A DNA stretch of 64,000 nucleotides, taken from positions 5,518,001-5,582,000 of the forward strand of contig NZ_CP019431.1 of NCBI RefSeq assembly GCF_009866765.1, written 5' to 3'. Origin of the DNA: Pseudomonas sp. S35 (GTDB lineage: Bacteria > Pseudomonadota > Gammaproteobacteria > Pseudomonadales > Pseudomonadaceae). The notes beneath the pieces are model-generated. The model was not told the DNA's origin. It did no database searches and was given only the letters and a program-made list of their open reading frames with translations. Shown in pieces: positions 1-64,000 of the stretch. Made by a program: the position numbers and the translations under genes. How positions within the stretch are numbered: the stretch's first letter is position 1; each line of letters opens with the position of its first letter.

Positions 1-1346
1 GCCGGCGCTTCAAGGTCAGCGAGCACCCGCGCTTCGCCGTACTGCTGGGCAGCCCCGGCCCGACGCGCTTCGACAGTGACAGCGAATTGCCCGACCCCTA
101 CGACGGCCTGGTCGATGGCCTCCACGGGCACCTGCAAGTCCACGACTGCATGGGTTGCCCATTGTTCGTCGACGACCAGCCCTGGGGCCTGCTGACCCTG
201 GACGCCCTCGACACCGAGCGCTTCGAACGGGTTGAACTGGATGCCCTGCAAGCCTTCGCCAGCCTCGCCGCGGCCACCGTCAACGCAGCCGAACGCATCG
301 AGCGCCTGGCCCTGCGCGCCGAGGACGAACACCAACGCGCCGAGATCTATCGCCAGGCCAGCGGCCAGCAGCACAAGGAAATGATCGGCCAGAGCAAGAC
401 CCACAAGCGTCTGGTCGAAGAAATCAAACTGGTGGGCGGCAGCGACCTCACCGTGCTGATCACCGGCGAAACCGGGGTGGGCAAAGAGTTGGTGGCCCAG
501 GCCATCCACGCCGCGTCGTCCCGGGCGGATAAACCGTTGATCAGCCTCAACTGCGCCGCCCTGCCGGAAACCCTGGTGGAAAGCGAGTTGTTCGGCCACG
601 TCCGCGGGGCCTTCACCGGCGCGCTGAACGAGCGCCGGGGCAAGTTCGAACTGGCCAATGGCGGCACCTTGTTCCTGGATGAAGTGGGTGAACTGTCGCT
701 GGCCGTGCAGGCCAAGTTGCTGCGGGTGCTGCAAAGCGGCCAGTTGCAGCGCCTGGGCTCGGACAAGGAGCACCACGTGGACGTGCGCCTGATCGCCGCC
801 ACCAACCGCGACCTCGCCGACGAAGTGCGCAACGGCCGCTACCGCGCCGACTTCTACCACCGCCTGAGCGTGTACCCACTGCAAGTGCCGGCCTTGCGCG
901 AGCGCGGGCGTGATGTATTGCTGCTGGCGGGCTACTTCCTCGAACAGAACCGCTCACGCATGGGGCTGGGCAGTCTGCGCCTGAGCAGCGACGCCCAGGC
1001 GGCGCTGCTGGCCTATAACTGGCCGGGCAATGTGCGCGAGCTGGAGCATTTGATCGGACGCAGCGCGTTGAAAGCCCTGGGTAACAGTCGCGAACGGCCG
1101 AGGATTCTGAGCTTGAGCGCCCTGGATCTGGACTTGCCCGATGTCAGCGCGCCGATGATCGAAGCACCGGCAGAAACAGCCTTGGCCGTTACCGGCGATC
1201 TGCGCCAGGCCACAGAGGCCTACCAGCGCCAAGTGATCAACGCCTGCCTGGAGCGCCACCAGCACAACTGGGCCAGCGCCGCCCGCGAACTGGGCCTGGA
1301 CCGCGCCAACCTCGGTCGTATGGCCAAGCGCCTCGGACTGAAATAG
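1..1346 (+). CDS. norR: NorR-type nitric oxide-sensing sigma-54 activator, 5' end missing
   Basis: The frame is already open at the left edge (codons run from base 3) and ends with TAG at 1344-1346, so the start and most of the N-terminal GAF sensor lie outside. The visible part shows the end of a GAF domain, an AAA+ domain with Walker A GETGVGKE, the sigma-54 contact loop GAFTGA and Walker B LFLDEVGEL, and a C-terminal Fis-type helix-turn-helix. The helix-turn-helix ending NLGRMAKRLGLK and the domain order match NorR/FhpR, which binds NO through non-haem iron and activates norCB, norVW or flavohaemoglobin genes with RNA polymerase sigma-54. The target gene is probably divergent and left of the window; that is inferred. 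Confidence 0.88.
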   Translation, partial: RRFKVSEHPRFAVLLGSPGPTRFDSDSELPDPYDGLVDGLHGHLQVHDCMGCPLFVDDQPWGLLTLDALDTERFERVELDALQAFASLAAATVNAAERIERLALRAEDEHQRAEIYRQASGQQHKEMIGQSKTHKRLVEEIKLVGGSDLTVLITGETGVGKELVAQAIHAASSRADKPLISLNCAALPETLVESELFGHVRGAFTGALNERRGKFELANGGTLFLDEVGELSLAVQAKLLRVLQSGQLQRLGSDKEHHVDVRLIAATNRDLADEVRNGRYRADFYHRLSVYPLQVPALRERGRDVLLLAGYFLEQNRSRMGLGSLRLSSDAQAALLAYNWPGNVRELEHLIGRSALKALGNSRERPRILSLSALDLDLPDVSAPMIEAPAETALAVTGDLRQATEAYQRQVINACLERHQHNWASAARELGLDRANLGRMAKRLGLK

Positions 1347-1384
1347 CAAGGACAACTCGGCCAACTGTATGAAATGCAGGAAAT

Positions 1385-1410
1385 GTGGGAGGGGGCTGGC
1401 CCCCTCCCAC
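1385..1410. terminator. REP-type hairpin between convergent genes
   Basis: An 11-bp perfect inverted repeat (GTGGGAGGGGG / CCCCCTCCCAC) with a CTGG loop lies between the norR stop and the stop of the EamA gene. There is no strong T-tract, but its place between convergent genes suggests a bidirectional transcription stop. The same core recurs at several other junctions in this window. Confidence 0.6.
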
Positions 1411-1411
1411 A

Positions 1412-2323
1412 CTAGACCTGCTTTGCCTGAAGGATCGGATTCACCGGCTGAGCCACCTTGGGCTTACGAAACACCAACACATTCCCCAGCATCACCAGCA
1501 CCAACCCCGCCAGCGCCGGTGCGGTCCACTGGTAACCTTCGGCAAACGCCGACACATTCAGCGCGACCACCGGGAACAGCACCGTGCAATACGCCGCACG
1601 CTCCGGCCCCATGCGCCCTACCAACGTCAGGTAAGCGGTAAACCCAATCACCGACCCCGGAATCACCAGGTACCACAGCGCACCGAGGTAACGTGCGCTC
1701 CAGTCCATCTCAAACGCAATGCCGCGCACCAGACAGTAGGTCGCCAGCATCAAGGCTCCGTACAACATGCCCCAGGCATTGGTGGTCAGCGGCCTCAGGC
1801 CGGCCTTCTGTTGCAGGCTCGACAGCATATTGCCCGCCGAGAAACACATCGTCCCCAGCAGCGCCAAGCCCAGGCCCAGCAACGTCTGCGGGCTGGCGGT
1901 GTGCCCCACGAGCTCTGGCCAGAACAACAGGCCCAACCCCGCCAGGCCGAGACCGCCGCCCATCAACACATTGCGCGCCACCCGCTGGCCGAAAAATACC
2001 CGGGCGTTCAGCGCATTCCATAGCGTGGCCGTGGAAAACACCACCGCCACCAGGCCGCTGGGGATCCACTGGCTGGCAGTCAGGAAGCACATGAAGTTGA
2101 CGCAGAACAGGCACAACCCCTGGGCCAGGCAGATCAGATGCCCGCGCCGGTTCATCACCTGCAACTTGCGGCTGAGCAGCAACAGCGCAAACAACACCAG
2201 CGCCGCCAAGCCGAAGCGATAGACGATGGACACGGGAATCGCCACCACGCCCAGTTGCCATTTGAGGGCGATCCAGGTGGTGCCCCAGATCAGCACGGTG
2301 AGTAAATACAGGGAAAGGTTCAT
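1412..2323 (-). CDS. EamA/RhaT-family (DMT superfamily) membrane exporter
   Basis: This encodes about 303 residues with roughly ten hydrophobic segments arranged as two EamA repeats, beginning MNLSLYLLTVLIWGTTWIALKW. The WGTTW(I/F)-type first helix is characteristic of drug/metabolite transporters that export amino acids, nucleobases or other small metabolites across the inner membrane. The ATG at 2323 was chosen because the family motif starts here; longer in-frame starts up to 2458 would add an uncharacteristic leader. It is divergent from the AraC-family gene at 2462, which may regulate it. The substrate cannot be told from sequence. Confidence 0.85.
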   Translation of the reverse strand: MNLSLYLLTVLIWGTTWIALKWQLGVVAIPVSIVYRFGLAALVLFALLLLSRKLQVMNRRGHLICLAQGLCLFCVNFMCFLTASQWIPSGLVAVVFSTATLWNALNARVFFGQRVARNVLMGGGLGLAGLGLLFWPELVGHTASPQTLLGLGLALLGTMCFSAGNMLSSLQQKAGLRPLTTNAWGMLYGALMLATYCLVRGIAFEMDWSARYLGALWYLVIPGSVIGFTAYLTLVGRMGPERAAYCTVLFPVVALNVSAFAEGYQWTAPALAGLVLVMLGNVLVFRKPKVAQPVNPILQAKQV

Positions 2324-2461
2324 AACGGGCTCCATCGGTTGAGCCACAGTGTCGCCCTCAACCGGCGCCACGTTCTTGCACATTCTTGCGCTTTTGTCGG
2401 GTGATGGGCTCACAGCGCCAGCCGTGCGGAGTAGGATGCAAGGCGTCGGAGAACACACGCC

Positions 2462-3334
2462 ATGTCAGATCTGGAATCCCTGCAAGTCTTTCAAGCCCTT
2501 AACCGCTCGCCCAACGCACGCCTTGAGGCCTGCGCCGAGCTCGGTGACGGCTTGTCGGCGGCCTTGTGGAGCAACCATCACGATTCCCAGGATTACCAGG
2601 CGCCCAGCCATCACACCTTGTCCTGCTACGTCGGCGGCGGCACCGGCACGTTCCGGCGTGACCAGCCGGGCACCAAGGGCGGGCCCGACAAGCTGTGCAT
2701 CCTGCCCGCCGAACACCAGTCCGCCTGGGTGATCAACGGTGAAGTCCGCCTGGCCCATGTGTATTTCAGCCCGGAACAATTTGCCTTGGGCTGCGTCACC
2801 CTGCTCGACCGTGAGCCACGCACGCTGGAACTGCGGGAAAGCACCTTCCTGGAAGACGGACGCCTTGCACAACGCTTCCACCAGTTGATCGCCCTCAACT
2901 GGCACGAGCCCGGCGAGCGTTTGCTGACCAGCAGCCTGGCCCATGAAATGCTCAGCCACACCTTGCTCAGCCAAGTGGGCGCCCGCGAGGGTTTGCGTTT
3001 GAAAGGCGGGCTGGCGGCGTACCAGCGACGGCTGTTGGTGGACTACATCGACCAACACCTGGAAGAGCCGATCAGCCTCGGGCAATTGGCCGGCCTGTGC
3101 GCGCTGTCGGAATACCACTTCGCACGGATGTTCCGCCAGAGCTTCGGCCTGCCGCCCCATCAATACCTGTTGGCGCGCCGGCTCACACGGGCGCAACACC
3201 TATTGCGCAGCGGTGCCCTGCCCCTGGGCGAAATTGCCTTACTGTGCGGTTTCTCCAGCGCCAGCCACTTCACCCATCGCTTCCGCCAGGCCATGGGCGC
3301 CACGCCGGGCGACTACCGCCAAGCGTTCATCTAG
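2462..3334 (+). CDS. AraC-family transcriptional regulator
   Basis: The 290-residue protein has an N-terminal sensing part (about 1-180) with no motif I recognise and a C-terminal AraC DNA-binding domain (about 190-290) with two helix-turn-helix motifs, seen in [21 protein letters not shown] and [19 protein letters not shown]. It lies 139 bp from the start of the divergent EamA exporter gene, a usual arrangement for a regulator and its target. Its stop codon TAG shares the tetranucleotide CTAG (3331-3334) with the stop of the convergent LuxR-type gene. The effector is unknown. Confidence 0.88.
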
Positions 3335-5832
3335 ACCATCAAGCCCAGCGTCTTGGCCTTGGCCACCGCCTGGGTACGCCGCTCCACACCCAGCTTGCTG
3401 TGGATGCGCCGCGCGTGAGTCTTGACGGTGTGCAGCGAAATAAACAGCCGGTCGGCGATTTCCAGGTTGGAGCTGCCCAGTGCGATCAACTGCAGCACTT
3501 CCAACTCGCGCTGACTCAAGGGGTTTTCCACCACACCCGAGGGGCATGCCTGAGGTTCCAGGCCCAGCTCGCTGAGCAACCCCGGCGAGCGCAAGCGCAG
3601 CTCGCGAATCGCTTGTTGCACCTGGCAACGCCCGGCCAGTTCCAGCCCGCTTTGCAGTGAACGGCGCGCCAGGGCGGCGTCGCCCAGTTGCCAGGCGACT
3701 TCGCCCAGCACCAGGTGCAGTTCGGTTTCCAGGCAGAGCATGCCGCGCTGGTGGGTGGTTTCCAGCAAGGCACTGAGGCGCTCCAAGGGTTGCTCGGCGC
3801 AGCCCAGTTTCACCTGGGCCAGCACCAGCAGGTATTCCAGGCGCGGAATCAGTTCCAGGGTGGCTGGCGGCGCTTGTTTGGCCTGGGGTCCACGGAAATG
3901 GCGCAGCACGCGACGCACCGCTTCCACGGTCAATTCGGCGCGGCCCTGCTGCAACCAGAAATGCCCGCTGACCAACAGCAGCACCGCGCGGTACACGGTA
4001 TCTGGCACCTGGCGTTGCTGCATCAGCCGCTCGGCCTCGCGCAACTGGATAAACGCCTGGGCGTAATCGCCCCGGTTGGCGGCCAGCAACGCCAGGCCGA
4101 GAAACCCGTACAGCACGCGTTTATCCTGGCTGTGCAGGCACATCTTCAAACCAGTCTCGAAACACTCGGCGGCCAGGCTGTCTTGGCCCTGGCGCAAGGC
4201 CAGGTGCCCGCGTCGCAAGGCAATGCGCCCCACCAGTGGCCCGGCCTTGAGCCGCTGCTGGAGCAACATCGCCTGCACCGTTTCCAGCAGGCTTTGCGCC
4301 CGATACGGGGCACCGCGCTGTTCCAGCAATTGCGCGTGATCGAGCTCCAGCAACGCCTCCAGCAGCAACGAACCATGGGCGCGTGCCAGGCACAGCGCGT
4401 CACGGCTCAAGCCTTGGGCCACATCCAGCTCACCGCGCAGCAGGGCTTGTTGGGTCAGGCCCGACAAGCACATCAGCCGCGACGTCCAGGCGCTGTCGGG
4501 CAAGGCTTGCAATGCCTCAAGAAAATGCAGACGGGCGCCCTCGGCATCGCCACTCAGGTGCAGCAACCAACCCCACTGGGCCTGCCAGCGCGCCAGTAAA
4601 TAACGCTGCTGCGCTGCCGTGGGTTGCGGGGCAAACCGCGCCAACTGGTCGATGCACGCGGCGGCCTGTTCGAAGCGCCCGGCGAACAACAACGCGGCCG
4701 TCACCAGCCCCACCAGTTGCGCCGAACCGAGCATCAATTCATCGCCATGCTGCTCATGCAGGCGCAACAGCAAGACAGCATTCTGCTGGCGGAACAGGTC
4801 CTCGAAGCTGAAGTGCTGCAACAGGCTGACCGCCATTTCATATTCTTCGGCGAGCAGCGCCTGTTCGAAGGCGGCTTGCCAGTCCTGTTCGGCGCAAAAC
4901 CATTGGCACGCGCGTCGATGCCAGGAGCGTTTGGCTGGCCAGGGTTCGTCGTGCATCAGTTGCGCCAGCGGTGGGAAAACCTGCAGCCAGTCGGTGTCTT
5001 CCCACGGCTGGATAAATGCGCCGAGCGCCTGCAAGTCCCGCAGGTACTGGCCACCGTCGCCCGCGCCGAAGAGGTGTTCGCACAGGCCGGTATTGAAGCG
5101 CGGCAGATGGGCCAGCACACGCCACGCCTCGGCCAGCTCCGGCGGCAGCGTGCTGAACAGTTCATGTTGCAGGTAGTCGAGCAATGTCTTGTCGGGATGA
5201 CCATCGCCCAGCAAGGCGATGCGCACACCCGCGCACCAACCGGCGCTGAACTGCAGCACGCTGTCGACGGACTGAGCCGGCGCATGGCTGAGTAACGCCT
5301 GGATTTCCATCGAGCTAAAGGCCAATTCGGCGCCACACTCCAGCAATTCATCGTCGAGCAGCAGCCGCGGCCAGTTGCACGCCGGACGCCGTCGAGCGCC
5401 CAGCCACCACGTCAGGGCCGGGCTGCTGACGGTGAGCAGACGGTCGAGCAAGGCATCGGTGCCGGGGTTGGGCAAGCGGCAAAAATCATCGAGGAACAGC
5501 CACGCCGGCGCCTGCCAACGGCTGAGCTCCAGCAGCAATGTGGGTTCGTCGGTAAACGTCAGGCCCAGGTTTTGCGCCAGGCGCTGGCAGAGATCGAGGG
5601 GGCTGAGAGCGGCGCCATTGAGCGGTAGCCAATACACCTGGCAACCCGCAGACGCCTGCAACGCGCATTCGGCGAGCAACGCACTCTTGCCGCTGCCGCC
5701 GGGGGCGCACAACAACTTGACGCGCACCGGCGCCGCCAGCAACGGCGCGGCCAGGCGCGGGCGCAGCAAGTGATGGGCGGACAGCCTTGGCATGAATCCA
5801 GGACGGTCCAGGCAGCGTGTCATGGCAGTCAT
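3331..5832 (-). CDS. Large MalT/AlkS-like ATP-binding LuxR-family regulator
   Basis: The 833-residue protein has the architecture of STAND-type activators: a P-loop near residues 43-50 (APGGSGKS), an NTPase region, a long TPR-like helical middle with many Leu/Ala-rich repeats, and a LuxR helix-turn-helix at about 770-833 ([26 protein letters not shown] region). This is the plan of MalT and of AlkS-type regulators of hydrocarbon or alcohol oxidation. The ATG at 5832 follows an AGGA about 8 bases upstream; ATG 5823 is an alternative. The DUF1329 and DUF1302 genes follow upstream in the same orientation across a REP-rich gap, so they are candidate targets (inferred). Confidence 0.85.
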
Positions 5833-6294
5833 TGCTGCATCCTGCGTTTTTATTGTTATGCAACCTGATGCGTACCCTAGTCCTGTGGCGGGGGGTTGTT
5901 GAAGAAGTATTCAGCAGGGTGATTGAAGGCCATGCACAGAAGTGGGAGGGGGCTTGCCCCCGATGGCGGTGTATCAGTCAACCAATCCAGTAACTGATAC
6001 TCCCTCATCGGGGCATAGCTATCTACACAACTCTTAAAGGCTGACACATCACTCTGTGGTGAGCGGGCTTGCCCCGCGCTGGGCTGCGCAGCAGCCCCAA
6101 TAAGGTCACCGCAGAGTGCCAGAATCAGTCGAGGTGAACGTTTTAGGGGCCGCTTCGCAGCCCAGCGCGGGGCAAGCCCGCTCACCACAGAAGCCTGATT
6201 GCCATAGATTCCGTATTCACTGGAAGTTGTGTAGATACCCATGCTCATCGGGGGCAAGCCCCCTCTCACATGTTGACTGCGCTTCGATCCAAGA
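5833..6294. repeat. Intergenic REP cluster: two different REP doublets, one nested in the other
   Basis: No gene is visible here. An outer inverted pair is formed by the GTGGGAGGGGGCTTGCCCCC-type arm at 5942-5965 and its complement at 6246-6270. Further inside, ATCTACACAACT (6021-6032) and its complement AGTTGTGTAGAT (6224-6235) form a second inverted pair. Inside that lies a different doublet with arms at 6055-6099 and 6146-6189 (TGTGGTGAGCGGGC... and its complement). The layout looks like one REP doublet inserted within another. Short ORFs over this region are made of the repeats and are not believed. Confidence 0.8.
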
Positions 6295-7653
6295 TCAGCG
6301 TACGCCGTCCGCCCTCAACGCTGCCGGGGTGTAGTCCGCTGCCTTGGCGGCGAAGCCGAACACGAAGCTGCTCTTCTCTTCGTTCTTCATACCCAGCGCA
6401 AGATAGCGCCCGGCGATCAGGTCGTAGAGGGTTTCGACGGTATAGGCCGGCACCTGGTGGTCATAGTAGAACTGCGCATGGCCTTCGGCGACGCGCCACA
6501 GTTGGCCGCGACCGTCGTAGTGATCCACCAGCGCGACTTGCCAGCTGTCTTCGTCGATGTACATGTGGCGCTTGGCGTAGATGTGCCGTTCACTCGGCTT
6601 GACCGTGCCGACCACTTCCCACACGCGGTGCAGTTCGTAGCGGGTCAGGTCCTGGTTGATGTGGCCGGCCTTGATGATGTCGTCGTACTTGAGGCTCGGC
6701 GAGTCGAGCTTGTAGCTGTTGTAGGGGATGTACATCTCTTTCTTGCCCACCAGCTTCCAGTCGTAGCGGTCGGGAGCGCCGGAGAACATGTCGAAGTTGT
6801 CGGTGGTGCGCAGGCCGTCGGACGCAGTGCCCGGTCCGTCATAGGACACTTGCGGCGCACGGCGCACGCGACGCTGGCCGGCGTTGTAGATCCACGCCAG
6901 GCGAGGCTCCTTCACCTGATCGAGGGTTTCGTGCACCAGCAGCACGTTGCCGGCCAGGCGCGCCGGGGCGGTGACCGATTGCTTGAAATAGCTCAGCACG
7001 TTGGCCGCCTTGGCCGCGTCGATATCCGGGATCGCTTGGGGCACCGCCACTTCTTCTTCGAAGCGGATCGACGTGTAGCTGCCGTTGGTCTGCGGGGTGG
7101 CCTGGGTGATGATGCGGCGCAGGTTGCCGCCGTGATAACGGGTGATGTGGTTCCACAGCACTTCCACGCCATTCTTCGGAATCGGGAACGCGTAGTAGCG
7201 GTTGCCGGTGAAGTTTTCCAGGCCGTTGCCGTCGTTGATCGCCTTGACGTTGAGCGCGCTGCGCTTGATCGATTCGTAAATGTCCGCTGGCAGGTTGACC
7301 GTACGATGGGTTGGGTACACCGGGATCTTGTACGTCTCGGGGTAGCGCTTGAACATCGCCACTTGGCCGTCGGAGAGTTTGTCTTTGTACTTGTCGACGG
7401 TGGCGGCGGTGATCACAAACAGCGGTTTTTCACTGGCGAACGGGTCGGCCAGAAAGCCTTTGCTGTCCACCGCGCCGGCGTTTTTCGGGATGCCGCCGGT
7501 CCAGGCCGGGATCGAGCCGTCGGCATTGCCAGCTTTTTCGGCGCCGACTGGCGTGAGGGTGGTGCCCAGCTTGGCCGCTTCTTCCGGCGATACGGCTGCC
7601 ATCACGTGGGCGGCCAACAAACTCAGGGCCAACACTGCAATTGTCTTACGCAT
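6295..7653 (-). CDS. DUF1329 periplasmic protein (LolB-like fold family)
   Basis: The 452-residue product has a clear Sec signal peptide (MRKTIAVLALSLLAAHVMA, cut near residue 19-20), so it is exported. The rest matches the DUF1329 family in length and in the SIPAWTGGIPKN region near the N-terminus. An AAGGA stands about 10 bases before the ATG. It is 26 bp downstream of the DUF1302 gene and surely in the same operon. DUF1302/DUF1329 pairs usually sit beside catabolic or RND-type transport genes and are thought to handle hydrophobic compounds at the outer membrane. The exact function here is unknown. Confidence 0.85.
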   Translation of the reverse strand: MRKTIAVLALSLLAAHVMAAVSPEEAAKLGTTLTPVGAEKAGNADGSIPAWTGGIPKNAGAVDSKGFLADPFASEKPLFVITAATVDKYKDKLSDGQVAMFKRYPETYKIPVYPTHRTVNLPADIYESIKRSALNVKAINDGNGLENFTGNRYYAFPIPKNGVEVLWNHITRYHGGNLRRIITQATPQTNGSYTSIRFEEEVAVPQAIPDIDAAKAANVLSYFKQSVTAPARLAGNVLLVHETLDQVKEPRLAWIYNAGQRRVRRAPQVSYDGPGTASDGLRTTDNFDMFSGAPDRYDWKLVGKKEMYIPYNSYKLDSPSLKYDDIIKAGHINQDLTRYELHRVWEVVGTVKPSERHIYAKRHMYIDEDSWQVALVDHYDGRGQLWRVAEGHAQFYYDHQVPAYTVETLYDLIAGRYLALGMKNEEKSSFVFGFAAKAADYTPAALRADGVR

Positions 7654-7679
7654 AGGTTCTTGTCCTTCTTTAAGCCAAA

Positions 7680-9458
7680 TCAGAAGTTCACGCCGAAGCT
7701 GAGGGCGAGGAAGTCGCGGTCGGTCAGGGTGTTGTAGTCGCCACCAAAGAAGTCGGTGTAGCTGAGGCTGGCGGTGTAGGTGCTGCGGTAGTCCGCATCC
7801 ACGCCGACGCTGATGGCCTTGGCGCCTTTGTTGAAGATCCCGTTGGGGCCGTAGCCGGCGACGTCATGGGACCAGGACAGGTTGGGCTTGAGGTTCACCC
7901 CGAAGATGGCGTTGTTGTAGTCGAGGATCGCCCGCGCGCGGTAGCCCCAGGAGGTGGAGGTGACAAAACCGTCGGTGTCACCCTGGAAACCGTAGGCGCC
8001 GTAGACCGAATCACGGCCGTAACGCAGTTTGGATTTGTCCTCCAGGCCCGCCACGTGCACGACGGCCGCCTCGCCCACCAGGGTCAGGCGTTCGGCGCCG
8101 AGGACCTGGTCGAAGAACTGGGTCATGGTGCTTTGGATCTGAGTGATTTCCTTGCGGCGGTAGCCCTTGTTGTCGTCACCGAAGTTGCTGCGGATGGGTG
8201 AAGCGAGTTGGCCGGCGATCGGATTGATCAAAGCCAATGTCAAGTCGGTGGTGTTCAACTGCACCGGGGCATTGGGCCGGTAGCTGATTTCCCCGGTCCA
8301 CGCGGTGCCGGTGGGCAAGGTGGTGGAGAAGCTCGCGCCGAACAGGCGGATGTCTTCCGGGTAGTCGAGATAGTACTGGCCACGGCCGAGCATGGTGCTC
8401 TGGGCCAGGGCCTGCCCGAAACCTCCCGCGGCGGCGGCGATGCCACCGATGGTTTGCGCCGTGGTGTTGTTGGTGATGGTGCCCACGGTGGGTGTGCGGC
8501 TGTGGTAATTCATGAAGTACAAACCGTACTCGGTGTCGTCACCCAGCCAACGCAAAGCCGCCCCAAACTGACCGGAATCCCGAGCATCACGGTCGCCGGC
8601 ACGCTGTACCACCACACCCTCGCGAGTCACCACAAAACCCTGGCCGCGGTCCGCTGCAATCGACTGCAGCGGCGCGATCCCAGGGCTGGCTACGGTGTAG
8701 TTACCGGTGCAACCATCTGCCGCCACATCCCCACCAAAGAACGTGCCGCAGTTGTCCAGCACGGTTTGGTCCCATTCCAACTGATAGAACCCTTCCACAG
8801 TCAGTTGGTTGGTCAGGCTCTGGGACGCAAACAGCATGTTCACCGGGATCAGGCCTTCCTTGATCTCGGCACCGGGCCGGCGGAACGCCGACACGTCAAT
8901 CGGGTTGATGCTGTTGATGGAGTTGCCGATGAAGGTACTTTCGCCCCAACTGACCACCTGCTTGCCTGCGCGCACGGTGCCCGGCAGGTCGCCCAGTGAG
9001 TAGTTGTGGTAGACGAAGGCATCGAGGATCTGCGCGCCGCTGGACTTGGCGCCTTCCTTGCGGTTGTGGTCGCTGATCTGCTTGAACTCGCGGTCTTCGT
9101 CCTTGAGTTCGAAGTCGTACCAATACTTGCCACGCACGAACACACCGGTGTTGCCGTACTTGAGTTCCAGGTCGTGCAGGCCCTTGAAGATTTTCGAAAA
9201 GGTCTCGCCCTTCTTGAAGTTGAGTCGCCCGTCATCCCCCGTGGAAGCCTGGCCTGTGCCGCCATTGACGGTACCGACCAGGCTCTTGTCGGCATCGCGC
9301 ATGCCCCAACTCGACCCCACCGACAACGACGAATCGAATTGCCCTTCGATTTCGCCAATATTGAACGAAACAGCCTGAGCCTGGGCACAGCAACCCAAGG
9401 CAACCGCAGCGGCCAGCGCCTGTGGCGTGAAGATGGCGCGCATTGTTGTTTTTGTCAT
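7680..9458 (-). CDS. DUF1302 outer-membrane beta-barrel protein
   Basis: The ATG at 9458 gives a 592-residue protein beginning MTKTTMRAIFTPQALAAAVA with a signal peptide cut after AQA. The mature start VSFNIGEIEGQFDSSLSVG is typical of DUF1302, and the C-terminus ends in Phe (LALSFGVNF), the usual signal of outer-membrane barrels. A GGGGAAG lies 5-8 bases before the start. Longer in-frame starts to 9593 add a non-signal leader and were not used. It is first in an operon with the DUF1329 gene. The family is predicted to move hydrophobic substrates across the outer membrane; the substrate is unknown. Confidence 0.85.
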   Translation of the reverse strand: MTKTTMRAIFTPQALAAAVALGCCAQAQAVSFNIGEIEGQFDSSLSVGSSWGMRDADKSLVGTVNGGTGQASTGDDGRLNFKKGETFSKIFKGLHDLELKYGNTGVFVRGKYWYDFELKDEDREFKQISDHNRKEGAKSSGAQILDAFVYHNYSLGDLPGTVRAGKQVVSWGESTFIGNSINSINPIDVSAFRRPGAEIKEGLIPVNMLFASQSLTNQLTVEGFYQLEWDQTVLDNCGTFFGGDVAADGCTGNYTVASPGIAPLQSIAADRGQGFVVTREGVVVQRAGDRDARDSGQFGAALRWLGDDTEYGLYFMNYHSRTPTVGTITNNTTAQTIGGIAAAAGGFGQALAQSTMLGRGQYYLDYPEDIRLFGASFSTTLPTGTAWTGEISYRPNAPVQLNTTDLTLALINPIAGQLASPIRSNFGDDNKGYRRKEITQIQSTMTQFFDQVLGAERLTLVGEAAVVHVAGLEDKSKLRYGRDSVYGAYGFQGDTDGFVTSTSWGYRARAILDYNNAIFGVNLKPNLSWSHDVAGYGPNGIFNKGAKAISVGVDADYRSTYTASLSYTDFFGGDYNTLTDRDFLALSFGVNF

Positions 9459-9654
9459 GCGTCTTCCCCGGTGAGTGACAGAAGGCCCCACCCTACTGCC
9501 GCGCATCAGGAGCGATAAGCGCACCAAGGAGGGATTCGCGTTGTCGCTCGAAAGGATTACCGGGCGCTCTGGCCTGGGTCTGGGCGGGGGCATGGACCGG
9601 GTGGATGGCGGGTTATCAGGGACATGGATGGCGAGCTTGGAAACTGTTGCAGTT

Positions 9655-9878
9655 TTGACAACAGTGCATGTCGTGAAACGCTATTACTCATGCTGTTACA
9701 AACGACTATTCTTGCTGGGCTTTCAGGGCAAACGGCCCGCTTCCACAACCGGGAGAAAAGCCAGATTCAAATGGATTGATGCCTTTTATCAATCTGTTAT
9801 CGGTGTTCACTGACGTTGATTTGTCGCTCCTTGATCCAACGTCTGACTTCGGCCGCTGCGTTTGCAGCGGCCTTTTTT
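9655..9878 (+). ncRNA. Candidate small RNA ending at a strong plus-strand terminator
   Basis: No plus-strand gene precedes the intrinsic terminator at 9851-9878, so something short must be transcribed into it. A TTGACA lies at 9655-9660 and a TATTAC at 9682-9687, but the spacing of 21 is too long for a canonical sigma-70 promoter, so the 5' end is uncertain. The interval holds a perfect 7-bp inverted repeat (9774-9780 / 9788-9794). I do not recognise it as a known Pseudomonas sRNA. Confidence 0.4.
9851..9878 (+). terminator. Rho-independent terminator (plus strand)
   Basis: The stem GGCCGCTGC / GCAGCGGCC is perfect over 9 bp with a GTTT loop, followed at once by six T on the plus strand. Confidence 0.85.
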
Positions 9879-9883
9879 ATGCC

Positions 9884-9915
9884 AAAAATAAAACGGGGCG
9901 CTGTCAGCGCCCCGT
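9884..9915 (-). terminator. Rho-independent terminator of the 9942-10853 gene
   Basis: An 11-bp perfect stem ACGGGGCGCTG / CAGCGCCCCGT with a one-base spacer is followed on the minus strand by a T-rich tract (TTTTATTTTT). It lies 26 bp past the stop of the short-chain dehydrogenase. Confidence 0.85.
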
Positions 9916-9941
9916 AGGATTCAAGCTTTTTAAAGCAACGA

Positions 9942-10853
9942 TTACAGGCTGTATTTTTGCAAGTTGGCCATCATTTCCTTCAAGGCCTCGATGTTGTCCT
10001 TGGGGTGGGCCGCCCCTTCGAAGTCACAGATCTGCTGCCAATGCGCAGCCACATCGTCCGGTGAAAAACCGGCCTCGGGATCAAAGCCCACGCCCAGGCT
10101 GCGTTCCCAGCGGGTCTTGCCGATCCAGCCGCCGCCCACTTCAAACAACCCCGAGGTTTCCTGGCACGCCTCGCTGCCCAGATACACCACCAGCGGGCTG
10201 ACCAGCTCCGGCTTGAGGCGTTCGAACACCTGCGGCGGGATCAGGCCTTCGGTCATGCGCGTGGCGCCGGTGGGGGCGATGGCGTTGACCAGGATGTTGT
10301 TCTTGCGCCCTTCCAACGCCAGGGTGCGGGTCAAGCCATACAGGCCCAGCTTGGCCATGCCGTAGTTGGACTGGCCGAAGTTGCCGTAGATCCCCGAAGT
10401 GGACGCGGTGAAGATCACCCGGCCATAGCCTTGCTCCCGCAGGTGGGGCCAGGCGGCGCGGGTGACTTTGTAGGCGCCTTCGACATGCACCCGGTAAACC
10501 AGGTCCCAGTCGGCGTCCTCCATTTTGTGGAAGGTCTTGTCGCGCAGGATGCCGGCGTTGTTGACCACCACGTCGATGCGGCCAAAGGCGTCGAGGGCGT
10601 TCTGCACAATCTTGTCACCGTCGGTGACAGAGTCGTGGTTGGCTTCGGCGATCCCGCCGGCTTCGCGGATCTCGGCCACCACCCGGTCGGCGGCCGACGC
10701 ATTGGCGCCTTCGCCCTGGGTGGAACCGCCGAGGTCGTTGACCAGTACCTTGGCCCCATGTTTAGCGAACAACAGCGCATGGGCCCGGCCCAATCCGCCG
10801 CCGGCACCGGTGACGATCACGACCTTATCCTGGAACTGCACTGACTCACGCAT
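9942..10853 (-). CDS. Short-chain dehydrogenase, MFE-2/hydroxyacyl-CoA dehydrogenase-like
   Basis: The 303-residue product begins MRESVQFQDKVVIVTGAGGGLGR. It has the NAD-binding TGxxxGxG motif, the NNAG motif near residue 95, the catalytic Ser region (IFTASTSG) and YxxxK (YGMAK). The insert after strand 2 (VNDLGGSTQGEG) and C-terminal length resemble the dehydrogenase part of peroxisomal multifunctional enzyme type 2 and its bacterial relatives, which oxidise 3-hydroxyacyl-CoA. ATG 10853 has GGAG about 9 bases upstream. It is the last of three same-strand genes with the hydrolase and aldolase-like genes, 118 bp after the hydrolase. Confidence 0.82.
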   Translation of the reverse strand: MRESVQFQDKVVIVTGAGGGLGRAHALLFAKHGAKVLVNDLGGSTQGEGANASAADRVVAEIREAGGIAEANHDSVTDGDKIVQNALDAFGRIDVVVNNAGILRDKTFHKMEDADWDLVYRVHVEGAYKVTRAAWPHLREQGYGRVIFTASTSGIYGNFGQSNYGMAKLGLYGLTRTLALEGRKNNILVNAIAPTGATRMTEGLIPPQVFERLKPELVSPLVVYLGSEACQETSGLFEVGGGWIGKTRWERSLGVGFDPEAGFSPDDVAAHWQQICDFEGAAHPKDNIEALKEMMANLQKYSL

Positions 10854-10971
10854 ACCGAACTCCAATGGCGACAATGGGAATGGGTCGAGTGTCAGGCACC
10901 CAGCCGCTGGTCACAATAAAGTCGGCCAGGGCTGAATGGTGCTCGATAAGGCTGGGGGATGATCCTATGGC

Positions 10972-11874
10972 TCAGGAATAAGCCAAGCGCGGCGTGGACA
11001 GCCCAATCCGATCACGAAACGCCAGGTAATGCTTGAGTACCTGCACGGGTGCCTCGATCTGCGGGTAGTGCCCGATATTGGCCAGCAGCACCGTGTCGGC
11101 ATGGGGCACCAATTGGCGGTAACGCTCCACCATATGGGCGCCGGAAATCGGGTCGATCTCGCCGTCGATCACCCGTAACGGCACATCCTCCTTCTGCATC
11201 GCCGCCACCCAGCGGTCACGCAGGCGTCGGCGTTGGGGAATGTAGGCGATCAGTTTGTGCAGGATGCGCGTGCCATCGTTGCAGTCGATCAGGCTCCAGA
11301 AATCATCGAGGGCGCTTTCGCTGGGGCGGGTGTTGGGGCCGAAAATCTGGCTGAAACTGTCGGCCAGGGCATTGCGCCCGAACGCGCGGCCGATCATCCA
11401 GCCCAATGGGCTGAGCAGCAGTTTTTGCACCAGCGCCGGGCGATGGGTTTCCGGGAACAGCCCGCCGTTGAGGAACACGCAACTGGCCATCTGGAACCGG
11501 CCTTCATAGTGCCGCGCCAACAGTTCCTGGGCGACGCTGTCACCGTAATCATGGGCCAGCACGTGCACGGGCTGTTCTACGCGCAGGTGTTCGAGCAGGG
11601 CTTGCTGCAAATCCGCCTGTTCCAGCAGGCAATAACCATGGTCCAGCGGCTTGGCCGAATCGCCAAAACCGAGCATGTCGCAGGCGATGACCAGGTTGTG
11701 CTGGGCCAGGGGCTGCCACAGGTAATGCCAGTCCCAACTGGCGGTAGGAAAGCCATGGATCAGCAGCAACGGCTCGCCCTGCCCCGCCACCCAGTAGCGG
11801 ATGGAGCGACCGCGAAAGTCGAAACTCTGGCCGCGTTTGCGCCAGGCTCTGAGCGGGATCTCGGCGAGTGGCAT
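10972..11874 (-). CDS. Alpha/beta hydrolase of the haloalkane dehalogenase/epoxide hydrolase type (MEST-like)
   Basis: The 300-residue protein has the oxyanion motif LIHGFPTASWDW (about 37-48), a nucleophile elbow HDYGDS in which the nucleophile is Asp rather than Ser, and a C-terminal catalytic His in IGHYPQIEAP. An Asp nucleophile is the mark of haloalkane dehalogenases and epoxide hydrolases; the HDYGD(S/T)VAQELL pattern is also that of the MEST subgroup. Its ATG shares one base with the TGA of the upstream aldolase-like gene (TGATG), so translation is probably coupled. The substrate is not known. Confidence 0.85.
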   Translation of the reverse strand: MPLAEIPLRAWRKRGQSFDFRGRSIRYWVAGQGEPLLLIHGFPTASWDWHYLWQPLAQHNLVIACDMLGFGDSAKPLDHGYCLLEQADLQQALLEHLRVEQPVHVLAHDYGDSVAQELLARHYEGRFQMASCVFLNGGLFPETHRPALVQKLLLSPLGWMIGRAFGRNALADSFSQIFGPNTRPSESALDDFWSLIDCNDGTRILHKLIAYIPQRRRLRDRWVAAMQKEDVPLRVIDGEIDPISGAHMVERYRQLVPHADTVLLANIGHYPQIEAPVQVLKHYLAFRDRIGLSTPRLAYS

Positions 11875-12656
11875 CAGCTTTTATACCCTGGGTCTTGAGC
11901 ATCCAATTTGCGCAGCAACGCCGGCCAGGCCAGCGCGCCTCCCATACCTTGGGCGCTCTTTGTGACAGCAGCGACCATGGCCTTGGCGCCCGCAAGAATC
12001 TGCGGGCCAATGGCGATCAATTCAGCGCCGCCGTTTTGCGCCAGCACCTGGATATCGCAGGCACGCTGGAAGGTGAACATCATCAGGAACGTGTCGGCGA
12101 TGGTGCCGCCACAGGTCAGCAGACCGTGGTTGTGCAGCATGAGGAAGTTGTTGTCACCCAGGTCGGCCTGCAGGCGCGCCTTCTCTTCGTGGTTCAGCGC
12201 CACGCCTTCATAGGCGTGATAGGCCAGGCTCGACAGCACGAATATCGATTGCTGGCTGATCGGCAGCACACCCTGCTTTTGCGCCGCCACCGCCACACCG
12301 GCAGCGGTGTGGGTGTGCAGCACGCAGGTGACATCGTGGCGCACTTCATGGATGGCGCTGTGGATGGTGTAGCCCGCCGGGTTGATCTCGTAGGGGCTGT
12401 CCATCAGCTTGTTGCCGGCTTGGTCAACCTTGACCAGGCTCGACGCGGTGATCTCGTGGAACATCAGCCCGTAGGGGTTGATCAGGAAATCATCGGTGCC
12501 CGGCACCTTGGCCGAGATGTGGGTAAAGATCAGGTCGTCCCAGCCATGCAGCGCCACTAGGCGATAGCACGCCGCCAGGTCGACACGGGCTTGCCACTCG
12601 GCAGCACTCACCTGGTCTTTGACATTCTGTGGCGATACGACGGGGGCTAGGCTCAC
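11874..12656 (-). CDS. Class II aldolase/adducin-family protein
   Basis: The 260-residue protein carries the family's metal-ligand pattern VLHTHTAAG (about residues 110-118) and a later HNHGLLTCG. Members include L-fuculose-phosphate aldolase and many uncharacterised decarboxylase or aldolase-like proteins; this long unclassified type is common in Proteobacteria. The start is GTG at 12656, supported by an excellent AAGGAGGT 7-8 bases upstream; no ATG is as well placed. It is the first gene of a coupled pair with the alpha/beta hydrolase. The real reaction is unknown. Confidence 0.83.
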   Translation of the reverse strand: MSLAPVVSPQNVKDQVSAAEWQARVDLAACYRLVALHGWDDLIFTHISAKVPGTDDFLINPYGLMFHEITASSLVKVDQAGNKLMDSPYEINPAGYTIHSAIHEVRHDVTCVLHTHTAAGVAVAAQKQGVLPISQQSIFVLSSLAYHAYEGVALNHEEKARLQADLGDNNFLMLHNHGLLTCGGTIADTFLMMFTFQRACDIQVLAQNGGAELIAIGPQILAGAKAMVAAVTKSAQGMGGALAWPALLRKLDAQDPGYKS

Positions 12657-12799
12657 GGCAACGACCTCCTTGGCGCACTTCTTATTATTTTTTCGAGTGA
12701 TGGGCCAGTCTAGTCAGACACCCTGGCACAAGGAGTTTCCTTCGCAGCCAGCTTGATGACCGTACGAGTCAGCTAGGAGAATAGTTTAAATATGTGTAA

Positions 12800-12820
12800 A
12801 CGGCGTCAAAGAGACGCCGT
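12800..12820 (-). terminator. Hairpin after the flavodoxin gene
   Basis: The perfect 8-bp stem ACGGCGTC / GACGCCGT lies 35 bp past the flavodoxin stop; the minus strand continues with TTTACACATATTT, a weak T-tract. Confidence 0.6.
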
Positions 12821-12855
12821 CAATAAACGCGCTGCAAACTGTCGCAGCGGCTCGG

Positions 12856-13311
12856 TCAGGCGCGCAGCGCAGTGGCCAACTCGGCCAGCCAGGGCTCGGC
12901 GTCGGCTTCGGGGGTGACGCTTTCACTGGCGTCCAGGCGCAGCATCGGCAGCACTTCGCGTACGCCCAACTCGGCGAACAACTCACGCATCTGCTCGCCG
13001 CCGCCACAAAAGGTGTCGCCGTAGCTGGCGTCGCCCAGGCCGATCACCGCGCCGGGCAGGCCGCGCCAGGCGGCAGGCAATTGGTCGCGAATCGTCGAAT
13101 ACAGCGGTTGCAGGTTATCCGGCAATTCACCCATGCCGGTGGTGGACGTCACGGCCAGGAAGGCCTCGGGGGCAAACGCCTGCACATCCGCCAGGGTCGC
13201 GCGTGCGTTGTGCCAGGCTTCAAAACCGGCGGCATTGAGGATGCCGGCGGCGTGGCGAGCGACTTCTTCAGCCGTGCCGTAGACCGAGCCGGAAAGGATG
13301 GCGACTTTCAT
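12856..13311 (-). CDS. Flavodoxin domain protein (MioC-like)
   Basis: The 151-residue protein starts MKVAILSGSVYGTAEEVARHA, whose SGSVYGTAE segment is the FMN phosphate loop of short-chain flavodoxins and MioC. Further flavin-contact loops are visible at TSTTGMGELPDN and GLGDASYGDTFCGGG. ATG 13311 was chosen over the TTG one codon earlier. It acts as a soluble one-electron carrier; MioC has been linked to biotin synthase, but that assignment here is only by family. It is divergent from the LOV photoreceptor gene 128 bp away. Confidence 0.85.
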   Translation of the reverse strand: MKVAILSGSVYGTAEEVARHAAGILNAAGFEAWHNARATLADVQAFAPEAFLAVTSTTGMGELPDNLQPLYSTIRDQLPAAWRGLPGAVIGLGDASYGDTFCGGGEQMRELFAELGVREVLPMLRLDASESVTPEADAEPWLAELATALRA

Positions 13312-13439
13312 CAATCTGATCCTGTAGCTGAGTGAAAGCGTGGGATATTAACAGCGGTGCAAATATTTCGGGGCACGCCGTGCAACATTCTGAAGTTGCC
13401 ATAAACTGCTGATTCCAAAATCAAGCCATGGACCGCTCA

Positions 13440-13907
13440 ATGATTAACGCCAAGCTGATGCAACTAGTCATCAACGCTTCCAACGACGGCATCGTCGTCG
13501 CTGAACGCGAAGGCAAGGACAAACCACTGATTTACGTGAACCCGGCGTTCGAACGGCTGAGCGGTTACACCCTGGATGAAATCCTCTATCAGGATTGCCG
13601 CTTCCTGCAATCGGGTGACCGCGACCAGCCGGCCCTGATGGCTATTCGGGAGGCCTTGGAGAGTGGCGGCTCATGCCGGGAAACCCTGCGCAATTACCGC
13701 AAGGACGGCAGCCACTTCTGGAACGAACTGTCGCTTTCAACGGTATACAACGAGGCCGACAAGCAGACTTATTTTGTCGGCGTCCAAAAAGACGTCACGC
13801 TGCAGGTCAAGGCCCAGCAACGTGTCGCGCAGTTGGAGAAGGAACTGGCCCAGGTCAAAGCCGAACTGGCAGCGCTCAAGGCGACAAGCGGACTGAACAA
13901 AATTTAG
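13440..13907 (+). CDS. Short LOV blue-light photoreceptor, PpSB1-LOV homologue
   Basis: The 155-residue protein is a single PAS/LOV domain (about 1-120) and a C-terminal helix with coiled-coil character (QRVAQLEKELAQVKAEL). It has the FMN-adduct cysteine in QDCRFLQ (Cys53 with this start), the NYRKDG strand and the flavin-contact Gln in YFVGVQKDV (Gln116). These numbers equal those of P. putida PpSB1-LOV, which is why ATG 13440 is preferred to ATG 13428. Short LOV proteins lack an output domain. In P. putida they are encoded beside LitR/CarH-like PplR regulators and are needed for light-induced transcription; the same neighbour occurs here at 14576. Confidence 0.93.
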   Translation: MINAKLMQLVINASNDGIVVAEREGKDKPLIYVNPAFERLSGYTLDEILYQDCRFLQSGDRDQPALMAIREALESGGSCRETLRNYRKDGSHFWNELSLSTVYNEADKQTYFVGVQKDVTLQVKAQQRVAQLEKELAQVKAELAALKATSGLNKI

Positions 13908-13967
13908 AAAAAGCGGCCGTAAGAGCGGATAATGGCACTTTAATGCCCTCCCTACTGAGCAAGCACG

Positions 13968-14573
13968 ATGCAACGCAATGCGCTTCTGACCCAGGATGAG
14001 CTGGATTTCATTCAGAACATGCAGCACAACCCGCAACTGAACCTGCGGGATGCTTCGTCGAGCCTGACCGTCAACGGCGGTGCGCAGATTCGCGACTTGC
14101 TTACCCGCTTGGCCGCCCACGACCACGTCACCATCCAGGCGCAGTTCGACAACCAGCAGCTGACGTTCCCCCTGCACCTGGTGGAGGACGAGTTCAATGC
14201 GGTGCATCTGCGTCTGGGGGTGCCGAGTATTTTCGAAGACGGCCCGGTGATCCGCGCCTGGCGCCTGGCGCTGGAAGCACCGGTGGCCCTGGAGAACATC
14301 AAGGGCTCGGCGGGCGCGCTGTGGGTGCATGAGGTGTCATTCAAGGGCGTGCTGGTGGAGATTCGCGGCCGGATCAAACCACCCAAGACTTTTTCCCTGT
14401 GGTTCAGCCCGTCCGGCTACGAGCGCATCGCGTTGCGCGGCGCATTCGAGCGCGAAACAGCGCGGGGTTTGTTTGCCTATCGCCTGAGCCAAAGCGATGC
14501 CGATGAGATCGAGCGCCTGCGCCAGTTCATCCTGCATCAGCACCGTCTGGTGCACCCGCAGATGCACGCCTGA
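13968..14573 (+). CDS. Conserved hypothetical protein between the LOV and MerR genes
   Basis: The 201-residue product starts MQRNALLTQDELDFIQNM. It has no signal peptide or membrane segment. The first half (LTVNGGAQIRDLLTRLAAHDHVTIQAQFDNQQ) has an alternating hydrophobic pattern like a small beta-barrel, loosely like the N-terminal domain of PilZ-type flagellar brake proteins, but I see no RxxxR c-di-GMP motif. It is 60 bp after the LOV gene in the same direction and converges, with a 2-bp gap, on the MerR regulator. Function unknown. Confidence 0.8.
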   Translation: MQRNALLTQDELDFIQNMQHNPQLNLRDASSSLTVNGGAQIRDLLTRLAAHDHVTIQAQFDNQQLTFPLHLVEDEFNAVHLRLGVPSIFEDGPVIRAWRLALEAPVALENIKGSAGALWVHEVSFKGVLVEIRGRIKPPKTFSLWFSPSGYERIALRGAFERETARGLFAYRLSQSDADEIERLRQFILHQHRLVHPQMHA

Positions 14574-14575
14574 GA

Positions 14576-15535
14576 TCAGGTATCCAGGCTACCGCTGAGA
14601 AACTGCTGCAAGCGGCGCTGCATCTGCCGCCCTTCGCTGCCCAGGCAGCCGACGGAGGTCCCTGCCAGCGCGGTCTGCGCCAGGTCCGACGCCGCACCGG
14701 CAATAAACAGTGGGCAGTCGAGGGTCAACGCCAGGCGATTGAGGCGTCCGGCCAGCTCAAGGTTGTGGGCGTGGTTGGAGAAGATGATCAGCGCCTGGGA
14801 GTGAGTTTTTTCACACACCAGGGTCAGCTCATCAAACGGCTGGCCCATGCCCAGCACTTTCACGGCCAGGTCATCGCGACTCATCAACAACGCTGCCACC
14901 AGCAGCTCCAGTTTGCGGCATTCGCCGGGCATGGCGCTCAGCAATACCCGAGGCGCAGGCGACACCGTCGCAACGTGCAGTCGCATGAAAGTCTGTACAC
15001 GCAGGAAGGCGTCGAAAAACAGCCATTCGCTGGCCTGGCCGAAGCGGCCCTGGTGGCGCAATAGCTCGTTCCAGAGAGGCATCAGGATGTCCTGAAACGC
15101 CACGTTGAGAGGATAGGTGGCAACAACCTGGCCGTACAGGCTCTCCAACTGGCGATCATCAAAGGCGCTGACGGCGCTCATCAACCGCGCGCGCCACTGC
15201 GGCCACTCGGCCGCTTCACGGGTGTCACGCTCAGCGCGAACCACTTCGGCCTGCTGATCGTCGTGGGCGAGAATCTTGCCGACCTTGCTCACTGCGACGC
15301 CACGCTCGATCCAATCAAGGATGCGATTAACGGTCTCAATATCGGCCTTGGAATAAAGGCGATGCCCACTTTCGGTGCGTGCGGGCTGGATCAGCCCATA
15401 ACGCCGCTCCCAGGCACGCAGGGTAACCGGGTTGACGCCTGTCAGTCTTGATACTTCACGGATTGGAAACAGCTCCGGGGAACCAGTTGAATCCAGAAGC
15501 GAAAGGCTATCAATGGGAGCAGTAATTACGTGCAT
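14576..15535 (-). CDS. LitR/CarH-like (PplR-type) MerR-family regulator with degenerate B12 domain
   Basis: The 319-residue protein has a MerR winged helix at about 22-95 (FPIREVSRLTGVNPVTLRAWERRYGLI) and a cobalamin-binding-like C-terminal half. In canonical CarH a His in a GExH-type motif is the lower cobalt ligand; the equivalent place here reads MPGECRKLE (202-210) with no His, and the helix bundle has SEW where CarH has an EH pair. This fits the class II LitR/PplR proteins that work with a LOV photoreceptor instead of B12, and a LOV gene is 0.7 kb away. ATG 15535 starts MHVITAPIDS. Confidence 0.88.
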   Translation of the reverse strand: MHVITAPIDSLSLLDSTGSPELFPIREVSRLTGVNPVTLRAWERRYGLIQPARTESGHRLYSKADIETVNRILDWIERGVAVSKVGKILAHDDQQAEVVRAERDTREAAEWPQWRARLMSAVSAFDDRQLESLYGQVVATYPLNVAFQDILMPLWNELLRHQGRFGQASEWLFFDAFLRVQTFMRLHVATVSPAPRVLLSAMPGECRKLELLVAALLMSRDDLAVKVLGMGQPFDELTLVCEKTHSQALIIFSNHAHNLELAGRLNRLALTLDCPLFIAGAASDLAQTALAGTSVGCLGSEGRQMQRRLQQFLSGSLDT

Positions 15536-15579
15536 TTGACACCAAAAAACCGGCGGTAGTCGGGCGCTCATTTAACGCT

Positions 15580-15609
15580 TTTACATCTGTCCTTTTCAAG
15601 GTCTGTACA
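15580..15609 (-). promoter_or_regulatory. Candidate MerR/PplR operator over the regulator's own promoter
   Basis: Read on the minus strand, TGTACA (15609-15604) is followed after 18 bases by TGTAAA (15585-15580). A TTGAAA lies between them and a TTAAAT follows with N18 spacing, giving a plausible promoter for the MerR gene with half-sites flanking the -35. TGTACA is the half-site of CarH/LitR proteins; the published PplR1 repeat, as I recall it, has a 12-base spacer, so the spacing here differs. Confidence 0.5.
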
Positions 15610-15749
15610 TTTCTGACCAATGCCGCTGGTGTATTGCGACAAAACAGGAATAATCCTTGCCTGTTTTTTCTACGTTGCTGCAACACCCCGCAGCTTCGTC
15701 TGTGTGCCACCTACCCGGTCCAGCGCACCCGTACATTTGGAGATACACA

Positions 15750-16310
15750 ATGTCTACCTCTCCCGTCACCTTGATGGTTGCGCGCCGCGTGGCCAAAGGG
15801 CGCTACGAAGAACTGATGGCCTGGCTGCGCGAAGGCGAGCAATTGGCCACCGATTTCCCTGGCTACCTGGGTTCTGGCGTACTTGCGCCGCCGCCCAACG
15901 ATGACGAATTCCAGATCATTTTCCGCTTCGCTGATGAGAAGACCCTGCACGCTTGGGAGTTTTCCGCCTCCCGGGGGGCGTGGCTGAGCCGTGGCAGCGA
16001 TCTGTTTGCCGACCCGTCCGAGCATCGCGTGCGTGGCATCGATGGCTGGTTTGGTGCTGCGGGCGCACGCCCACCGCGCTGGAAGCAGGCGGTGGCGATC
16101 TGGCTGGCGTTTTTCCCGGTGTCGCTGCTGTTCAACTTTGTATTGGGCCCACTGCTCAACGGGTTGGACCTGCTGCCTCGGGTACTGGTCAGCACGATGG
16201 CACTCACGCCGCTGATGGTTTACTGGTTCATCCCGCTGTCGACCCACCTGTTGGCGAACTGGCTGCACCCCGCGCCAACACCGCGCAAGGCCACCGAAGC
16301 GGCGGCGTGA
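15750..16310 (+). CDS. Antibiotic biosynthesis monooxygenase (ABM)-domain membrane protein
   Basis: The 186-residue protein has an N-terminal ABM-type ferredoxin-like domain (about 5-100: VTLMVARRVAKGRYEELMAWLREGEQ... and DEFQIIFRF) and a C-terminal part with two hydrophobic segments (about 120-170), which would anchor it in the inner membrane. GGAG lies about 9 bases before ATG 15750. It is divergent from the MerR light regulator, with the candidate operator between them, so it is a likely regulated target. The enzymatic role is unknown. Confidence 0.8.
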   Translation: MSTSPVTLMVARRVAKGRYEELMAWLREGEQLATDFPGYLGSGVLAPPPNDDEFQIIFRFADEKTLHAWEFSASRGAWLSRGSDLFADPSEHRVRGIDGWFGAAGARPPRWKQAVAIWLAFFPVSLLFNFVLGPLLNGLDLLPRVLVSTMALTPLMVYWFIPLSTHLLANWLHPAPTPRKATEAAA

Positions 16311-16324
16311 GTACAGGGGCGACC

Positions 16325-16357
16325 CGTCGCTGGTATGATTTGCGCCTGCCAGCGACG
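16325..16357 (+). promoter_or_regulatory. Inverted repeat around the folM -10 region
   Basis: A 9-bp perfect inverted repeat CGTCGCTGG (16325-16333) / CCAGCGACG (16349-16357) encloses TATGAT (16334-16339), a good -10 hexamer 29 bp before the folM ATG. The position suits a repressor operator; it could also form a hairpin near the 5' end of the mRNA. Confidence 0.45.
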
Positions 16358-16367
16358 CGAGCCTCCC

Positions 16368-17078
16368 ATGACTGCAACGAACGCCCCGATCCTGATCACC
16401 GGCGCCGGCCAACGTGTCGGCCTGCATTGCGCCCAGCGACTGCTGGACGAAGGCCAGCCGGTGATCTTCAGCTACCGCAGCGAACGTCCCGGCGTGCAGG
16501 CCCTGCGCGAACGCGGTGCGATCGGCGTGTTTGCCGACTTTTCCAATGAAGCTGGAATCCTGGCGTTTATCGCTGAACTGAACACCCACACTCAAAGCCT
16601 GCGCGCAATCATCCACAATGCGTCAGCCTGGGTCGCGGAAACACCGGGTGACGAAAGCCGTGCCTTCAGCGACATGTTCAGCGTACACATGCTTGCGCCG
16701 TACCTGATCAACCTGCATTGTTCACCCCTGCTGCAACGCTCAACACCTGCCGACATCGTGCATATCAGCGATGACGTGGTACGCAAGGGCAGCGCCCAGC
16801 ACATCGCCTACTGCGCCACCAAGGCCGGGCTCGACAGCCTTACGCTGTCGTTTGCCGCGCAGTTCGCGCCGCTGATCAAGGTCAACGGCATCGCCCCGGC
16901 GATGGTGATGTTCAACGAAGGCGACGCCGCCGCCTACCGCGCCAAGGTGCTGGCCAAGTCGGCCCTGGGCATAGAGCCAGGCCCGGAAGTGATTTACCAG
17001 AGCGTGCGTTACCTGCTGGACAACCCCTACGTCACCGGTACCACCCTGACCGTCAACGGCGGGCGGCATATCAAGTAA
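16368..17078 (+). CDS. folM: Dihydromonapterin reductase FolM (short-chain dehydrogenase)
   Basis: The 236-residue SDR has the NADPH motif ITGAGQRVG, NASAW in place of NNAG, and the catalytic YCATK. These variants and the adjacent folE and folX genes identify FolM, which reduces dihydromonapterin to tetrahydromonapterin, the pterin cofactor of phenylalanine hydroxylase in Pseudomonas. ATG 16368 was chosen because the Rossmann strand starts soon after; the earlier in-frame ATG at 16335 would begin inside the -10 region. folE follows 20 bp later, so folM-folE-folX form one operon. Confidence 0.88.
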   Translation: MTATNAPILITGAGQRVGLHCAQRLLDEGQPVIFSYRSERPGVQALRERGAIGVFADFSNEAGILAFIAELNTHTQSLRAIIHNASAWVAETPGDESRAFSDMFSVHMLAPYLINLHCSPLLQRSTPADIVHISDDVVRKGSAQHIAYCATKAGLDSLTLSFAAQFAPLIKVNGIAPAMVMFNEGDAAAYRAKVLAKSALGIEPGPEVIYQSVRYLLDNPYVTGTTLTVNGGRHIK

Positions 17079-17098
17079 GCCGTTTGTGAGGATGTTGT

Positions 17099-17659
17099 AT
17101 GACCTTATCCCTGCCCCAACACTACCGCGAGATCCTCAAAGGCCTGGGTGAAGACCCGGAGCGCGAAGGCTTGCTCGACACCCCCAAGCGCGCTGCCAAG
17201 GCCATGCAGTACCTGTGTCATGGCTACGCGCAGAACCTTGAGGAAATCGTCAACGGTGCGCTGTTCGCATCCGATAATGACGAGATGGTGATCCTCAAGG
17301 ACATCGAACTGTATTCGCTGTGCGAACACCACTTGCTGCCCTTTATCGGCAGGGCCCATGTGGCCTATATTCCGACCGGCAGAGTGCTGGGCCTATCCAA
17401 GCTGGCGCGCATCGTCGACATGTTCGCCCGACGCCTGCAGATCCAGGAAAACCTCACGCGGCAGATCGCCGACGCCATCCAGGACGTGACCCAGGCCGCT
17501 GGCGTGGCAGTGGTGATCGAAGCCAAGCACATGTGCATGATGATGCGCGGCGTGGAAAAACAGAATTCAACCATGAACACCTCCGTGATGCTCGGCGCGT
17601 TCCGCGAGTCGAACACCACGCGCATGGAGTTCCTGCAATTGATTGGACGGAGCAAGTAG
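17099..17659 (+). CDS. folE: GTP cyclohydrolase I
   Basis: The 186-residue protein matches the short FolE family, which converts GTP to 7,8-dihydroneopterin triphosphate and formate. The zinc ligands are seen in LCEHHLLPF (Cys and His) and [10 protein letters not shown] (Cys). It is the committed step for both folate and tetrahydromonapterin. The clustering with folM and folX suggests this copy is dedicated to tetrahydromonapterin. A folE gene is among the light-inducible genes reported in P. putida KT2440, and this copy is 3.2 kb from the LOV gene. Confidence 0.95.
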
Positions 17660-17661
17660 CA

Positions 17662-18033
17662 ATGCCACAACTTCAACCAGGCATGGCGCGCATCCGGGTC
17701 AAGGACCTGTGCCTGCGCACCTTCATCGGCATCAATGAGGACGAGATCCTCAACAAGCAGGATGTGCTGATCAACCTGACCATCCTGTATGCCGCCCAAG
17801 AGGCGGTACGCGACAACGACATCGACCACGCGCTGAACTACCGCACCATCACCAAGGCGATCATCGCCCATGTGGAAGGCAACCGCTTCGCCCTGCTGGA
17901 GCGCCTGACCCAGGAGTTGCTGGACCTGGTGATGAGCAATGAGTCGGTGCTGTATGCCGAAGTCGAAGTAGACAAGCCCCATGCACTGCGCTTTGCCGAA
18001 TCGGTTTCGATCACCCTGGCGGCCAGCCGCTGA
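17662..18033 (+). CDS. folX: Dihydroneopterin triphosphate 2'-epimerase FolX
   Basis: The 123-residue protein belongs to the FolB/FolX tunnelling-fold family. Visible family marks are the start [19 protein letters not shown] and the NYRTITK and [11 protein letters not shown] segments. FolX epimerises dihydroneopterin triphosphate to the monapterin form, which FolM later reduces. ATG 17662 lies 2 bp past the folE stop, so translation is probably coupled; longer in-frame starts inside folE were rejected. FolB is the alternative identity, but the folM neighbour and length favour FolX. Confidence 0.87.
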
Positions 18034-18049
18034 CCATTAAGTGAACCCT

Positions 18050-18346
18050 ATGAACGACCAACAACGCCTCGAACTCGAAGCCGCCGCCTTTCGCCGGCTG
18101 GTAGCACACCTGGACAGCCGCAAGGATGTGCAGAACATCGACCTGATGAACCTCTCCGGGTTCTGCCGCAACTGCTTGTCGAAGTGGTACAAGGCCGAGG
18201 CCGATGAGCGCCAGATCGAGCTGAGCCTCGATGACGCCCGTGAAGTGGTGTACGGCATGCCGTACGCCGAGTGGAAAGCCCAATACCAGAAAGAAGCCAG
18301 CGCCGACCAACAGGCGGCGTTCGCCAAAGGAAAAACCCATGACTGA
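18050..18346 (+). CDS. DUF1244 family protein
   Basis: The 98-residue acidic, helical protein carries the conserved DUF1244 core LMNLSGFCRNCLSKWYKAEAD with its CxxC pair. The function of this family is not established. ATG 18050 was chosen over the GTG at 18041. It follows folX by 16 bp and overlaps the next gene by 8 bp, so all five genes from folM to the hopJ-like gene are probably co-transcribed. Confidence 0.85.
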   Translation: MNDQQRLELEAAAFRRLVAHLDSRKDVQNIDLMNLSGFCRNCLSKWYKAEADERQIELSLDDAREVVYGMPYAEWKAQYQKEASADQQAAFAKGKTHD

Positions 18347-18680
18347 TTTGAACACCCTGCGCGCCAGCCTCAACAGCGGCGAACACGTTTTTGCCGATAC
18401 CCTGGCGTTTATTGCCGCCGGTTATGACTACCAGCCGCAAGCCTTCACCAACGGCGCGGTGGAAAACGCGGCCGGGCAAAATGAAGGGTCGTGCAAGACT
18501 TTGGGCTTGGCGGTACTGGAAGGCTTGAGTGATCAGCAAGCGCTGCTGGCGTTTGGTGAGCATTACCGCTCGGTGCTGGCGACGCCTGAGGGCAGCGACC
18601 ACGGCAATATTCGGGCATTGATTGCCAATGGCCTGGCCGGCGTGAAATTCAGCGCGCAGCCCCTGGCCCGCAAATCCTAA
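18339..18680 (+). CDS. HopJ-family protein
   Basis: The 113-residue protein (MTDLNTLRASLNSGEHVFADTLAFI...) matches the HopJ family: the GYDYQPQAFTNGAVENAAGQNEGS core is diagnostic. Despite the name from a P. syringae effector screen, it is widespread in non-pathogens and seems to be a housekeeping protein of unknown role. It starts inside the end of the DUF1244 gene (8-bp overlap) and closes the folM operon; a terminator-like hairpin follows 14 bp later. Confidence 0.87.
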   Translation: MTDLNTLRASLNSGEHVFADTLAFIAAGYDYQPQAFTNGAVENAAGQNEGSCKTLGLAVLEGLSDQQALLAFGEHYRSVLATPEGSDHGNIRALIANGLAGVKFSAQPLARKS

Positions 18681-18694
18681 GTCAGACGCAGATC

Positions 18695-18733
18695 AAAATG
18701 TGGGAGGGGGCTTGCCCCCTCCCACATTTTTTT
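18695..18733 (+). terminator. REP-type terminator of the folM operon
   Basis: The stem AAATGTGGGAGGGGG pairs perfectly with CCCCCTCCCACATTT and is followed by further T residues on the plus strand. As the minus strand also ends in T-rich sequence, it can serve the convergent trxB gene as well. Confidence 0.8.
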
Positions 18734-18743
18734 GTGGCGCTGG

Positions 18744-19715
<972 letters not shown>

Positions 19716-19987
19716 CTATCGACCGCCCGCACTACAAGGCGGCGGGAATAAAAAAGGACCGCGAAGCACTTGGGGAAGGCTTGAACTCGCGGATCCTGAA
19801 AATAATGGGTGCAGCGTATAGAGGGGGGCAAGATTAAGGAAATACGGAATAACAATCCAGCTCATAGGCGGTCTCTATGCTTTGAGCCCGGTTAATCGAC
19901 GCGTTTGTTACTGCTGATGTCGCCGCTTTCGCCTGGGATACAAAGCCGGTAAGGTCGGCGCGTTCGTCATCCTGCTCGGAGTTCTCC

Positions 19988-20752
19988 ATGCCTGCCCCTG
20001 CTCTTTCCGGCCCGCAATACCTGCGTGAAGGCCTCAAACTGGTGTTGAGCCCAGGCTTGCGTCTGTTTGTGTTGCTGCCGCTGGTGATCAATATCGTGCT
20101 GTTCGTCGGCTTGATCTATTTCGCCGGCCATCAATTCAGCCTGTGGGTCGATCACCTGATGCCGACGTTGCCAAGCTGGCTGAGTTTTCTGAATTACCTG
20201 CTGTGGCCATTGTTTGTCGTGTTGGTGGTGCTGATGGTGTTTTTCACCTTCACCATGCTCGCCAATATCATCGCCGCGCCGTTCAATGGCTTTCTCTCGG
20301 AGAAGGTCGAAGTGGTAGTGCGTGGCACCGACGACTTCCCGGCGTTCAGCTGGGGCGAGTTGATCGCGATGGTCCCGCGCACCCTGGCCCGGGAGATGCG
20401 CAAGCTGGGTTACTTCCTGCCGCGGGCGATTGGCCTGTTTATCCTGTCGTTCATCCCGGTGGTGAACCTGATCGCCGCGCCGCTGTGGTTGCTGTTCGGT
20501 GTGTGGATGATGGCGATCCAATACATCGACTACCCGGCGGACAACCACAAGCTGGGCTGGAACGAAATGCTCGCCTGGCTGCGCCAGAAACGCTGGCAAA
20601 GCATGAGCTTTGGCGGGATCGTCTACCTGGTGCTGTTGGTGCCGGTGGTCAACCTGCTGATGATGCCAGCAGCGGTGGCCGGGGCCACGTTGTTCTGGGT
20701 GCGTGAGCAAGGGGCCGAGGCCATGGAAACACCTAAGGTGACCCCGTCATAA
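19988..20752 (+). CDS. cysZ: Sulfate transporter CysZ
   Basis: The 254-residue membrane protein has the family start [25 protein letters not shown], several hydrophobic segments, and the conserved [13 protein letters not shown] and [13 protein letters not shown] regions. CysZ supplies sulfate for cysteine synthesis across the inner membrane. ATG 19988 follows a GGAG. It is 281 bp from the divergent trxB start. Confidence 0.93.
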
Positions 20753-20806
20753 ATCCATCATCCAGATGACACAATGACGACATGGCCCACGGCGACACTG
20801 TGGGTC

Positions 20807-21985
20807 ATGACGACAGCTTCGCTTCACATCACCCTGATCACTGAAACCTTCCCGCCGGAAATCAACGGGGTGGCCAATACCCTTGGTCGCCTGTGCGACG
20901 GTTTGCGCGCACGCGGCCATCAAGTCGAGCTGGTTCGCCCACGCCAAGGCGCCGACCAGAGCCGTCCCAGTGACGCCGACCTGCTGCTGTGTCGCGGCTG
21001 GCCGTTACCGGGCTATCCAGGCCTGCAATGGGGCCAGTCGTCGATGCACAAGTTACTGCGACGCTGGACGCGGCAACGCCCAGACGTGCTGTACATCGCC
21101 ACTGAGGGGCCGCTGGGGCTGTCGGCATTGCGTGCAGCGCGGCGCCTGGGCATCAGCGTGGTCAGTGGTTTTCACACCAACTTCCAGCAGTATTCGAACC
21201 AGTACGGCTTGAGCCTGCTCAGTCGCGTGGTGACGCATTACCTGCGCTGGTTTCACAACCGCTCGACCCTGACCCTGGTGCCCAGCGCCAGCCAGCGCCT
21301 GGAACTGGAGCGTCGCCATTTCGAGCGCCTGGGGATGTTGTCGCGCGGTGTAGACAGCCAGTTGTTCCACCCAGCCAAACGCGATAACGCGTTGCGTGAA
21401 AGCTGGGCGCTGACTAACGATCAAATCGCCGTGCTGCATGTGGGCCGCCTGGCACAGGAAAAAAACCTGGGGCTGCTCAAGCGCTGCTTCGAAACCTTGC
21501 AAGACACCTACCCACTGCGCCAGATGAAACTGATCATCGTCGGCGACGGCCCGCAACGGGCGACGATGGAAAAGGAACTGCCCGAGGCGATTTTCTGCGG
21601 CACCCTGCGCGGTGAAGAACTGGCGCGGCACTACGCGTCCGGTGACGTGTTCCTGTTCCCCAGCCTGACCGAAACCTTCGGCAACGTGGTGCTGGAAGCA
21701 ATGGCCTCGGGACTGGGTGTGGTGGCTTACGATCAGGCAGCCGCGACCCAGCATATTCGCCATGGCTACAACGGCGTACTGGCGATGCCAGGCGATGAGG
21801 ACGCGTTTTGTGACGCCGCCAACTGGCTGCTGGAGGATGCGGAGAGTTTACGCCGCATGCGCTTGAATGCGCGCCAACATGCAAGCCGCCAGGGTTGGCC
21901 GGCAATTATCGAGCAGTTTGAAATCCAATTACGCAGCGTTTGCGCAGAGCATTTTGTGATGCCAGCAGAGCCTTATACACCTTGA
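20807..21985 (+). CDS. GT4-type glycosyltransferase
   Basis: The 392-residue protein starts MTTASLHITLITETFPPEINGV, the N-terminal strand and loop of GT4 (GT-B fold) enzymes such as GDP-mannose-dependent alpha-mannosyltransferases. The donor-site motif (FLFPSLTETFGNVVLEAMASG), with E-x7-E, is present near residue 300. ATG 20807 is preferred because the family begins there; ATG 20774 would add 11 residues. It is likely to modify a lipid or envelope glycan. The donor and acceptor are unknown. Confidence 0.84.
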   Translation: MTTASLHITLITETFPPEINGVANTLGRLCDGLRARGHQVELVRPRQGADQSRPSDADLLLCRGWPLPGYPGLQWGQSSMHKLLRRWTRQRPDVLYIATEGPLGLSALRAARRLGISVVSGFHTNFQQYSNQYGLSLLSRVVTHYLRWFHNRSTLTLVPSASQRLELERRHFERLGMLSRGVDSQLFHPAKRDNALRESWALTNDQIAVLHVGRLAQEKNLGLLKRCFETLQDTYPLRQMKLIIVGDGPQRATMEKELPEAIFCGTLRGEELARHYASGDVFLFPSLTETFGNVVLEAMASGLGVVAYDQAAATQHIRHGYNGVLAMPGDEDAFCDAANWLLEDAESLRRMRLNARQHASRQGWPAIIEQFEIQLRSVCAEHFVMPAEPYTP

Positions 21986-22131
21986 GTCAACGGCCGTTTG
22001 GTGGCGCCCTTACCATCCTCCACTCAAGCATTACCGGGTATTTAAATGAGGGAACAGCTGGCGGCGAACGACCACTTAAAGGTACCTGCCAGTTGAGGCA
22101 GAACTCTTAAATTAAATGGAGATATTCAAAG

Positions 22132-22311
22132 ATGGCTACTTATGGAATGGGTATACGCAATGGCGTCAACATGCCAACGGCGGAGTGGATGCGTCAGCAA
22201 CAATGGTTGGATCAATCCCGAGCCGAACCGCCAACCTACGACCAATCCACGCGAAAAGAAGGGCACAAGACCGATCATAGCCACGAGCTGAAGAAGTCAC
22301 TGGAATACTGA
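22132..22311 (+). CDS. Small hydrophilic protein of unknown function
   Basis: An ATG after a GGAGA about 9 bases upstream opens a 59-codon frame ending TGA at 22309-22311. The product begins MATYGMGIRNGVNMPTAEWM and is rich in Gln, Lys and His, with no signal peptide or membrane segment. Codon use is ordinary. It sits alone between the glycosyltransferase and the convergent old yellow enzyme gene. I do not recognise the family. Confidence 0.6.
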   Translation: MATYGMGIRNGVNMPTAEWMRQQQWLDQSRAEPPTYDQSTRKEGHKTDHSHELKKSLEY

Positions 22312-22361
22312 GCCACTGAAGCTGCACAGCCCCCTGTGAACATCACAGGGAGCTGAGGCCG

Positions 22362-23465
22362 TTACACCAGGCTCGTCAACGCCTCACGACTGAATGGCAG
22401 GATGTCGCCCTCACGGCCTTCACGCACCTTCACGGCCCAATCCGGGTCCACCAGCAAAGCGCGGCCGACTGCAACCAGGTCGAATTCATCGTTGTTCAGG
22501 CGCTCCAACAGTTTCTCCAGGCTGGCCGGCTGCGCGACTTTATCGGTGTTGACCATGAACTGCAGGAACTCGCCATCCAGACCCACGCTGCCCACGGTGA
22601 TGGTCGGTTTGCCGGTGAGCTGGCGTGTCCAGCCGGCCAGGTTGAGATCGGAGCCGTCGAATTCCGGCTCCCAGAAACGGCGGGTGGAGCAGTGGAAAAT
22701 ATCTACGCCAGCCTCAGATAACGGCTTGAGAAACTCAGCCAGCGCCTCGGGGGTTTGCACCAGACGCGCCGTGTAGTCCTGCTGCTTCCACTGGGAGAAG
22801 CGCAAGATGATCGCAAAGTCCGGGCCGACAGCGGCGCGGGTGGCCTGGATCAGCTCAATGGCAAACCGCGAACGGTTGGCCAGGCTGCCGCCGTATTCAT
22901 CGGTGCGCTGGTTGCTGCCCTCCCAGAAGAACTGATCGACCAGGTAGCCGTGGGCGCCGTGGATTTCCACGCCATCCATGCCGATGCTTTGAGCATCTTT
23001 GGCAGCTTGGGCGAAGGCGTTGATCACGTCCTTGATGTCTTGGGTGGTCATGCCGTGGACGACTACAGTGCCATCCTTGAGTTTTTCCATCGGCCCATAA
23101 GCCGGCACGCTGGCATCAGGCTCGGTGCCGATACGACGCACGCTGCCCACGTGCCACAACTGCGGGACGATCTTGCCGCCCTCGGCATGCACCGCGTCGA
23201 CCACCTTCTTCCAGCCGGCCAACGCAGCCTCACCGTAGAAATGCGGGACATTCGGGTAGCCGTTGGAGGCCTGGTGACCGACCACGGTGCCTTCGGTGAT
23301 GATCAGGCCCACGCCAGCGGCAGCGCGGCGACGGTAGTATTCGATGACGTTGGCGTTGGGTACACCGCCCGGAGAAAACGAGCGGGTCATCGGCGCCATG
23401 ACCACACGGGTCGACAGTTGCAGTGCACCGAGCTGGAACGGTTTGAACAAGGCTTGGACAGGCAT
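22362..23465 (-). CDS. Old yellow enzyme family alkene reductase/NADH:flavin oxidoreductase
   Basis: The 367-residue TIM-barrel protein begins FKPFQLGALQLSTRVVMAPMTRS and has the FMN and substrate-site segment EIHGAHGYLVDQFFWEGSNQRTDEYGG. It reduces activated alkenes with NAD(P)H in the cytoplasm. In place of the usual HN or HH substrate-binding pair I read HGAH. The gene stands alone, with a REP hairpin upstream. The physiological substrate is unknown. Confidence 0.9.
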   Translation of the reverse strand: MPVQALFKPFQLGALQLSTRVVMAPMTRSFSPGGVPNANVIEYYRRRAAAGVGLIITEGTVVGHQASNGYPNVPHFYGEAALAGWKKVVDAVHAEGGKIVPQLWHVGSVRRIGTEPDASVPAYGPMEKLKDGTVVVHGMTTQDIKDVINAFAQAAKDAQSIGMDGVEIHGAHGYLVDQFFWEGSNQRTDEYGGSLANRSRFAIELIQATRAAVGPDFAIILRFSQWKQQDYTARLVQTPEALAEFLKPLSEAGVDIFHCSTRRFWEPEFDGSDLNLAGWTRQLTGKPTITVGSVGLDGEFLQFMVNTDKVAQPASLEKLLERLNNDEFDLVAVGRALLVDPDWAVKVREGREGDILPFSREALTSLV

Positions 23466-23585
23466 GGGGGCACTCCACGGGGACGAGATTTATGACGTGG
23501 ATAATATGGAGAGTGTAGCCTGCCGGGTAGCACTATTGATCTGGGTGATTAAGGACTAAAAGCGCAGAAAGTGAATGACCGCGAA

Positions 23586-23615
23586 TCTGTGGCAAGCGGG
23601 CTCGCTCACCACAGA
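23586..23615. repeat. Solitary REP-type hairpin
   Basis: TCTGTGG...CCACAGA arms enclose AGCGGGCTCGCT, the core of the second REP family in this window. It lies just after the glutathione peroxidase stop. Confidence 0.65.
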
Positions 23616-23629
23616 CGCGGCGCAGGGTG

Positions 23630-24112
23630 TCAGCTCAGGGCTTTTTCGATGGCCTGGACGATGGTTGGATCATCCGGAGCCGTGCGCGGCGAGAAGCGTG
23701 CGAGCACGCGGCCATCTTTACCGAGCAGGAATTTTTCGAAGTTCCAGGTGATATCCCCAGGAAACTCGGCGCCCTCGCCCGCCAGCAAACGGTAGAGCTG
23801 GTGACGGTCCGGGCCGTTTACATCGAGCTTGCTGCCCAGGGGGAAAGTCACACCGTAGTTCAGGCTGCAGAACTCGCGGATTTGCTCTTCGGTACCCGGT
23901 TCCTGGCCGGCAAACTGGTTGCACGGCAGGCCCAGTACGGTAAACCCCTGGTCCTTGTACTGCTGATAGAGGTTTTCCAACGCCGCATATTGCGGGGTCA
24001 GGCCGCATTTGGAGGCCACGTTGACCACCAGCACAACGTGCCCCTTGAAGGGCGCCAGTGGCAGTTCTTGTCCGTCCAAAGCTTTGAGTTTCAGGTCGTG
24101 GAAAGCACTCAT
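23630..24112 (-). CDS. Glutathione peroxidase family (BtuE-like) peroxidase
   Basis: The 160-residue protein has the peroxidatic Cys in NVASKCGLTPQY, the Gln/Trp partners in LGLPCNQFAGQEPG and ITWNFEKFLLG. Bacterial members usually use thioredoxin to reduce hydroperoxides. ATG 24112 starts MSAFHDLKLKALDGQ; in-frame starts upstream are too long for the family. creA lies upstream on the same strand, 101 bp away. Confidence 0.92.
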   Translation of the reverse strand: MSAFHDLKLKALDGQELPLAPFKGHVVLVVNVASKCGLTPQYAALENLYQQYKDQGFTVLGLPCNQFAGQEPGTEEQIREFCSLNYGVTFPLGSKLDVNGPDRHQLYRLLAGEGAEFPGDITWNFEKFLLGKDGRVLARFSPRTAPDDPTIVQAIEKALS

Positions 24113-24213
24113 GACGAACTCCAGATATCCCATGTTCTTCGCATTGCAGCTGTTCGAGATTACAACCCGCAAGCCTGCAATCATAGACGCCGATTACAAA
24201 ACCCGCCTGCGGA

Positions 24214-24678
24214 TTACTGAGCGGTCGGCCACGGCAGGATCGGAATCGCCGTCACCGCGTTCTGAGGGCTGCCCTCGATCAGACGGTCGCTGTAGACCAG
24301 ATACACCAGGGTATTGCGCTTCTTGTCGAGAAAGCGCACCACCTGCATGGTCTTGAACACCAGCGAGGTGCGTTCCTTGAACACTTCGTCGCCATCCTTA
24401 AGCTCGCCCTTGAAACGGATCGGGCCAACCTGGCGGCAGGCAATCGACGCTTCGGCGCGGTCTTCGGCCAGGCCCAGGCCGCCTTTGACGCCGCCGGTCT
24501 TGGCACGCGACAAGTAGCACGTCACGCCGTCGACCTTGGGGTCGTCAAACGCTTCCACGACGATTCGGTCATTGGGGCCGACAAACTTGAACACCGTCGA
24601 CACCTGGCCAATCTCTTCGGCCGAGGCCAGCAGCGGCATGGCCAGCAGTAGGCCGAGCAATCCCTTCATTACGCGCAT
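24214..24678 (-). CDS. creA: CreA family periplasmic protein
   Basis: The 154-residue product has a signal peptide ([20 protein letters not shown]) and the CreA core [43 protein letters not shown] precedes ATG 24678. It follows proB by 15 bp and ends the obgE-proB-creA unit. The function of CreA is not known. Confidence 0.9.
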
Positions 24679-24693
24679 CGTGTATTCCTTTGG

Positions 24694-25812
24694 TTAGACC
24701 AGGATCAGGTTGTCGCGGTGCACCAGTTCCGGTTCCGCCATGTAGCCCAAGAGTCCGACAATCGCATCAGAGGATTGTCCAATAATCTTCTGCGCCTCCA
24801 AGGCACTGTAGTTGGCCAGGCCACGGGCAATCTCGCGGCCATCCGGCGCGACGCACACCACCATCTCGCCACGGCGGAAACTGCCCTGCACCAACTTGAC
24901 GCCCACCGGCAGCAGGCTCTTGTTGCCTTGGGACAGTGCCGACACCGCGCCATCGTCCAGCACCAGGGTGCCACGGGTTTGCAGGTGCCCGGCCAGCCAC
25001 TGCTTGCGCGCCGCCAGCATGCCGCGTTCCGGCGACAGCAACGTGCCAATGCGCTCGCCCGCCTTGAGGCGGTCCAGCACGCGCTCCAGGCGCCCACCGA
25101 CGATGATGGTGTGGGCACCGGAGCGTGCCGCCAAGCGTGCAGCGCGCAGCTTGGTCTGCATGCCGCCACGACCCAGGGCGCCGCCGACACTGCCGGCCAC
25201 GGCGTCCAGCGCCGGGTCATCGGCACGCGCCTCATAAATAAGCTGCGCATCGGGGTTGTTGCGCGGGTCGGCGTCGAACATGCCGTCGCGGTCGGTGAGG
25301 ATCACCAGCAAGTCGGCCTCCACCAGGTTGGCCACCAGGGCAGCCAGGGTGTCGTTGTCGCCGAAACGGATTTCGTCGGTGACCACGGTGTCGTTCTCGT
25401 TGATCACCGGGATGACCTTGAGCTCCACCAGCGCACGCAAGGTGCTGCGAGCGTTGAGGTAGCGCTTGCGGTCGGACAGGTCATCGTGGGTCAGCAGGAT
25501 CTGCGCCGTGTGGCGGCCGTGCTCGGCAAAGCTGGACTCCCAGGCTTGCACCAGGCCCATCTGGCCGATGGCGGCGGCGGCTTGCAGTTCGTGCATCGCG
25601 CTGGGTCGCGCGGTCCAGCCGAGGCGGCTCATCCCGGCGGCAACTGCCCCGGACGACACCAGCACCAACTCGACACCGGCCTCATGCAAGGCCACCATCT
25701 GCTCCACCCAGACGCTCATGGCTGCACGATCCAGACCTTTGCCATCCGCCGTCAGCAGCGCACTTCCGATCTTTACGACCCAGCGCTGCGCACCTGTCAC
25801 TTTGCTCCGCAT
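24694..25812 (-). CDS. proB: Glutamate 5-kinase
   Basis: The 372-residue enzyme phosphorylates glutamate in the first step of proline synthesis. It has the amino acid kinase domain ([39 protein letters not shown]) and a C-terminal PUA domain (about 275-372). The start [11 protein letters not shown] at 25812 fits the family; ATG 25815 is immediately upstream and AAGG is 6-9 bases before either. It lies 111 bp after obgE on the same strand. Confidence 0.95.
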
Positions 25813-25923
25813 CATCTTCAACCTTAGATTGAGGGCTGCGCGACCCAGCGCGGCCCATAACGTTAAACCCGGATACTAAAACGCCGCTCTATAGAGAGCG
25901 GCGTTCAAGTTTACTGCAACGGA

Positions 25924-27177
<1,254 letters not shown>

Positions 27178-27295
27178 TTAAAAAACCAAGACATAAGACT
27201 CTTGCAAAAATGAGCGCAGCGACCTCAATCAGCGACCGCAAACCAGCGCCTGAGCTCATCACAAACAGCTTTGCAAGAGACTCACCCCACAAACG

Positions 27296-27324
27296 AAAAA
27301 GCCCCGTCGCAAGACAGGGCTTTT
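27296..27324 (-). terminator. Terminator after rpmA
   Basis: On the minus strand AAAAGCCCTGTC-TTGC-GACGGGGCTTTTT forms an 8-bp stem with one G-T pair and ends in five T. It lies 16 bp past rpmA and may attenuate read-through into obgE. Confidence 0.8.
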
Positions 27325-27339
27325 CCAGCGATCTCGCAA

Positions 27340-27597
27340 TTAAGCTGCGACAACGCTCACGTAACGGCGGTTGAACGCGCCTTTTACTTCAAACTTGATC
27401 ACGCCTTCGATTTTCGCGAAGAGGGTGTGATCTTTACCCATGCCTACACCGTAACCGGCGTGGAATTGGGTGCCGCGCTGACGCACGATGATGTTGCCCG
27501 GAATGATTTTCTGGCCGCCATACATCTTAACGCCAAGGCGTTTGGCTTCTGAGTCGCGACCGTTACGGGTACTACCACCAGCTTTTTTGTGTGCCAT
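27340..27597 (-). CDS. rpmA: 50S ribosomal protein L27
   Basis: The 85-residue protein starts [20 protein letters not shown], the standard L27 N-terminus that reaches the peptidyl transferase centre. It follows rplU by 34 bp in the usual rplU-rpmA operon. Confidence 0.98.
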
Positions 27598-27631
27598 GAG
27601 TCAATTCTCCTAGTGAGGAATTAGGCTGAAA

Positions 27632-27946
27632 TTAAGCCTGAATACCGGTGATTTTGATCTCGGTGTACCACTGGCGGTGGCCCATACGCTTCATGTGGTG
27701 CTTACGACGACGGAACTTGATGATGCGGACTTTATCGTGACGACCTTGGGAGATCACTTCAGCCACAACGGTAGCGCCAGCAACAACTGGAGCGCCGATG
27801 TTCACGTCATCGCCATTGGCGACCAACAGAACGCGATCAAAAGTAACGGATTCGCCAGTAGCGACTTCCAGTTTTTCGATCTTCAGGTATTCACCTGGGG
27901 CGACCTTGTATTGCTTGCCACCAGTAACAATTACTGCGTACGACAT
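27632..27946 (-). CDS. rplU: 50S ribosomal protein L21
   Basis: The 104-residue protein begins [21 protein letters not shown] and has the basic RNA-binding segment [24 protein letters not shown] 27946 was chosen over longer starts, matching the family length. A strong promoter lies 132 bp upstream. Confidence 0.98.
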
Positions 27947-28077
27947 GGTATTTCTCCGATAATCCTGCTCACCCAGCGCTTTATAAAAAGAGGTATTGGC
28001 TGGCATGGCTGCATGGGATGGACGTCCCGAATGCAATTGCGTAAGGCAGGTGCTGCCCAGGAAGTTCAGGGTGCGCG

Positions 28078-28106
28078 ATTGTACGCAAGGTAAATGGGTG
28101 TTGCAA
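28078..28106 (-). promoter_or_regulatory. Sigma-70 promoter of rplU-rpmA
   Basis: On the minus strand TTGCAA and TACAAT are separated by 17 bases, upstream of rplU. Confidence 0.7.
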
Positions 28107-28124
28107 GGGGCCGTCTATCGCGCC

Positions 28125-28153
28125 TTGACACCCGGGGGTCAGGGTCCTAGCAT
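28125..28153 (+). promoter_or_regulatory. Sigma-70 promoter of ispB
   Basis: TTGACA and TAGCAT are separated by 17 bases, 33 bp before the ispB ATG. The -35 elements of the two divergent promoters are only 18 bp apart. Confidence 0.7.
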
Positions 28154-28185
28154 GCCGCGCAACCCTTCTGGAGCGACTGTCGCTG

Positions 28186-29154
28186 ATGCAACCCCAAGCT
28201 TTCTACCGCGCGGTCGCGGACGATTTTAGCGCCGTCGACGGCATCATCAAGCAGCAGCTGACGTCTAAAGTGCCGCTGGTCTCCAAAATTGGCGACTACA
28301 TTACGTCGGCGGGCGGTAAACGTCTGCGTCCTTTATTAGTGTTGCTGTGTGGCAAGGCCCTGGGCCGCGAGGGCGATGACCTGCGCCTGCTGGCCGCCAC
28401 CATCGAGTTCCTGCACACCGCCACCCTGCTGCATGACGACGTGGTCGACATGTCCGGCATGCGCCGTGGCCGCGAGACCGCCAATGCCATGTGGGGCAAC
28501 GCCCCAAGCGTGCTGGTGGGCGACTTCCTGTACTCGCGCTCGTTCGAAATGATGGTCGAACTGGGCTCGATGCCGGTGATGAAAATCCTGTCCCAGGCCA
28601 CGCGCATCATCGCCGAAGGCGAGGTGTTGCAGTTGTCGAAGGTCCGCGACGCCAGCACCACCGAAGAAACCTATATGGAAGTGATTCGCGGCAAGACCGC
28701 GATGCTCTTCGAAGCCTCGACCCACAGCGCCGCCGCACTGTGTGGCGCGACCACCGAACAGGCTGAAGCCCTGCGTACCTTTGGTGATCACCTGGGCGTG
28801 GCCTTCCAACTGGTGGACGACCTGCTCGACTACCGTGGCGACGCCGAAACCCTGGGCAAGAACGTCGGTGACGACCTGGCCGAGGGCAAGCCGACCTTGC
28901 CGCTGATCTACACCATGCGCGAAGGCACGCCGGAACAGGCCGCCCTGGTGCGCAAGGCGATCCAGAAAGGCGGGATCGAAGACCTGGAAAGCATCCGTGA
29001 AGCCGTGGAAGCCTCGGGCTCCCTGGACTACACCGCGCAACTGGCGCGTGACTACGTGGCCCGTGCGATCAAGTGCCTCGAAGCCCTGCCGGCCAGCGAA
29101 TACCGGGATGCCCTGGTTGAGCTGAGTGAGTTTGCGGTCGCGCGTACGCACTAA
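28186..29154 (+). CDS. ispB: Octaprenyl/polyprenyl diphosphate synthase
   Basis: The 322-residue trans-prenyltransferase has both aspartate-rich motifs, LLHDDVVDMSGMRRG and QLVDDLLDYRG, and the GGKRLRP substrate-binding segment. It builds the polyprenyl side chain of ubiquinone from farnesyl diphosphate and IPP. The divergent arrangement with rplU is conserved in Gammaproteobacteria. The start MQPQAFYRAVADDF fits the family. Confidence 0.95.
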   Translation: MQPQAFYRAVADDFSAVDGIIKQQLTSKVPLVSKIGDYITSAGGKRLRPLLVLLCGKALGREGDDLRLLAATIEFLHTATLLHDDVVDMSGMRRGRETANAMWGNAPSVLVGDFLYSRSFEMMVELGSMPVMKILSQATRIIAEGEVLQLSKVRDASTTEETYMEVIRGKTAMLFEASTHSAAALCGATTEQAEALRTFGDHLGVAFQLVDDLLDYRGDAETLGKNVGDDLAEGKPTLPLIYTMREGTPEQAALVRKAIQKGGIEDLESIREAVEASGSLDYTAQLARDYVARAIKCLEALPASEYRDALVELSEFAVARTH

Positions 29155-29164
29155 GAAATACCCG

Positions 29165-29254
29165 TGTGGGAGGGGGCTTGCTCCCGATAGCGGTGGATCA
29201 GCCAGTCGATATATCAACTGGAACACCGTCATCGGGAGCAAGCCCCCTCCCACA
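29165..29254. repeat. REP doublet (REPIN)
   Basis: TGTGGGAGGGGGCTTGCTCCCGAT (29165-29188) is matched by its complement at 29229-29252. The two arms differ from other copies by the same change (TCCC/GGGA), so the doublet has kept its arms complementary. It separates ispB from the next gene. Confidence 0.75.
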
Positions 29255-29335
29255 TTTGGATTTCATACAGCCTGCAACACCACAAAACCCTATATAATGT
29301 GCGACTTTAGCCATCCTGCCCTTTAAGGAGCTTTA

Positions 29336-29677
29336 GTGAGCACGTTGCCACCCTGCCCGAAATGCAATTGCGAATACACCTACGAAGACGGCGCCCAGCT
29401 GATCTGCCCGGAATGCGCCCATGAGTGGTCCGCCAATGGCGAGGCCGAAGTGGCCGGCGATGAAACCGTGAAGAAAGACTCTGTGGGCAACGTCCTGCAG
29501 GACGGCGATACCATCACCGTGATCAAGGACCTCAAGGTCAAGGGCACGTCCCTGGTGGTCAAGGTCGGCACCAAGGTCAAGAACATCCGCCTGTGCGACG
29601 GCGACCACGATATCGATTGCAAGATCGACGGTATCGGCCCGATGAAGCTCAAGTCCGAGTTCGTGCGCAAAGTCTGA
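29336..29677 (+). CDS. YjdM/PhnA-type zinc ribbon protein
   Basis: The 113-residue protein has two CxxC pairs in [21 protein letters not shown], a zinc ribbon, followed by the conserved [18 protein letters not shown] and [12 protein letters not shown] segments. Family members were once annotated as phosphonoacetate hydrolase PhnA or as alkylphosphonate utilisation proteins, but that role is not supported. The start is GTG 29336, with an AAGGAG 6 bases upstream and a TATAAT at 29293-29298. Confidence 0.88.
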
Positions 29678-29794
29678 ATTTGCTGCATCCATCCCGCGCC
29701 CGCCGCGGGATGGCGTTTTGCCCTCTCGCCTGACCCATCTCAATATCCACACAGAAAAACCAAGAAACTGCCAATAGACGCTTGCTATTCTACG

Positions 29795-29813
29795 AATAAG
29801 AATTATTCTCATT
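29795..29813 (+). promoter_or_regulatory. Fur box overlapping a promoter
   Basis: AATAAGAATTATTCTCATT closely matches the inverted Fur consensus of AATGATAAT-type hexamers. A TTGCTA (29782-29787) and TATTCT (29804-29809), spaced 16, place the -10 inside the box, the usual geometry for iron repression of the gene starting at 29839. Confidence 0.75.
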
Positions 29814-29838
29814 TAAACTTATCAAGGAGATGCGACCC

Positions 29839-30096
29839 ATGACTTATTTGATAGATGCCTGGCTGGACCGGCCACACCCTTACCTGCGGATCCTGCATCG
29901 GGAAACCGGTGAAGTCTGTGCGGTACTGGAAGAAGAAGCGCTGAATGAATTGCAGGACCAGGGCGACCTGGACGTCAATGGCCTGAGTTCAAGCGAACCC
30001 GGTGTGCTGAAAGAGGTGGTGCGTAATCTGTTCCTGTTTTGCTACGCCCGAGCGTTGCGCCCGGCGACGGACCTCAATGGCAAGTTTCATCCATGA
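29839..30096 (+). CDS. Small iron-regulated protein of unknown function (P. aeruginosa PA4570-like)
   Basis: The 85-residue acidic protein begins MTYLIDAWLDRPHPYLRILHR. It has no signal peptide or membrane segment. ATG 29839 follows AAGGAG by about 10 bases. The position between ispB and the FKBP gene is that of PA4570 in P. aeruginosa, a gene known to be induced by iron starvation, and the Fur box upstream agrees. The function is unknown. Confidence 0.82.
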   Translation: MTYLIDAWLDRPHPYLRILHRETGEVCAVLEEEALNELQDQGDLDVNGLSSSEPGVLKEVVRNLFLFCYARALRPATDLNGKFHP

Positions 30097-30130
30097 ATAA
30101 CCGCGCAAAACCTGAATGCACTGCGCTTGC

Positions 30131-30217
30131 TGTGGGAGCCGGGCTTGCCCGCGATGCAGGCGACTCGGTCTGAAGTTACACCGAGTGGATGCCATCGCAG
30201 GCAAGCCAGCTCCTACA
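30131..30217. repeat. REP doublet
   Basis: TGTGGGAGCCGGGCTTGCCCGCGATG (30131-30156) faces an imperfect complement at 30193-30217, with a CACTCGGTG-type inner repeat. It lies between the small Fur-box gene and fklB, which converge. Confidence 0.65.
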
Positions 30218-30233
30218 TAAAGCCAAGCAGGTC

Positions 30234-30851
30234 TTACAGAACGTCGAGCAGCTCGACGTCGAACACCAGAACGCTGTGCGGCGGGATGCTGCCAACGCCT
30301 TGAGCGCCGTAAGCCAGTTCGCTCGGCACGTACAGGCGCCATTTGCTGCCGGCATTCATCAGTTGCAGGGCTTCGGTCCAACCGGCAATCACGCCGCCAA
30401 CCGGGAATTCTGCTGGCTGGCCACGCTCGTAGGAGCTGTCGAACACAGTGCCGTCGATCAGGGTGCCGTGGTAGTGGGTACGGACTTGATCTTCACGGGT
30501 CGGCTTGGCGCCTTCACCGGCAGTCAGCACTTCAAATTGCAGGCCGGAAGCCAGGGTGGTGATGCCATCACGCTTGGCGTTTTCAGCCAGGAAGGCCAGG
30601 CCAGCGCCAGCAGCGGCTTCAGCCTTGGCGGCAGCTTCGGCTTGCATGACTTCACGGATAACCTTGAAGCTGGCAGCCATTTGCTCTTGATCAACGCGGC
30701 TTGGCTTGCCGGCAAACGCGTCGGTCAGGCCAGCCAGGATCGCGTCCAGGCTCACACCCGGTGGCGGGTTGTCGCGCAGTTGGTCGCCCAACTGACGGCC
30801 GATACCGTAGCTGACGCGGGTTTCGTCTGTGGACAGATTAACTTCGGACAT
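30234..30851 (-). CDS. fklB: FKBP-type peptidyl-prolyl cis-trans isomerase
   Basis: The 205-residue protein has an N-terminal helical dimerisation region (about 1-95; VSYGIGRQLGDQL) and a C-terminal FKBP domain (VRTHYHGTLIDGTVFDSSYERG, VIAGWTEALQLM, WRLYVPSELAYG). No signal peptide is seen, so it is FklB-like and cytoplasmic. ATG 30851 matches the family start MSEVNLSTDETRVSYGIG; longer in-frame starts to 31052 were rejected. Confidence 0.92.
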   Translation of the reverse strand: MSEVNLSTDETRVSYGIGRQLGDQLRDNPPPGVSLDAILAGLTDAFAGKPSRVDQEQMAASFKVIREVMQAEAAAKAEAAAGAGLAFLAENAKRDGITTLASGLQFEVLTAGEGAKPTREDQVRTHYHGTLIDGTVFDSSYERGQPAEFPVGGVIAGWTEALQLMNAGSKWRLYVPSELAYGAQGVGSIPPHSVLVFDVELLDVL

Positions 30852-31099
30852 GAAGAGGCTCCGCTGTAGGACAACGCGATTTCCCGCGCTGTCCAAAACT
30901 AAAAGGGCCCGCAGACTAGCACACAAGACCGCCCCTTGATGAGCCCTCAGTGGTGCTGCACACCGCTGGCGACCCTTCGTCGCACTCGCAATAAAAGCCC
31001 CTTCAGATTCACCTCTGGCCGCCGATACAGCGCTACACCTTGGCTGGCTCAAATAACAACACCGTCCAGCAAACAGACATCACTCTTGCGGAGCAATCG

Positions 31100-33019
31100 A
31101 TGAACAGCTGGTTCGGTAACATCAGCGTCAACCTCAAACTGGGCCTGGGCTTCGGCCTGGTACTCGTTCTGACCTCAATCCTGGCCCTCACCGGCTGGAC
31201 CAGCCTGGGCGGCCTGATCGACCGCAGCAACTGGATGAGCGACATCACCCAGCTCAACGCGTCGCTGACCAAACTGCGCATCGTGCGCCTGCAATACATG
31301 CTGGCCAACGGCGATGAAGCCGTGGCGCAGAACGTGCAGACCAGCCTGGATGCCTTCGCTGCCCAGCAACAGAAGCTGTTGGACAGCTTCAAGAGCCCGG
31401 AAAACCTCAAGCTGCTCAACGAGCAGAAAGCGGTGATCACGGCTTACCAGCAGTCCCTGAACAAAATGCGCGAGGCCTACCGTAACGGCAATGCCTCCCG
31501 CCAAGTGATGGGTGACAAGGCCGACAGCGCCAACACCCAGATCGACGCGCTGGAAGCCATCTTGAAGCAGATGCCTGACAGCGCCGAGCACCTGGCTCAG
31601 TTCCAGGCCGTGGCCGACGCCAAGATGCAATTCCAGCTGGCCCGCTACGAAGTGCGCGGCTACACCGGCAACGTCAACCCGGACACCGAAGCCCGCGCTG
31701 CGGCCCAGATCGACAAAGCCATTGCCGGCTTGAAAGACCTCAGCACCGCGTTTGGCGCCAGCCAGCAAAGCGCGTTGAGCGCGCTGGAAACCGCCCTGGG
31801 CGCGTACCGGACCGCCGTGCAGAACTACAAGACGGCAAACGCCAACATTGTCGCCGCCCGTGCCGAAATGACTACCCAGGGCGCTGATATCGTGAGCATC
31901 AGCGACAAGCTCTACGATATCCAACTGGACCGCCGCGACGCCGAAAGCGCCCAGGCCCGTAGCCTGCAATTGATCAGCACCCTGCTGGCCCTGCTGGTTG
32001 GCATCATTGCCGCATGGGTCATCACCCGCCAGATCACTCGCCCGATCCAGGAAACCCTGGCCGTGGTGGAGCGCATTGCCTCCGGCGACCTGAGCCACAA
32101 CATCCAGGTGACCCGCCGCGACGAACTGGGCGTGCTGCAACAAGGCATCCAGCGCATGGGCACCACCTTGCGTGAATTGATCAGCGGTATTCGTGACGGC
32201 GTGACCCAGATCGCCAGCGCCGCCGAGGAACTGTCGGCCGTGACCGAACAGACCAGCGCCGGCGTGAACAGCCAGAAGATCGAGACCGATCAAGTGGCCA
32301 CCGCGATGCATGAAATGACCGCCACCGTGCAGGAAGTTGCGCGCAACGCCGAACAGGCTTCCCTGGCCGCTGCCGATGCCGACGGCCAAGCCCGTGCAGG
32401 CGACAAAGTGGTGGCCGAAGCCATCGCCCAGATCGAACGCCTGGCTGCCGAAGTGGCGCGTTCCACCGACGCCATGAGCCACCTGCAACAAGAGAGCAAC
32501 AAGATCGGCAGCGTGATGGACGTGATCAAGGCCGTGGCCGAACAGACCAACCTGCTGGCCCTCAACGCCGCCATCGAAGCCGCGCGTGCCGGTGAAGCCG
32601 GTCGTGGGTTTGCCGTGGTCGCCGACGAAGTGCGTGGCCTGGCCCAGCGCACGCAAAAATCCACCGAAGAAATCGAAGGCCTGGTCGCCGGTTTGCAGAA
32701 CGGTACCCAGCAAGTGGCCAACGTGATGAACAACAGCCGCAGCCTCACCGACAGCAGCGTGGAGCTGACGCGCAAGGCCGGTGTCTCCCTGGAGAACATC
32801 ACCCGTACGGTGTCGAACATCCAGTCGATGAACCAGCAGATCGCTGCCGCCGCCGAGCAACAAAGCGCCGTGGCCGAAGAGATCAGCCGCAGTATCGTCA
32901 ATGTGCGTGATGTGTCGGAACAGACCGCCACCGCCAGTGACGAGACCGCTAAGTCGAGTGTGGAACTGGCACGCCTGGGCAGCCAGTTGCAGCAGATGGT
33001 CAGCCATTTCCGGGTTTAA
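31100..33019 (+). CDS. Methyl-accepting chemotaxis protein with a long (HBM-type) helical sensor
   Basis: The 639-residue receptor has TM1 (about 13-34), a periplasmic part of about 250 residues that is all helical, TM2 (about 290-308), a HAMP domain, and the signalling hairpin with the conserved tip [20 protein letters not shown]. The sensor length and helical pattern fit the helical bimodular domain of receptors such as P. putida McpS rather than the shorter 4HB type. ATG 31100 has GGAG 8 bases upstream. The ligand is unknown. Confidence 0.9.
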
Positions 33020-33020
33020 T

Positions 33021-33057
33021 AAACCAAAAAGCCGCCTTGGGATTAACCGAGGCGGCT
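33021..33057 (-). terminator. Rho-independent terminator of the minus-strand RNA locus
   Basis: AGCCGCCT (33030-33037) pairs perfectly with AGGCGGCT (33050-33057). The T-tract TTTTT occurs only on the minus strand, so it ends a leftward transcript coming from the 33.1-33.4 kb region, where no gene has been called. The plus strand has no T-tract after the stem. Confidence 0.75.
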
Positions 33058-33071
33058 CCACCTCTCAGACC

Positions 33072-33170
33072 TTACCGGTCATCGAAGCTGTCCCGCAGGA
33101 ACTTCCATACGTGATAAGCACGCAGGCAGTTCACTACGAGGCTCCACGTACGTCGTGCAAACTTGGACAT
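33072..33170 (-). CDS. 32-residue peptide ORF inside the RNA locus
   Basis: ATG at 33170-33168, preceded by CACGGAGGGCCGAGT with GGAGG 7-9 bases before the start, opens 32 codons ending in TAA (33074-33072). The peptide starts MSKFARRTWSLVVNCLRAYH and is basic at the N-terminus, aromatic and hydrophobic in the middle (WSLVV, YHVWKFL), and acidic at the end. It could be a membrane-active peptide, a leader peptide or part of a dual-function RNA. It lies 15 bp before the terminator stem. Translation is not proven. Confidence 0.45.
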   Translation of the reverse strand: MSKFARRTWSLVVNCLRAYHVWKFLRDSFDDR

Positions 33171-33234
33171 ACTCGGCCCTCCGTGAGTTAGGCCTTACCT
33201 CCAGCGCACTTACCGGAACATGTGAGCCTTCGGA

Positions 33235-33257
33235 TGCGGGTCATCGCTTCCAGTGAG
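33235..33257. repeat. 23-bp motif, copy 1
   Basis: This motif (TGCGGGTCATCGCTTCCAGT plus GAG) recurs at 33543-33565 with 21 of 23 bases identical. It overlaps the long-range helix of the RNA candidate. Confidence 0.6.
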
Positions 33258-33542
33258 GTGGCCGGGCTAATGGGCCTCCCGCATTAATCCGGCACGGATT
33301 ACTAGCCCGTGGCGGTTGGTCCAGAATTCGCGCGCACGCCCGGATCACCTCACATCGACAAACGTAGAACGGGGCGGAGCCTAACCAAAATCCCAGTCGA
33401 AGGTGTGACCAACGACGCTCAGATACCAATATAATTCGATAGATTCATTGCGAATTTTTACAGAACAAAAAGGCAAGAGAAATCATCAACAATGATAATC
33501 CGCTGGCCTTGCGAGATGATAAGACCGGCGGTAGTATCCGCC

Positions 33543-33565
33543 TGCGGGTCAGCGCTTCCTGTGAG
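33543..33565. repeat. 23-bp motif, copy 2
   Basis: This is the second copy of the motif at 33235-33257, 308 bp away in the same orientation. It lies upstream of the candidate RNA promoter, followed on the minus strand by a GGCGG/CCGCC hairpin. Confidence 0.6.
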
Positions 33566-33599
33566 ACCGCAACCCCAGTCGTAAACCGGGATTGCAATA

Positions 33600-33627
33600 A
33601 AAAACCGCCCTACTAAGGCGGTTTTTT
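33600..33627. terminator. Bidirectional terminator after the VOC gene
   Basis: AACCGCC (33603-33609) and GGCGGTT (33617-33623) form a perfect stem flanked by A-rich and T-rich runs, so both strands end in U-tracts. It closes the gntP operon on the minus strand. Confidence 0.8.
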
Positions 33628-33646
33628 AGTGCCTGGGATTTGCCCC

Positions 33647-34015
33647 TCAGCCCTCGCCTTCCTCGACAAACACCACCCGATTGCCAAACGGATCCTTGAT
33701 GCTCATCTCCCGCGAGCCCCACGGCGTTTCTTCGACGCTCGGCTTGGCATAACGGTAGTCCTTCACCTGCAATTGCTGCTGGTAGGCGTCCACGCCCTGC
33801 GCCTGGATCCGCACCGCAGCACCCGGCGATGCATCGCCGTGATGCTCGGACAAATGCAGCACGCATTCACCCAACGACACTTGCAGGTACAGCGGGTAAT
33901 TCGCCTCGAAACGATGCTGCCAATCGACTTTGAACCCGAGGAAATCCACATAGAATTCCAACGCTTTGGTCTCGTCGAAAATCCGCAGGATCGGGGTGAC
34001 TTTTCCTAAGTGCAT
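33647..34015 (-). CDS. VOC/glyoxalase-fold (bleomycin resistance-like) protein
   Basis: The 122-residue protein starts MHLGKVTPILRIFDETKALEFYVDFLGFKVDW and ends with the IKDPFGNRVVFVEE strand, the pattern of the glyoxalase/bleomycin-resistance superfamily. Its length and single domain imply a dimer. It begins 29 bp after the D-aminoacylase stop, so it is probably the last gene of that operon. The function, whether metal enzyme or binding protein, is not resolved. Confidence 0.82.
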   Translation of the reverse strand: MHLGKVTPILRIFDETKALEFYVDFLGFKVDWQHRFEANYPLYLQVSLGECVLHLSEHHGDASPGAAVRIQAQGVDAYQQQLQVKDYRYAKPSVEETPWGSREMSIKDPFGNRVVFVEEGEG

Positions 34016-34044
34016 GGCAACCGCTCCGTGTAAAAGATCGCCCA

Positions 34045-35508
34045 CTATAAAGGCGAAAATCCCCGACGCAAATCCCCACTGCGCGCCAGGAACCGACCCG
34101 GTCGCTGACCGTTCGCCTGCCCGTCGCTGTAGCTCAACACGCCATTGACCCACACGCCGTCAATGCCCTCTGCCGCCCGTTCTGGCGTTTTGAAATCCGC
34201 CACATCCCGCACCCTCAACGCATCGAACAACACCAGGTCCGCCCAGTGCCCTTCACGAATTTCTCCGCGCTGCGACAAACCAAAACGCGCCGCCGATAAA
34301 CCGGTCATCTTGTGCACGGCGGTGTGCAACGGGAAGAGCCCCACATCCCGGCTGAAATGCCCCAGCACCCGTGGAAATGCGCCCCACAAACGCGGGTGCG
34401 GGAACGGATCTTCCGGCAAGCCATCGGAGCCCACCATCGACAGTGGATGCGCCAGGATGCGCCGCACATCCGCCTCATCCATGCCGTAATACACCGCCCC
34501 GGCCGGTTGCAGGCGGCGCGCGGCGTCCATCAGCGAAACGCCCCACTCACCCGCAATGTCCTGCAAGTCGCGCCCGCCCATCTGCGCGTGTGGCATGGAC
34601 CAGGTGATGGTGATGCGAAACGCATCGGTCACTTGCTTCAAGTCCAGGGTCGAAGAACTGGCCGCATAGGGATAACAATCACACCCCACCGGATGGGTTT
34701 TCGCCGCCAGCTCCAGCGCTGCCAGCAGTTGCGGGCTACGCCCCCAGTTCCCCGCCCCTGCGCATTTGAGGTGGGAAATAATCACTGGCGCCCTGGCATG
34801 CCGACCGATCAAAAACGCTTCGTCCATCGCTTCCAGTACCGGTTCGAATTCGCTGCGCAGATGGGTGGTGTACACCGCTCCGTAGGCCGTCAGTTCTTCG
34901 CTGAGTTGCAGCACTTCATCGGTCTCGGCGTTGAACGCACTGGCGTAGGCCAGGCCTGTGGATAAACCGAGTGCACCGGCTTCAAGGCTCTGTTGCAACT
35001 GCACGCGCATGGCCGCGATTTCACCCGGCGTGGCCGTGCGGTGCAGGTCGTCCATGTGGTTGCTGCGCAGCGCGGTGTGGCCGATCAGCGCCGCGACGTT
35101 GACGGCCGGGTGGGCGTTTTCCACGGCGCGGCGGTAATCGCTGAAACGCGGGTAGGTGAACGCCTCACGCGTGCCCAGCAGGTTCATCGGGTCGGGCGGG
35201 TCGCTGCGCAGACTGACCGGCGAAGCGCTGATGCCGCAATTGCCGACAACCACGGTGGTCACGCCCTGGCTGAGTTTGGGCAGCATCTGTGGGTGGCGGA
35301 TCACCACGGTGTCATCGTGGGTGTGCACGTCGATAAAGCCTGGCGTCAATACGCGACCGGTGGCGTCTATTTCATGCTCGGCCGTTGCAGCAGACAGATC
35401 ACCGATTGTCTCGATACGCCCGTCGCGCACCCCCACATCCGCGAGGTAACCCGGGGTATTGCTGCCATCGATGACCAGCGCCTGGCGAATCAGCGTGTCG
35501 TACTTCAT
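34045..35508 (-). CDS. N-acyl-D-amino-acid deacylase (D-aminoacylase)
   Basis: The 487-residue amidohydrolase has the N-terminal metal motif GFIDVHTHDD, then GNCGIS, HLRSE, the ISHLKCAG lysine region and HP/MVGSDGLPED near the C-terminus. These are the marks of the zinc D-aminoacylases that remove acyl groups from N-acyl-D-amino acids. GGAGATTGAA precedes ATG 35508, one base after the rpiR stop, so translation is coupled. With a GntP permease upstream, uptake and deacylation of N-acyl-D-amino acids is the likely pathway. Confidence 0.9.
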   Translation of the reverse strand: MKYDTLIRQALVIDGSNTPGYLADVGVRDGRIETIGDLSAATAEHEIDATGRVLTPGFIDVHTHDDTVVIRHPQMLPKLSQGVTTVVVGNCGISASPVSLRSDPPDPMNLLGTREAFTYPRFSDYRRAVENAHPAVNVAALIGHTALRSNHMDDLHRTATPGEIAAMRVQLQQSLEAGALGLSTGLAYASAFNAETDEVLQLSEELTAYGAVYTTHLRSEFEPVLEAMDEAFLIGRHARAPVIISHLKCAGAGNWGRSPQLLAALELAAKTHPVGCDCYPYAASSSTLDLKQVTDAFRITITWSMPHAQMGGRDLQDIAGEWGVSLMDAARRLQPAGAVYYGMDEADVRRILAHPLSMVGSDGLPEDPFPHPRLWGAFPRVLGHFSRDVGLFPLHTAVHKMTGLSAARFGLSQRGEIREGHWADLVLFDALRVRDVADFKTPERAAEGIDGVWVNGVLSYSDGQANGQRPGRFLARSGDLRRGFSPL

Positions 35509-35509
35509 T

Positions 35510-36370
35510 TCAATCTCCAAGCGGTAGGCTATCGGGCCCGCCGCGATAATCGTCCAGGGCCAGTTTGATCCGGCGCAGGCGTTCCTGGTTGTCGTCCGGC
35601 TGGGCCAGCGCCAGCTCGGTGGCAAGCAGGTCGATGGCCAACAACATGCCGTAGCGCGCCGCCGTGGGTTTGTAGATAAAACTGGTTTCGGCCGGTTGCA
35701 GCGGCAGCAGCACGTCCGCCAACTGCGCCAGCGGGGAATCGGCCAGGGTGATGGCGATGATGCGTGCATCGTAGCTGCGGGCCAGTGCCACTACGTCCAG
35801 CAGTTCGGGGGTCAGGCCGGTGAGCGAGCAGACGATCAACGCATGCTGCGGGCCCAGGGTGGCGGCCGTGACGCGCATCATCACCGGGTCGTGACAGGCG
35901 GCAATCGGATAACCCAGGCGGACCAGGCGCACCTGCAACTCGTCGCTGCACAGGCTCGACGGGCCACCCATGCCGAATGCGTGGATCATCCGCGCCTGAC
36001 CCAGCAGGCTGACGGCATCGGCAAAACACGCCTGGCTGAACCCGGACAAATGCTGACGCAACGTCGCCTCGATATCGCCGAGGATCTGCCGGTGGAACGC
36101 CGACTGTTCGGGTAACCCCGCCGGGTCCAGGAAGCGGCTGCCGACCCCGCTGGCCTGGGCCAGTTGCAGGCGCAAATCGCGCAGATCGCGGCAGCCGACG
36201 CTGCGGGCAAAGCGCGACAAGGTGGCCGTACTCACCTCGGCGCGTTGGGACAATTCCTCCAGGCTGGCCGATGCGGCAAAGCCAACGTCATCGAGCATCA
36301 GTTGGGCGATACGCCCTTCGCCGGCGCTGAAAGACGCCTGGCGGGCGCGGATCTGGTAGAGGATGTCCAT
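35510..36370 (-). CDS. MurR/RpiR-family transcriptional regulator
   Basis: The 286-residue protein has an N-terminal RpiR helix-turn-helix (about 1-75; LEELSQRAEVSTATLSRFARSVGC) and a C-terminal SIS domain (about 125-260; MIHAFGMGGPSSLCSDELQ) that normally binds a phosphosugar or amino sugar. GGAG is 5 bases before ATG 36370. The gene lies between the permease and deacylase genes of one operon and is their probable local regulator. Confidence 0.9.
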   Translation of the reverse strand: MDILYQIRARQASFSAGEGRIAQLMLDDVGFAASASLEELSQRAEVSTATLSRFARSVGCRDLRDLRLQLAQASGVGSRFLDPAGLPEQSAFHRQILGDIEATLRQHLSGFSQACFADAVSLLGQARMIHAFGMGGPSSLCSDELQVRLVRLGYPIAACHDPVMMRVTAATLGPQHALIVCSLTGLTPELLDVVALARSYDARIIAITLADSPLAQLADVLLPLQPAETSFIYKPTAARYGMLLAIDLLATELALAQPDDNQERLRRIKLALDDYRGGPDSLPLGD

Positions 36371-36383
36371 TAGGGCTCCAGGG

Positions 36384-37733
36384 TCAGAGGATGCACGACA
36401 GACCGTACGTAAGACCGAAGGCAACCACCGAGATCAGGGTCTCCAGCACGGTCCAGGTCTTGAAGGTCTGGATCACCGTCATATTGAAGTATTCCTTGAT
36501 CAGCCAGAAGCCGCCGTCATTGACGTGGGAAAAGATCACCGAACCGGCGCCTGTGGCCAGCACCAACAACTCAGGGTGTGGATAACCCAAGCCCAGCGCC
36601 ACAGGCGCGACCACGCCGGACGCGGTGGTCATCGCGACAGTGGCCGAGCCGGTAGCAATACGCATCAACGCGGCGAACAACCAACCCATCACCAAGGGCG
36701 ACAACTGGAACGCATTGGCCAGGCCGAGAATTTCATGGGTGACGCCGGCGTCCACCAGGATGCGGTTCAACCCACCGCCCGCGCCCACCAGCAAGGTGAT
36801 GCTGGCGGTGGGCGCCAGGCACTCATTGGTGAATTTGAGGATCGATTCGCGGTTGAAGCCCTGGGCCAGGCCCAAGGTCCAGAAACTCACCAGGGTCGCC
36901 ACCAGCAACGCGATGACCGAGTTGCCGATAAACAGCAGGAACTGGTTGAAGCCGGTCCCCGGCGTAGAGATTACGTTGGCCCAACCGCCGATCATCATCA
37001 GCACCACCGGCAACAGGATCGTGCCCATGGTCAGCGCAAAGCTCGGCAGACGGGTACGTGGCTCACGCTCGATAAACTGGCGCTCCAGCGGGTTTTCCGC
37101 AGGCAGGTGGATGTACGGCACGATGAACTTGGCGTAGACCGGGCCGGCAATGATCGCCGTGGGGATACCGATCAAAATCGCATACAGCACGGTCTGCCCC
37201 ACCGATGCGTTATACGCCAGCACCGCCATCATCGCCGCCGGGTGCGGCGGCACCAGCGCGTGCACCACCGACAACCCAGCGACCATCGGCAGGCCGACCA
37301 TCAAGATCGACACACCGACGCGCCGCGCCACGGTAAACGCGATGGGCACCAGCAACACAAAACCCACCTCGAAAAACAGCGGCAACCCTACCAGAAAGGC
37401 AATGCACACCATCGCCCAGTGGGCGTTGCGCTCGCCGAAACGGTTGATCAAGGTGCGCGCCACCTGCTCGGCGCCGCCAGACTCGGCCATCATCTTGCCA
37501 AGCATGGTGCCCAGCGCCACAACGAGCGCGATATGCCCCAGGGTCTTGCCGACACCTGCCTCATACGAGCCCATGATGGTGTCCGCCGGCATCCCGGCCA
37601 TCAGCGCCAGGCCAATGGACACCAGGGTGATGACGATAAACGGGTTGAGTCGGTAACGTGCAATCAGCACGATCAAAGCAATGATGGCGATGGCAGCGTA
37701 TGCCAACAGCCCGAAGCCCGGTGATGCGGCCAT
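36384..37733 (-). CDS. GntP-family permease
   Basis: The 449-residue membrane protein has about twelve or more hydrophobic segments and GntP-family motifs such as GLPLFFEVGFVLLVPI, VPPHPAAMM and the late GSVIFSHVNDGGFWL. The family moves gluconate and related acids, and D-serine in DsdX. Beside an RpiR regulator and a D-aminoacylase, an N-acyl-D-amino acid or D-amino acid substrate is more likely than gluconate. GAGGAG stands before ATG 37733. Confidence 0.88.
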   Translation of the reverse strand: MAASPGFGLLAYAAIAIIALIVLIARYRLNPFIVITLVSIGLALMAGMPADTIMGSYEAGVGKTLGHIALVVALGTMLGKMMAESGGAEQVARTLINRFGERNAHWAMVCIAFLVGLPLFFEVGFVLLVPIAFTVARRVGVSILMVGLPMVAGLSVVHALVPPHPAAMMAVLAYNASVGQTVLYAILIGIPTAIIAGPVYAKFIVPYIHLPAENPLERQFIEREPRTRLPSFALTMGTILLPVVLMMIGGWANVISTPGTGFNQFLLFIGNSVIALLVATLVSFWTLGLAQGFNRESILKFTNECLAPTASITLLVGAGGGLNRILVDAGVTHEILGLANAFQLSPLVMGWLFAALMRIATGSATVAMTTASGVVAPVALGLGYPHPELLVLATGAGSVIFSHVNDGGFWLIKEYFNMTVIQTFKTWTVLETLISVVAFGLTYGLSCIL

Positions 37734-37800
37734 GCGGTACTCCTCGGAAAGGGTCACGTCGAGTTGGTTGTGAAACTCATAAATCATTACCGAGCAGCGT

Positions 37801-37817
37801 TTTCAAACTTTATGAAA
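37801..37817. promoter_or_regulatory. Candidate RpiR operator
   Basis: TTTCA-N7-TGAAA is a perfect inverted repeat in an AT-rich stretch 68 bp before the gntP start, similar in form to many RpiR-family sites. Confidence 0.5.
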
Positions 37818-37979
37818 GTAATTTTCGCCCACAGACAAGCCCTGTCGCGTTGGGATATGCCCACCGCCTGCGTATGAAAATTTGGGGGGTGTTCTTACAT
37901 GAAGATCAGACAAGGCCGGAAACTCAACTCACGCGGTTGAGTCATAGAATGCACATCCACTGTTGCCAGGAACATCGAC

Positions 37980-38360
37980 ATGATTCGCACGACACTCGCC
38001 GCCGGCGCCCTGCTTCTCGCCGTCTGCGGCGCAGCCACCGCCGCCGACAACCCGGCGCTGAAAAAATGCATGGACGGCGCCAACACCACCGCTGACATGG
38101 TCGGTTGCAACGTCAAGGAAGCCAAGGTGCAGGACACACGCTTGAACAAGGCCTACAAGACCGCCCTCGCCGCCCAGGAAGGTACGCGCAAGCAGCAACT
38201 GCAAGACGTACAGCGGCTGTGGATAAAATACCGGGATGCCAATTGCGGGTTCATCGGCTCAGCCACCGGCGGCACCATCGACCAGGTCAACGGCACCGGC
38301 TGCGTGCTGGACATGACCCAGGCGCGCGCCCAAGAACTGGAAGACCTGGTCGGGCCGTGA
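37980..38360 (+). CDS. DUF1311 (LprI-like) exported protein
   Basis: The 126-residue protein has a signal peptide cut after ATAA (residue ~22) and four cysteines in the mature part (KKCMD, VGCNV, ANCGF, TGCVL), as expected for the periplasmic DUF1311 family. The YRDANCGF segment is the family hallmark. Mycobacterial LprI inhibits lysozyme; such activity here is only a family-based guess. Confidence 0.85.
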   Translation: MIRTTLAAGALLLAVCGAATAADNPALKKCMDGANTTADMVGCNVKEAKVQDTRLNKAYKTALAAQEGTRKQQLQDVQRLWIKYRDANCGFIGSATGGTIDQVNGTGCVLDMTQARAQELEDLVGP

Positions 38361-38363
38361 TTG

Positions 38364-38393
38364 TGTGGCGAGGGTGCTGGTTCCCTGGCCACA
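38364..38393. terminator. Imperfect hairpin between convergent genes
   Basis: TGTGGCGAGGG (38364-38374) pairs imperfectly with CCCTGGCCACA (38383-38393). It looks like a degenerate REP and lies between the DUF1311 and SulP stops. Confidence 0.45.
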
Positions 38394-38402
38394 GAGGCTC
38401 AA

Positions 38403-39848
38403 TCAGTCGTGGTGAACCTTGGCACGCTTGAGCAACTTCTTGCAGCGTTCCGACAGATGCAGCACCCGCAAGTGCTTGCCCGCCTTGGTGTAGCGCTCGC
38501 GCAGGGTCATCAGCGCGGCAATCGCTGAATAGTCGACAAAGCTCAGGTGGCGGCAATCCAGCGTTACCTGCTGCGGGTCATTGGCCGGGTCGAACTGATT
38601 CAGAAACGGCGTGGTCGAGGCGAAGAACAAGGTGCCGTGCAGCCGATAGAGCTTGCTGCCGTCGGTTTCCAGGTGCTCATCGGCATACAACTCACGGGCC
38701 TGTTGCCAGGCGAAGTTGAGCGCGGCAATCACGATGCCGCACAACACCGCCGTGGCCAGGTCGGTGAACACGGTGATCACTGTGACCGCAACAATCACCA
38801 GCACATCGTTGAGCGGCACCTTGTTGATCACCCGCAACGACGCCCAGGCGAAGGTCTGCTGGGACACCACGAACATCACCCCCACCAGCGCTGCCAGCGG
38901 GATCCGCTCGATCAGCGGTGACAGAAACAGAATGAACAACAGGATCATCACCCCGGCGAACACCCCGGAGAAACGTCCGCGCCCGCCGGAGCTGAGGTTG
39001 ATCACGGTCTGCCCGATCATCGCGCAACCGCCCATGCCGCCGAACAGGCCCGAGAGCATATTCGCCGCACCCAGGGCTACGCTTTCGCGGTCTGGGTAGC
39101 CACGGGTCTCGGTGATTTCGTCGGTGAGACTGAGGGTCAGCAGGGTTTCCAACAGGCCCACCATCGCCATCAGGAACGCGTAGGGCGCGATGATGCCGAG
39201 GGTTTCCAGGGTCCAGGGAACCTGGGGCAGCGCAAAGGTCGGCAGGCCGCCGGCAATGTGGGCCATGTCGCCGAGGGTGCGGGTCGGCAGGCCGAACAGG
39301 TACACCGCCAGGCCTACGCCCAAGATCGCCACCAAGGCCGGTGGCACCGCACGGGTGAGACGTGGCAGCAGGTAGACGATGGCCATCGTGGCCGCCACCA
39401 GCCCGGTCATCACATACAACGGCGTACCGCTGAGCCAGCTTTCACCGCTCTTGAAGTGCTCCAACTGCGCCATCGCGATGATGATCGCCAGGCCGTTGAC
39501 GAAACCGAGCATCACCGAGTGCGGCACCATGCGCACCAGTTTGCCCAGGCGCAGCAGGCCGAAGGCGACCATGATCAACCCGCCGAGCAGCACCGTCGCC
39601 AGCAGATACTCCACGCCGTGTTGCACCACCAGCGCGACGATCACCACCGCCATCGACCCCGCCGCCCCCGAAACCATCCCCGGCCGGCCGCCGAACAATG
39701 CGGTGAGGGTGCAGATGATAAAAGCACCGTAGAGCCCCATCAGCGGGTTGAGGTGAGCCACCAGGGCAAAAGCGATGCATTCGGGCAGCAGCGCGAACGA
39801 CGTGGTGAGGCCGGCCAGGGCATCGGCGCGCAGACGGGTGAGATTCAT
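38403..39848 (-). CDS. SulP-family anion transporter with STAS domain
   Basis: The 481-residue protein has the SulP start DALAGLTTSFALLPECIAFALVAHLNPLMGLYG, many hydrophobic segments up to about residue 380, and a C-terminal cytoplasmic STAS domain (VTLDCRHLSFVDYSAIAALM). The family carries sulfate, bicarbonate or dicarboxylates. ATG 39848 was chosen because the family motif begins there. No carbonic anhydrase gene is adjacent, so the substrate is open. Confidence 0.9.
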   Translation of the reverse strand: MNLTRLRADALAGLTTSFALLPECIAFALVAHLNPLMGLYGAFIICTLTALFGGRPGMVSGAAGSMAVVIVALVVQHGVEYLLATVLLGGLIMVAFGLLRLGKLVRMVPHSVMLGFVNGLAIIIAMAQLEHFKSGESWLSGTPLYVMTGLVAATMAIVYLLPRLTRAVPPALVAILGVGLAVYLFGLPTRTLGDMAHIAGGLPTFALPQVPWTLETLGIIAPYAFLMAMVGLLETLLTLSLTDEITETRGYPDRESVALGAANMLSGLFGGMGGCAMIGQTVINLSSGGRGRFSGVFAGVMILLFILFLSPLIERIPLAALVGVMFVVSQQTFAWASLRVINKVPLNDVLVIVAVTVITVFTDLATAVLCGIVIAALNFAWQQARELYADEHLETDGSKLYRLHGTLFFASTTPFLNQFDPANDPQQVTLDCRHLSFVDYSAIAALMTLRERYTKAGKHLRVLHLSERCKKLLKRAKVHHD

Positions 39849-39935
39849 GGGGTACCAGGGAGTTGCGGGGGATGAGGCTGGGGATGGTACGGAATTGATC
39901 AACTCGGGGCTAGTCTGGAAGGCCGGGTCGCTGCT

Positions 39936-39955
39936 ATCGGGGGCAAGCCCCCGAT
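39936..39955. repeat. Solitary REP palindrome
   Basis: ATCGGGGGC-AA-GCCCCCGAT is a perfect hairpin, the core of the first REP family without its GTGGG end. Confidence 0.6.
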
Positions 39956-39981
39956 GGCGGCGACTCGGTCTCAAGCGAACA

Positions 39982-40875
39982 TCACACCATCTCGCTGCGA
40001 ATCCACTCAACGACCGACGTACGCTTCGGCACCCAGCCCAGCACCTCGCGGGCCTGCTTGCCACGCACCCGGCTGTTCGAGCCCAGGCCGTAGTTGGCCA
40101 TTTCATAACCCCATTCGGCTTCAGCCTCGGCCAATGGCCAATCCTGCGGCTTGCCCAGCTTCAGCGCGTCAGCAATGGCCGTGGTCATGTCGACAAACGC
40201 CGCCTCGCTGCTTTCCACAAAGTAAAACGTGCCCGGTACATTCTTCGTCAGTGCCAGCAGGTACAGCGCCACCACGTCTTCAATATGCACGTTGGACCAG
40301 ATGTTCTGCCCCGTGCCCACATGGCGCACCACCCCACTCTTGCGCGCCTGCTTGAGCAAACGCGGCAATTGCACGCTGTCACGCTTCACGCCCAGGCTGT
40401 GGCCGTAGATCAGGGTGTTGCAGATCACCGCCGCGTTCACGCCGTCCTGGGCGGCAGCCAGGATCAGGTTGTCGATGGCCACGCGCGCGGCCTTGTCGAC
40501 GGTCGGCTCCGGCAGGTTGCCCTCAACGTAAATGACATCGCTGGCCTTACCGCCCGACGCATCGCCGACAATGCTCGAACCGCTGGTGTGCAGGAACGGC
40601 TTGTTCGACCCCTTCAACGCAGCCAACAGGGTTTCGACGGCGGCACGATGGTCGCTGCTGGCAGCGTTGATCACGGCATCGGCTGTTTGCGCCTGCGCGG
40701 TCAACACGGCGGCGTCGTCGAGGCTGCCGATGACCGGCTTGATGCCCAGGGCTTTCATTTCAGTGGCTTGCTCGGCGCTGCGCACCAGGCCGGTGACATG
40801 GTGGCCGGCCTTGACCAGGCCGGTGGCAATCGAACCGCCGATAAAACCTGCGGCGCCGGTGACGAATACGTTCAT
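39982..40875 (-). CDS. NAD-dependent epimerase/dehydratase-like SDR
   Basis: The 297-residue protein starts MNVFVTGAAGFIGGSIATGL with the GxxGxxG nucleotide motif of extended and atypical SDRs. The expected YxxxK is unclear; IYGHSLGVKRD has the Tyr but lacks the usual Lys, so it may be an atypical SDR or a sensor/reductase. ATG 40875 has no strong ribosome site; GGAG lies only just upstream in rearranged form. Neighbours are a LysR gene and mdaB on the same strand, pointing to redox or electrophile stress. Function unknown. Confidence 0.75.
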   Translation of the reverse strand: MNVFVTGAAGFIGGSIATGLVKAGHHVTGLVRSAEQATEMKALGIKPVIGSLDDAAVLTAQAQTADAVINAASSDHRAAVETLLAALKGSNKPFLHTSGSSIVGDASGGKASDVIYVEGNLPEPTVDKAARVAIDNLILAAAQDGVNAAVICNTLIYGHSLGVKRDSVQLPRLLKQARKSGVVRHVGTGQNIWSNVHIEDVVALYLLALTKNVPGTFYFVESSEAAFVDMTTAIADALKLGKPQDWPLAEAEAEWGYEMANYGLGSNSRVRGKQAREVLGWVPKRTSVVEWIRSEMV

Positions 40876-41021
40876 GGAGGTTGCTCCTGACGGGGTAAGT
40901 GATGGGCCCAGTATCAAGGCTCGGCTCTTGTCGAATAAGCCTCTAGCGCCCAATTCACTCTTGCGCGGCAGTCACGAATCCCGTGGCAGCTGCCTCGGGC
41001 GCGGGAGGTAGTCTGCACGTC

Positions 41022-41918
41022 TCAGCAGGCATACCGCGCCAGCTTGGCCTGGATAAAGTCCAGGAAGCACTGGATGCGCAAGGCCAACTGCGAGTTGCGG
41101 TAGAACACCGCGTGGATCGGCTGGCGATAACCACTGTTGAACGCCTCCAGCACTGGCACCAGGCGCCCGGCGTCAATGTCGGCGCTGGTCATAAAGTTCG
41201 ACAGGCAACAAATGCCCTGCCCTTCCAACGCCAGTTGGCGCAAGGTTTCGCCGCTGGAGGCGGCAATGCCCGGTTGGATCAGCCAGCGGTCGCCTTCCAC
41301 ATGGCGCAGTGGCCAGTGGTTGAGGGTTTCGGTCTGGGTGAAGCCAAGCAGCGTATGGTCGGCCAGCTCGGCCACGGTGGTCGGCGTACCGTATTGCTTG
41401 AGGTAGTCAGGGCTGGCGAGGATATGCAGCGGCGTGCAACCCAGCGCACGCGCATGCAGGGTCGAGTCGGCCAGGGCGCCGATGCGGATGGCGATATCGG
41501 TGCTCTGTTCCAGCAGGTCGATGATCAGGTCATCGCTGTTCAGCTCCAGCTGGATGTCCGGGTAAAGGCTGCGAAACTCGGCGATGTACGGCACGATCCC
41601 ATGCAGCATGAACGGCACGGCAGCGTTGATGCGCAGCCGCCCGGCCGGGTTTTTCTGGCGTGATGACAGGCGCTCTTCCAGCTCATCCATCTGCGCCAGG
41701 ATCAACTTGGCCTGTTCGAAGAAGTATTTGCCCTCCTCGGTCAGGTCCATGCGCCGCGTGGTGCGGTTGATCAGCGTGGTGTCTAGCTTGGCCTCCAGGC
41801 GCGACAAGGTGCGGCTGACTGCCGACGGCGTCTGCCCGACCTGCTCCGCCGCTGCCGAAATCGAGCCGCACTCGATCACGCTGACGAAGATCTGTAGCTC
41901 ATCGGATCGGGCTTTCAC
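41022..41918 (-). CDS. LysR-family regulator
   Basis: The 298-residue protein has the winged helix at about 1-65 (ELQIFVSVIECGSISAAAEQVGQTPSAVSRTLSRLEAKL) and a LysR substrate domain. The sub-type with KARSDEL at the start resembles regulators of NAD(P)H-quinone or drug-response genes. It lies 30 bp after mdaB on the same strand, so the two are probably co-transcribed. The effector is unknown. Confidence 0.88.
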   Translation of the reverse strand: MKARSDELQIFVSVIECGSISAAAEQVGQTPSAVSRTLSRLEAKLDTTLINRTTRRMDLTEEGKYFFEQAKLILAQMDELEERLSSRQKNPAGRLRINAAVPFMLHGIVPYIAEFRSLYPDIQLELNSDDLIIDLLEQSTDIAIRIGALADSTLHARALGCTPLHILASPDYLKQYGTPTTVAELADHTLLGFTQTETLNHWPLRHVEGDRWLIQPGIAASSGETLRQLALEGQGICCLSNFMTSADIDAGRLVPVLEAFNSGYRQPIHAVFYRNSQLALRIQCFLDFIQAKLARYAC

Positions 41919-41948
41919 AGGCTGTCCTCTCTATCGGTTCGCAGCAGC

Positions 41949-42539
41949 TTACACCGAGAGGTTGAAGACCTGCGCCAGATGCTGCTCGTAGCGCGCCACG
42001 TCCACCTCGATGGCCGGGCGTTTCATCACGTCCACGCAGAGGAAGGTCGGCAAGCCGGTCATGCCAAGGAATTCGTTGGCCTTGTGGAACGGGAAGTACA
42101 CCGCGTCCACGCCCTTGGCTTCGAAGAAATCGCTGGGGTCATCGAAGGCTTGCTGCGGTGCGTTCCAGGTCAGGGACAACATGTATTGCTTGCCCTGCAC
42201 CAGGCCGCCGCTGCCGTATTTCTGCGACGCGTCGGAACGGGTGCGACCGTCGCTGGCGTACAGGCTGCCGTGGCCTTCGGTGAAGACTTCGTCGATGTAC
42301 TTCTTGACGATCCACGGCGCACCCATCCACCAACCGGGCATCTGGTAGATGATCACGTCGGCCCAGAGGAACTTGGCGACCTCTTCGGCCACATCGTAGC
42401 CTTCGTCGATATGCGTGACTTTGACGTCGATACCACCACGGTCCAGCACGGCCAGGGCGGCGTCATGCAGGGTGGTGTTGTAGCGACCATCGGAATGGGC
42501 GAACTTTTTGCCGCCGTTGAGCAGGAGTACTTTTTTCAT
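41949..42539 (-). CDS. mdaB: MdaB-like NAD(P)H-quinone oxidoreductase
   Basis: The 196-residue flavodoxin-fold protein starts MKKVLLLNGGKKFAHSDGRYN and has the MdaB segment IYQMPGWWMGAPWIVKKYIDEVFTEGHGSLYASDGRTR. It reduces quinones by two electrons in the cytoplasm. ATG 42539 gives the normal family length. The downstream LysR gene is its probable regulator. Confidence 0.9.
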   Translation of the reverse strand: MKKVLLLNGGKKFAHSDGRYNTTLHDAALAVLDRGGIDVKVTHIDEGYDVAEEVAKFLWADVIIYQMPGWWMGAPWIVKKYIDEVFTEGHGSLYASDGRTRSDASQKYGSGGLVQGKQYMLSLTWNAPQQAFDDPSDFFEAKGVDAVYFPFHKANEFLGMTGLPTFLCVDVMKRPAIEVDVARYEQHLAQVFNLSV

Positions 42540-42657
42540 GGGAGGGCATCCAGAAGTTGAAAATGTCTGGACGCAGACTATCGGCCCTGGCGCTGCGGAA
42601 TAAGCCGTCACCCGGCAAAATACCTTTGATTAAAATGCACGAATACAACAAGCATTG

Positions 42658-43422
42658 TTAACCACTGATCAGCAGATGGCCGCCCAACAGCGCCATGCCG
42701 ATGAAAAAAACCCGCTTGAACAGCACCGCACTGATGCGCTGACGCAACGCTTGGCCCAGCCACATGCCCAACAACGCCGGCACCAGCGCCAGCAGCGAAG
42801 CACTGACTTCACCACCGCCCAGGGTGCCGCGCCAGGCCAATCCCGCCGCCAGCGCCAAGGTCGAGACAGTGAACGAAAGCCCCAGCGCCTGCACCAACTG
42901 GTCGCGATTCAAGCCCAAGGCTTGCAGATAGGGCACCGCTGGAATCACGAACACGCCGGTGGCCGAGGTGATCACGCCGGTGATCAACCCACACAGCGGG
43001 CCCAACCAGCGCTCGGTTTGCGGCTTGACCTTGAAGGTGGGCAACAGCAACCCGCTCAGCGCATACACCAGCAACGCCGCGCCCAACGCCCGCACCACCC
43101 AGTGCCCGCCGTCCATGCCCAGCCACAACGTGCCGAGCCCGGTACCGAAGAAAATCAGCAACAGCATTGGCCACAGGCGTTTGAGCAAGGCGCTCAGGTG
43201 ACCGCCGAATGCCAGTTGCCACAGGTTGGTGACGGTCGAAGGAATGATCAGCAGCGCCGCAGCCTGCGCCGGCAACATAGCCAGGCCGAGCATGCCCATG
43301 GCCACTGTCGGTAGGCCAAGACCGATTACCCCCTTGACCGTGCCGGCCAGCAGGAAGGTGCCGAACACCAGCAGGGTCAAGGCAGGACCGAGGTTTTGGT
43401 AGAACGCGAGGAAGGTCGTCAT
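42658..43422 (-). CDS. TauE/SafE-family membrane protein
   Basis: The 254-residue protein has about eight hydrophobic segments and the repeated GxxxGxxGxGLPT pattern (AGTVKGVIGLGLPTVAMGML) of the TauE/SafE family, which exports sulfite, sulfoacetate and other organic anions. ATG 43422 starts MTTFLAFYQNLGPALT. It is divergent from the LysR gene at 43543, its probable regulator. The substrate is unknown. Confidence 0.87.
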   Translation of the reverse strand: MTTFLAFYQNLGPALTLLVFGTFLLAGTVKGVIGLGLPTVAMGMLGLAMLPAQAAALLIIPSTVTNLWQLAFGGHLSALLKRLWPMLLLIFFGTGLGTLWLGMDGGHWVVRALGAALLVYALSGLLLPTFKVKPQTERWLGPLCGLITGVITSATGVFVIPAVPYLQALGLNRDQLVQALGLSFTVSTLALAAGLAWRGTLGGGEVSASLLALVPALLGMWLGQALRQRISAVLFKRVFFIGMALLGGHLLISG

Positions 43423-43542
43423 AGGGCGATTGTGCGGGTTTGGATGTGCGCTGGAAATTCGCCATATACTGAGGCTGCCTCTTGTTTTGCGGGAGGCTGA
43501 AGGCCTCATCGGGGCCAGTAGAGCCACCAGAGAACCCCAGCC

Positions 43543-44439
43543 ATGCACTTTGACCTCACCGACCTGCGCCTCTACCTGCACACCCTCGACACCGGCAACA
43601 TCACCGCCGGCGCCAGCCGCAGCCATTTATCCCTGGCAGCAGCCAGCGCGCGCATTCGCGCAATGGAAGCTTCACTGGGCATCGAATTGCTGGAGCGCGG
43701 CCGCCGTGGCGTTACCCCAACCGCCGCTGGCAAAGCACTGGCCCGCCATGCCCGACTGCTGCTGCAACAGGCCGACCATCTGCAACAGGACCTGGCGGAA
43801 TACGCCAAGGGCATCAAAGGCCAGGTGCGCCTGCTGTGCAACACCACGGCGCTCAGCGAATACCTGCCTGAACTGCTGGCGGATTTTTTATGCGAACACC
43901 CCAACCTCGACATCGACCTGCAGGAGTTGCCCAGCCTGCGCATCACCCAGGCGTTGCGCCAAGGTACGGCGGACCTGGGGATAATTTCCGATGCGGTCGA
44001 CACCCATGGCCTGCAAACCCTACCCTTTCGCGACGACCCGCTGGTACTGATCCTGCCCGTGGACCATCCCTTGGCCGCGAGCCCGGTGAGTTTTATTGAC
44101 AGCCTGCAATTCGACTACGTCGGCCTGGCCGCCCACAGTGCACTGGCGGTGTACCTGGAAGAACAAGCGTTGCACGCTGGGTTTCGTTTGCAGACGCGTA
44201 TTCGCGCCGAGGGCTTCGATGGGGTGGTTCGCATGGTCGCCCGAGGCGCGGGCCTGGGCATCGTGCCCCAGGCGGCCCTGGACCGCTGGCCGCTGACGCG
44301 CTCGTTCAAGGCCCAGCCTTTACGGGAAGACTGGGCCTGTCGCCAACTGTTGCTGTGCGCACGTTCGTTCGACCAGTTGCCGGGTTACGCCAAGGCCTTG
44401 TTCGACGCCTTGGCCTTGCCCTTGCGGAAAAACCCGTAG
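43543..44439 (+). CDS. LysR-family regulator
   Basis: The 298-residue protein starts MHFDLTDLRLYLHTLDTGNITAGASRSHLSLAAASARI, a LysR winged helix, with a co-inducer domain after about residue 90. It is divergent from the TauE/SafE gene (120 bp gap). Its last 55 bp overlap, on the other strand, the 3' end of the permease gene at 44385, so both proteins are encoded by the same DNA there. Confidence 0.88.
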   Translation: MHFDLTDLRLYLHTLDTGNITAGASRSHLSLAAASARIRAMEASLGIELLERGRRGVTPTAAGKALARHARLLLQQADHLQQDLAEYAKGIKGQVRLLCNTTALSEYLPELLADFLCEHPNLDIDLQELPSLRITQALRQGTADLGIISDAVDTHGLQTLPFRDDPLVLILPVDHPLAASPVSFIDSLQFDYVGLAAHSALAVYLEEQALHAGFRLQTRIRAEGFDGVVRMVARGAGLGIVPQAALDRWPLTRSFKAQPLREDWACRQLLLCARSFDQLPGYAKALFDALALPLRKNP

Positions 44440-45791
44440 TACACCGCCGACAGAATCAGCAGGAACGGCACGCCAAACACCAGCGTCATCTTGAACGCTT
44501 CGGTGAAATACGTGGTGATCATCACCGCCCCCATCAGCACCAGGCCCAGCAAGGTGCTGTAGGGAAACAGGCGCAGTTGGAAGGACAACTTCGGCCCGCC
44601 ATGACGCTGGCGATAGCGGCGGAAAAACAGGTGCGTGAGGAAGATCATGAACCAGGTGAAAATCGCGCCAAACATCGAGATCGCCATCATCAGGGTGAAC
44701 GAGCTTTGCGGGTACACCACGTTGAGCAATGTCGCCAGGGCAATGCCCGAGCTGGACAGCAGCAGCGCATTCAGCGGGATGCCACTCTTGCTCAAGGCGC
44801 CCATGGACTTGGGCGCAAACCCGGCGCGGGACAAACTGAACATCATGCGCGTGGTGATGTAGAGCTGGCTGTTCATCGCCGACAGCGCAGCGATCAGGAT
44901 CACAAAGTTCATCACCCCGGTGGCACCGGGAATGCCGATGGTCTGCATCACCGTGACGAACGGGCTCTGGGTCTGCCCGGCCTGGTTCCACGGCACAATG
45001 GCCAGCATCAGCGCCAGGGTCAGCAGGTAGAACACCACCAGGCGCACGATGGTCGCGCGAAAGGCCTTCTTCACCGCCTGCTCCGGGTCGGCCGCTTCAC
45101 CGGCGGCTACGGCGATCATCTCCACGCTCAAATAACTGAAGATCGACACGATCACCGCGATCCACATACCGCTCAAGCCATGGGGGAAGAACCCGCCGTG
45201 CGCGGTGTAATTCTGCACGCCGTAGTCCGGGTTGCCGGAGCCGAACACCACGTACACCGCCAGGATGATGAAGCCGACGATGGCGCTGATCTTGATGGTG
45301 GAGAACCAGTATTCGAAGTTGCCGAAGGTCTTCACGCTGATGGCGTTCAGTGCAATCAGCACACTGGAAAACGACACGATCCACACCCACTCCGGCACGT
45401 TGGCGAACCAATACTTCATGTACATCGCCACCGCAGTGACCTCGGCGCCCACCGCCAACACGATCGCCGCCCAATACGCATAACGCACCAGGAACCCGGC
45501 GAGCGGGCTGATATAGAACTCGGCATACGCGCCAAAGGAGCCCGAGGTGGAATGCGCGACGGTCATCTCCGCCAGGCAGCCCATCAGCAGCAAGGTGATC
45601 AGCGCGCCAATGGCGTAGCTCACCAGCACGCTGGGCCCGGCGTAACCGATGGCGTAGGCGCTGCCCATGAACAGCCCGGTGCCGATGGCGCCACCGATGG
45701 CGATCATGCTCATCTGGCCGCAAGTGAGCTGGCGCCGCAGGCCCAGTTCACGTTGGGTGATTTCGGCAAAGCCGGTGTCTGGCGTGGTCAC
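44385..45791 (-). CDS. Amino acid permease of the kyn cluster
   Basis: The 468-residue APC-family permease has about twelve hydrophobic segments and the family start LTCGQMSMIAIGGAIGTGLFMGSAYAIGYAGPS. The start is GTG 45791 with GGGG 8 bases upstream; no ATG lies before the family start. A hairpin without a T-tract separates it from kynU upstream on the same strand, so read-through from kynU is likely. A homologous permease sits beside kynU in P. aeruginosa, so a tryptophan or kynurenine substrate is inferred. Confidence 0.85.
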   Translation of the reverse strand: MTTPDTGFAEITQRELGLRRQLTCGQMSMIAIGGAIGTGLFMGSAYAIGYAGPSVLVSYAIGALITLLLMGCLAEMTVAHSTSGSFGAYAEFYISPLAGFLVRYAYWAAIVLAVGAEVTAVAMYMKYWFANVPEWVWIVSFSSVLIALNAISVKTFGNFEYWFSTIKISAIVGFIILAVYVVFGSGNPDYGVQNYTAHGGFFPHGLSGMWIAVIVSIFSYLSVEMIAVAAGEAADPEQAVKKAFRATIVRLVVFYLLTLALMLAIVPWNQAGQTQSPFVTVMQTIGIPGATGVMNFVILIAALSAMNSQLYITTRMMFSLSRAGFAPKSMGALSKSGIPLNALLLSSSGIALATLLNVVYPQSSFTLMMAISMFGAIFTWFMIFLTHLFFRRYRQRHGGPKLSFQLRLFPYSTLLGLVLMGAVMITTYFTEAFKMTLVFGVPFLLILSAVYYGFFRKGKAKASNKALA

Positions 45792-45834
45792 GTGGTGTAC
45801 CCCTTTATTATTATTTGAAGATTGACTCGATCCC

Positions 45835-45858
45835 TGTGGGAGCAAGCCCACTCCCACA
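45835..45858. repeat. REP-type hairpin between kynU and the permease
   Basis: TGTGGGAG / CTCCCACA is a perfect 8-bp stem. The minus strand has no T-tract after it, so it may stabilise mRNA ends rather than stop transcription. Confidence 0.6.
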
Positions 45859-45876
45859 TTTTGATCTGTGTTTTAT

Positions 45877-47127
45877 TCAGGTAACGCTGTGGCGGACTTT
45901 GAATTGCGGTTGGTCCCAGGTGTGCTCATCAAGGATTTCACCGAGGATTTCCACGGCGTCCCACACCTCGGTAAAGCTCGTATACAACGGCGTAAACCCA
46001 AACCGCATGATCCGCGGCTCGCGGTAATCGCCAATCACACCTCGAGCGATCAGGGCCTGGATCACCGCATAACCTTCAGGGTGCTCAAAGCTCACATGGC
46101 TGCCACGCCGGGCATGTTCACGCGGGGTGATCAACACCAGGCCGTGAGCCGCGCAACGGGCTTCAACCCACTCAATAAACAGGTCGGTCAATGCCAGGGA
46201 TTTGGTACGCAGACTGGCCATGTCGGTCTGTTCGAAAACCTCCAGCCCACACTCCACCATCGCCAGCGAGGTAATCGGCTGGGTGCCGCACAGGTAGCGG
46301 GCGATACCGGCGCTCGGCGCATAGTTGTACTCCATAGCGAATTGCCGGGAGTGCCCGAACCAGCCCGACAGCGGCTGGCGCACCAGGTCCACCAGCGCCG
46401 GATTGACCCACACAAACGCCTGGGAGCCTGGCCCGCCGTTGAGGTATTTGTAGGTGCAGCCAATCGCGTAATCGGCCCCGGCGCTGTGCAGGTCGATGGG
46501 TACCGCGCCCGCCGAGTGGGCCAGGTCCCAGATACTCAAGGCCCCGCACTCGTGACTCAAGGCGGTGAGCGCCTGCATGTCGTACATGTAGCCGGTCTTG
46601 TAGTTGACGTGGGTGAGCATCACCACCGCCACATCGCCGTCGATGGCCTGGGGCAGTTCGTCCGGGCTGTTCACCAGGCGCAGGGAGTAACCCTGTTGCA
46701 GCAAATCGGCCAGGCCTTCGGCGATGTACAGGTCGGTGGGAAAGTTGCTCGCTTCGCTGACGATCACCTTGCGCGCAGGCGCGCGTTGGCGCTGTACGGT
46801 CAGCGCAGCGCTGAGCACTTTGAACAGGTTGATCGAGGTGGTATCGGTGATCACCACTTCGCCGTCACGCGCACCGATCAGCGGTGCCAGGCGGTTGCCC
46901 AGGCGCTGGGACAAATCCGCCCAGCCAGCGCTGTTCCAGCTGCGGATCAAACCATTGCCCCACTCCTCGGCAATCACCTGCTGCGCCCGCGCCAGCGAGG
47001 CCACCGGGCGCGCGCCGAGGGAATTGCCGTCGAGGTAGATAACCCCCTGCGGCAACGCGAACTGATGGCGCAGAGGCGCCAGCGGGTCCTGGGCGTCGAG
47101 GGTTTGGCAGTGGCTTCGGGAGGTCAT
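45877..47127 (-). CDS. kynU: Kynureninase
   Basis: The 416-residue PLP enzyme cleaves kynurenine to anthranilate and alanine. It begins [33 protein letters not shown], and the PLP lysine is in [13 protein letters not shown]. The length and motifs are those of bacterial KynU. It is divergent from the Lrp-family gene kynR, with a candidate regulator site between. Its product, anthranilate, is the substrate of antABC 5.4 kb away. Confidence 0.95.
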
Positions 47128-47182
47128 GGGCGATCCTGGTTTTTATAGTGAAGATGGACCAAATAATGAACGAAGTTTTAGA

Positions 47183-47240
47183 GAATTTTCGTGCAAAGTG
47201 GTGGGTAACAGGCTAATTAAGCTGTAGGAAATTCGAATTT
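47183..47240. promoter_or_regulatory. Candidate KynR-binding region between kynU and kynR
   Basis: GAATTTTCGTGCAAA (47183-47197) matches GAATTTTCTTGCGAA upstream of kynB (58579-58593) in 13 of 15 bases. A perfect 12-bp palindrome AAATTCGAATTT lies at 47229-47240, nearer kynR. AT-rich imperfect palindromes are typical Lrp-family sites. Confidence 0.55.
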
Positions 47241-47270
47241 AACCCCCAAACACGCGGATTTATTCTAACC

Positions 47271-47744
47271 ATGATTCTTGACGCCACCGACCTGCGCCTC
47301 CTGCATTTCCTGCAACAGGATGGCCGTATCAGCAATCAGGAACTGGCGGAAAAAGTCGCGCTGTCGCCCTCCGCCTGCCTGCGCCGTTTGCGCCTGCTGG
47401 AGAGCGAAGGAATCATCAGTGGTTACCGTGCGGTGCTCAATGCCGAACAACTGGGGATCGAACTCGAAGCCATCGTCCACCTGTCATTGCGCCAGGACGT
47501 GGAGGACTGGCATGAGACGTTTATCAAGAAGGTGCAAGGCTGGCCGGAAGTGGCAAGCGCCTATGTGATCACCGGCGCCAGCAACTATGTGCTGCGGGTG
47601 CAGGCGCGCAACCTCAAGCACTTTTCTGACTTTATCGTGAACCACCTGAACCGCACGGCGGGGGTGATGGATATACGTTCGGAGATTGTGTTGCAGAAGA
47701 TCAAGGATCGGGATGAGGTGTTGGATTTGGTTGTGCGCAAATAA
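47271..47744 (+). CDS. kynR: Lrp/AsnC-family regulator of kynurenine genes
   Basis: The 157-residue protein has an N-terminal helix-turn-helix (LRLLHFLQQDGRISNQELAEKVALSPSACLRRLRLLE) and a C-terminal RAM domain (ASAYVITGASNYVLRVQAR). Divergent placement with kynU matches KynR, which in P. aeruginosa activates the kyn genes in response to kynurenine. A bidirectional REP hairpin follows its stop. Confidence 0.9.
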   Translation: MILDATDLRLLHFLQQDGRISNQELAEKVALSPSACLRRLRLLESEGIISGYRAVLNAEQLGIELEAIVHLSLRQDVEDWHETFIKKVQGWPEVASAYVITGASNYVLRVQARNLKHFSDFIVNHLNRTAGVMDIRSEIVLQKIKDRDEVLDLVVRK

Positions 47745-47762
47745 CTGAAACGCCATAAATCC

Positions 47763-47812
47763 AATGTGGGAGGGGCGGTGCGACGATTCGACTTGCCCCC
47801 TCCCACATTTTT
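47763..47812. terminator. REP-type bidirectional terminator, kynR/catA
   Basis: AATGTGGGAGGGG and CCCCTCCCACATT pair across an 18-22 base loop, with T residues after it on the plus strand. It lies between the kynR and catA stops. Confidence 0.7.
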
Positions 47813-47820
47813 GACCGCAT

Positions 47821-48750
47821 TCAGTCTTCGAGGGCGCGAACCCGCTGCATGCGCTTTTGCTCTACCGGCGCTGCGGCGGTCTGCAACTCAAAGTCAAAAT
47901 CAATCTGCGCAAACCGCCCTTGCACACCAAACTCCCGCGCCAGTTGCTGATCGTCACTGAAGCGAATTTCAGCGATCAATTCATCCCGCGTCGCGTAGGC
48001 AAAGTCATCATGCAGGTACGGGTCGTCCGACAGGTTGATCTGGGTGGTCAGGTGCCGATGCCCCGGCGCCGAGATAAAGAAGTGGATATGCGCCGGCCGC
48101 TGCCCATGACGCCCGAGCTGATCGAGCAACTGCTGGGTCGGCCCGGTCGGTGGGCAGCCGTAGCCTGACGGCACGATGCTGCGAAACCGGTAGTTGCCCT
48201 GGGCGTCGGTCTCGATGCGACGGCGCAGGTTGAACTCCGATTGAGTGGCATCAAACCACGAGTAAGTGCCGCCGGTGTTGGCCTGCCACACATCCACGAT
48301 CGCCCCGGCCAGTGGCTTGCCGTCGGTGTCGCGCACCTGCCCGCGCATGAACAGCGGCACCGCTGCATCGGTCCCATCATCCAGGCGCGCTTCGTACTTG
48401 GACAGCGGCGCACCGGCTACATACAGCGGGCCTTCGATGGTGCGCGGGGTGCCGCCGGATTTGCCGGCTTCTTCGTCGGCGGCGTCCATCAACATGTCCA
48501 GGTAGTGCTCCAGGCCCAGCCCGGCGGCAAGCAGCCCGGCTTCCTGGTTCTTGCCCAGCTCGTTGAGGTAGTTGACCGCCTTCCAGAACTCTTCGGGGGT
48601 CACGTCCAGGTCTTCGATGATGTTCACGGTGTCGCGCAAAATGCGGTAGATCAGCGCTTTGGTGCGTGGGCTACCGCCGTCATTGAGGTTGCCGCTGGCT
48701 TCTTCGAGAAACTGTTGGGCGTGGGCAGTCTGGGACAGTCGGATGGACAT
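47821..48750 (-). CDS. catA: Catechol 1,2-dioxygenase
   Basis: The 309-residue intradiol dioxygenase opens catechol to cis,cis-muconate. The ferric iron ligands are visible: Tyr in GPLYVAGAP, Tyr in IVPSGYGCP, and two His in RPAHIHFFIS. An N-terminal helical dimerisation part precedes the catalytic barrel. It is the last gene of the catB-catC-catA operon, 41 bp after catC. Confidence 0.96.
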   Translation of the reverse strand: MSIRLSQTAHAQQFLEEASGNLNDGGSPRTKALIYRILRDTVNIIEDLDVTPEEFWKAVNYLNELGKNQEAGLLAAGLGLEHYLDMLMDAADEEAGKSGGTPRTIEGPLYVAGAPLSKYEARLDDGTDAAVPLFMRGQVRDTDGKPLAGAIVDVWQANTGGTYSWFDATQSEFNLRRRIETDAQGNYRFRSIVPSGYGCPPTGPTQQLLDQLGRHGQRPAHIHFFISAPGHRHLTTQINLSDDPYLHDDFAYATRDELIAEIRFSDDQQLAREFGVQGRFAQIDFDFELQTAAAPVEQKRMQRVRALED

Positions 48751-48791
48751 GGTGCAATCCTCATCTTGTAATTATTGGGTATAGAACAGGC

Positions 48792-49082
48792 TTAACGGTC
48801 GTCCTCATGGATCGACGAAGGGTGCCGGCACAGGGCGTTCACTTCGATGGCCATGTAAGGGTAAAGCGGCAGCTGCATCAGCAGGTCGTGCAGTTCTTGC
48901 ACGCTATCGACATCAAACACGCTGTAGTTGGCGTAGAGCCCGGCGATGCGCCACAAGTGGCGCCATTTGCCCTGCTGTTGCAGGCGCTGCGCCAGGGCTT
49001 TTTCGTCGGCCTTGAGGCTGGCGGCGCGTTCGGGGTTCATGTCGACGGGCAGGTTCACGGTCATTTTTACGTGGAACAACAT
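48792..49082 (-). CDS. catC: Muconolactone delta-isomerase
   Basis: The 96-residue protein begins MLFHVKMTVNLPVDMNPERA and has the family end LPLYPYMAIEVNALCRHPSS. It converts muconolactone to beta-ketoadipate enol-lactone as a decamer. It starts 12 bp after catB. Confidence 0.96.
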   Translation of the reverse strand: MLFHVKMTVNLPVDMNPERAASLKADEKALAQRLQQQGKWRHLWRIAGLYANYSVFDVDSVQELHDLLMQLPLYPYMAIEVNALCRHPSSIHEDDR

Positions 49083-49094
49083 AGAAAGCGCCTC

Positions 49095-50222
49095 TTAGTG
49101 TTTATCACGGCGAAAGAACGCCAGGCGCTCTTCGTCGATGGCCAGGCCCAGGCCCGGCGCGTGGGAGACATGCAGCTGAAAATCGCGGTACACCGGTGGC
49201 TCGGTGAGGATGTCTTCGGTGAGCAGCAGCGGGCCGAACAGTTCGGTGTCCCACGCCAGCGTGTTCAGGGTCAGGAATGGATGGGCCGAGGCCAGGGTGC
49301 CGATGCCGCCTTCGAGCATGGTGCCGCCGTACAGGCCGATGCCCGCCGCTTCGGCAATCGCCGCCGTGCGCAACACCGCGCGCGGGCCGCCGTTCTTGGC
49401 GATCTTGAGGGCGAACACCGAGGCCGCACCTTCGCGGGCCAGGTTGAAGGCGTCCTCGACGCACTCGATGGATTCATCGGCCATGATCGGCGCCGGGCTC
49501 GACAGGTTCAGCCGCACCATGCCGCTGCGGTTGTTGCGTGAGATCGGCTGTTCGATCAGGTCGATACCGTTGTCGCCCAATACCTTGCAGGCCCGCAGCG
49601 CGACGGCTTCGTCCCAGGCCTGGTTGACGTCGACACGCACACTGGCGCGCTCGCCCACGGCCCTTTTGATCGCAATCACATGGGCCAGGTCGCGACTGAC
49701 CTCACCGGCGCCGATCTTCAACTTGAAGATGCGGTGGCGGCGCAGGTCGAGCATCTTTTCGGCCTCGGCGATGTCTTGTTCGGTGTTGCCACTGGCCAGG
49801 GTCCAGGCCACCGGCAACGCGTCACGCACGCGGCCGCCCAGCAGTTCACTGACCGGCAGGCCCAGGCGTTTGCCCAATGCATCCAGCAAGGCGCTTTCGA
49901 TCCCGGACTTGGCAAACGTGTTGCCACGAATGCTGCGCTCCAGGCGCAACATGGTGGCGTTGATATTGCTGGCGTCCTGGCCGATCAGCAGCGGTGCGAA
50001 GTGGCGGTCGATGTTGACCTTGATGCTGTCGGGACTCTCGTTGCCGTAGCTCAGGCCACCAATGGTGGTGGACTCGCCGATGCCTTCGATGCCGTCGGCA
50101 CAGCGCACGCGGATGATCACCAGGGTCTGGTTTTGCATCGTGTGCATCGCCAGTTTGTGCGGGCGGATGGTGGGGAGGTCGACGATGATGGTCTCGATCG
50201 ATTCGATGGCGCAAATCGGCAT
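49095..50222 (-). CDS. catB: Muconate cycloisomerase
   Basis: The 375-residue enolase-superfamily enzyme has the catalytic KLKIG lysine pair, the metal ligands in DVNQAWDE, IEQPI and MADES, and the second lysine in FALKIAKNGG. It forms muconolactone from cis,cis-muconate. ATG 50222 starts MPICAIESIETIIVDLPTIRPHKL, the family N-terminus. It is divergent from catR, which activates it when muconate is present. Confidence 0.96.
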   Translation of the reverse strand: MPICAIESIETIIVDLPTIRPHKLAMHTMQNQTLVIIRVRCADGIEGIGESTTIGGLSYGNESPDSIKVNIDRHFAPLLIGQDASNINATMLRLERSIRGNTFAKSGIESALLDALGKRLGLPVSELLGGRVRDALPVAWTLASGNTEQDIAEAEKMLDLRRHRIFKLKIGAGEVSRDLAHVIAIKRAVGERASVRVDVNQAWDEAVALRACKVLGDNGIDLIEQPISRNNRSGMVRLNLSSPAPIMADESIECVEDAFNLAREGAASVFALKIAKNGGPRAVLRTAAIAEAAGIGLYGGTMLEGGIGTLASAHPFLTLNTLAWDTELFGPLLLTEDILTEPPVYRDFQLHVSHAPGLGLAIDEERLAFFRRDKH

Positions 50223-50282
50223 GGCAATACCCGTTGGGTTCTTTATAGGTTTAAGCTGATTCTGTTCCGCATTTTTAAAGGC

Positions 50283-50299
50283 TTCCAATATAGAATTGG
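50283..50299. promoter_or_regulatory. Candidate CatR site and catB promoter
   Basis: CCAAT-ATAGA-ATTGG (50285-50299) is a perfect 5-5-5 inverted repeat of the LysR T-N11-A form. Its left arm overlaps TTGGAA on the minus strand, which has a CAGAAT 18 bases on and would be the catB promoter. Confidence 0.55.
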
Positions 50300-50336
50300 T
50301 CTTGAACAATACTCTCAAGGTATGAAAGGAGTCGTC

Positions 50337-51212
50337 ATGGAACTGCGTCATCTGCGCTATTTCCAAGTGCTGGGCGAAACCCTCAACTTCACCCGCGCCG
50401 CCGAACGCTTGCACATCGCCCAGCCGCCACTGAGCCGGCAGATCCAGCAACTGGAGGATGAGCTGGGCGTCATCCTGCTGGAACGTGGTCGACCGCTGCG
50501 GCTGACCGAGGCCGGGCGGTTTTTCTATGAACACGCCAACGTGTTGCTCGAACAGTTGAACAAGGTCTGCGACAGCACGCGGCGCATCGGCCAGGGCGAA
50601 AAAACCTGGTTGGGCATCGGCTTTGCACCGTCGACCTTGTATGGCGTGCTGCCGGAGCTGATCCGCCGGCTGCGCAGCCACGAGGCGCTGGAGCTGGAAT
50701 TGGGCCTGTCGGAGATGACCACTTTGCAGCAGGTCGAAGCACTCAAGGCCGGGCGCATCGACGTGGGCTTCGGGCGTATTCGCATCGACGACCCGGCCAT
50801 CGTCCAGCGCGTGCTGGTAGAAGATCGACTGGTGGCAGTGCTGCCCGCCGGCCACCCGTTGTTGGCCGCACCCGCGACCCTCGCGCAACTGGCCGCCGAG
50901 CCGTTTGTGCTGTACCCCGGCAACCCACGCCCCAGTTATGCCGACCACGTGATCGCGTTGTTCGATGCCCACGGTTTGAGCCTCAAGGTGGCGCAGTGGA
51001 CCAACGAATTGCAGACCGCCATCGGCCTGGTCGGGGCGGGCATGGGCGTGACGTTGGTGCCCGCGTCGGTGCAGGTGCTGCATCGCGCGGATATTGGCTA
51101 TACGCCGATTGTGGAAGCCACTGCGACTTCGCCGATCATCCTGAGCCGCCGGGTGAATGATCAGTCGCCGGGGCTGAGGCATTGTTTGCAGTTGGTTGAA
51201 GAGCTGATCTAA
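50337..51212 (+). CDS. catR: LysR-family activator of the cat operon
   Basis: The 291-residue protein begins MELRHLRYFQVLGETLNFTRAAERLHIAQPPLSRQIQQLE, as CatR/BenM-type regulators do. ATG 50337 follows AGGAGTCGTC, an ideal ribosome site, so the earlier ATG at 50322 was rejected. It is divergent from catBCA. cis,cis-Muconate is the known co-inducer of CatR. Confidence 0.93.
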   Translation: MELRHLRYFQVLGETLNFTRAAERLHIAQPPLSRQIQQLEDELGVILLERGRPLRLTEAGRFFYEHANVLLEQLNKVCDSTRRIGQGEKTWLGIGFAPSTLYGVLPELIRRLRSHEALELELGLSEMTTLQQVEALKAGRIDVGFGRIRIDDPAIVQRVLVEDRLVAVLPAGHPLLAAPATLAQLAAEPFVLYPGNPRPSYADHVIALFDAHGLSLKVAQWTNELQTAIGLVGAGMGVTLVPASVQVLHRADIGYTPIVEATATSPIILSRRVNDQSPGLRHCLQLVEELI

Positions 51213-51242
51213 GTTCTCCCAAACAATGAAAATCAAATGTGT

Positions 51243-52235
51243 TCAGAGGCTGCGTAGACGATTGCGCTGCAAGGTCTGGCTGGGGGACTCATCAAAGAGT
51301 TTTCTGTACTGCGCCGAAAACCGTCCCAAGTGAGTGAAACCCCAGCCCAGGGCGATCTCGGAGATGGTGCGGATTGAGCCGTGCTCAAGAATCTCTTGGC
51401 GCACCGCGCCCAGCCGGTACTTCTTCAGGTAGGCCATCGGCGACAGGGCAAAGTACTTGCGGAACGCATCGAACAGCTTGAAGCGCGACACGCCGGCCGC
51501 CGTCTCCAGGTCTTCCAGGTGCACCGCTTCGCGGGCGTTGTCGTGGATGTACTGGCGCGCACGGATCAAGTAGTGCGGCAACTTCACGCCAAGTACATCG
51601 CGCAGTTCCTCAGAGTAGTTGTTCGGCTGGGCCAGGATCAGGCCCTTGATCAGCGAGCTCTCCAGGTCGCGGGTAAACGCGGCCTGTTCATACAACTCGC
51701 TGCTGCGTTCCAGCTCGGCGATGAAGTAGCGCGCCATACGCCACCACGAAGCCGGCGCACCGTCCACCGCGTCCATCACCGGTTCAAAGCGCAACGGCGC
51801 ATCGATGGGCCGTTGCAGCAAACCTTCCAGGGACTCGCTCATCGCCGCCCGCGTAATCACCACTTGCAGCTTGCGGCAGTCGCCGGAAATCGCCAGCACT
51901 TGGTGCTCATTGGGCGCGATGATCACGCCTTGGTCGCGGTTGGAACTCAGGCGCTCGCCGTTCTTGCTCAACTCCTGCTCGCCCACCAACGGCAGGCTGA
52001 GGCTGTAGCTGCTGAAGTGCTCGGCGTCTTCGATGTCGATGGTCACGTCGGTGCCGTATTCGATCACGCCCAAGGTGGTCGCACGGGACTTGAACACGTT
52101 GGCGCTGTGGTGAAAGCGCAGGCGCTCGGGGGTCGTCGTCGCCAGCCGGTGCGGCCCGCAAATGCCGGACATCCAGCTGCGGGCGCCTTCGAGGTCGAAG
52201 CGTTGAATCTGGATATCGCGTGTCTGGCTGCTCAT
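51243..52235 (-). CDS. antR: AraC/XylS-family activator of anthranilate genes
   Basis: The 330-residue protein has an N-terminal cupin-like effector domain (about 30-190; SSYSLSLPLVGEQELSKNGERL) and a C-terminal AraC domain (about 225-330; GVSRFKLFDAFRKYFALSPMAYLKKYRLG and ISEIALGWGFTHLGRFSAQYRKLF). It is divergent from antABC, as AntR is in Pseudomonas, where anthranilate is the effector. ATG 52235 starts MSSQTRDIQIQRFDLEG. Confidence 0.9.
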   Translation of the reverse strand: MSSQTRDIQIQRFDLEGARSWMSGICGPHRLATTTPERLRFHHSANVFKSRATTLGVIEYGTDVTIDIEDAEHFSSYSLSLPLVGEQELSKNGERLSSNRDQGVIIAPNEHQVLAISGDCRKLQVVITRAAMSESLEGLLQRPIDAPLRFEPVMDAVDGAPASWWRMARYFIAELERSSELYEQAAFTRDLESSLIKGLILAQPNNYSEELRDVLGVKLPHYLIRARQYIHDNAREAVHLEDLETAAGVSRFKLFDAFRKYFALSPMAYLKKYRLGAVRQEILEHGSIRTISEIALGWGFTHLGRFSAQYRKLFDESPSQTLQRNRLRSL

Positions 52236-52550
52236 CAGGGTGCACCCACGGCGGTTAGGCGTTTGCGCGCTCTGGCGGCGCGTCGTTAGGGTTGTTGGAC
52301 AGCAAGTTCTGCGCCACGCCGGTGGTATCGCCACTGGATGGATAGCAAGGGCCGACTATGTGGATAAGTCACGGGGCTCAAAGCCCCTCGCGTCGTCGGA
52401 CAGTAGCGCGTGACGTCACCTCGGCGCACCGTATTGGGTATTTGCTGCCCAATTTTCCGGCCCACGTTCCCCCATTAAGCGGATAGCCCGCGCCCTGCCC
52501 TGCTGCCTCTAATAAACCACCGATTAGCCCCTATCAAAAAGGTGCCTCCC
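52236..52550. promoter_or_regulatory. antR-antA control region
   Basis: This 315-bp gap has no gene. It holds a small hairpin GGGGCT-CAA-AGCCCC (52373-52387) and an inverted repeat ATTGGG (52433-52438) / CCCAAT (52448-52453) about 100 bp before antA, where an AraC-type activator would bind. No strong sigma-70 promoter is seen before antA, consistent with activator dependence. Confidence 0.5.
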
Positions 52551-53942
52551 ATGAGTGGTGCAAGAAACGTCGAGCAGTGGAAACGCTTTATCGAAAGCTG
52601 CCTGGATTTTCGCCCGGCAGACGAAGTGTTCCGCATCGCCCGGGACATGTTCACCGAGCCGCAGCTGTTCGACCTGGAAATGGAACTGATCTTCGAGAAG
52701 AACTGGATCTACGCCTGCCACGAAAGCGAACTGGCCAATAACCACGACTTCGTGACCCTGCGCGCCGGGCGCCAGCCGATGATCATCACCCGCGACGGCG
52801 AAGGCCAGCTCAATGCGCTGATCAATGCCTGCCAGCATCGCGGCACCACCCTCACCCGCGTCGGCAAAGGCAACCAATCGACCTTTACCTGCCCGTTCCA
52901 CGCCTGGTGCTACAAGAGCGACGGCCGGTTGGTGAAGGTCAAGGCGCCGGGGGAATACCCGGCAGGTTTCGACAAAGCCACCCGTGGCCTGAAAAAGGCG
53001 CGCATCGAAAGCTACAGGGGCTTTGTATTCATCAGCCTGGACGTGAACGGCACGAACAGCCTGGAAGACTTCCTCGGCGACGCCAAAGTGTTCTTCGACA
53101 TGATGGTCGCCCAATCCGCCACCGGTGAACTGGAAGTGCTGCCGGGCAAGTCCGCCTACACCTACGACGGAAACTGGAAGCTGCAGAACGAAAACGGCCT
53201 GGACGGTTATCACGTCAGCACCGTGCACTACAACTACGTGGCCACGGTGCAGCATCGCCAGCAGGTCAATACCGAGAACGGCACCGGCTCTGGCACCACG
53301 CTGGACTACAGCAAACTCGGCGCCGGCGACGCGAATACCGATGACGGTTGGTTCGCCTTCAACAACGGTCACAGCCTGTTGTTCAGCGACATGCCCAACC
53401 CGACGGTGCGCTCCGGCTACGCCACCATCATGCCGCGCCTGGTGGAAGAACATGGGCAACAAAAAGCCGAGTGGATGATGCACCGCCTGCGCAACCTGAA
53501 CATCTACCCGAGCCTGTTCTTCCTCGACCAGATCAGCTCGCAGCTGCGCATCATCCGCCCGGTGGCGTGGAACAAGACCGAAATCATCAGCCAGTGCCTG
53601 GGGGTGAAAAACGAGTCCGACGCCGACCGCGAAAACCGTATTCGCCAGTTCGAAGATTTCTTCAACGTATCGGGCATGGGCACGCCGGATGACTTGGTGG
53701 AATTTCGCGAAGCCCAGCGCGGTTTCCAAGGCCGCCTGGAGCGTTGGAGCGATATCTCCCGCGGCAGTCATCGCTGGGAAACCGGGCCAACGCCGAACAG
53801 CGAGGCCATCGGCATCCAACCGGCGATGACCGGCACCGAGTTCACCCATGAAGGCCTGTACGTCAACCAGCACCGCAACTGGCAGCAGTTCCTGCTCAAG
53901 GGTCTGGACAAGCAAGCGCTGACATTGCGGGAGGTGGAATGA
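52551..53942 (+). CDS. antA: Anthranilate 1,2-dioxygenase large subunit
   Basis: The 463-residue alpha subunit has the Rieske [2Fe-2S] ligands in CQHRG and CPFHAWCY (about 100-125) and the mononuclear iron site with His in NGLDGYHVSTVHYNY. It converts anthranilate to catechol with release of CO2 and ammonia. AAGGTG is 8-10 bases before ATG 52551. Its TGA overlaps the antB ATG. Confidence 0.95.
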   Translation: MSGARNVEQWKRFIESCLDFRPADEVFRIARDMFTEPQLFDLEMELIFEKNWIYACHESELANNHDFVTLRAGRQPMIITRDGEGQLNALINACQHRGTTLTRVGKGNQSTFTCPFHAWCYKSDGRLVKVKAPGEYPAGFDKATRGLKKARIESYRGFVFISLDVNGTNSLEDFLGDAKVFFDMMVAQSATGELEVLPGKSAYTYDGNWKLQNENGLDGYHVSTVHYNYVATVQHRQQVNTENGTGSGTTLDYSKLGAGDANTDDGWFAFNNGHSLLFSDMPNPTVRSGYATIMPRLVEEHGQQKAEWMMHRLRNLNIYPSLFFLDQISSQLRIIRPVAWNKTEIISQCLGVKNESDADRENRIRQFEDFFNVSGMGTPDDLVEFREAQRGFQGRLERWSDISRGSHRWETGPTPNSEAIGIQPAMTGTEFTHEGLYVNQHRNWQQFLLKGLDKQALTLREVE

Positions 53943-54433
53943 TGAATGCGCTATTGCAGTACCGGATCGAGCAGTTCTTCTACCGCAAGTCCGAACTGTG
54001 CGACGCCCAGGACTGGGACGCCTATGTGCAGTTGTTCGACCCGCAGAGTGAATTCCACCTGCCGCAATGGGACTCGGAGCATGTGTACACCCGCGATCCC
54101 AAGCGCGAAATGTCGCTGATCTATTACGCCAACCGTTCCGGCCTGGAAGACCGCATCTTTCGCCTGCGCACCGGCAAGGCCGCGTCAGCCACGCCAATGC
54201 CGCGCACCTTGCACCTGATCAATAACGTGCGCATTGCAGAGCAGGCGGATGGCGTGCTGCAAGTGAAGTTGAACTGGCACACGCTGTTCTATCGGCTGGC
54301 CACCTCGGAGCAGTTCTACGGGCACGCCACCTATCGCCTCAAGCCCGATGGCGACAACTGGTTGATCACCCGCAAGCATGCGTTGTTGCTCAACGACACC
54401 ATCAATTCGGTGCTGGATTTCTATCACCTCTAA
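53939..54433 (+). CDS. antB: Anthranilate 1,2-dioxygenase small subunit
   Basis: The 164-residue beta subunit has the ring-hydroxylating small-subunit pattern: EQFFYRKSELCDAQDWDAYVQLF and a C-terminal RKHALLLNDTINSVLDFYHL. The ATG at 53939 overlaps the antA stop as ATGA; a second ATG follows at once. Confidence 0.93.
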   Translation: MMNALLQYRIEQFFYRKSELCDAQDWDAYVQLFDPQSEFHLPQWDSEHVYTRDPKREMSLIYYANRSGLEDRIFRLRTGKAASATPMPRTLHLINNVRIAEQADGVLQVKLNWHTLFYRLATSEQFYGHATYRLKPDGDNWLITRKHALLLNDTINSVLDFYHL

Positions 54434-54495
54434 AGCACCCTTGTTGTTGTGGTGAGCGGGCCGTACGTACATCATAAATATGCAGAGAACAACAC

Positions 54496-55503
54496 ATGAA
54501 TCACAAAGTGGCCTTCAGTTTTGCCGACGGCAAGACCCTGTTTTTCCCGGTGGGCGCCCATGAAATCCTATTGGATGCGGCCCTGCGCAATGGCATCAAA
54601 ATCCCCCTGGATTGCCGCGAAGGTGTATGCGGCACCTGCCAGGGTCGTTGCGAATCGGGCGACTACACCCAGGACTACGTGGACGACGAAGCCCTCTCAA
54701 GCCTCGACCTGCAACAACGCAAGATGCTCAGTTGCCAGACGCGGGTGAAGTCCGACGCCACCTTCTACTTCGACTTTGACTCAAGCCTGTGCAATGCGCC
54801 GGGGCCGGTGCAAGTGCGCGGGACGGTCAGCGAGGTGCAACAGGTGTCGACCAGCACGGCGATCCTGAAGGTGCAGTTGGATGCGCCACTGGATTTTCTA
54901 CCGGGCCAATATGCGCGCCTTGCGGTACCGGGCACAGGCCATTGGCGTTCCTACTCCTTCGCCAACCTGGCGGGCAATCAACTGCAGTTCCTGATCCGCT
55001 TGCTGCCCGATGGGGTGATGAGCAACTACCTGCGTGAGCGCTGCCAAGTCGGCGATGAACTGCGGATGGAAGCACCGCTGGGTGCGTTCTACCTGCGCCA
55101 TGTGACCCAACCGCTGGTGCTGGTCGCGGGCGGCACCGGGCTGTCGGCGCTGCTGGGCATGCTCGATCAACTGGCCGCCACCGGCTGCAACCAGCCGGTG
55201 CATCTCTACTATGGCGTACGCGGCGCCGAGGACTTATGCGAAGCCCCACGCATCGCGGCCTATGCGGCGAAACTGCCGGTTTTTCGCTACACCGAAGTCC
55301 TCAGCGATGCCGCCCCCGACTGGCCCGGCAAGCGCGGCTACCTCACCCAGCATTTGGACCTGGCCGAATTGCGGGACAGATCGGCGGATATGTACGTGTG
55401 CGGCCCCCCGCCAATGGTCGAATCCATCCAACAATGGCTGGCGGATCAGGCACTTGATGGCGTTCAGCTGTATTACGAAAAGTTTACGCAGAGTAATATC
55501 TGA
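54496..55503 (+). CDS. antC: Anthranilate 1,2-dioxygenase reductase
   Basis: The 335-residue protein has a plant-type [2Fe-2S] domain (CREGVCGTCQGRC plus a later CQTRV), an FAD domain (RSYSFANL) and an NADH domain (VAGGTGLSALLGML, with CGPPPM near the end). It passes electrons from NADH to AntA. It starts 62 bp after antB. Confidence 0.95.
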   Translation: MNHKVAFSFADGKTLFFPVGAHEILLDAALRNGIKIPLDCREGVCGTCQGRCESGDYTQDYVDDEALSSLDLQQRKMLSCQTRVKSDATFYFDFDSSLCNAPGPVQVRGTVSEVQQVSTSTAILKVQLDAPLDFLPGQYARLAVPGTGHWRSYSFANLAGNQLQFLIRLLPDGVMSNYLRERCQVGDELRMEAPLGAFYLRHVTQPLVLVAGGTGLSALLGMLDQLAATGCNQPVHLYYGVRGAEDLCEAPRIAAYAAKLPVFRYTEVLSDAAPDWPGKRGYLTQHLDLAELRDRSADMYVCGPPPMVESIQQWLADQALDGVQLYYEKFTQSNI

Positions 55504-55575
55504 CTCCTCAGCACTTCTGAGGGGCTGGTGCGGCGTGCAATCAACCCCAAGAAAAACAAGTAGAAGGGAATGTTA

Positions 55576-56979
55576 ATGGCGGATGACATGGTTAACCCGG
55601 TGGGCCTCAAGCGTGGCCTGAAGAACCGGCATATTCAGCTGATCGCCTTGGGAGGGGCGATTGGTACGGGGCTGTTCCTCGGCTCGGCCGGGGTACTCAA
55701 GTCGGCGGGCCCGTCGATGATCCTGGGCTACGCGATTGCTGGTTTTATCGCCTTCCTGATCATGCGCCAGCTTGGCGAGATGATCGTCGAAGAGCCGGTG
55801 GCCGGTTCCTTCAGCCACTTCGCGCACAAATACTGGGGCGGCTACGCAGGCTTCCTGGCCGGCTGGAACTACTGGGTACTGTACGTGCTGGTGGGCATGG
55901 CCGAACTGACAGCGGTGGGCAAGTACATCCAGTTCTGGTGGCCCGAGATCCCGACCTGGGTCAGCGCGCTGGTGTTCTTTGTCGCGGTGAACCTGATCAA
56001 CACGCTGAACGTGAAGTTCTTCGGTGAAACCGAGTTCTGGTTCGCGATCATCAAAGTGGTGGCGATTGTCGGCATGATCGTGCTCGGCTGCTACCTGCTG
56101 TTCAGCGGCACCGGCGGCCCGCAAGCATCCGTCAGCAACCTGTGGAGCCATGGCGGGTTCTTCCCGAATGGCGGCATGGGGCTGTTGATGTCGATGGCCT
56201 TCATCATGTTCTCGTTCGGTGGCCTGGAGCTGGTGGGTATCACCGCAGCCGAAGCCAGCGAACCGCGCAAGGTGATCCCCAAAGCGATCAACCAGGTGGT
56301 CTACCGGATCCTGATTTTCTACGTCGGCGCCCTGACCGTGCTGCTGTCGCTGTACCCCTGGGACCAACTGCTGCAGACCCTCGGCGCGTCGGGCGATGCC
56401 TACAGTGGCAGCCCGTTTGTGCAGATCTTCTCGCTGATCGGTAACGACACTGCTGCGCACATCCTCAACTTCGTGGTGCTGACCGCGGCGCTGTCGGTGT
56501 ACAACAGCGGCGTGTACTGCAACAGCCGCATGCTGTTCGGCCTGGCCGAGCAAGGCGATGCGCCAAAAGCCCTGATGAAGCTCAACAAACAAGGCGTGCC
56601 ACTGCGGGCCCTGGCGATTTCGGCATTGGTGACGATGCTCTGCGTGGTGGTCAACTACGTGGCGCCGCAGAGCGCCCTGGAATTGCTGTTTGCGCTGGTG
56701 GTTGCCTCGTTGATGATCAACTGGGCGCTGATCAGCATCACCCACATCAAGTTCCGCAAGGCCATGGGCGAGCAAGGCGTGACGCCCTCGTTCAAGACCT
56801 TCTGGTTCCCGTTCAGCAACTACCTGTGCCTGGCGTTCATGCTGATGATCATCAGCGTGATGCTGGCGATCCCGGGGATTCGCGAGTCGGTGTACGCGAT
56901 GCCGGTGTGGGTGGGGATTATCTATGTGGCCTATCGGTTGCGTGTGAGTAAGGCGAAAGCGGTCGCCGCCGCACAGTAA
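55576..56979 (+). CDS. Aromatic amino acid permease (AroP/PheP type)
   Basis: The 467-residue APC permease starts MADDMVNPVGLKRGLKNRHIQLIALGGAIGTGLFLGSAGVLKSAGPS and has about twelve membrane segments with the ESW-type SFGGLELVGITAAEASEP region. AGAAGGGA lies 6 bases before ATG 55576, so the ATG at 55570 was not used. Its place between antC and kynA suggests tryptophan import for this pathway. It may be read with antABC, as only a CCTCAG/CTGAGG hairpin without T-tract (55506-55522) lies between. Confidence 0.88.
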   Translation: MADDMVNPVGLKRGLKNRHIQLIALGGAIGTGLFLGSAGVLKSAGPSMILGYAIAGFIAFLIMRQLGEMIVEEPVAGSFSHFAHKYWGGYAGFLAGWNYWVLYVLVGMAELTAVGKYIQFWWPEIPTWVSALVFFVAVNLINTLNVKFFGETEFWFAIIKVVAIVGMIVLGCYLLFSGTGGPQASVSNLWSHGGFFPNGGMGLLMSMAFIMFSFGGLELVGITAAEASEPRKVIPKAINQVVYRILIFYVGALTVLLSLYPWDQLLQTLGASGDAYSGSPFVQIFSLIGNDTAAHILNFVVLTAALSVYNSGVYCNSRMLFGLAEQGDAPKALMKLNKQGVPLRALAISALVTMLCVVVNYVAPQSALELLFALVVASLMINWALISITHIKFRKAMGEQGVTPSFKTFWFPFSNYLCLAFMLMIISVMLAIPGIRESVYAMPVWVGIIYVAYRLRVSKAKAVAAAQ

Positions 56980-56984
56980 TACCC

Positions 56985-57015
56985 ATGTGGGAGGGGGCTT
57001 GCCCCCTCCCACATT
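56985..57015. terminator. REP-type hairpin, permease/kynA
   Basis: ATGTGGGAGGGGG and CCCCCTCCCACAT form a perfect 13-bp stem with a CTTG loop between the stops of the convergent permease and kynA genes. Confidence 0.7.
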
Positions 57016-57024
57016 TGATTGCGC

Positions 57025-57882
57025 TTACAGCGTGGAACGCACTCGCCACAGTTCGGGGAACAGCACGGTGTCGAGCATCTTGCGCAGATACCCCACGCCT
57101 TCGGTACCACCGGTACCCGGTTGGAAGCCGATAATCCGCTCCACCGTGGTCACATGGCGGAAGCGCCACTGGCGGAACGAATCCTCCAGGTCGATAAACT
57201 TCTCGGCCAACTGATACAAGTCCCAATACCGGTTCGGATCGCGATACACCTCGCGCCACGCGGCCTCCACGGACTCATCGTGAACGGTCGCTGCGGTCGG
57301 GTCGCGCTCGGCACGTTTCGGATCAATCGCCAGGCCGGCCTTGATCATCAGGTTGATCGCCTCGTCATACAGCGACGGCGTGGCAATCGCCACTTTCAAC
57401 TCGTTCAACAGCGCCGGCCGATGGGCGTGAGGCCCTAACAGCGCCGCGCTCTTGTTGCCGAGGATGAACTCGATCTCGCGGTACTGGAACGACTGGAACC
57501 CCGACGACTGCCCCAGGAACGGGCGAATCGCCTTGTATTCCGATGGCGTCATGGTCGCCAGCACGGCCCAGGCATGCACCAGTTGATCGAAAATCCGCGA
57601 CACCCGCGCCAACATCTTGAACGCCGGCGGCAACTCGCCCAAGCGCACGTGTTCGCGGGCGGCCTTGAGTTCGTGGAGCATCAGTTTCATCCACAGCTCC
57701 GAGGTCTGGTGCTGGATGATGAAGAGCATTTCGTTGTGGTCCGGCGACAGCGGGTGCTGGGCGCTGAGGACTTTGCCCAGGTCCAGGTAGTCGCCGTAGC
57801 TCATGGACTCGGAAAAATTCAGCTCGGCGTTATGCCATTCTTCCGGCGGTTGGTAATCAGCAGAAAAGGGACATTGGCTCAT
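57025..57882 (-). CDS. kynA: Tryptophan 2,3-dioxygenase
   Basis: The 285-residue haem enzyme opens tryptophan to N-formylkynurenine. It has the substrate-contact segment [20 protein letters not shown], the haem ligand His in [12 protein letters not shown], and the conserved [11 protein letters not shown] loop. Its ATG overlaps the kynB stop by 4 bp (ATGA), so the two are co-translated. Confidence 0.97.
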
Positions 57883-58529
57883 CGCGTGGGCTCCTTGAGC
57901 GGGCGGAGAATGGCGCGCACCGGGCTCGCGTCCAGGTTGGCAAAACGCAGCGGCAGCGCGATCAGTTCATAGTCGCCCTCCGGTACGTCGTCGAGCACGA
58001 TGCCTTCGAGAATCGCCATGCCATTGCGGGCGACGGCGTTGTGGGCGTCCATCGTCTTGGACTGTTGCGGGTCCAGGGACGGGGTGTCGATACCGATCAG
58101 GCGCACACCCAGGCTGGCCAGCAGCTCAATGGTTTGTGGGGCGATGGCGGTGAAACTCGAATCCCATTCGGTCAGCGGCGCTTGTGGATAAGTACGCAGC
58201 AACACCCGCTCGGGCAAGTTATCCACACGGCCTTGCAACTGATGCGGCTGCACCAGCGCGCCACTGCCCAGGCAATGCAGCACCCGGCACGGGCCCATGT
58301 ACACATCCAGCGACACCTCACCAATCGGCGCGCCGTCGGCGCTGTAATGCAGCGGCGCGTCCACGTGGGCACCGGTGTGCGGCGACAAGGTAATGCGCCC
58401 CACATTCACCGGACACTCCGGGCCGAACTGCCACACACGCTCTTCCTGGAACGGCGTATCGCCCGGCCACGTCGGGGTCGCCGTACTCAAGGGCGGGCTG
58501 ATGTCCCACCACGTTTTTATTGGGTTCAT
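57879..58529 (-). CDS. kynB: Kynurenine formamidase (arylformamidase)
   Basis: The 216-residue metal-dependent hydrolase has the zinc motif [12 protein letters not shown] and DTPSLDP, as in bacterial KynB. It removes formate from N-formylkynurenine. It is first in the kynB-kynA operon; a candidate KynR site is 50 bp upstream. Confidence 0.95.
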
Positions 58530-58578
58530 TTAAAGGCTCTCGGCGGTTACTGGGGTGAATGATACGAGGGCCAGCTGT

Positions 58579-58596
58579 GAATTTTCTTGCGAATTC
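58579..58596. promoter_or_regulatory. Candidate KynR site upstream of kynB
   Basis: GAATTTTCTTGCGAATTC contains the 15-bp motif shared with the kynU-kynR region and a GAATT-N8-AATTC inverted repeat. It lies 50 bp before the kynB start. Confidence 0.55.
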
Positions 58597-58671
58597 TGGC
58601 GCGAGACGGGAAATCTTTCGCACTTACTGCGAGGAAATGGCTTATTTACGCTCAGAAGTGTCGCCGGGCCA

Positions 58672-58763
58672 CATGTGGGAGGGGGCTTGCCCCCGATGGC
58701 AGTGGGTCAGCTGACACAGGGGCCGGCTGACCCGGCGCCATCGGGGGCAAGCCCCCTTCCACA
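58672..58763. repeat. REP doublet (REPIN)
   Basis: ATGTGGGAGGGGGCTTGCCCCCGATGG-type arms at 58672-58698 and 58738-58763 face each other around a GTCAGCTGAC/GCCGGCTGACC inner region. It fills the 361-bp gap between kynB and the cupin gene. Confidence 0.75.
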
Positions 58764-58891
58764 TTGACTGCGCATGGCCAGAGGAGTCGTATTCAGCTGC
58801 GCTTCTGGGCATCCCGATGTCGAGTTCAGACCACTGGCACAACGCCCAAGGCCTTAGGGTGCATCTTTGCATTCACTGCCTAGGAGTCATC

Positions 58892-59236
58892 ATGTCCAAG
58901 CCCATCACCGTACTGCGCGACACCCATCCCCTGCCGGTCCTGGACGCGTGCAAATGGGAGAAGCTGGAAGGCGACCCACACACCGTCAACCTCAACGCCT
59001 ACACCAGCGAAGACGGCAGCAAGATCATGGGCACCTGGATCTGCACCCCGGGCAAGTGGTACGTGGACTATGTGAAGTGGGAATACTGCCATTTCCAGGA
59101 AGGCTACTGCATCATCACGCCTGAGGGCCTGGAGCCGATCCACCTGCGGGCTGGGGATATCTTCGTGGTGGAACCGGGGATGAAAGGGACGTGGGAAGTG
59201 GTCGAGACGGTGCGTAAGTATTTTGTGTTTGCTTGA
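58892..59236 (+). CDS. Cupin-domain protein (ureidoglycine aminohydrolase-like fold)
   Basis: The 114-residue single-domain cupin has GTWICTPGKWYVDYVKWEYCHFQEGYCIITPEG and GDIFVVEPGMKGTWEVVE, the pattern of the DUF861 subgroup. TAGGAG precedes ATG 58892. It stands alone between REP elements. Members of this subgroup are often of unknown function; I cannot assign one. Confidence 0.82.
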   Translation: MSKPITVLRDTHPLPVLDACKWEKLEGDPHTVNLNAYTSEDGSKIMGTWICTPGKWYVDYVKWEYCHFQEGYCIITPEGLEPIHLRAGDIFVVEPGMKGTWEVVETVRKYFVFA

Positions 59237-59260
59237 GTTTTTTGTGGTGCAGTCGCCTTC

Positions 59261-59395
59261 TGTGGTGAGCGGGCTTGCCCCGCGCTGGGCTGCAAGGCAG
59301 CCCCAATAAAAAACGCCGCATTCTCTCAGAAAGAATGCGGCGTCTGGTTTCAGGGCCGCTTCGCGCCCCAGCGCGGGGCAAGCCCGCTCACCACA
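59261..59395. repeat. REP doublet enclosing the mmsAB terminator
   Basis: Arms TGTGGTGAGCGGGC... (59261-59304) and its complement (59354-59395) flank a perfect 12-bp hairpin ACGCCGCATTCT / AGAATGCGGCGT (59313-59324 / 59332-59343). On the minus strand the hairpin is followed by TTTTTTATT, so it is the terminator of mmsB. Confidence 0.8.
59312..59343 (-). terminator. Rho-independent terminator of mmsAB
   Basis: A 12-bp perfect stem with a 7-base loop, then six T on the minus strand, 72 bp past the mmsB stop. Confidence 0.85.
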
Positions 59396-59415
59396 ATGCT
59401 CGTCCCTGAATGCCC

Positions 59416-60303
59416 TTATTTGGGCTTGCGGTAGCTGTTGATAATCGCCGAGAAGTCCTGGCCCCCTTCCCCACGCTGACTCATCGATTGGTACAACTGC
59501 TGAGCCACAGCCCCCAGAATCACCGGCTGTTTCGCCTGGCGCGCCGCCTCGGTAGCCAGGCCCAAATCCTTGAGCATCAAATCGGCACCAAACCCGCCGG
59601 TGTAACCACGGGATGACGGCGCGGTTTCGATCACGCCCGGCCATGGGTTGTAGGTGTCCGAACTCCAGCAGCGCCCGGTGGAGCTGTTGATGATCCCGGC
59701 CAGCACCTGGGTGTCGATGCCCAACGCGTCACCCAACGCCATCGCTTCGCTGACGCCGACCATGCTGATCCCCAGCAGCAGGTTGTTGCAGATCTTGGCG
59801 ATTTGCCCGGTGCCCACGTCACCGCAATGCACGATGTTGCGGCCCATCTGCGCCAGCACCGGTTGCAGGGTGGCGAACAGTTCCGGGGGCGCGCCGACCA
59901 TGAAGGTCAAGGTCCCGGCGCTAGCGCCGCCGGTGCCGCCAGAGACTGGAGCATCCGCTATCACCACACCTTGCTTGGCCGCCGCAGCGGCAACATCGCG
60001 GATGGTTTGCGGGTCGATGGTGCTGCAATCCACGGCGGGCACGCCTTGGCCGATGCCGGCCAGCACGCCGTCTTCATTCAGCCAGACGCTGCGCACATGG
60101 GCTGCGGCGGGCAGCATGGTAATTACCAGTTCGGCGCCTTGTGCCGCTTCACGCGGTGAGCCGCAGACGGTGGCGCCCAGTTCTGCGAACTCCTTGAACA
60201 CGCCGGGATTAACGTCGAATACATTCAGCTTATTCCCAGCCAAAAGCAGGTTGCGGGCCATGGGCGCGCCCATGTTGCCCAGGCCGATAAATGCAATCTT
60301 CAT
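59416..60303 (-). CDS. mmsB: 3-Hydroxyisobutyrate dehydrogenase
   Basis: The 295-residue enzyme has the NAD motif IAFIGLGNMGAPMARNL, the family segment DAPVSGGTGGA and the catalytic lysine region TGQIAKICNN. It oxidises 3-hydroxyisobutyrate to methylmalonate semialdehyde in valine breakdown. It follows mmsA by 15 bp. Confidence 0.95.
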   Translation of the reverse strand: MKIAFIGLGNMGAPMARNLLLAGNKLNVFDVNPGVFKEFAELGATVCGSPREAAQGAELVITMLPAAAHVRSVWLNEDGVLAGIGQGVPAVDCSTIDPQTIRDVAAAAAKQGVVIADAPVSGGTGGASAGTLTFMVGAPPELFATLQPVLAQMGRNIVHCGDVGTGQIAKICNNLLLGISMVGVSEAMALGDALGIDTQVLAGIINSSTGRCWSSDTYNPWPGVIETAPSSRGYTGGFGADLMLKDLGLATEAARQAKQPVILGAVAQQLYQSMSQRGEGGQDFSAIINSYRKPK

Positions 60304-60318
60304 GGTCGTCTCCCGGAG

Positions 60319-61836
60319 TCAGCGCAGGTTGATGGTGGTGTTGACGCCATCGTTGACCGTGTCGTCGTCAAACCAGCGGCTGGTGACGGTTTTGGTCTGG
60401 GTGTAGAACTGCACCACTTGCTTGCCATACGGGCCCAGGTCGCCGAGCTTGGAACCACGGGAGCCGGTGAAGCTGAAGAACGGCACCGGCACCGGGATCG
60501 GAATGTTGATGCCGACTTGGCCTACATCGATTTCGCTCTGGAACTTACGCGCCGCCGCGCCGCTTTGGGTGAACAGGCCCGTGCCGTTGCCGAACGGGTT
60601 GGCGTTGACCAGCGCGATGGCCTGGTCCAGGGTGTCGACTTCCAGCACCACCAGCACCGGGCCGAAGATTTCCTGGGTGTAGATCTGCATGTCCGTCGTC
60701 ACGCCGCAGAACAAGGTCGGGCCGACAAAGTTGCCTTGTTCGAAGCCCGGCACCTTGATGTCACGGCCGTCCAGTTCCAGCTTGGCGCCTTCCTTCACGC
60801 CGCTTTCGATCAGTTCCAGGATGCGGGCCTTGGCGCGCTTGGAAATCACTGGGCCCACGTCGGTACCGGCTTCGCTGCCGGCATTGACCTTGAGCTTCAG
60901 CGCCAGCGCCTTGAGGTCCGGCAGCCATTGCTTGGCCGCGCCCACCAGCACCACCACCGAGGTGGCCATGCAACGCTGGCCCGCCGCACCGAAACCGGCA
61001 CCGACCAAGGCATTGAGGGTGTGCTCGCGGTTGGCATCCGGCAGCACCACGGCGTGGTTCTTGGCGCCCATCATCGATTGCACGCGCTTGCCGTGCTTGC
61101 CGGCCAAGTCATACACATGGGTGCCGACAGCGGTGGAGCCCACAAACGACACGGCCTTGATGTCTTTATGGGTGCACAGCGCATCCACCACGTCCTTGCC
61201 GCCGTGCACCACGTTGAGCACGCCAGGCGGCACACCGGCTTCCAGCGCCAGCTCCACCAGCAGCAAGGTCGACAGCGGGTCCTGCTCGGATGGCTTGAGC
61301 ACAAAGGTGTTGCCACAGGCGATAGCCATCGGGAACATCCACAGCGGAATCATCGCCGGGAAGTTGAACGGGGTAATCCCTGCACACACGCCGATCGGCT
61401 GGCGCAGGGTGTAGGTGTCGACGCCACCGGCGACGTTTTCGGCGAACTCGCCCATTTGCAGGGTGCCGATGGAACAGGCGTGCTCCACCACTTCCAGGCC
61501 ACGGAAAATATCGCCCTCGGCATCGGCAATGGTCTTACCCTGCTCGGCGCTGAGGACCACGGCAATGCGTTTGGAATGCTCACGAATCAAGGCTTGCAGC
61601 TTGAGCATGATGCGCATGCGTGCGCCGATCGGCGTCAGCTTCCAGGTCTGGAAGGCGCGATGGGCGGCGTCGATGGCGGCGTTGACTTCATCGGCCGTAG
61701 CGAATGGGACTTTGGCCAGCACCTCTTGGGTGGCCGGGTTGACGATGTCTTGCCACTCGGTGGTCTTGGACTCGACCCACTCACCGTTGATCAGCAACTT
61801 GACCTGTTTAACGGAAATATCGGCAGATGCGTTCAT
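60319..61836 (-). CDS. mmsA: CoA-acylating methylmalonate-semialdehyde dehydrogenase
   Basis: The 505-residue ALDH-family enzyme has the catalytic Cys in [11 protein letters not shown]. The general-base Glu region of most ALDHs reads [14 protein letters not shown], as in CoA-dependent MMSDHs, where the Glu is absent. It converts methylmalonate semialdehyde to propionyl-CoA and CO2. The start is ATG 61836; mmsB follows. A LysR gene is divergent. Confidence 0.95.
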
Positions 61837-61967
61837 GTGGTCTCCAACTCTTATATTTATGTAGAGACAAGGCGCGTGAATCGCCTTGAAGAATGAGGCG
61901 TTCGGACTGTTTTTGGAGTATAGATGTGCAAATCTCTAATAAGAACGCACATAAAAGCCGGTCCAAT

Positions 61968-62915
61968 ATGCAAAAAAACATCACATCATTGGGCTCCCTG
62001 AACTGGGACGACCTGAAGTTTTTCCTCGAAGTGGCCCGTACCCGCAAGGCCAGCGTCGCGGCCAAACGCCTGGCGGTTGACTACACCACCGTGTCACGAC
62101 GTATCAGCTCACTGGAAGTGTCCCTCGGCACGTTGCTGTTCGAGAAATCCCGGACCAACGGCTTTGTACTCACCCCCGAGGGCCAGCGTTTACTGGGGTA
62201 TGCCGAGTCCATCGAAAGCACCCTGCACATGGCCTGCGAGCAAGTCTCCGGCTCCGGCGTGGCGCTGTCCGGCCATGTACGCATGGGCTGCACCGAAGGC
62301 TTCGGCAGTTTTTTCGTCACCCCGCAGTTGAGCCACTTCGTCGACACCTACCCGGCTATCTCGGTAGACATCCTGCCCCTGCCCCACTTCATCAGCCTGT
62401 CCAAGCGCGAAGCCGACATCGTCATCGCCCTGGAACGCCCGGAACACGGCCCGTACGTGTGCTGCAAACTGTGCGACTACAAACTGCAGCTGTACGCGAC
62501 CCAGGACTACCTCGACCAGCATCCGCCCATCCAGCGGCCTTCGGATTTGGCCGAACACCCGTTTATCAGTTATGTGGATGACCTGGCGTTCAGCTCAGAG
62601 CTGCTTTACCTGGCGAACGTAGTGCCCGGCGCCAGCGCGAGCTTGCGCAGTACCAGCGTGATTGCGCAGTACGTCGCGGCGCAACAAGGGCGGTCGATGG
62701 CGATATTGCCGTGCTTTCTGGCGGCGCAGGATCCACGGCTGTTGCCGGTGTTGGGAGAGCAGATTGCGATTACGCGGCAGTTCTGGATGTATTGCCGGGA
62801 GGACCTGCGCAAGTTGAAGCGGATTACGTTGTTGTGGGACTACATCCGGGAAGTGACGGAGCAGAATCAGGGGTTGTTGATGGGGGAGACGCGGGAGATC
62901 ACGTTTGCGGATTAA
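61968..62915 (+). CDS. LysR-family regulator divergent from mmsAB
   Basis: The 315-residue protein begins MQKNITSLGSLNWDDLKFFLEVARTRKASVAAKRLAVDYTTVSRRISSLE, a LysR winged helix with the DYTTVSRR recognition helix, followed by a co-inducer domain. ATG 61968 fits the family; starts at 61893 are too long. Divergence from mmsA (131 bp) suggests it controls valine breakdown. In P. aeruginosa the adjacent regulator MmsR is of the AraC family, so this is a different solution. Confidence 0.87.
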   Translation: MQKNITSLGSLNWDDLKFFLEVARTRKASVAAKRLAVDYTTVSRRISSLEVSLGTLLFEKSRTNGFVLTPEGQRLLGYAESIESTLHMACEQVSGSGVALSGHVRMGCTEGFGSFFVTPQLSHFVDTYPAISVDILPLPHFISLSKREADIVIALERPEHGPYVCCKLCDYKLQLYATQDYLDQHPPIQRPSDLAEHPFISYVDDLAFSSELLYLANVVPGASASLRSTSVIAQYVAAQQGRSMAILPCFLAAQDPRLLPVLGEQIAITRQFWMYCREDLRKLKRITLLWDYIREVTEQNQGLLMGETREITFAD

Positions 62916-63159
62916 GGGACGTTTCCTAGAGCCCCCCGGCCTACTGCGCCTTAGTGTTCGAGTCACTAGCCTGCGGACTTCACAGAAAAAACTGCGAACG
63001 GGTTTAGCGATCCGAACCACTAAGAAGCATCCTCTTTAAACACTTGGCTGGCGTTTTTTAGTAAGCGTCCGCCCACACCCCTTGCTTTTTTTTGTGGCAT
63101 GGATCACCGTTCAGCCCCCTTCAAACGCTACAAAAAGTTTGGGTAATACAGGGGTAGAA

Positions 63160-63181
63160 AACGTCAACAACCATTGACGTT
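63160..63181. promoter_or_regulatory. Operator-like inverted repeat before the proline dehydrogenase gene
   Basis: AACGTCAA and TTGACGTT are perfect 8-bp complements around CAACCA. The position, 218 bp before the next ATG and just before the short ORF, suits a regulator site or an RNA hairpin. Confidence 0.45.
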
Positions 63182-63204
63182 AGCAAACACCTAGAGAAGA
63201 AAGC

Positions 63205-63240
63205 ATGCACGCCGCCGCTTGGCCCCCATTGATGAACTGA
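63205..63240 (+). CDS. Possible leader peptide with consecutive prolines
   Basis: ATG at 63205 after AGAGAAGAAAGC opens 11 codons, MHAAAWPPLMN, ending TGA. It lies 158 bp before a proline dehydrogenase gene. A Pro-Pro pair in a short leader could sense prolyl-tRNA or translation stalling. It may equally be chance. Confidence 0.25.
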   Translation: MHAAAWPPLMN

Positions 63241-63398
63241 AGCTCGCAGTAGACGCTGCCGCTATGCGCTGACATAGACGGCTGTGACTCTGCTTCATGC
63301 TGCTCCAAAAAGGAGTGGCGGCTTTGCTACGTCCGTGGTTTTTCGACGCTTTTGCGCGGAGAAACGGATGTTGGCTGTTTTTCGTCTTTGGTATTGAT

Positions 63399-64000
63399 AT
63401 GCATCTTTTCAACGCTTTGATGGCTCGCGCCATCCCTTTTATTCCTCGCGCAATTATCCAAAAAATCTCCCGTCGCTACATTGCCGGTGCCACGCTAGGC
63501 GAAGCCCTTGCGCGAGTTAAACAGCTAAACGCACAAGGTTTTTGTGTGACGCTCGACGTATTGGGCGAGACTGTTTCGACCCCACAACAGGCTGAGAATA
63601 CGGCGATCGATTACATTGATTTGCTTGAAGCGATTCAAGCCAATGGATTAAAAGCCAACATTTCGATCAAGCCTTCCTCGCTTGGATTGCTCTTGGACAT
63701 GCAGCAATGCGAACGCCTCGCAGAGCGCATTCTTGAAGCGGCAGAGGGTCACAAAAACTCTGTTTGCATAGATATGGAAGATGTTAGCTGCACGCAAAAG
63801 GAAATCGATCTGTTCACCCGGTTGAGGACAAGCCACGACAATGTTGGGCTGGCATTGCAGGCCTATTTGAAGCGTACTTATCAGGATATTGAGGTGCTCA
63901 CACGCGAAACAAGCACTGTGCGCATCTGCAAGGGTATCTATGTGGAGGAACGATCGCACCTTGTGAGCGGCTCTTGGAGTGACCGTACCGCCATCAACAA
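63399..64000 (+). CDS. Proline dehydrogenase family protein, 3' end cut by the window
   Basis: ATG 63399 opens a frame that runs off the right edge after 200 codons. The product begins MHLFNALMARAIPFIPRAII, and the segments FCVTLDVLGETVSTPQQAENT, NISIKPSSLGL, VCIDMEDVS, GLALQAYLKRT and RICKGIYVEE are those of the FAD-binding TIM barrel of monofunctional proline dehydrogenases, which oxidise proline to pyrroline-5-carboxylate. Pseudomonas normally uses the large bifunctional PutA. Codon use (TTA, AGG, ACA, CTT, CAA) and GC (25/60 and 28/60 in two lines counted) differ from the neighbours, suggesting acquisition by transfer. Confidence 0.8.
   Translation, partial: MHLFNALMARAIPFIPRAIIQKISRRYIAGATLGEALARVKQLNAQGFCVTLDVLGETVSTPQQAENTAIDYIDLLEAIQANGLKANISIKPSSLGLLLDMQQCERLAERILEAAEGHKNSVCIDMEDVSCTQKEIDLFTRLRTSHDNVGLALQAYLKRTYQDIEVLTRETSTVRICKGIYVEERSHLVSGSWSDRTAIN

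What the first reader, a model, noticed from the sequence alone, without database searches (positions are those of the whole stretch)
13440..18680. Blue-light module (short LOV + LitR/CarH-like MerR) directly beside a tetrahydromonapterin operon
A PpSB1-type LOV protein, an unknown gene and a PplR-like MerR regulator are followed by a divergent ABM membrane protein and folM-folE-folX-DUF1244-hopJ. In P. putida, PplR/PpSB-LOV pairs control light-inducible genes that include folE, photolyase and cryptochrome genes. Here the complete H4-monapterin pathway is physically next to the sensor. That suggests light-controlled synthesis of a reduced pterin, perhaps as a cofactor or antenna for light-dependent enzymes.
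Basis: partly seen in the sequence, partly recalled or inferred. Interest (0 to 1): 0.75.

Follow-up and report, generated by a model that had tools for sequence, protein, structure and literature searches.

The report
Light-sensor genes beside pterin-synthesis operon
A known bacterial blue-light switch sits next to genes that make a reduced pterin; many relatives carry the switch's DNA-binding site in front of those genes, this strain's lineage has largely lost it, and a gene in between carries a conserved folded RNA leader that matches no known RNA family.

Summary
The genes are as described: short LOV photoreceptor, unknown protein, class II LitR-like MerR, divergent ABM membrane protein, folM-folE-folX-DUF1244-hopJ. 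The linkage and its meaning are not new: PMC9758184 reports LOV-unknown-LitR beside folM-folE-folX in P. mendocina, modest light induction of folM and folE (1.6- to 3.3-fold), LitR binding at the folM promoter, and LOV as light-dependent anti-repressor. The gene order is old and shared across Pseudomonadaceae. New here: (1) the LitR operator over the folM promoter (TGTACA-N12-GGTATA) stands in 29 of 43 linked loci outside the P. fluorescens lineage and 0 of 20 LOV-less genomes, but is missing in this genome and in 83 of 86 rows of its clade, although operators at the photolyase cluster survive. Direct light control of fol is doubtful in this strain. (2) ABM has a covarying two-hairpin RNA leader without an Rfam match, once per genome in 64 of 198 family genomes, directly before ABM in 30 of 30 fetched loci, also away from fol and LOV. 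(3) The unknown protein looks PilZ/YcgR-like.

The parts
12856..13314 (-). MioC-like flavodoxin, edge of the old gene block
   Evidence: NF004343, 300.9 bits, cut-off 204
13428..13907 (+). short LOV blue-light photoreceptor
13968..14573 (+). 201-aa protein, PilZ/YcgR-like by predicted fold; no Pfam or NCBIfam match
14576..15571 (-). class II LitR-like MerR regulator
15626..15660 (+). conserved promoter-like element of ABM (CTGGTG ... AGGAATAATCCTTGC); sigma-54-like or sigma-70-like, not decided
15669..15747 (+). ABM RNA leader, match to covariance model R1 (E 9.4e-8)
15672..15699 (+). leader hairpin P1, loop AACACCCC
15702..15728 (+). leader hairpin P2, loop UACCC
15750..16310 (+). ABM-domain membrane protein
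   Evidence: ABM domain; membrane part by eye from the sequence
16310..16339 (+). folM promoter region: AGTACA (16310-16315), CAGGGG (16314-16319) where relatives have the left operator half TGTACA, GGTATG (16332-16337) with the -10-like TATGAT (16334-16339)
16368..17078 (+). FolM, dihydromonapterin reductase
   Evidence: NF005066, 354 bits, cut-off 249
17099..17659 (+). FolE, GTP cyclohydrolase I
17662..18033 (+). FolX, dihydroneopterin triphosphate 2'-epimerase
   Evidence: NF008418, 194.6 bits, cut-off 152
18050..18346 (+). DUF1244 protein
18339..18680 (+). HopJ-family protein (Pfam name)

Best explanation
The locus is a member of the published short-LOV/class II LitR light switch, set in an old gene block (mioC, PilZ-like gene, folM-folE-folX, DUF1244, hopJ). 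In the dark LitR represses promoters with T(G/A)TACA-N12-TGTA(C/T)A; LOV activated by blue light binds LitR and releases it (shown in P. mendocina, inferred here). In the family at large the fol operon is a direct target, through a site that overlaps the folM -10 region. In this strain's lineage that site has decayed, and the recognisable intergenic targets left in this genome are those of the photolyase / CFA-type synthase / second-LitR cluster at 886-888 kb. The fol operon here probably runs from its own promoter with little direct light control. ABM, between LitR and folM, is a separate unit with its own promoter-like element and a folded RNA leader that probably regulates it.
For: Mechanism and folM control in P. 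mendocina: PMC9758184. Conserved gene order. Operator at folM in 29 of 43 linked loci outside the fluorescens lineage, 0 of 133 with the reversed pattern; 0 of 20 LOV-less genomes. In the window none at up to 2 mismatches, left half CAGGGG; 83 of 86 rows of the clade and 35 of 35 of the inner clade lack it. Exact operators kept at 886 kb, in 25 of 25 related genomes, and before the same cluster-head gene in 17 of 25 fetched loci. LitR recognition helix the same in the window and 8 of 8 relatives compared. ABM leader.
Against: AGTACA or a close form stands 15-16 bases before GGTAT in 32 of 35 rows of the window's inner clade, so a re-spaced LitR site may exist. Operator tests use the consensus of PplR1/PmlR2, not of this LitR. 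Loci are related, so counts are not independent (at least 8 changes). The operator is also absent in 14 of the 43 linked loci outside the lineage. No expression data for this lineage were found.
Confidence: 0.6

Rival explanations
1. The fol operon is still light-controlled here, through a changed LitR site (AGTACA-N16-GGTATG) or indirectly, so the first reader's reading holds for this strain too.
For: GTACA at 15 or 16 bases before GGTAT in 32 of 35 rows of the inner clade; LOV, LitR and fol stay together; folM is light-induced in P. mendocina.
Against: Spacing differs by 3-4 bases from the N12 form; the left half overlaps the end of ABM, which may explain part of its conservation; no site at up to 2 mismatches.
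Confidence: 0.3
2. The linkage is passive: LOV and LitR merely sit in an old gene block and never had a special tie to pterin synthesis.
For: LOV-less genomes keep parts of the block: 11 of 20 have folX beside folM; in 22 of 100 fetched family loci LOV and LitR stand without fol.
Against: The operator sits at the folM promoter in 29 of 43 linked loci and in 0 of 20 LOV-less ones; published folM induction and binding.
Confidence: 0.08
3. The ABM leader hairpins act as DNA (protein-binding palindromes) or as part of a separate small RNA, not as a cis-acting RNA leader.
For: They lie just behind a conserved promoter-like element; the antisense strand also folds somewhat (mean z -1.5, 13 of 40 below -2).
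Against: Stems vary with compensation while loops are kept, the reverse of what DNA sites usually show; sense strand mean z -3.11, ABM coding control -0.01; the leader ends at the ABM ribosome-binding site and goes with ABM.
Confidence: 0.15

Closest known systems
PmlR2 / PmSB-LOV and folM-folE-folX of Pseudomonas mendocina NBRC 14162 (PMC9758184)
   Same: LOV, unknown gene and class II LitR beside folM-folE-folX; same switch logic expected
   Different: there folM has TGTACA-N12-GGTATA 95 bp before its start and is light-induced; here that site is not found
PplR1-3 / PpSB1- and PpSB2-LOV of P. putida KT2440 (described in PMC9758184; the original paper is not held)
   Same: class II LitR with short LOV; photolyase, UfaM and FolE among the light-induced genes
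   Different: this genome has one LOV at E <= 1e-30 and two strong LitR matches; sequences of the KT2440 proteins were not compared here
CarH / LitR class I B12 photoreceptors
   Same: MerR HTH of the same kin
   Different: no B12-binding domain found in this LitR by Pfam
PilZ proteins MotI/DgrA, YcgR, MrkH
   Same: predicted two-domain fold of the 201-aa protein, C-terminal half confident
   Different: no Pfam match; c-di-GMP motifs look degenerate by eye (motifs recalled); N-terminal half of the model is poor
Pseudomonas leader RNAs of the Weinberg 2010 set (PMC2864571, passages seen)
   Same: small structured leaders confined to Pseudomonadales
   Different: no Rfam 15 match to this leader; not all motifs of that paper have an Rfam entry, and their sequences were not compared

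Membership tests
short LOV photoreceptor | LOV core with the photoactive cysteine and no effector domain | tested here: met
   YQDCRFLQ motif, 159 aa, PAS only, close to PDB 7yx0 over 156 residues
short LOV photoreceptor | flavin adduct and dark recovery | not testable with these tools
   needs protein
class II LitR/CarH | MerR HTH with LitR-type DNA-binding helix | tested here: met
class II LitR/CarH | no complete B12-binding domain | tested here: met
   no B12 domain reported; the paralogue at 884 kb shows B12-binding_2 alone
class II LitR/CarH | LOV-dependent, light-dependent release from DNA | not testable with these tools
   shown only for PmlR2 (PMC9758184)
LOV-LitR-controlled fol operon | LitR operator at the folM promoter | tested here: not met
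   none at up to 2 mismatches in the locus; CAGGGG in place of TGTACA; AGTACA-N16-GGTATG present
LOV-LitR-controlled fol operon | gene linkage | tested here: met
tetrahydromonapterin pathway | FolE, FolX and FolM together | tested here: met
   all above NCBIfam cut-offs
structured cis-regulatory RNA (ABM leader) | stems kept by compensatory change | tested here: met
   (alignment fitted to the structure); weaker but same direction; RNAalifold on the MAFFT alignment found only 2 pairs
structured cis-regulatory RNA (ABM leader) | effect on expression of the downstream gene | not testable with these tools
   position only: directly before ABM in 30 of 30 fetched loci
known Rfam family (ABM leader) | match to an Rfam 15 model | tested here: not met
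   no match at the leader: window at E <= 10, five relatives at E <= 1
PilZ (201-aa protein) | PilZ fold | tested here: met
   Foldseek hits MotI, YcgR, MrkH and PilZ domains on a model confident only in its C-terminal half
PilZ (201-aa protein) | c-di-GMP binding | not tested
   no assay possible

The most novel reading that the evidence does not exclude
The 5' leader of the ABM gene is an undescribed cis-regulatory RNA family of Pseudomonadaceae: two hairpins that present ACCC-type loops and act on ABM translation or mRNA stability through a partner still unknown (small RNA, protein or metabolite).
Probability: 0.7. Interest if true: 0.55.

Novelty: new variant of a known kind. Interest (0 to 1): 0.45.

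Why it matters
The linkage itself is published. What is new is that a light switch can stay beside its old target operon after the target's binding site has decayed, so gene order alone would mislead a prediction of light-controlled pterin synthesis in this lineage; operator-bearing and operator-less species give a clean comparison. The ABM leader is a well-supported folded RNA without an Rfam family, in front of a gene of unknown role, and can be tested directly with reporters.

Tried and rejected
Rejected: that the linkage is unique to this strain. Rejected: that the exact operators at 4709031 and 6279257 are regulatory; both lie inside long reading frames. Rejected: that the leader is an N-terminal extension of ABM; leader lengths vary by amounts that are not multiples of three, and a strong ribosome-binding site precedes 15750.

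Considered, not decided: promoter type of ABM. GG-N8-TTGC in 29 of 30 loci, the 30th (L310) keeps GG-N10-GC, which fits sigma-54; CTGGYG about 17 bases before AATAAT, seen by eye in most of the same rows, fits a sigma-70 type.

Led nowhere or against: RNAalifold on the MAFFT alignment A2 gave only 2 pairs, I think because stems that differ by a bulge were not lined up. The covariation count on A4 is on an alignment fitted to the structure; A4 holds sequences used to build the model and one weak extra hit (L209, E 0.45). On A3 with a hand-set structure cells with a change on both sides (22 against 11.0) and the score (0.220 against 0.141) beat 500 of 500 shuffles, but pairs with a change on both sides (6 against 4.9; 126 of 500 shuffles as high) and pair types (62 of 500) do not stand out. 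Against a strict tie of RNA and ABM: L284-L287 carry a 59-61% ABM without a match, and L060, where ABM was not detected, has one. Of 244 genomes of the order 5 match, all in the window's genus (strict filters). In 5 of 102 leaders folding is no better than z -1.

Rows left out: L060 and L079 (FolM-like 39-41%) and L068 (contig end) from the folM counts; 40 of the 140 other genomes with a LOV match were not fetched; of 57 LOV-less genomes only the 20 that were listed were examined, and 6 of these 20 have a folM match of only 42-48%. LOV-less means no LOV match at E <= 1e-30; LitR was not searched genome-wide in them.

Literature: searches. No paper on the ABM leader was seen (passages of PMC2864571); this library lacks most subscription journals. 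PMC9758184: parts 1-4 of 8 plus passages. PMC13259868: passages. The P. putida PplR paper is not held.
Full report
What is there. The reading frames match the finding: LOV (13428-13907), a 201-aa protein (13968-14573), LitR (14576-15571, minus), ABM (15750-16310), folM (16368-17078), folE (17099-17659), folX (17662-18033), DUF1244 (18050-18346) and hopJ (18339-18680). Family scans support the names; the 201-aa protein has no match. The LOV protein is close to the solved short LOV 7yx0.

It is known. PMC9758184 describes pmSB-LOV, an unknown gene and pmlR2 beside folM, folE and folX in P. mendocina. Light induced folM 2.4- to 2.5-fold and folE 1.6- to 3.3-fold, far less than phrB (26.7- to 33.2-fold). 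PmlR2 bound the folM promoter region; light-activated LOV bound PmlR2 and inhibited its DNA binding. The authors point to TGTACA-N12-GGTATA, 95 bp before folM. So neither the linkage nor the light-control idea is new.

Gene order. In 80 fetched Pseudomonas loci (the best LOV matches) LOV and LitR occur in 80, the 201-aa gene in 79, folM in 77, ABM in 66. In L037, L039 and L096 folE is missing between folM and folX. In the family a LOV relative occurs in 141 of 198 genomes at E <= 1e-30 (some are LOV domains of larger proteins). Of 100 such loci fetched, 55 have LitR(-) followed by folM(+), in genus groups g1, g4, g5, g10 and g12; 22 have only LOV and LitR. Among 20 LOV-less genomes, 11 keep folX beside folM and 5 more show mioC, DUF1244 and hopJ near a weaker folM match, so the block is older than, or independent of, the light genes.

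The operator in this genome. Four exact operators exist: two 50 bp apart at 886 kb, in front of a cluster with a 2-thiouracil desulfurase/DUF1722 protein, a second LitR, photolyase, SnoaL-like and SDR proteins, an FAD oxidoreductase and a CFA-type synthase, and two inside long reading frames. With one mismatch the pattern gives 23 sites and the reversed control 11, so most of the one-mismatch sites may be chance; one, TGTACA-N12-GGTATA at 887721, lies between genes beside the same cluster. The fol locus has none at up to two mismatches (the nearest is inside trxB at 19376).

The operator in relatives. Within 200 bp before folM, at up to one mismatch: g1 11 of 26 (window included), g12 12 of 16, g10 2 of 4, g5 2 of 8, g4 2 of 2, the fluorescens set 3 of 77; the reversed pattern 0 of 133. 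Split by hand, the window and L114-L125 have 0 of 13 and the other g1 loci 11 of 13, so outside that lineage the count is 29 of 43. In 20 LOV-less genomes there are 0, 14 of them with a folM of at least 55% identity; L270 and L272 have the near miss TGTACA-N12-GCTATA. On a tree of 128 rows, 83 of the 86 rows of the well-supported clade that holds the window lack the operator, and 35 of 35 of its inner clade; the label needs 8 changes, against 28.7 in shuffles. The rows are related, so these counts are not independent events. In the outer part of the clade several left half-sites are one or two changes from TGTACA, as decay would leave.

The system is not lost as a whole. In 25 of 25 g1 genomes tested there are exact TGTACA-N12-TGTACA sites; the reversed control has one in 2 of 25. 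Of the 25 first sites fetched, 17 lie before the same cluster-head gene, 7 of them in the 12 window-like genomes. The recognition helix of LitR is the same in the window and in 8 of 8 relatives compared. The right half GGTATA persists in the clade, probably as part of the -10 region (inference). Against my reading, GTACA stands 15 or 16 bases before GGTAT in 32 of 35 rows of the inner clade: a re-spaced site is not excluded.

The unknown gene. AlphaFold with 16 sequences gives a confident C-terminal half and a poor N-terminal half. Foldseek finds MotI/DgrA, YcgR, MrkH and other PilZ proteins (best E 3.5e-4), and some database names of relatives say PilZ. It occurs also without LOV (L289 52%, L274 34%), so it need not belong to the light switch.

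The ABM leader. Between LitR and ABM lies a 15-base element kept in 106 loci (40 family loci at 0-1 mismatch, 66 of the fluorescens set at 0-2); in this genome no other place comes within two mismatches of the 18-base form. About 85 bases follow with two hairpins. Stems differ between species with compensation; loops stay ACCACCCC-like and UACCC. Of 102 distinct leaders, 100 fold with at least two loops holding ACCC or ATCC, mean z -3.11 (77 below -2, 5 above -1); 40 ABM coding controls give -0.01 and none below -2; 40 antisense leaders give -1.5 (the loop rule was set after seeing the sequences). On the model alignment 16 of 17 pairs have changes on both sides, 147 cells against 40.3 shuffled, score 0.491 against 0.166, slid versions at most 0.103 (fitted alignment; see Tried and rejected for weaker results). 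The model matches 40 of 40 ABM-bearing family loci given to it, the window at E 9.4e-8, and 64 of 198 family genomes, once each, in 8 of 19 genera. In 30 of 30 fetched loci ABM starts directly behind it; 9 of these show no fol, LOV or LitR within the 3-kb stretch. The leader thus belongs to ABM, not evidently to light or pterins. Rfam has no match there.

How it most likely works. Shown elsewhere: LOV as anti-repressor of LitR. Shown here: presence, gene order, operator distribution, RNA structure by comparison. Inferred: that this LOV and LitR act alike, that their main targets here are the photolyase cluster, that fol is largely uncoupled, and that the leader regulates ABM. Nothing here bears on a pterin antenna; this genome also has a second FolE, 80% identical.

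Verdict. Observation confirmed; interpretation partly supported; the linkage is already known; the operator loss and the ABM leader are the new parts.

Noticed in passing
window 15646-15749: Conserved promoter-like element and two-hairpin RNA leader in front of the ABM gene, without an Rfam match; travels with ABM.
   Followed up: yes
window 13968-14573: The 'unknown' gene between LOV and LitR is PilZ/YcgR-like by predicted fold and also occurs in LOV-less genomes.
   Followed up: partly
L060 and L079, between LitR and DUF1244: folE and folX are missing and a diverged FolM-like gene (39-41%) stands in the place of folM; L060 also keeps an RNA-leader match without a detected ABM.
   Followed up: partly
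L037, L039, L096: folE is missing between folM and folX, the rest of the order kept.
   Followed up: no
L100 8384-8457 and 9722-9745 (genome 886-888 kb): Two exact LitR operators 50 bp apart and a TGTACA-N12-GGTATA site beside the photolyase/second-LitR cluster of this genome.
   Followed up: partly
related genomes such as G071, G079, G087, G128: 4 to 6 exact LitR operators per genome, more than the photolyase-cluster pair; further targets of the light switch may exist there.
   Followed up: no
genome 4560454-4560993: A second folE, 80% identical to the one in the operon.
   Followed up: no
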